From: Clavulina sp. PMI_390
Lineage: Eukaryota; Basidiomycota; Agaricomycetes; Cantharellales; Hydnaceae
NCBI GenBank assembly: GCA_015039315.1
Contig: WIDE01000152.1
Coordinates: forward strand, 24,233 to 41,632
Direction of reading: 5' to 3'
Length of the DNA stretch: 17,400 nucleotides
Part shown: piece by piece, positions 1 through 17,400 of the stretch
How the letters are laid out: every line of letters starts with the position of its first letter
How positions within the stretch are numbered: the first letter of the stretch is position 1
Translations under genes and position numbers: made by a program
The notes under the pieces: model-generated
Seen by the model: only the letters and a program-made list of their open reading frames with translations
Databases searched by the model: none
What the model was told of the DNA's origin: nothing

Positions 1-99
1 GAGTCGTACGGATTGTTGGACTCGAACTGGAACGACTGGCAGAATCCCAACGGTGCTTCTCTCCTCGGAGACATGTGGAAGGTGACTCAGGGACCTTAG
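1..99 (+). CDS. GH5 glycoside hydrolase, 3' end only (upstream tandem paralogue)
   Basis: The first 33 codons, ending in TAG at 97-99, encode the last 32 residues of a GH5-type enzyme. They match the C-terminus of the complete gene at 1256-2568 (its residues 379-410) at 28 of 32 positions, including the shared run DWQNPNGASLL and the final VTQGP. The rest of the gene lies left of the window. The two copies therefore form a head-to-tail tandem pair separated by about 1.15 kb. The four amino-acid differences are mild substitutions and there is no frame damage, so this copy looks functional as far as it can be seen. The likely role, by homology to its neighbour, is a secreted glycan hydrolase. 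Confidence 0.85.
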   Translation, partial: ESYGLLDSNWNDWQNPNGASLLGDMWKVTQGP

Positions 100-1255
100 A
101 CCACATACCGATTCATGGTGATGTGCTTGTTGCTGTGAATGTATTTTACTGCCCGTATCTCATCAGATTCACATACCCTTGCAAGAATTTTGGATTTCTT
201 AGTGGTTATGACGGACTCGGCACTGTCACTTCCAGGCTTGGACGCTAGCTTTAGACTCCATCGCTGAAGTTCTTGGCTGGATACCGAAGCTTGACTCGAC
301 GACAACACAGATCCGCCGCCGTTTGCCTAACAGCTCCCAGCAGGTTCCTTCAGTTCATCTGTGAGGGTTTTAATCAATTTTGTTCAAGCCGACAATTACC
401 CCACATTCGCCGCATCGGGGTTCTCTGGAGCGGCGCCGTGTCGACTCGAAGTCAACCTTGAGCTTTTTCTCGACGACCCTGGCCATGAGCCTGTGCTGAC
501 ACCGGTTTCACTAATTGCTCTGGAAAGAAATCCTCATGGGCCTGTTGCGCGGAGGTAATAAATAACTTGTCACGGGCGATCTGCTCTCTATTATTAGATC
601 TATCGAACGGCAGACACTCCGCTTGACTCCCATTTCGATAGTTCCCAGGCTCACAACAACTCAAACTACACCCCCCAGCACACCCTCAATGCAGTGAAAA
701 GGAAGACTCTGATATCTATGATTGTGCACCGTCAAGTGCGTGATATATGCTGAAGATGATCCTCCTTGACTGCGGAGACTGGAAACTTCGATACCGTTTC
801 CTGCCTTGCCCGTCTTTCCACGGCGATCAGGGCGATTATGAATAAATGATCGCAATTTTGTGACTGAAGAGAAGAGCCTACTGGTCAAATTTCGGTGTCT
901 CCACATATGACTGGAAGTCAATGCGCGCGATAGCAAACTTTTTATCGGTGCACCGTCTTCCCGGATTGAAATAACAAAAAGGCATGGGCCTTTGACCGAA
1001 CCTTGCAATCGGCAGACATCTATCCGGACACCTGGTCATCTGCCTATGCAATTGTAAGGCGCAAAACGATTCGTATGTTGTCTCGTTGCATTTTCACTGC
1101 CTGGCCTAGTCACAATTTGCTAGCTATGCTGTATCATCATCTGACCCTGACCGGTTCCATTCCATAGAGCGCCTCAAACATAAAATCTCGTCGTTCTGCG
1201 TCATCCCTTTTGATTTAGGAACCAAGGATCCCTCTCACTTCGCAGACCGTTTGCG
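100..1255. other. intergenic region between the tandem GH5 genes
   Basis: No reading frame here has a recognisable domain, signal peptide or plausible splice pattern; the open frames of up to about 115 codons look like chance. The last 100 bases should contain the promoter of the downstream GH5 gene. No third GH5 copy or transposon relic was seen. Confidence 0.5.
1180..1186 (+). promoter_or_regulatory. TATA-like element of the GH5 gene
   Basis: The sequence ataaaat lies about 75 bp upstream of the GH5 start codon at 1256 and is followed by a mixed C/T-rich leader. Position and composition suit a core promoter, but the motif is common by chance in AT-rich leaders. Confidence 0.3.
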
Positions 1256-2568
1256 ATGCTGTTCCACAAACTGTGCCTTGCATTAGGCGTCGCCTCGGTC
1301 ATCCCGAGCGCATTCGCCGCAAAAGAGATCTATAACACAACCTCTCGTTGGATCGTTGACTCTACTGGCGCTCGCTTCAAGCTTCGATGCGTCAACTGGG
1401 CCGGTCATATGGAGGCCAATGTTCCCGAAGGCCTCCAACACAGACCTATCTCGTACATTGCTTCATGGATCGCGAATGCAGGCTTCAACTGCGTTCGTCT
1501 TACGTATAGCATTGATATGGCCCTTTCCCCCGATATGAGTGTTGAGACGTCGTTTGCCAACGGCGGAGTCAACTCTGGGGCAGGTGCTGGCTCGCTTGAT
1601 GCGCTCTATGCCCAAGCTGTTGTACAGAACCCATTCCTCGCCAATGCTACTGTTCTTGAGACGTTTGGGGCGGTCATCAATGGCCTCGATGCGGTCGGTG
1701 TCAAAGTTGTTCTCGATAACCATGTATCAAGGGCTCAGTGGTGCTGTGACCTCAACGACGGAAACGGATGGTGGGACGAGGCGACATCCGACTATCCTGC
1801 CAACTCTCAGTACTTCATCACCAGTAACTGGCTTGCGGGCCTCAGCGCAATGGCGACCTGGGCAGCTGGGTATGACGCCGTGATTGGTATGTCGATTCGG
1901 AACGAACTCCGAGAGATCCCGATTCTCGAGAGCGAGAGCCCTTGGTACACCTTTGCGCCTCAAGGTGAGTCGAATACGGTGCTCATTATCCTCTTTTCAC
2001 CTCCCCTCTGATTGTTTTCCGTCTATCCCACATCATCGATGCAGGTGCAAGCGCTATCCACAATGCTAATCCCGATTTGCTCATCATGATGGGCGGCCAC
2101 TATGGTGACACTGATCTCTCGATGCTTCGCTCGAACCCTCTCGACAGGAGCGCGTGGCCAAACAAGGTCGTTTGGGAGTACCACACTTACAGTTACAGCG
2201 TGGGGTATGACACAAGTTGGTGCTGGCTTTATGAACAGGAAATGGGGGCCGCCGCCGGGTTCCTCCTCGAACAGAACGAGGAATTCACCGGACCGCTGTG
2301 GGTCAGTGAGTTTGGTTTCGGGATGAATGGCGCGGATGGCTCGCTCTCGAGCGGGGATAGCGATTACCTGTCGTGCCTCATCTCGTATCTCACTGGAAAT
2401 GATGCGGATTGGTCATGGTGGGCTCTTCAGGGTGACTACTACGTCCGTCAGGGCACAGTCTCATACGTCGAGTCTTATGGATTGTTGGACGCGAATTGGA
2501 CCGACTGGCAGAACCCTAATGGCGCATCCCTGCTCGGAGGCATGTGGGATGTGACTCAGGGACCTTAG
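1256..2568 (+). CDS. secreted glycoside hydrolase family 5 enzyme (cellulase-like fold)
   Basis: Two exons, 1256-1964 and 2045-2568, are joined by an 80-nt intron (gtgagt...gcag, phase 1), giving 410 residues. Residues 1-21 form a secretory signal (hydrophobic run LCLALGVASVIPSAFA), so the enzyme is probably exported. GH5 hallmarks seen: an Arg in RLTY (81) at the end of an early strand, the acid/base Glu in RNEL (E217), a conserved His in YHTYSY (283), and the nucleophile Glu in WVSEFG (E325). It should cleave beta-glycosidic bonds by the retaining mechanism; the exact substrate (beta-glucan, mannan, glycolipid) cannot be read from sequence. A second copy ends at position 99. The gene is probably outside the RiPP cluster. 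The start chosen is the first ATG giving a clean signal peptide. Confidence 0.9.
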
Positions 2569-2987
2569 GTTTTAAAACGATTACTAGTGGCGTCCTTCCC
2601 AATGTAATGTATTGTCGTTCTTCCCGAAGATCGTTCGGTCACCATACCCCTTGCGACGAAGTTGTTCTGGCCCTTCATTTCCTTTGCTTCTACGAATCAC
2701 TTGATTCTTCACATACTCAACAATCTTTGAGTCAGAAGCTCACAAAGCAGTGCGATCACGACCCCGCGGCACATAAAACTCTTCAAGATATATAAATAGA
2801 AAGGTGATTGCGGCCAGTAGTCCCTCAACGCTTGAGTGACCTAATAAGTACCCAAACAGAAAGTTCAAAATTTGATTCGCTGAGTCCCTCCATGGAGATT
2901 CGGCTCCATTAGAAGGCTATGAGGTCGGGAAGAGGTGCCAGTTGCCTGCCGATCGTCCTCATCGGCTACAGTTTCAGGGGAATAGGT
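2569..2987. other. intergenic, convergent gene ends
   Basis: This stretch lies between the stop of the GH5 gene (+) and the stop of the first aldo-keto reductase (-), so it should hold the two 3' ends. AT-rich runs such as tatataaatag near 2789-2800 could serve polyadenylation, but no site can be assigned with confidence. No gene is seen. Confidence 0.4.
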
Positions 2988-4490
2988 TTACTCAATGATG
3001 ACCTTGGTCTCCAAATGCTTCTCCGCCTCCTCCCCGAAGACATCGATTGGCCATTGCAAGCTAGCAAGGACATGCGGGATCACAATTCTAAGCAGCAAGC
3101 GAAATGTGAGATACGGTCAGGTGGTCAGAGAAAATATTCATCTGCGCGCGAAGCGCAACACCAAGGGTGCGAACCTTTTGTTCTCGTTTAAGCCATTGAT
3201 TTTTTGCATGTCCTCAGGCGTCAGCGAATACAACTTGAGATTGGAACTGATTCGCTCTGGATCCGCGGATTTGATATAAAATTCACATTGCCGATGACAA
3301 TCAAGCACGGGTCTATGGAACAAACTCACCTTGTTTGACGGATTTCGGGATGACACTATACCCACGGCCAACTCCCCAGTTTAGTACAATGTTTGCGGGA
3401 GTGGTTCCGGGGTACTTTTCGGTCAATTCTTTAATAACCGGGTCCGCGAGAAGTCGAGCAACTGAGGCTGGAAGCATCAACGCTGTTAGAAACCGTGATC
3501 ACAAATAATACGATTTGCGCGAGGAATGACTTGCGTCTGCCGCCCATCGGTAGATATGCCATGACGTGGATCCCTTCAGACTGGCAATATTCGACGAGGC
3601 CTGGCTGGGAGAAGTAAGGGTGAATCTCGATTTGATTCACTGCCGGCTTAATCCCAGTCAATTCCACAAGCTTTTTCAGTTGCTCCACGTTGAAATTGGA
3701 GACTCCGAGAGTTTTAACCTGAATAGGTGGATAGAACTCAGGCGAGGGGATTGTAGCAGCTCGAGTCCTGGAAAGCTCACTTTGCCTGTCTCGGCAAACT
3801 TTTGCATTGTCAACCAAGTTTCGACAACTGTAACCCCGTGGTCGATGATGGGTGGCTTGGTCTGGGCCATAGCCACGGGCCAATGCATCACTATGGCTTG
3901 CATCAGCACGCTACTTGATGTAACGAGTAGTTGGATACTCACGATAGACATCGAGGTACTCGAGGCCGAGCTGCTCCAAGGTTGTTTCAAACTCTGTTTC
4001 GGCAGCAGCAGCACGGTGCGAAGCATTCCAGAGCTTTCCAGCCGCACATATGAGCCCATGGGTCAAGTTATAGCTCGTGAGATTCATATCCAACCTTGCC
4101 AAGGATACAGAGATCCTCTCGCTTCACAATAGCCGGGATCAGTTTCCGGAAAGCTCGTCCAACCTTGGGTAAGGAACAAAGATTCAGCTGTCAAGATGGT
4201 TATTTTCTTTGAGAAGAGTAGGTGGGCATACCTCATCCTGATTCCCATAGTAGCTGGAGAGGTCAAACAGTCGATAGCCTGATTGTACAGCATACTCAAT
4301 CTGATTATGATATGATGGGATGATTTGGACAAATTAGCCCTTACGATGCAGGAGTGTTACAGGTAGGAGCAGTACTACGAGAGGTACGACTAGCACTTAC
4401 GGCTGCTTCGCCTTCATCGCCATTGGAACCCCAAGTGCCTAACCCGATAGCAGGCATGGTTTCTCCAGTGAGAAGAGGGAATTTTATCAT
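2988..4490 (-). CDS. aldo-keto reductase 1 (AKR superfamily), 9 exons
   Basis: Reconstructed exons on the minus strand: 4490-4401, 4300-4232, 4163-4095, 4033-3943, 3890-3781, 3718-3535, 3482-3330, 3256-3175, 3087-2988, giving 315 residues, normal for the family. It is an NAD(P)H-dependent oxidoreductase of carbonyl groups, probably cytosolic. Visible AKR features: N-terminal MPAIGLGTW, the catalytic tetrad D43, Y48 (in YYGNQ), K76 (before LWN) and H109 (LMHWP), the strand GVSNF, and the cofactor loop IPKSVKQERISSN, whose K-S and R usually hold the NADP phosphate. The intron after exon 6 is GC-AG (gcaagt), and introns 3 and 8 have weak gtt donors. They are accepted because AKR 2 has introns at the same places and because the last exon restores the family's C-terminal WPIDVFGEE. 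Without the last splice the protein would end early at 3138. Substrate unknown. Confidence 0.85.
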
Positions 4491-4558
4491 CGTGTCAGAG
4501 CCAATGAGGTGGAAGTAGTAGGAAAGGAGGTTGGATTTTGGTGCGCCGAGCAAATGAG

Positions 4559-4934
4559 CTATTTGTACATCGGCTGGCCGATGACGAAGCACCCGGAGTC
4601 AGGACTCTCGGGCCCAGGATGCCGGCGTGACGCAGACAGTTTCCTAACTCTCCGAGTTCCCCTCCTCCTGCTCAATATCTGGGCACATTGAGATGCGGCA
4701 TACATATAAGGAAGTCTTGTATGTATACTATTCACAATCGACGGGTCCCGTGCCCGGATGCCGAGGAGACGGCGTAGGAGACGGAGGGTCGGGAAGGTGT
4801 CGGCGATGACGATCACGTCTCCATTCCTATAAAGGATCAAACTTTAAGTCTGCTCCTCGCTGTCCAACTATAGCCAGAGATCCGCCTGAGTCTACGTACT
4901 TGGGCGTTATCAGTTGGAGCCACAGCCCCAACAT
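4559..4934 (-). other. possible small gene or decayed exon between the two AKR genes
   Basis: An ATG at 4934 opens a short frame, MLGLWLQLITPK, that reaches a GTACGT donor at 4899-4894. A TATAG acceptor at 4830-4826 then continues in frame with NGDVIVIADTFPTLRLL. The stretch 4826-4740 has strongly C/G-biased third codon positions, as a coding exon would, and the frame stays open to a stop at 4559. No family is recognised, and the C-terminal part is Arg-rich and low in coding character. It may be a remnant, a small novel gene or chance. Confidence 0.2.
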
Positions 4935-5746
4935 GGGTGGTGTTGGTGGTGATGCTGCCACGCACTAAGGCGTAATTGTTGGAGCACCACAGAGGTTCTG
5001 CGCGACATGTAATTTTGTACTACATGGAGAGGTCGGTGAGCTCCGAAATGGCGAAAGAGACTCAATGGAGGCGCAAAGCTGGAGTTCCCACGCTTGTGCC
5101 TCCGTCTTGCCCCTGAACCTGAACGTGTAAGGTAAAGAAGATTCTTCCAATGACCAGCTGGGTACTATAATTAGCGACATTGACTCTCTGCGACATAAGT
5201 GGCCTTCATTTAAGGTGGCGCTCCATATGGATTGCTTGGCTCCACAGTGAGCCCACCCAGCTGCCTGAAAAGAGATGCATGCTGATCCATGCTAATCCTG
5301 AAGATAATGACATAAAGTCTTTGGATGGACCCGAATCGCTGGGCTCTCCCCGATCGTTAGTTTTGGCAGCGTACCTCAAAGGCCCTCCTTGATGCGAACA
5401 CAACGGGAAATAAGAATACAGTTCGAACGCTTTATTTGGGAAGGACGAAAGAAAGCGATCTTGAAGCAAAATAGCAGGCGGTCCAGGCAAAAATTAGATA
5501 CGTGATACGATTATCAACCCTCTGAGAGACCAAAACATTGGAAGTGAAGTCACTAGTTCGCGCATAATCGTGTGCGCGGATGGGAAAGCGTGGTGGATAT
5601 TCATTCGATCAGTCGTACAGAAGATTCCCAAAAGCTGTGTAGACAGCATACGCGCATATAAGATGAGCAGAGAGATGCGAGATGTAAAGGCCTAGTCAAC
5701 AACTAGTGATTGACAATGTACTCAAAGTTTCGCAGTGATATCACGG
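4935..5746. other. intergenic region between the AKR genes
   Basis: No recognisable gene. It should contain the 3' end of AKR 2 and possibly distal promoter sequence. The short open frames here lack domains and are not supported by a splice pattern. Confidence 0.4.
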
Positions 5747-7223
5747 CTACATGAAACGAGACAGGTTAATGAGGCTTGCTGGCGATACTCGTCGTATCAT
5801 TTTAGGCGAAACGCACCTGATCAGAGCTTTTGGTAGCCCAGCCTCATCAGGCTCATCGAAAATACCAATATTCCACTTGAACATCCCCTTCGTAGTGACA
5901 AATCTGATTTGGAACCATACCAGTCTCAATAAGGCAAGAAGAAACAGAACAGGGAAAGCTCACCTCTTCTGGTTGCCCTTTCCGATATCAGTAATCTTCT
6001 GCCTATCCTCAGGTGTGAGCTCAATAACTCGGAAGTTGGACTTAATCCGATCTAAGTACAGGGTTCGTGGCCATCAGACATACGGGTGCTCGAGATAGAT
6101 TTATACTACATGGACACACCGGGAGTAACGGATTTGGGAATCACACTATAACCTCGCGCACGAGCCCAAGCTAGCAGGACTTGAGCGGTCGTTGCGTTAG
6201 GGTAGTTCTTCGTTACCTCATTGACCACTGGGTGATTCATCAACGATGGCCGCTTTTTGGATGCTAAAATGGAGTAAGGCATTAGGGCTGGAAGAATGTA
6301 GGCAGATCTGGACGGACCTTGGCCACCAAGAGGGAAGTAGGCAGTGACGTGAATACCCTCTCGCGCACAGTACTCAAGGAGTTCATCTTGCTGCAGGAAG
6401 GGATGGAGCTCCACCTGGTTGACGGCGGGTTTGATGCCAGTTGCGGCGATGAGTTGCTTCAGGTTCGAGACTGTGAAGTTGGATACTCCAACATTCTTGA
6501 CCTGAGACAATGGACCTATTAGTTATTATTCAAATACATCTTCGAGGATGAATCGCACCTTGCCCGTCTTGAGCATATTGCTCATCGCGATCCATGTCTC
6601 AGCGACCGTCACAGAGTTATCAAGCTCGGTGGAGCCTTTGAGGAATGCGACTGGCCAGTGCATCACTGAGTAAAAGCGAGGTAAGTTGGGATGGAACGGT
6701 TTGCTAAGCAGGAGCAAACCGTACGCCATAAATCCACATAGTCGATCTCAAGCTGCTTGAGCGAACGATCGAGATCTTTGGGGACATTTTCTGGTCGGTG
6801 ATTTGTGTTCCACAACTAATAAAGGGCGATAAGAATGTGGTTGCTTATAGGCTGAGGTGACACTTACCTTGGTTGTAATGAACAGATCTTCGCGTTTTAC
6901 CACAGAGGGGATGACTTTCTTGAGAGCCGCGCCTACCTATTGATGGTCTGTTACTCGTTGCTCGGATTCCAAAAGTAAGGAAGCCCACTCACTTCGTCTT
7001 GGTTCGCGTAGACCAATGCAAGGTCTAGATGCCGATAGCCGGCCCGAATGGCATGCTCGACCTAGAATGTTCCCTTAGTGATGTATTCACGTGGGCAACC
7101 CAGTCATTATTCGACAAGAAGCTTACTTACCGCATGCTCCACTTCTTTCTTCTTGGAAAGGTACGTCCCAAGCCCGGTCACTGGGATCGAACCAACGCCG
7201 TTGCGCAGAGGAGCTGTGGCCAT
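5747..7223 (-). CDS. aldo-keto reductase 2 (AKR superfamily), 9 exons
   Basis: Minus-strand exons: 7223-7131, 7061-6993, 6936-6868, 6815-6725, 6665-6559, 6501-6318, 6263-6120, 6051-5964, 5903-5747, giving 333 residues. It should reduce carbonyls with NAD(P)H in the cytosol. The catalytic tetrad is D44, Y49 (in VYANQDE, where the usual Gly after Tyr is Ala), K77 (TTKLWN) and H110 (LMHWP). GVSNF and the cofactor loop IPKSVTPDRIKSN follow. Most introns fall at the same codon and phase as in AKR 1, and exons 2, 3, 4 and 6 are identical in length, so the two are tandem paralogues. The family C-terminus KWNIGIFDEPDE is followed by about 30 further residues; a GTGCGT just after LIR could be a donor to another terminal exon, so the last residues are uncertain. 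Substrate unknown; its place beside a RiPP locus makes a tailoring role possible. Confidence 0.87.
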
Positions 7224-7401
7224 TGTGGATTAAGGTAGATGGAAGATGGAAGATGGATGTGGGGTAGGTAGAAACAGAAATCCGGCCAAGCGGACAGTCT
7301 TTTTACCGGCCATTATGTCAGCGATTTGGTTGACGGGCATTGCATTGCAAATCGCATAAGTGCCTGATTCGGCTCCGTGATTTGCGGAAGAGCGAGAAAG
7401 C

Positions 7402-7418
7402 GAGAGAGAGAGAGAAGA
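7402..7418. repeat. (GA)n / (CT)n microsatellite in the AKR 2 leader
   Basis: A run of about eight GA dinucleotides on the + strand. Read in the direction of AKR 2 it is a CT tract just downstream of the TATA box, and may be the initiator-type pyrimidine stretch common in fungal promoters. Confidence 0.7.
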
Positions 7419-7455
7419 GCAGGAAGAATGAAGCGCTTTGCGTGGTGAGAATATA

Positions 7456-7463
7456 TATTTATA
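7456..7463 (-). promoter_or_regulatory. TATA box of AKR 2
   Basis: On the minus strand the sequence reads CTATAAATATATATTC, a near-consensus TATA box (TATAAATA), about 235 bp upstream of the AKR 2 start codon. The pyrimidine tract at 7386-7425 lies 30-70 bp downstream of it, the usual arrangement for fungal transcription start sites. Confidence 0.5.
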
Positions 7464-8040
7464 GAACCAAGGGATCCTCCAAGCAGAGGGCGAGCAATGG
7501 AGAGCTTGGATCGTGGTATGCAATCTGAGACAGAAGGGGATGACAGCCCCGCAAACAGACTGGTGGCTGCTGTGGGTAGGAGAGAAGGTTCCACTACCTG
7601 TGCGCTGGGGTCAGCAATCAATCTGAATTTGAAGAGGAAAGACGGAGGAGAGCGCCTGTGTGCTATCGTGGGAAGTTGTCATCGGCCACCAGCAGGAGGA
7701 TCGGACATCGGTCCTAAGCGCTCCGGAGCCGAAGCCGGTCACTTTGCCATGCTGCTCCAAGTTGCTGCTCTTGACAGAAGGATGTTTCAAGGAGTAATTA
7801 TGCTCTCGGCATGGGTACTCGCCGATCATAGAATAACTTAACCTCGGATCGAGTGGATCTGTGTCCACTTTCCCAGATTGTAGTTCGTAATACAGCCGAG
7901 CCATTCGATCGTGGCTTGCAGGAATCCCACACTGGGCCACAGCCAACTCGATACACCCTATTTAGTCTTCAACTCCTTAAATTTGGATTGGGCAGTGAGA
8001 GGCATGCTATCGGAAGAAAGAAAATTTCCCTCCCTTGGTT

Positions 8041-9470
8041 ATGGAGAATACTCTAATTTTTGGTCTTGGAGGGTGCGTTGGTTGACATTCAAGCCCTACT
8101 GCGTCTGGTGTTGAACTTTTGCTCGCTTGTAGCATCGGAGCCGTGTTTGGCCTTCTCCTGCAGCGATCCAAGCGAACGACCCTTTCGACAGTAGCGCGGT
8201 CTAATTTCGGCGTCGTCCAAAAGGATGGCATCAAGGTTCAGAGCACACAGATAGACGGAGGCGGCACCGTCACCTTCGACCGCGTCTATCCGGCCAATGC
8301 ACACCAACAAGCACGCAATGCTCGGGCTTCGGGATCATCAGCAATTCCTTTCTCCTACGTGGTCGTCGCCACCAAGCTCGTCGCTGACACCAAGCCATCA
8401 TTAGTAGAATCCTTGGAGCCGTTCATTGCCCCAGGGAAATCGACAATCGTCCTCATCCAGAATGGTGTAGGTATAGAAGACGAGATACAAGCTCGATGGC
8501 CAGGTAATCTTGTCCTCACAAGCATTGTGAGTTCTCTCGTCCTTCGACTTCTATACTTCCTAACCTCTCATTCTATGTTCATTCTTCATTTGGGGTCTCG
8601 CCATAGGCTTTTTTCCCTGCGACCCAAACCGAGCCCGGACTTGTCGTTCATCCTGGAGGCCTTTTCTTCAGATGCGGGCCGTTCCATTCCAATGGATCTC
8701 CCGAGTGCTCGCCGCGCGAGAAGGAGCGGATTGACACTTTTATGGAGATGTGCAGAATTGGAGGATGCGAAACGGAAACCGAGTACAACCATGTCTACAT
8801 GCAAGCTCAAAGATGGACGAAAATTGCCTGGTGAGTTCCAAGCCGTGTATATTGTCCCAAAGCGTTCAGTTATATCTGAAAGCTTCGCCCGCAAATAGGA
8901 ATGCAAGCTGGAATTCTGTGACGACTCTCGCTGATCTTGACAGCGCAGCATATCTTGCCGCCTCGTCCTCTAGCGAGGCCCTCGCTCGTCGTATTATGCG
9001 GGAGGTTGTCCTTGTCGCTCGAGGACTCGGCGTAGAGATCGATCCGCTCGAACCAGGAGTGCTTAACCCTGAGGAAGCAAAACGGGTCGCAAAAGCGTTG
9101 GGCTGCACCGAACGACTGGATGACATGCTTGTCAATCGCCTCAAAAACTTTCAGAATATCAATACCTCTACCCGAACAGACGTCCTTGAGGGGAGAGCTC
9201 TCGAGTATGAGGTGAGTAGTGTGGTGCTTACCACGCAATTAGTAGTTGACATGTCTAATTGCTTTTCTCACTCAAATTAATTAGGTGATCTGGGGCAACC
9301 CACTTAAGCACGCAAAGAGGCTAGGGATCGAGGTGCCTGTTTTCGAAACAGTCGCTATCCTTCTCGAGGCGATCGATGCACGTAATAGAGGGAAGGTCAA
9401 AGTAATGATCCGGTATGTCAATCATGTCGAGGTGTGTACGATACGTGCCGATAACAATGCATCCATTTAG
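8041..9470 (+). CDS. ketopantoate reductase-like (ApbA/PanE family) oxidoreductase
   Basis: Five exons: 8041-8072, 8133-8526, 8607-8830, 8899-9211, 9285-9470, giving 382 residues. The short first exon completes the Rossmann dinucleotide motif TLIFGLGGIGAVFG (GxGxxG) across the first splice. Then come VVVATKLVADT, a conserved QNGVG, and the C-terminal helical domain with the family Lys in RWTKIAWNASWN (K214, followed by conserved Asn residues). GRALEYEVIWGNPLKHAKRLGIEVP follows, of which the GR, Glu and the A..LG...P pattern are typical. The family reduces 2-dehydropantoate to pantoate with NADPH, but fungal genomes carry many divergent members of unknown substrate, so primary vitamin synthesis is not assured. 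It is a bit longer than usual: about 18 residues follow the normal end (DARNRGK) and may reflect an unrecognised final intron. Its stop lies 14 bp from that of the convergent UstYa gene, which could link it to the cluster. Confidence 0.85.
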
Positions 9471-9484
9471 GGCAAAGATCTGAT

Positions 9485-10706
9485 CTACTCCATGATAACG
9501 GGAGGTGTATGCACCCAGTCGTCTGGAACGCGGACAGTGGAGTTTATGCGGTACGGTGGCTTCCATTTCTTTCCCCATTCCTGGATCGCGCGAAAGTCTG
9601 CGCATGTCTGTTAAGTTGAGAGCGCCATAGGGCACATTTTGTATGGTTAGGATTTCTGCTCGCGATAATGAATGGAGTAGAGGGTTTGGGATTTACGTGA
9701 ACAACATCGATCTTCGGGCCACTTCTCTTTTGAGCCTCGTCCCACTGCCATACAATGGGAGTGATATCAGGGTTGCACCTATAGTATGTCCAATAGCATT
9801 AGGAAAGTAGAAGATATATTGGAGAAGTAGCAAGCGTACATGAGTGACTCGCGAATCGAGTTGAGACAGTGATCGATATGATCGTACGCTGGGTCATCCG
9901 AGGGAGCGAGCGGTAAGATATCATGAGTGTGAACTTCGCCTTCTCGAGGGCCTTTGACCCTGTGGCGGATCATATCCTAGAGAGAATGATCAAGAAAAGG
10001 TCATAACCCACGAGGTCCGAGAACCGGAGGTGTTTAGTAGATAGGCTCACAAGACAATGTAGTTGATGGAAGACGTCAAGGTCTATAAGGTATCGTGGCT
10101 CGCCTAAGCGCTCAACATCATTTTGAATGCGCTCCGTTCGATTTGGCAGAGCTTCAATCATCTTGCGCGGCAATCCTGCCCATGTATCTTCAAATCCATG
10201 GAGAAGAGTAGACCAATATTATTAGGCAACGTTGGTAGATGCAGGCTGCGATACCCACAAGGCATATATAAGTTAGCCCACAGCATGTCCCTCGCCTCCG
10301 TTCTGGGCCCATGGTATGGGGACGTCTCGGTGAAACGTTTTGAGAGCCTGTGCTGATGAGTTAAGGCCTCGGCAGCAGGTGCTATATCGATAGCGAAAAC
10401 TTGGTATTGATTGACACGCAAGAGTGAACGAGGAATCGTCTCACAGTACACCGGCTTGACCCCTCTCCATTGGATCCGCGTTTGCTGGCTTAGACCGTCA
10501 ATCGCGTTCATCACCCCATAAGTGACAGAGAGAAGCATGTTGAATATGACAGATATGGTAGCGATAAACTTGAGACGGCGATTGCGCTGACGGAGAGATA
10601 TAATGACATCTTCGGGATCATTTTCCTTTTCCCATGGCTCAACTAGAGGTTTGTCTATTGATGCTGAGGTGGTGTCCAGCAGTGGCTCGTATCGACTAGT
10701 TGACAT
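9485..10706 (-). CDS. UstYa-family (DUF3328) oxidative cyclase A
   Basis: Six exons: 10706-10445, 10381-10259, 10187-10051, 9976-9840, 9778-9697, 9607-9485, giving 287 residues. Order: a cytosolic N-terminal tail (YEPLLDT), one membrane segment at about 46-66, the family motif WRGVKPVYSPA (completed across the first splice), SPYHGPRTEARDMLW, then the paired motifs HQLHC (169-173) and HIDHC (207-211), then RESLMCNPDITPIVWQWDEA and VVHTCADF. The two HxxHC motifs are the signature of UstYa proteins, which catalyse oxidative ring formation on ribosomal peptides in ustiloxin, phomopsin and asperipin pathways. It probably works on the precursor at 14356 in the secretory lumen. Exon 2's 3' border (gtgggt donor) is the least certain join. 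The join at 174 (after HQLHCL) and at 220 (in RESLM) are shared with cyclase B. Confidence 0.9.
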
Positions 10707-11026
10707 GCTTTGGGTAGTAAGTATCAGCTAAGGAGGGGAAGGATGATCGCAGGGAGGTAGCAAGGGCTGTCATGTTCAAAGCCCTCGAGTTACGTACTGT
10801 TCGGAGACAAATCGGGGATCCCGAAATCAACATATTCTACCTTATATGGCACGGTGCAGAGCACATGGAGCCGTGTGAAGCTTATACAGACATGCACCTG
10901 AGAGTATGGAAGATAGAGGAACCCCAGATATTGATAACTTGACACAAAAGTACCAGATGTTACTCGGGCGCAGGGGCATAATACCAACCTCGGAGATTAT
11001 TGATAACCGCTGTGCACACCACCACT

Positions 11027-11175
11027 AAGCCACAAGCAGAATCGCTTTCGGCGGCCGATCAGCTCTTCGTGGCCAGAAATCAGTAATAAATAGCACGGGC
11101 GTGCCTGAAATCCGAGGTATTAGTGTGATATGATAGCGTACTCTGGTTAGTAAATCTGGACAAGCCGCACACCAT
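11027..11175. repeat. decayed duplicate segment, copy 1
   Basis: This resembles 11683-11840 in the same orientation, offset about 656-666 bp. Shared anchors in the same order: aagccacaa, the exact 13-mer tcggcggccgatc (11048-11060), a run like atcagtaataaat, gtgat-atagcgtac, and caagccgc. The similarity has small indels and many substitutions, so the duplication is old. The segment sits directly downstream of the UstYa relic. Confidence 0.55.
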
Positions 11176-11211
11176 GCATGCAACTCAAGCAGAATTTTTT
11201 TATTCAAAATT

Positions 11212-11307
11212 TCACCCCTCTGTCCATGGCTCGAGATTCTGACCTAAAGGTTTGTCCGTAAATGTTGAGGGCGTATCGACCAGGGGCTCGTATAGACCAG
11301 AGGACAT
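11212..11307 (-). pseudogene. relic first exon of a third UstYa-family gene
   Basis: On the minus strand an ATG at 11307 opens a 31-codon frame beginning MSSGLYEPLVDTPSTFTDKP and ending in a stop at 11212. It parallels the start of cyclase A (MSTSRYEPLLDTTSASIDKP): the YEPL, DT, and DKPL elements line up, and the nearby EPW is also kept. About 90 bp upstream of both ATGs is recognisably similar too (a purine-rich stretch with gataatcgc versus gatgatcgc). Nothing after the EPW matches: the membrane segment, the PVYSPA motif and both HxxHC motifs are absent, so only the promoter and N-terminus survive. Confidence 0.7.
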
Positions 11308-11682
11308 AACCCAAGCGATGGGGGGAACCGTCGGAGAGGGAGCGGATAATCGCGGAGATGGGATGGTAGGAGCCGCGAGCAGCTAAAGGGTTACACCAGT
11401 GCATCGAAATAGTCTTGGTATACTAAGGGGTTCGACGGCTTTGACGTCTGTATGGGATGGTGCTGGGCACATGTGTTCTTGAGAAGCTGATGGCGGTATG
11501 CAGGGACTGCTCCAAACATTGTGGAGCGCATGGAAGGCCAAAGATTAACACCTTGAGCTATTGAGACCGAAGATTTTGTACACTCCCTGGCGCAGCTGGG
11601 CGATTTGCTACTCGGTACTCGGGTCCAGAGGCAAAACAGCGTATCTGGAAGCTTACGACAAAATTGTATTACGCACGACCCC

Positions 11683-11840
11683 AAGCCACAACTAGACTCC
11701 TCTCGGCGGCCGATCCCTTCTCGATAGTGAAATATCAGCAATAGATTGTGCCACAACATTTCTTTGTGCCTAGGGAGCTCCATGGTAGCTGCGGCGTGAT
11801 AGTGTACCTCCTATGATACCTTTCTGCAAGCCGCTCGGCC
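11683..11840. repeat. decayed duplicate segment, copy 2
   Basis: Partner of copy 1, with aagccacaa at 11683, the exact tcggcggccgatc at 11703-11715, and caagccgctc at 11827. No protein-coding continuity was found in either copy. Confidence 0.55.
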
Positions 11841-12036
11841 ATGGGAAATCCCTCTAGTTGGTTGGTTCAGGGAAGACGTGATGCATCTTTTGTAGATGAC
11901 GGCACAGTAATCACCGAGTAAGGGAATAATGCATATCAGCATCTTCGGAGTTACCACTAGAAAAACCTCCGCGAGGTACAACAGCGAGCAGGGTACAGTT
12001 GAAAGCGAAGCGAGAGAAAAATAAAACCACCGATCA

Positions 12037-13171
12037 CTAATCAACAGGTCGGATCTTGTCGAGATAGCTATAGTCGTAATTGTGCATGGCGTTGACGTCA
12101 ACGGAAACGTAGTTTTCTATCACGTTCTTGTAAGGCTCCTTGGGGTAGACCAGATCATCGGGTGCGTAATGCCAGCGGTCGAATCGGGTTTTGGCGGTAT
12201 ATTTCCTTCCAAATTCCGCGATCGTGTTCCAGTTCTTGCATGTGTGAACATTGGTGAAATGAGGGTCGGAAACCCGAGCCTCAGGGGACCATATCCATCG
12301 ATTTGGAGTTGTATCAGCATTGCACCTGCAGTGAAGATATTAGACTGAGTTTATTTGCTAGTCGAGCGGTTGGGGTAGACGCACATGAGGCTTTCGCGAA
12401 TGCTGTTGGCGCAGTGGTCAAGATGCTCGGTATGATCGACACCGATGTGGAACGTAAGATTATTGCGAGGATAACGATCGGGATACAGGCTCTTCCGCAG
12501 GCCATTCTACACATAGATTCAGAATTCATGGCCTTCCTCATATGATCAGATCATCTTACCAGACAGTGGAGCTGATGGAACACGTCCAGTGTAACCATAT
12601 AGTGATCCTGGTCGTCGTAATATTTCACCGTTGGTCCTTCGAGCTTGGCGGCCATACTCTTCGGAATCCCCGAAAGTCCGACTGTGCCAAGTGAGACAGC
12701 CATGTCAGAGATAAACATTTTCGCGATGGAGTGGTTCCAATACATACATTGATACAGATCGTCCCATGCTTTGTCGACCGCGTCGGTTGGTGGACCCTTG
12801 TACGGAGTGATATCTGGAATGTCAGGGAACCTGACGTAGACATGCTCGATGTTTTCATCGATGGGTGCTAATGGTTGTACAGTGGTCAGAGCGATAAAAG
12901 CGAAGGATAACTTCAAAAGGAGCTCACTCCAGACTGGACGGACGCCATTCCACCGGACGGAGTTCTGAACTCGCTCCCGCACAGCAGCAAGTGCTATCAT
13001 GAAGCAGACATTGGCGACGACAGAAAGACATAGCAAGGCGCGCTCCCAGTTCCATTGGCGCCTGGATGGAAGCTCGTGATGCTGTCTGAAGTCTTCATCC
13101 GCTAAAGTGTCATGATCCAGGCTCGACTTGCTAAGTAGAGGTTGCTGATAAACGGCAGACGAGTCGGGCAT
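12037..13171 (-). CDS. UstYa-family (DUF3328) oxidative cyclase B
   Basis: Five exons: 13171-12928, 12867-12748, 12681-12560, 12506-12385, 12325-12037, giving 298 residues. Order: cytosolic tail, one membrane segment at about 43-64, VRWNGVRPVW joined by splicing to TPIDENIEHVYVRF, TPYKGPPTDAVDKAWDDLY, then HQLHC (157-161), NGLRKSLYP, HLDHC (190-194), RESLMCNADTTP and VHTCKNW. The paired HxxHC motifs mark it as a peptide-cyclising UstYa oxidase. Four of its intron positions and phases match cyclase A, so the two share ancestry, but the sequences are well diverged and B has a longer C-terminal tail rich in Tyr, Asp and Asn while lacking A's last intron. It is the gene nearest the precursor and is transcribed away from it; it probably acts on the precursor in the secretory pathway. 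The start is the first ATG and gives a normal-length tail. Confidence 0.92.
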
Positions 13172-14355
13172 GGTGTGGTTGCACGAGACAAGAGACGAAG
13201 TGAAGGGAGTGTGAGGGGATAGGCGCCGAATGCACGCCCATTCTCGATGCAGTGATACCCAAATACCACCTGGAACTGTTGCTTGAGTGGAATAAGCTGA
13301 ATTGTCATTTTAGGACCATTGAGATGAGATCATGGATTATATAAAGTCATATCAGCTGTACCGCAGCCCTGCTATCAAGCACGCTTTGTATGGGTGCATT
13401 GTCCGATACAGTTGTTGGTGTGAACCATGCGGCTGCAGTTTTCGGGTTGTTGTGATTGTTTGTTTGCCTTTACGCCACTTCCAAAGTTCGAAGCTTCAGA
13501 TCAGTCTGTATTTTTGAGCCTCTGCTCATCTATACTCACTAACGTCTGTTAAAAATCGCTGAGAGATTGAATTTATCAGTCCCTAGTAGCTCGTCTGCCT
13601 ATGACATCTACTAGTATCATATGCTCATCGGCCAACTTCGCTCCACAACGATTATGAATTCGTTCCTGGAGAGGGGTCCCGAGTTTGCATCTGCCAATAT
13701 GACAAATATATTTCTTCGCTATTGATGAATATTGCCTCTGCATGACATGTTTCCTTCATCAGTGCCGCCATCACTGCCATTGCTTCGATGGTAGCTCAGC
13801 CTATTGACTTGTCATCTTGTCGACAACTAGCTCAAGGGTCAACATATTAATCTTTGCATCCGGTATTCACTCCTTCTCCTCGGGACGGGTATAATCCCAG
13901 CTAAGCTGAACTATCGGAGTATAACCACCTTCTCAACACGATGACGAATATGTCGCATCTAGCTTCTCAAATATCGTCTACAAGCGATGTTCAGACTTGA
14001 ATGGAACGAAATTAACTGTGTGGAAGCAACGGGGATCGAAACGCCCGTGTCTTGAAGCTCATTGACAACACCCACATGGCGAACACCCTCAACTCGGGGC
14101 CAACTCTTCCGTAATACCTCGGCCCCAATCGTATCACTTGAGCTGACTGATTAAATTCAATGAAAATCATTATCGTGATCTTTCAGCACTCGTGTCTTCC
14201 CGGTCAGGAGTGAGGGTGCTTGGAGAATATAACGCGCAAGTGGTTGAAGATACGTCCGCGCAGCCCCCTCTCACCGTTCAGGTAGTTATTATCCTCACTA
14301 TTGCAGGTTACTGGGTGTTAATCCCCCTTTCAAACTCTGTAGCCTATTCCTCAAT
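13172..14355. other. divergent promoter region between cyclase B and the precursor gene
   Basis: This 1.18-kb stretch separates two genes transcribed away from each other, so it probably holds both promoters and any cluster-specific operator. A TATA-type tatataaag at 13337-13345 (near-palindromic, so usable by the minus strand) is about 170 bp upstream of cyclase B. A short GC-rich inverted repeat, GGGGCC (14096-14101) and GGCCCC (14121-14126), lies about 230-260 bp upstream of the precursor ATG. No gene is seen; the frame at 13332-13517 has no support. Confidence 0.45.
13337..13345 (-). promoter_or_regulatory. TATA-like element upstream of cyclase B
   Basis: The + strand reads tatataaag; the complement contains TTATATAA, so either strand could use it. 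At about 170 bp from the cyclase B start codon it is a reasonable core promoter candidate. Confidence 0.35.
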
Positions 14356-14801
14356 ATGAAGCCTTCATCGACCATCGTTCTACTTTGTGCTCTCATCTCC
14401 ACTGCTCTCGCAGCCCCAATCAAGGTAAACTTGATGTTGCAACAATCCTTGCCCTTCGCTTATTTAAAAATCTTTTGGCTGTCTGCTGACAGCGCGAGGA
14501 GGCAGTAACCCCCTCGGAAGACGCTGTAACTCCCGTGGATGACCTCCTGAACGGATCATACTACGGCGTTGCGAAGCGCGAGGAAGACATCGCTTCTCCC
14601 ATCGACGAGCTCCTGGATGGCTCCTATTACGGCGTTGCCAAACGCGAGGAGGATGTTGCTTCTCCTATTGACGAGCTCCTGGATGGCTCATACTATGGTG
14701 TCGCTAAGCGTGAGGAGGATGTGGTCTCTCCTGTAGATGACCTGCTCAATGGCTCGTATTATGGAGTGGCTAAACGCGAGGATGGCGCTGAAGCGGCATA
14801 A
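14356..14801 (+). CDS. dikaritin-type RiPP precursor peptide (secreted, Kex2-processed, four core repeats)
   Basis: Two exons, 14356-14424 and 14493-14801, flank a 68-nt intron (gtaaac...gacag, phase 0), giving 125 residues. Residues 1-20 are a clear signal peptide (IVLLCALISTALAA). After APIK the splice makes the first Lys-Arg. Four 22-residue units follow without gaps (31-52, 53-74, 75-96, 97-118). Each has an acidic spacer, roughly EEDxxSPxD(D/E)LL, then (N/D)GSYYGVA and KR. A short tail EDGAEAA ends it. This is the architecture of ustiloxin-type precursors: ER import, Kex2 cutting after KR, and a Tyr-containing core modified by UstYa enzymes, two of which lie upstream. The core most likely lies within GSYYGVA; its exact ends need chemistry. 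All four cores are the same from Gly to Ala, so one main product is expected. Confidence 0.9.
14514..14777 (+). repeat. four tandem 66-bp coding repeats in the RiPP precursor
   Basis: Units at 14514-14579, 14580-14645, 14646-14711 and 14712-14777 have an exact 66-bp period with no indels. Units 2 and 3 are closest (IDELLDGS), while units 1 and 4 share VDDLLNGS. Synonymous differences within the conserved SYYGVAKR stretch (for example tactac, tattac, tactat, tattat) show that the peptide is conserved beyond the DNA, that is, under purifying selection. Confidence 0.95.
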
Positions 14802-17400
14802 TAGCAGGGTTCTGCTCTTACACTGTGCCACACAATGGCGCGACAATGTGAGTATATGATACGAAGTCGGTCGAATGGGAACTCTACACACCTCGCTCAT
14901 TCAATCTTTCAAGATAAGAACACAAATATCGGCCGCAAAATTGTAGCGGTAGATGTCCCTAGGTCGATGCACATGAATCCTTTCTGCCTTAATGCTGTGT
15001 CTGGTTTGCCTGCGTGACCGCTTGGGACAATGAACGCTTTGAACCTCATTTTGGGCTTCTTACGAATTGAATCATTGCCTAGATTCAGAAGTAAGGATGG
15101 CCTGGCAAGCGACCAAATTACCCCAGCGAGAGCGATAAAAAGTCTAACCACAATACGCAATCATGGCTGCTTTATCGTTCCTTGAATTTTTCTTTGCGCT
15201 GTGATGGTTCGTTACTGGTCATTCCTATCACGAAGAAAATCTCGCATACCAACGTAGGATTTACGGTGCGGATCCGTTCCATTAGCTCATCTAACCCCTG
15301 CGCGTTATGTCCTGCGACCAAATGATGGCTGACAGCTTGCTCCTGGAGCGCCGGGTTCGCACAGCTACGCTCTCATAGTCGACCAGACCACCGCTTCGGC
15401 CAGAACTGTGTATTTCGCGCCTATGGTGCGCAGGTTCAAGCTAACGTACCCATATAAAGCGGTAAAATCCATGGATCCAGTTACTGAGAAGTAACGTCGA
15501 CATGGTATAGTGGCTTACCTCCTCTACCGCTGAATAGCTCAAAAGTTCACACCTATCTGATAGAGCGGGATCATATGCTCGTATGTCAGGAGAAACAGTG
15601 GGTTATTATCACATCAATGACGTCAATCGTCGCACCAGCCATTGCTGAGCACCGTCACGTTAGGGGGTGTTCGCGATAGCTCTTTATGGGCTCTTGGTCG
15701 TCACCTACAAGGCTGATGAAGCTTGAAGAGGAGAGGGATCTTCCGCGAGAAAGATATAGTTATCGGAGGCCCAGGAACTATGCAATGATCCGATGATAGT
15801 GGTTCTCACTTAGAGGGATCAGCGAGGATACCATGTACCACCACCTGCAGCTGATACTTGCCAATATAGATAGAATTGGGACCAGTGCGTAGTCCAGTGG
15901 TAAGTTCTTCCGCGGCCGATACTGGTCGCTGTAGGTCACAGGGTCCGATGGGGATTCGCCAGGATTTCAGAGGACTTGGTCATTTTGGATGAAGAGCTTG
16001 AAGGACACTGGCCCTAGCGTCTAGTTCTGCGGATCAATTAATTTCCACAAGCCAAAATCTGCATGAGATTCTCCTACGGAACTGAGAAATAGCGGGAGTA
16101 GTACAGGGTTTGTGATGGGGTAGGCATTAAGATGACTAATCATTAGATCATGAATGGATGCCATTGTGGCGTGATTTACTCAGATACCAGTCGTTAAGTC
16201 ATCACGCAACCAGACACTGATGACACAGCAGTGTTGAGCGAAGAAACTGAGGGTTTCCAAAGACATCCGGAATAGTGGGACGAGTAGAAATACGAGACAA
16301 TCAAGCCACAGGTTAATTTAGTCAAGACCGCTATAATTGTAACTGCGAAGCGCGTGAACGTCCACCGGGACATAGCTTGCTGCTGTCGATGACCGACTTG
16401 ATGGCTCCAACTATGGAGTACTGCAGTGTACGACTGACGGCGGTCCCGTCAATTGAGGAGATATTGGCGGACACTAGGGACCTGGAGCATCGACGGGATA
16501 CGCCGGAGTGAAAAGAATCGGTTCGGTCCTGAGGCTTCAGCGAGTCAGTCATGTCGCTCTCATACCTCTCTTTGGACTATCGATAATCAAAGCTTGAGAG
16601 AATACATACTGATGATCTTGTCTGAAGATCATCTGGATGTTTTGATGGGATTCTTTACAGTCTTCCTCTGTCCGTTCTATTATCATGCCTATGAGACCCA
16701 AACCTTTGGGAAATCGTGGCCTGTGAGGCCCCGAGGCATGTCTCAGGTTGTTTGCGCATGTTTAGTACTTCAGTTCTTCCATTCTAGTCGTAGTCACTCG
16801 AATACAGCGTAATCACGCGTCTCTAGTGCCCGCGACCCCGGAAGATTCCCAGGCTCCTCACCCGAGCCTTACATGGCCAGTGTGCCCACATCGCCAACTA
16901 GAGATTAAATCTCACTGAGTCTATATTTGTTCTGAACCATTCGTCCTAACCTGGCTCTATTGACACTGAGTATCAAGACGGAAATGTCTCCGTATATACC
17001 GACATTAGTGGATAACTGACTCCTCGCCACATGAATCACTCCATAGAACGAATTAAAGAATATAATGCCAGGCACTGTATCACATCACTGAGATGAAAAA
17101 CTCAATGTAAAGCAAGTGGCAGTACTGATGACTTTCGTTCTCGATTGACATATGGATCTGTGCTATTCTTATCTAATTTATGTTCTGGGAGAACACGAGG
17201 TCATTACACGCTGATTCCACGGGGTTGTTCCAAGATATGTTACTGAAAACACCCTATTTTCTTTCGTATATGTGCTCATGATATCTTCACAACATACTTG
17301 CCGCGTCGCTTACCGCACTCCCAATATGATCTGGTGGGACAGGTCGAATAAATTAGGGATTTATATTAATGATTTAACTACAGTTGGGACAAGCCGCGTT
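14802..17400. other. 2.6 kb without a convincing gene
   Basis: No frame here carries a recognisable domain or a credible splice series. The longest open frame (16453-16812, +, 119 codons) has no family signature and irregular composition. The area includes the 3' region of the precursor gene and, around 15885-15965, a stretch resembling internal pol III promoter boxes. If the cluster continues, its next genes lie beyond the right end. Confidence 0.45.

Follow-up and report, generated by a model that had tools for sequence, protein, structure and literature searches.

A GSYYG-core repeat precursor gene accompanied by two UstYa-type genes, with three paralogous modules, in the basidiomycete Clavulina sp. 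PMI_390

Results

A repeat precursor gene with four KR-ended units

The window, i.e. the whole stretch of 17,400 nucleotides of the Clavulina sp. PMI_390 genome that was analysed (on contig C60), contains a two-exon precursor gene and, 1.2-4.9 kb from it, two UstYa-type genes (Table 1). A preliminary description of this DNA had noted a signal peptide, an intron and an acidic spacer, and all three could be read, in exon 1, between the exons and in exon 2, respectively. The putative N-terminal signal peptide is typical by reading and is kept in three paralogues on contig C2. As in Kex2-processed repeat proteins (KEPs), the repeats are separated by dibasic sites, and all four units end in SYYGVA-KR, as had been described; an additional dibasic KR, split by the intron, lies at the junction of the leader and exon 2. 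The array is the only one detected in the window by Tandem Repeats Finder. The units had further been called four exact 22-residue repeats. The core spacing, exactly 66 bp in all four units, agrees with this, but only GSYYGVAKR is invariant (4/4 units, the preceding residue being N, D, D and N), the acidic spacers between the cores are similar rather than exact, and unit 1 is six residues longer than the others. The three C2 paralogues, whose signal exon is related and whose intron falls at the same position, support the gene model.

Table 1. Features of the precursor/UstYa locus and of the paralogous modules (positions without a contig name are those of the window)
Feature	Position	Strand	Remarks
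Precursor exon 1, signal peptide (by reading) ending APIK, MKPSSTIVLLCALISTALAAPIK	14356..14424	+	related exons in three C2 paralogues
Intron, 68 bp, GT-AG, phase 0, splits K/R dibasic	14425..14492	+	identical place in three C2 paralogues
Precursor exon 2, four spacer and core units and a short tail, stop included	14493..14801	+	
Core 1, NGSYYGVA-KR	14550..14579	+	
Core 2, DGSYYGVA-KR	14616..14645	+	
Core 3, DGSYYGVA-KR	14682..14711	+	
Core 4, NGSYYGVA-KR	14748..14777	+	
UstYa-A, hydrophobic N-terminal stretch, HQLHC and HLDHC, four introns, 298 aa	12037..13171	-	spliced alignment, full length; PF11807
UstYa-B, HQLHC and HIDHC, five introns in aligned part	about 9485..10706	-	both ends read by eye
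Divergent intergenic region, UstYa-A/precursor, 1184 bp	13172..14355		
Module 1 precursor, 16 units DGSYYG(TV or SL)-[KR]R	C2:49798-50893	-	
Module 1 UstYa-A	C2:52271-53417		
Module 1 UstYa-B	C2, near 54.4-55.3 kb		
Module 2 precursor, 8 units TAYGGE-[KR]R	C2:59171-59768	-	
Module 2 UstYa-A	C2:60901-62024		
Module 2 UstYa-B	C2, near 63.0-63.9 kb		
Module 3 precursor, 5 TAYGGE-[KR]R units and a degenerate sixth	C2:91252-91712	+	
Module 3 UstYa-A	C2:90143-89020		
Module 3 UstYa-B			two copies flank N gap

In pairwise comparisons of the four units, the nine GSYYGVAKR codons differ by 38 synonymous and 0 nonsynonymous changes (pS 0.905, pN 0), and the nine codons preceding them by 27 synonymous and 20 nonsynonymous changes (pS 0.628, pN 0.168). 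Because the GSYYGVAKR codons differ only synonymously, the peptide is under selection: the repeats are old in DNA and constant in peptide, and purifying selection on the core is strong. The block kept in the SYYG precursors of this genome is P[VI]D..L[DN]GSYYG, with L or F preceding the L, and the functional core could therefore be SYYG, YG plus two residues or something longer. Of the core (N/D)GSYYGVA first proposed, GSYYG is conserved but the final VA is not, the SYYG paralogue on C2 having TV or SL in its place.

Two UstYa-type genes adjoin the precursor

UstYa-A scores 56.3 against the 25-bit cut-off of PF11807. The best PF11807 profile match of UstYa-B stays below that cut-off (22.5 of 25 bits), and its ORFs gave no Pfam family; it was assigned as UstYa because of its 33.6% identity to UstYa-A over 223 residues and because of its C2 paralogues, three of four of which pass the cut-off. 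A DUF3328/UstYa gene adjoining the precursor and two HXXHC metal motifs in the UstYa protein are both dikaritin features, and the pair of motifs is present in UstYa-A and UstYa-B alike. The secreted, Kex2-type, multi-core precursor beside two UstYa-type genes recognised in the preliminary description is supported by these results. No relative of solved structure was found for UstYa-A by sequence (best E 0.35), and its AlphaFold model was poor (mean pLDDT 52.6) and was discarded for fold search. For UstYa-A, the public model P0002 (window 12868-12927) apparently begins downstream of the first Met and apparently keeps the first intron, which is removed in the spliced alignment.

To the left of UstYa-B lie an ApbA reductase, two aldo-keto reductase matches and a GH5 enzyme. 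Relatives at E<=1e-4 in 60 kb of C2 were found for 16 of the 277 window ORFs of at least 40 aa, and all of these map to the precursor or to a UstYa gene, in sense or antisense. The aldo-keto reductases, ApbA reductase and GH5 enzyme, which have no relatives in these 60 kb, were rejected as core members of the module, and, judged by this comparison, window genes other than the precursor and the UstYa pair probably lie outside it. The aldo-keto reductase matches are at window 3431-3910 and 6106-6522 on the - strand. GH5 genes are duplicated on C60 (window 1214-2568 and C60:6363-7863, two pieces being 83-85% identical), and the contig has genes for ApbA-type reductases at three places (window 8086-9280, C60:8718-9885 and C60:10712-11907; two Pfam-tested, the third by blastp), which together point to local duplication. 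The DUF6534 family, which is biased towards basidiomycetes, has 22 matches in the genome, 20 of them over the cut-off, and this fits a basidiomycete host.

We found no tyrosinase near any module, the five genome matches falling on C113 (four) and at C198:176.7k (one), and no methyltransferase, transporter or peptidase among a selection of 39 ORFs examined with Pfam. A search for the kexin P domain gave 0 matches, for which an intron-split gene could account. The older definition of dikaritin clusters by Ding et al., as quoted in PMC12048977, with a tyrosinase, methyltransferase, transporter or peptidase in the cluster, does not describe this locus as far as the selected ORFs show, its N stretches excepted. 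Such stretches flank the window on the left (C60:23112-24232, 1121 bases) and on the right (C60:41633-47048, 5416 bases), so that further neighbour genes are possible there.

The three-gene module is repeated on contig C2

Three further precursor/UstYa-A/UstYa-B modules with the same divergent layout are found on C2 of the same genome. The 23-residue signal exons of the C2 precursors share 14, 12 and 10 residues with that of the window precursor, the intron splits K/R at the same place in all four full precursors, and precursor and UstYa-A diverge in all four modules across 1184 (window), 1377, 1132 and 1108 bp. The modules arose by duplication and hence are not four independent cases. The two TAYGGE modules, 2 and 3, are inverted near-duplicates (UstYa-A 94.7% and UstYa-B 96.0% identical). 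At C2:57992-58207, next to 10 N of an assembly gap, there is also a fragment of one more TAYGG precursor. As to the intergenic regions, a common promoter motif was rejected: the four regions share one 8-mer, which was equalled by 26 of 200 shuffles.

We scanned for repeats in sequence of C60 outside the window and around the UstYa genes on C2, C237 and C198; further repeat precursors were found on C2 only. Two more UstYa pairs are present at C237:38.2-40.5k and C198:125.3-127.5k, with no repeat precursor near them in the 40 and 30 kb scanned, respectively. Comparison of exon 2 with its own genome gave 7 matches, only to itself and to the C2 SYYG array; the TAYGG precursors were found through the repeat scan. 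In an unrooted UstYa tree of 11 rows (leaving out a fifth UstYa-B, which an N gap at C2:87 kb interrupts), the split among the UstYa-A proteins matches the core classes, a weak test in view of the 94.7-96.0% identity of modules 2 and 3 and of weak rooting. By raw identity, the UstYa-A of module 1 is closer to that of module 2 (71.6%) than to that of the window (68.4%).

Across the four precursors, 34 repeat units were counted, omitting three tails, one stretch upstream of the module 3 gene and the three units of the fragment. YGxx[KR]R ends 33 of the 34, and P[VI]D is present in 31; the last unit of module 3 has neither, and two others have FPD or PAD instead of P[VI]D. Because 33/34 units end in YGxx[KR]R, the SYYG and TAYGG classes share a Tyr-Gly ahead of the dibasic site; the two core residues that follow it vary (VA, TV, SL and GE). 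The pattern TAYTAYGGNNNNNNNAARMG was tried genome-wide and rejected, as it gave 30 matches, 19 of them in two arrays, and its reversed control gave 23.

Discussion

The window gene is a real, selected, UstYa-linked repeat precursor. We consider it probable that it encodes a Kex2-processed precursor of the dikaritin (ustiloxin/asperipin) type, which is modified by UstYa enzymes and yields a small cyclic peptide. We infer the order of steps, the cross-link, the cyclisation, the trimming, the product and its role. The signal peptide would take the precursor into the secretory pathway, where two membrane-anchored, lumen-facing UstYa enzymes would oxidise the tyrosines of each unit using copper and oxygen. 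The Tyr of the conserved YGxx-KR would be the target, most likely in a Tyr ether cross-link, and P[VI]D followed by F or L, common to the SYYG and TAYGG classes, may be the stretch that the enzymes recognise, both assignments resting on conservation among the units. As the KR sites suggest, kexin would then cut after KR and a Kex1-type carboxypeptidase would take off KR, and more trimming would release a small cyclic peptide containing SYYGVA. Features of this kind have been described for the DUF3328 enzyme CctR, which is membrane-associated with a lumenal catalytic part, depends on copper and dioxygen and has in its HxxHC pair a binuclear copper centre, mutants of which lose activity (PMC12435403). 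Because DUF3328 enzymes have also been linked to hydroxylation and halogenation (PMC12435403), cyclisation is not the sole outcome to be considered. In TAYGGE, moreover, the second position after Tyr is occupied by Gly, a residue lacking a beta-carbon, and an ustiloxin-like link between Tyr(1) and residue(3) therefore cannot be general to all classes.

Among characterised systems, asperipin-2a of Aspergillus flavus (aprA, aprY, aprR, aprT) resembles the Clavulina locus in that a UstYa homologue adjoins the precursor, the core contains YY and the cluster has no tyrosinase, one UstYa-type enzyme being credited with the bicyclisation (PMC6514808). It differs in having one UstYa instead of two, the core FYYTGY, an ascomycete host, and transporter and isoflavone-reductase genes, neither of which was recognised here (PMC6514808). 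The ustiloxin B cluster (ustA, ustYa, ustYb, ustQ) likewise has two mutually homologous UstYa genes beside a repeat precursor with a signal peptide, and that precursor has 16 repeats (PMC10512285), as does the SYYG paralogue on C2; unlike here, it needs the tyrosinase ustQ and several tailoring genes, and its core is YAIG in an ascomycete (PMC6514808). The comparison with known UstYa precursors in the preliminary description thus holds for the shared design, but its comparison set was ascomycete and the host here is a basidiomycete (Cantharellales). According to a 2022 review on filamentous fungi or ascomycetes, five dikaritins had been reported (PMC10512285), and in a 2025 paper they are treated as belonging to Ascomycota (PMC12048977). 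UstYa-like genes as such are on record from Pleurotus, where 6 of 16 are developmentally expressed (PMC8893723). In the survey of 1461 fungal strains by Umemura 2020, 1758 of 7878 KEPs had DUF3328 among the 15 nearest genes, 1647/5372 in Ascomycota versus 103/1680 in Basidiomycota, so that secreted repeat precursors of the present kind had already been counted there, and the author suggested that cyclisation might hardly occur in Basidiomycota or that its factor might differ (PMC7329392). Among them the Sistotremastrum type S-5 is Tyr-containing, with DUF3328 in 8 of 12 cases; the main text of this source mentions neither Clavulina nor Cantharell-, and its supplement may still list the present gene (PMC7329392).

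In a different reading, Kex2/Kex1, perhaps with a Ste13-like dipeptidase, yield unmodified signalling or defence peptides of ~20 residues and the proximity of the UstYa genes is irrelevant. In its favour, all but the 103 of 1680 basidiomycete KEPs lack a DUF3328 gene among the 15 nearest (PMC7329392), and agaricomycete KEP peptides studied so far have been termed minimally modified (PMC9769878). Consistent with such linear peptides, EA, a Ste13-like X-A dipeptide, opens 8 of the 16 units of the C2 SYYG paralogue directly behind the dibasic site, but an X-A or X-P start after KR, as in alpha-pheromone-like KEPs, is found in 0/4 window units. We regard this reading as unlikely, since in all four modules, which are spread over two contigs (duplication-related and not independent), the precursor is accompanied by the same UstYa pair, and the UstYa pairs of C237 and C198 stand without a repeat precursor in the stretches scanned. 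In favour of the dikaritin-type reading, the survey found Tyr-containing repeats more often where a KEP has DUF3328 neighbours (65.6% versus 38.2%), and it gives no such neighbour for any KEP with a yeast alpha-factor annotation (PMC7329392).

That the array is a spurious or decayed repeat, either a tandem duplication that serves no function or a surface peptide with a structural role, for example a repellent, would fit the absence of any homologue at E<=1 in protein databases, among 1870 candidates for exon 2 and 7995 scored for most of the C2 SYYG paralogue, searches that also missed the genome's own precursors and so had no positive control. We judge it highly improbable, because the core has zero nonsynonymous against saturated synonymous change and the signal exon has related counterparts in the paralogues, where the intron also sits at the same position.

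The core had been thought undescribed, and our literature search agrees: GSYYG, SYYGVA and SYYGTV were not found for fungi (by title), nor was SYYG with fungal cyclic peptides, a bare supplementary listing being possible. The system is known by kind; what specialists would not expect is that the module occurs fourfold and with two core classes. UstYa-accompanied precursors are a small minority in Basidiomycota and are uncharacterised there in the literature examined, and four naturally varied modules with two core classes make basidiomycete cyclisation, the question raised by Umemura 2020 (PMC7329392), directly testable. The shared flanking residues, too, suggest in concrete terms how substrates may be recognised by UstYa enzymes. 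We tentatively propose, as something rather short of an even chance, that Clavulina has an expanded basidiomycete dikaritin-like family in which the UstYa-A/UstYa-B pair, the P[VI]D plus F/L recognition stretch and the YGxx-KR end stayed fixed and the core was switched between SYYG and TAYGG in duplicated modules. If so, its members would be, to our knowledge, the first UstYa-cross-linked ribosomal peptides known from a basidiomycete, and the cross-link would be unlike that of ustiloxin at least in the TAYGGE class, where there is no side chain two residues after Tyr.

For the candidate products, [M+H]+ values were calculated for the linear, -2H and -4H forms. Those of EEDIASPIDELLDGSYYGVA are 2155.9917, 2153.9761 and 2151.9604, and those of DGSYYGVA 831.3519, 829.3363 and 827.3206. 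Masses of SYYGVA (659.3035, 657.2879 and 655.2722), YYGVA or GSYYGVA minus 2 or 4 H presuppose trimming, to which no peptidase is assigned here. For the paralogue peptide DGSYYGTV, which is isobaric with DGSYYGSL, the values are 861.3625, 859.3468 and 857.3312.
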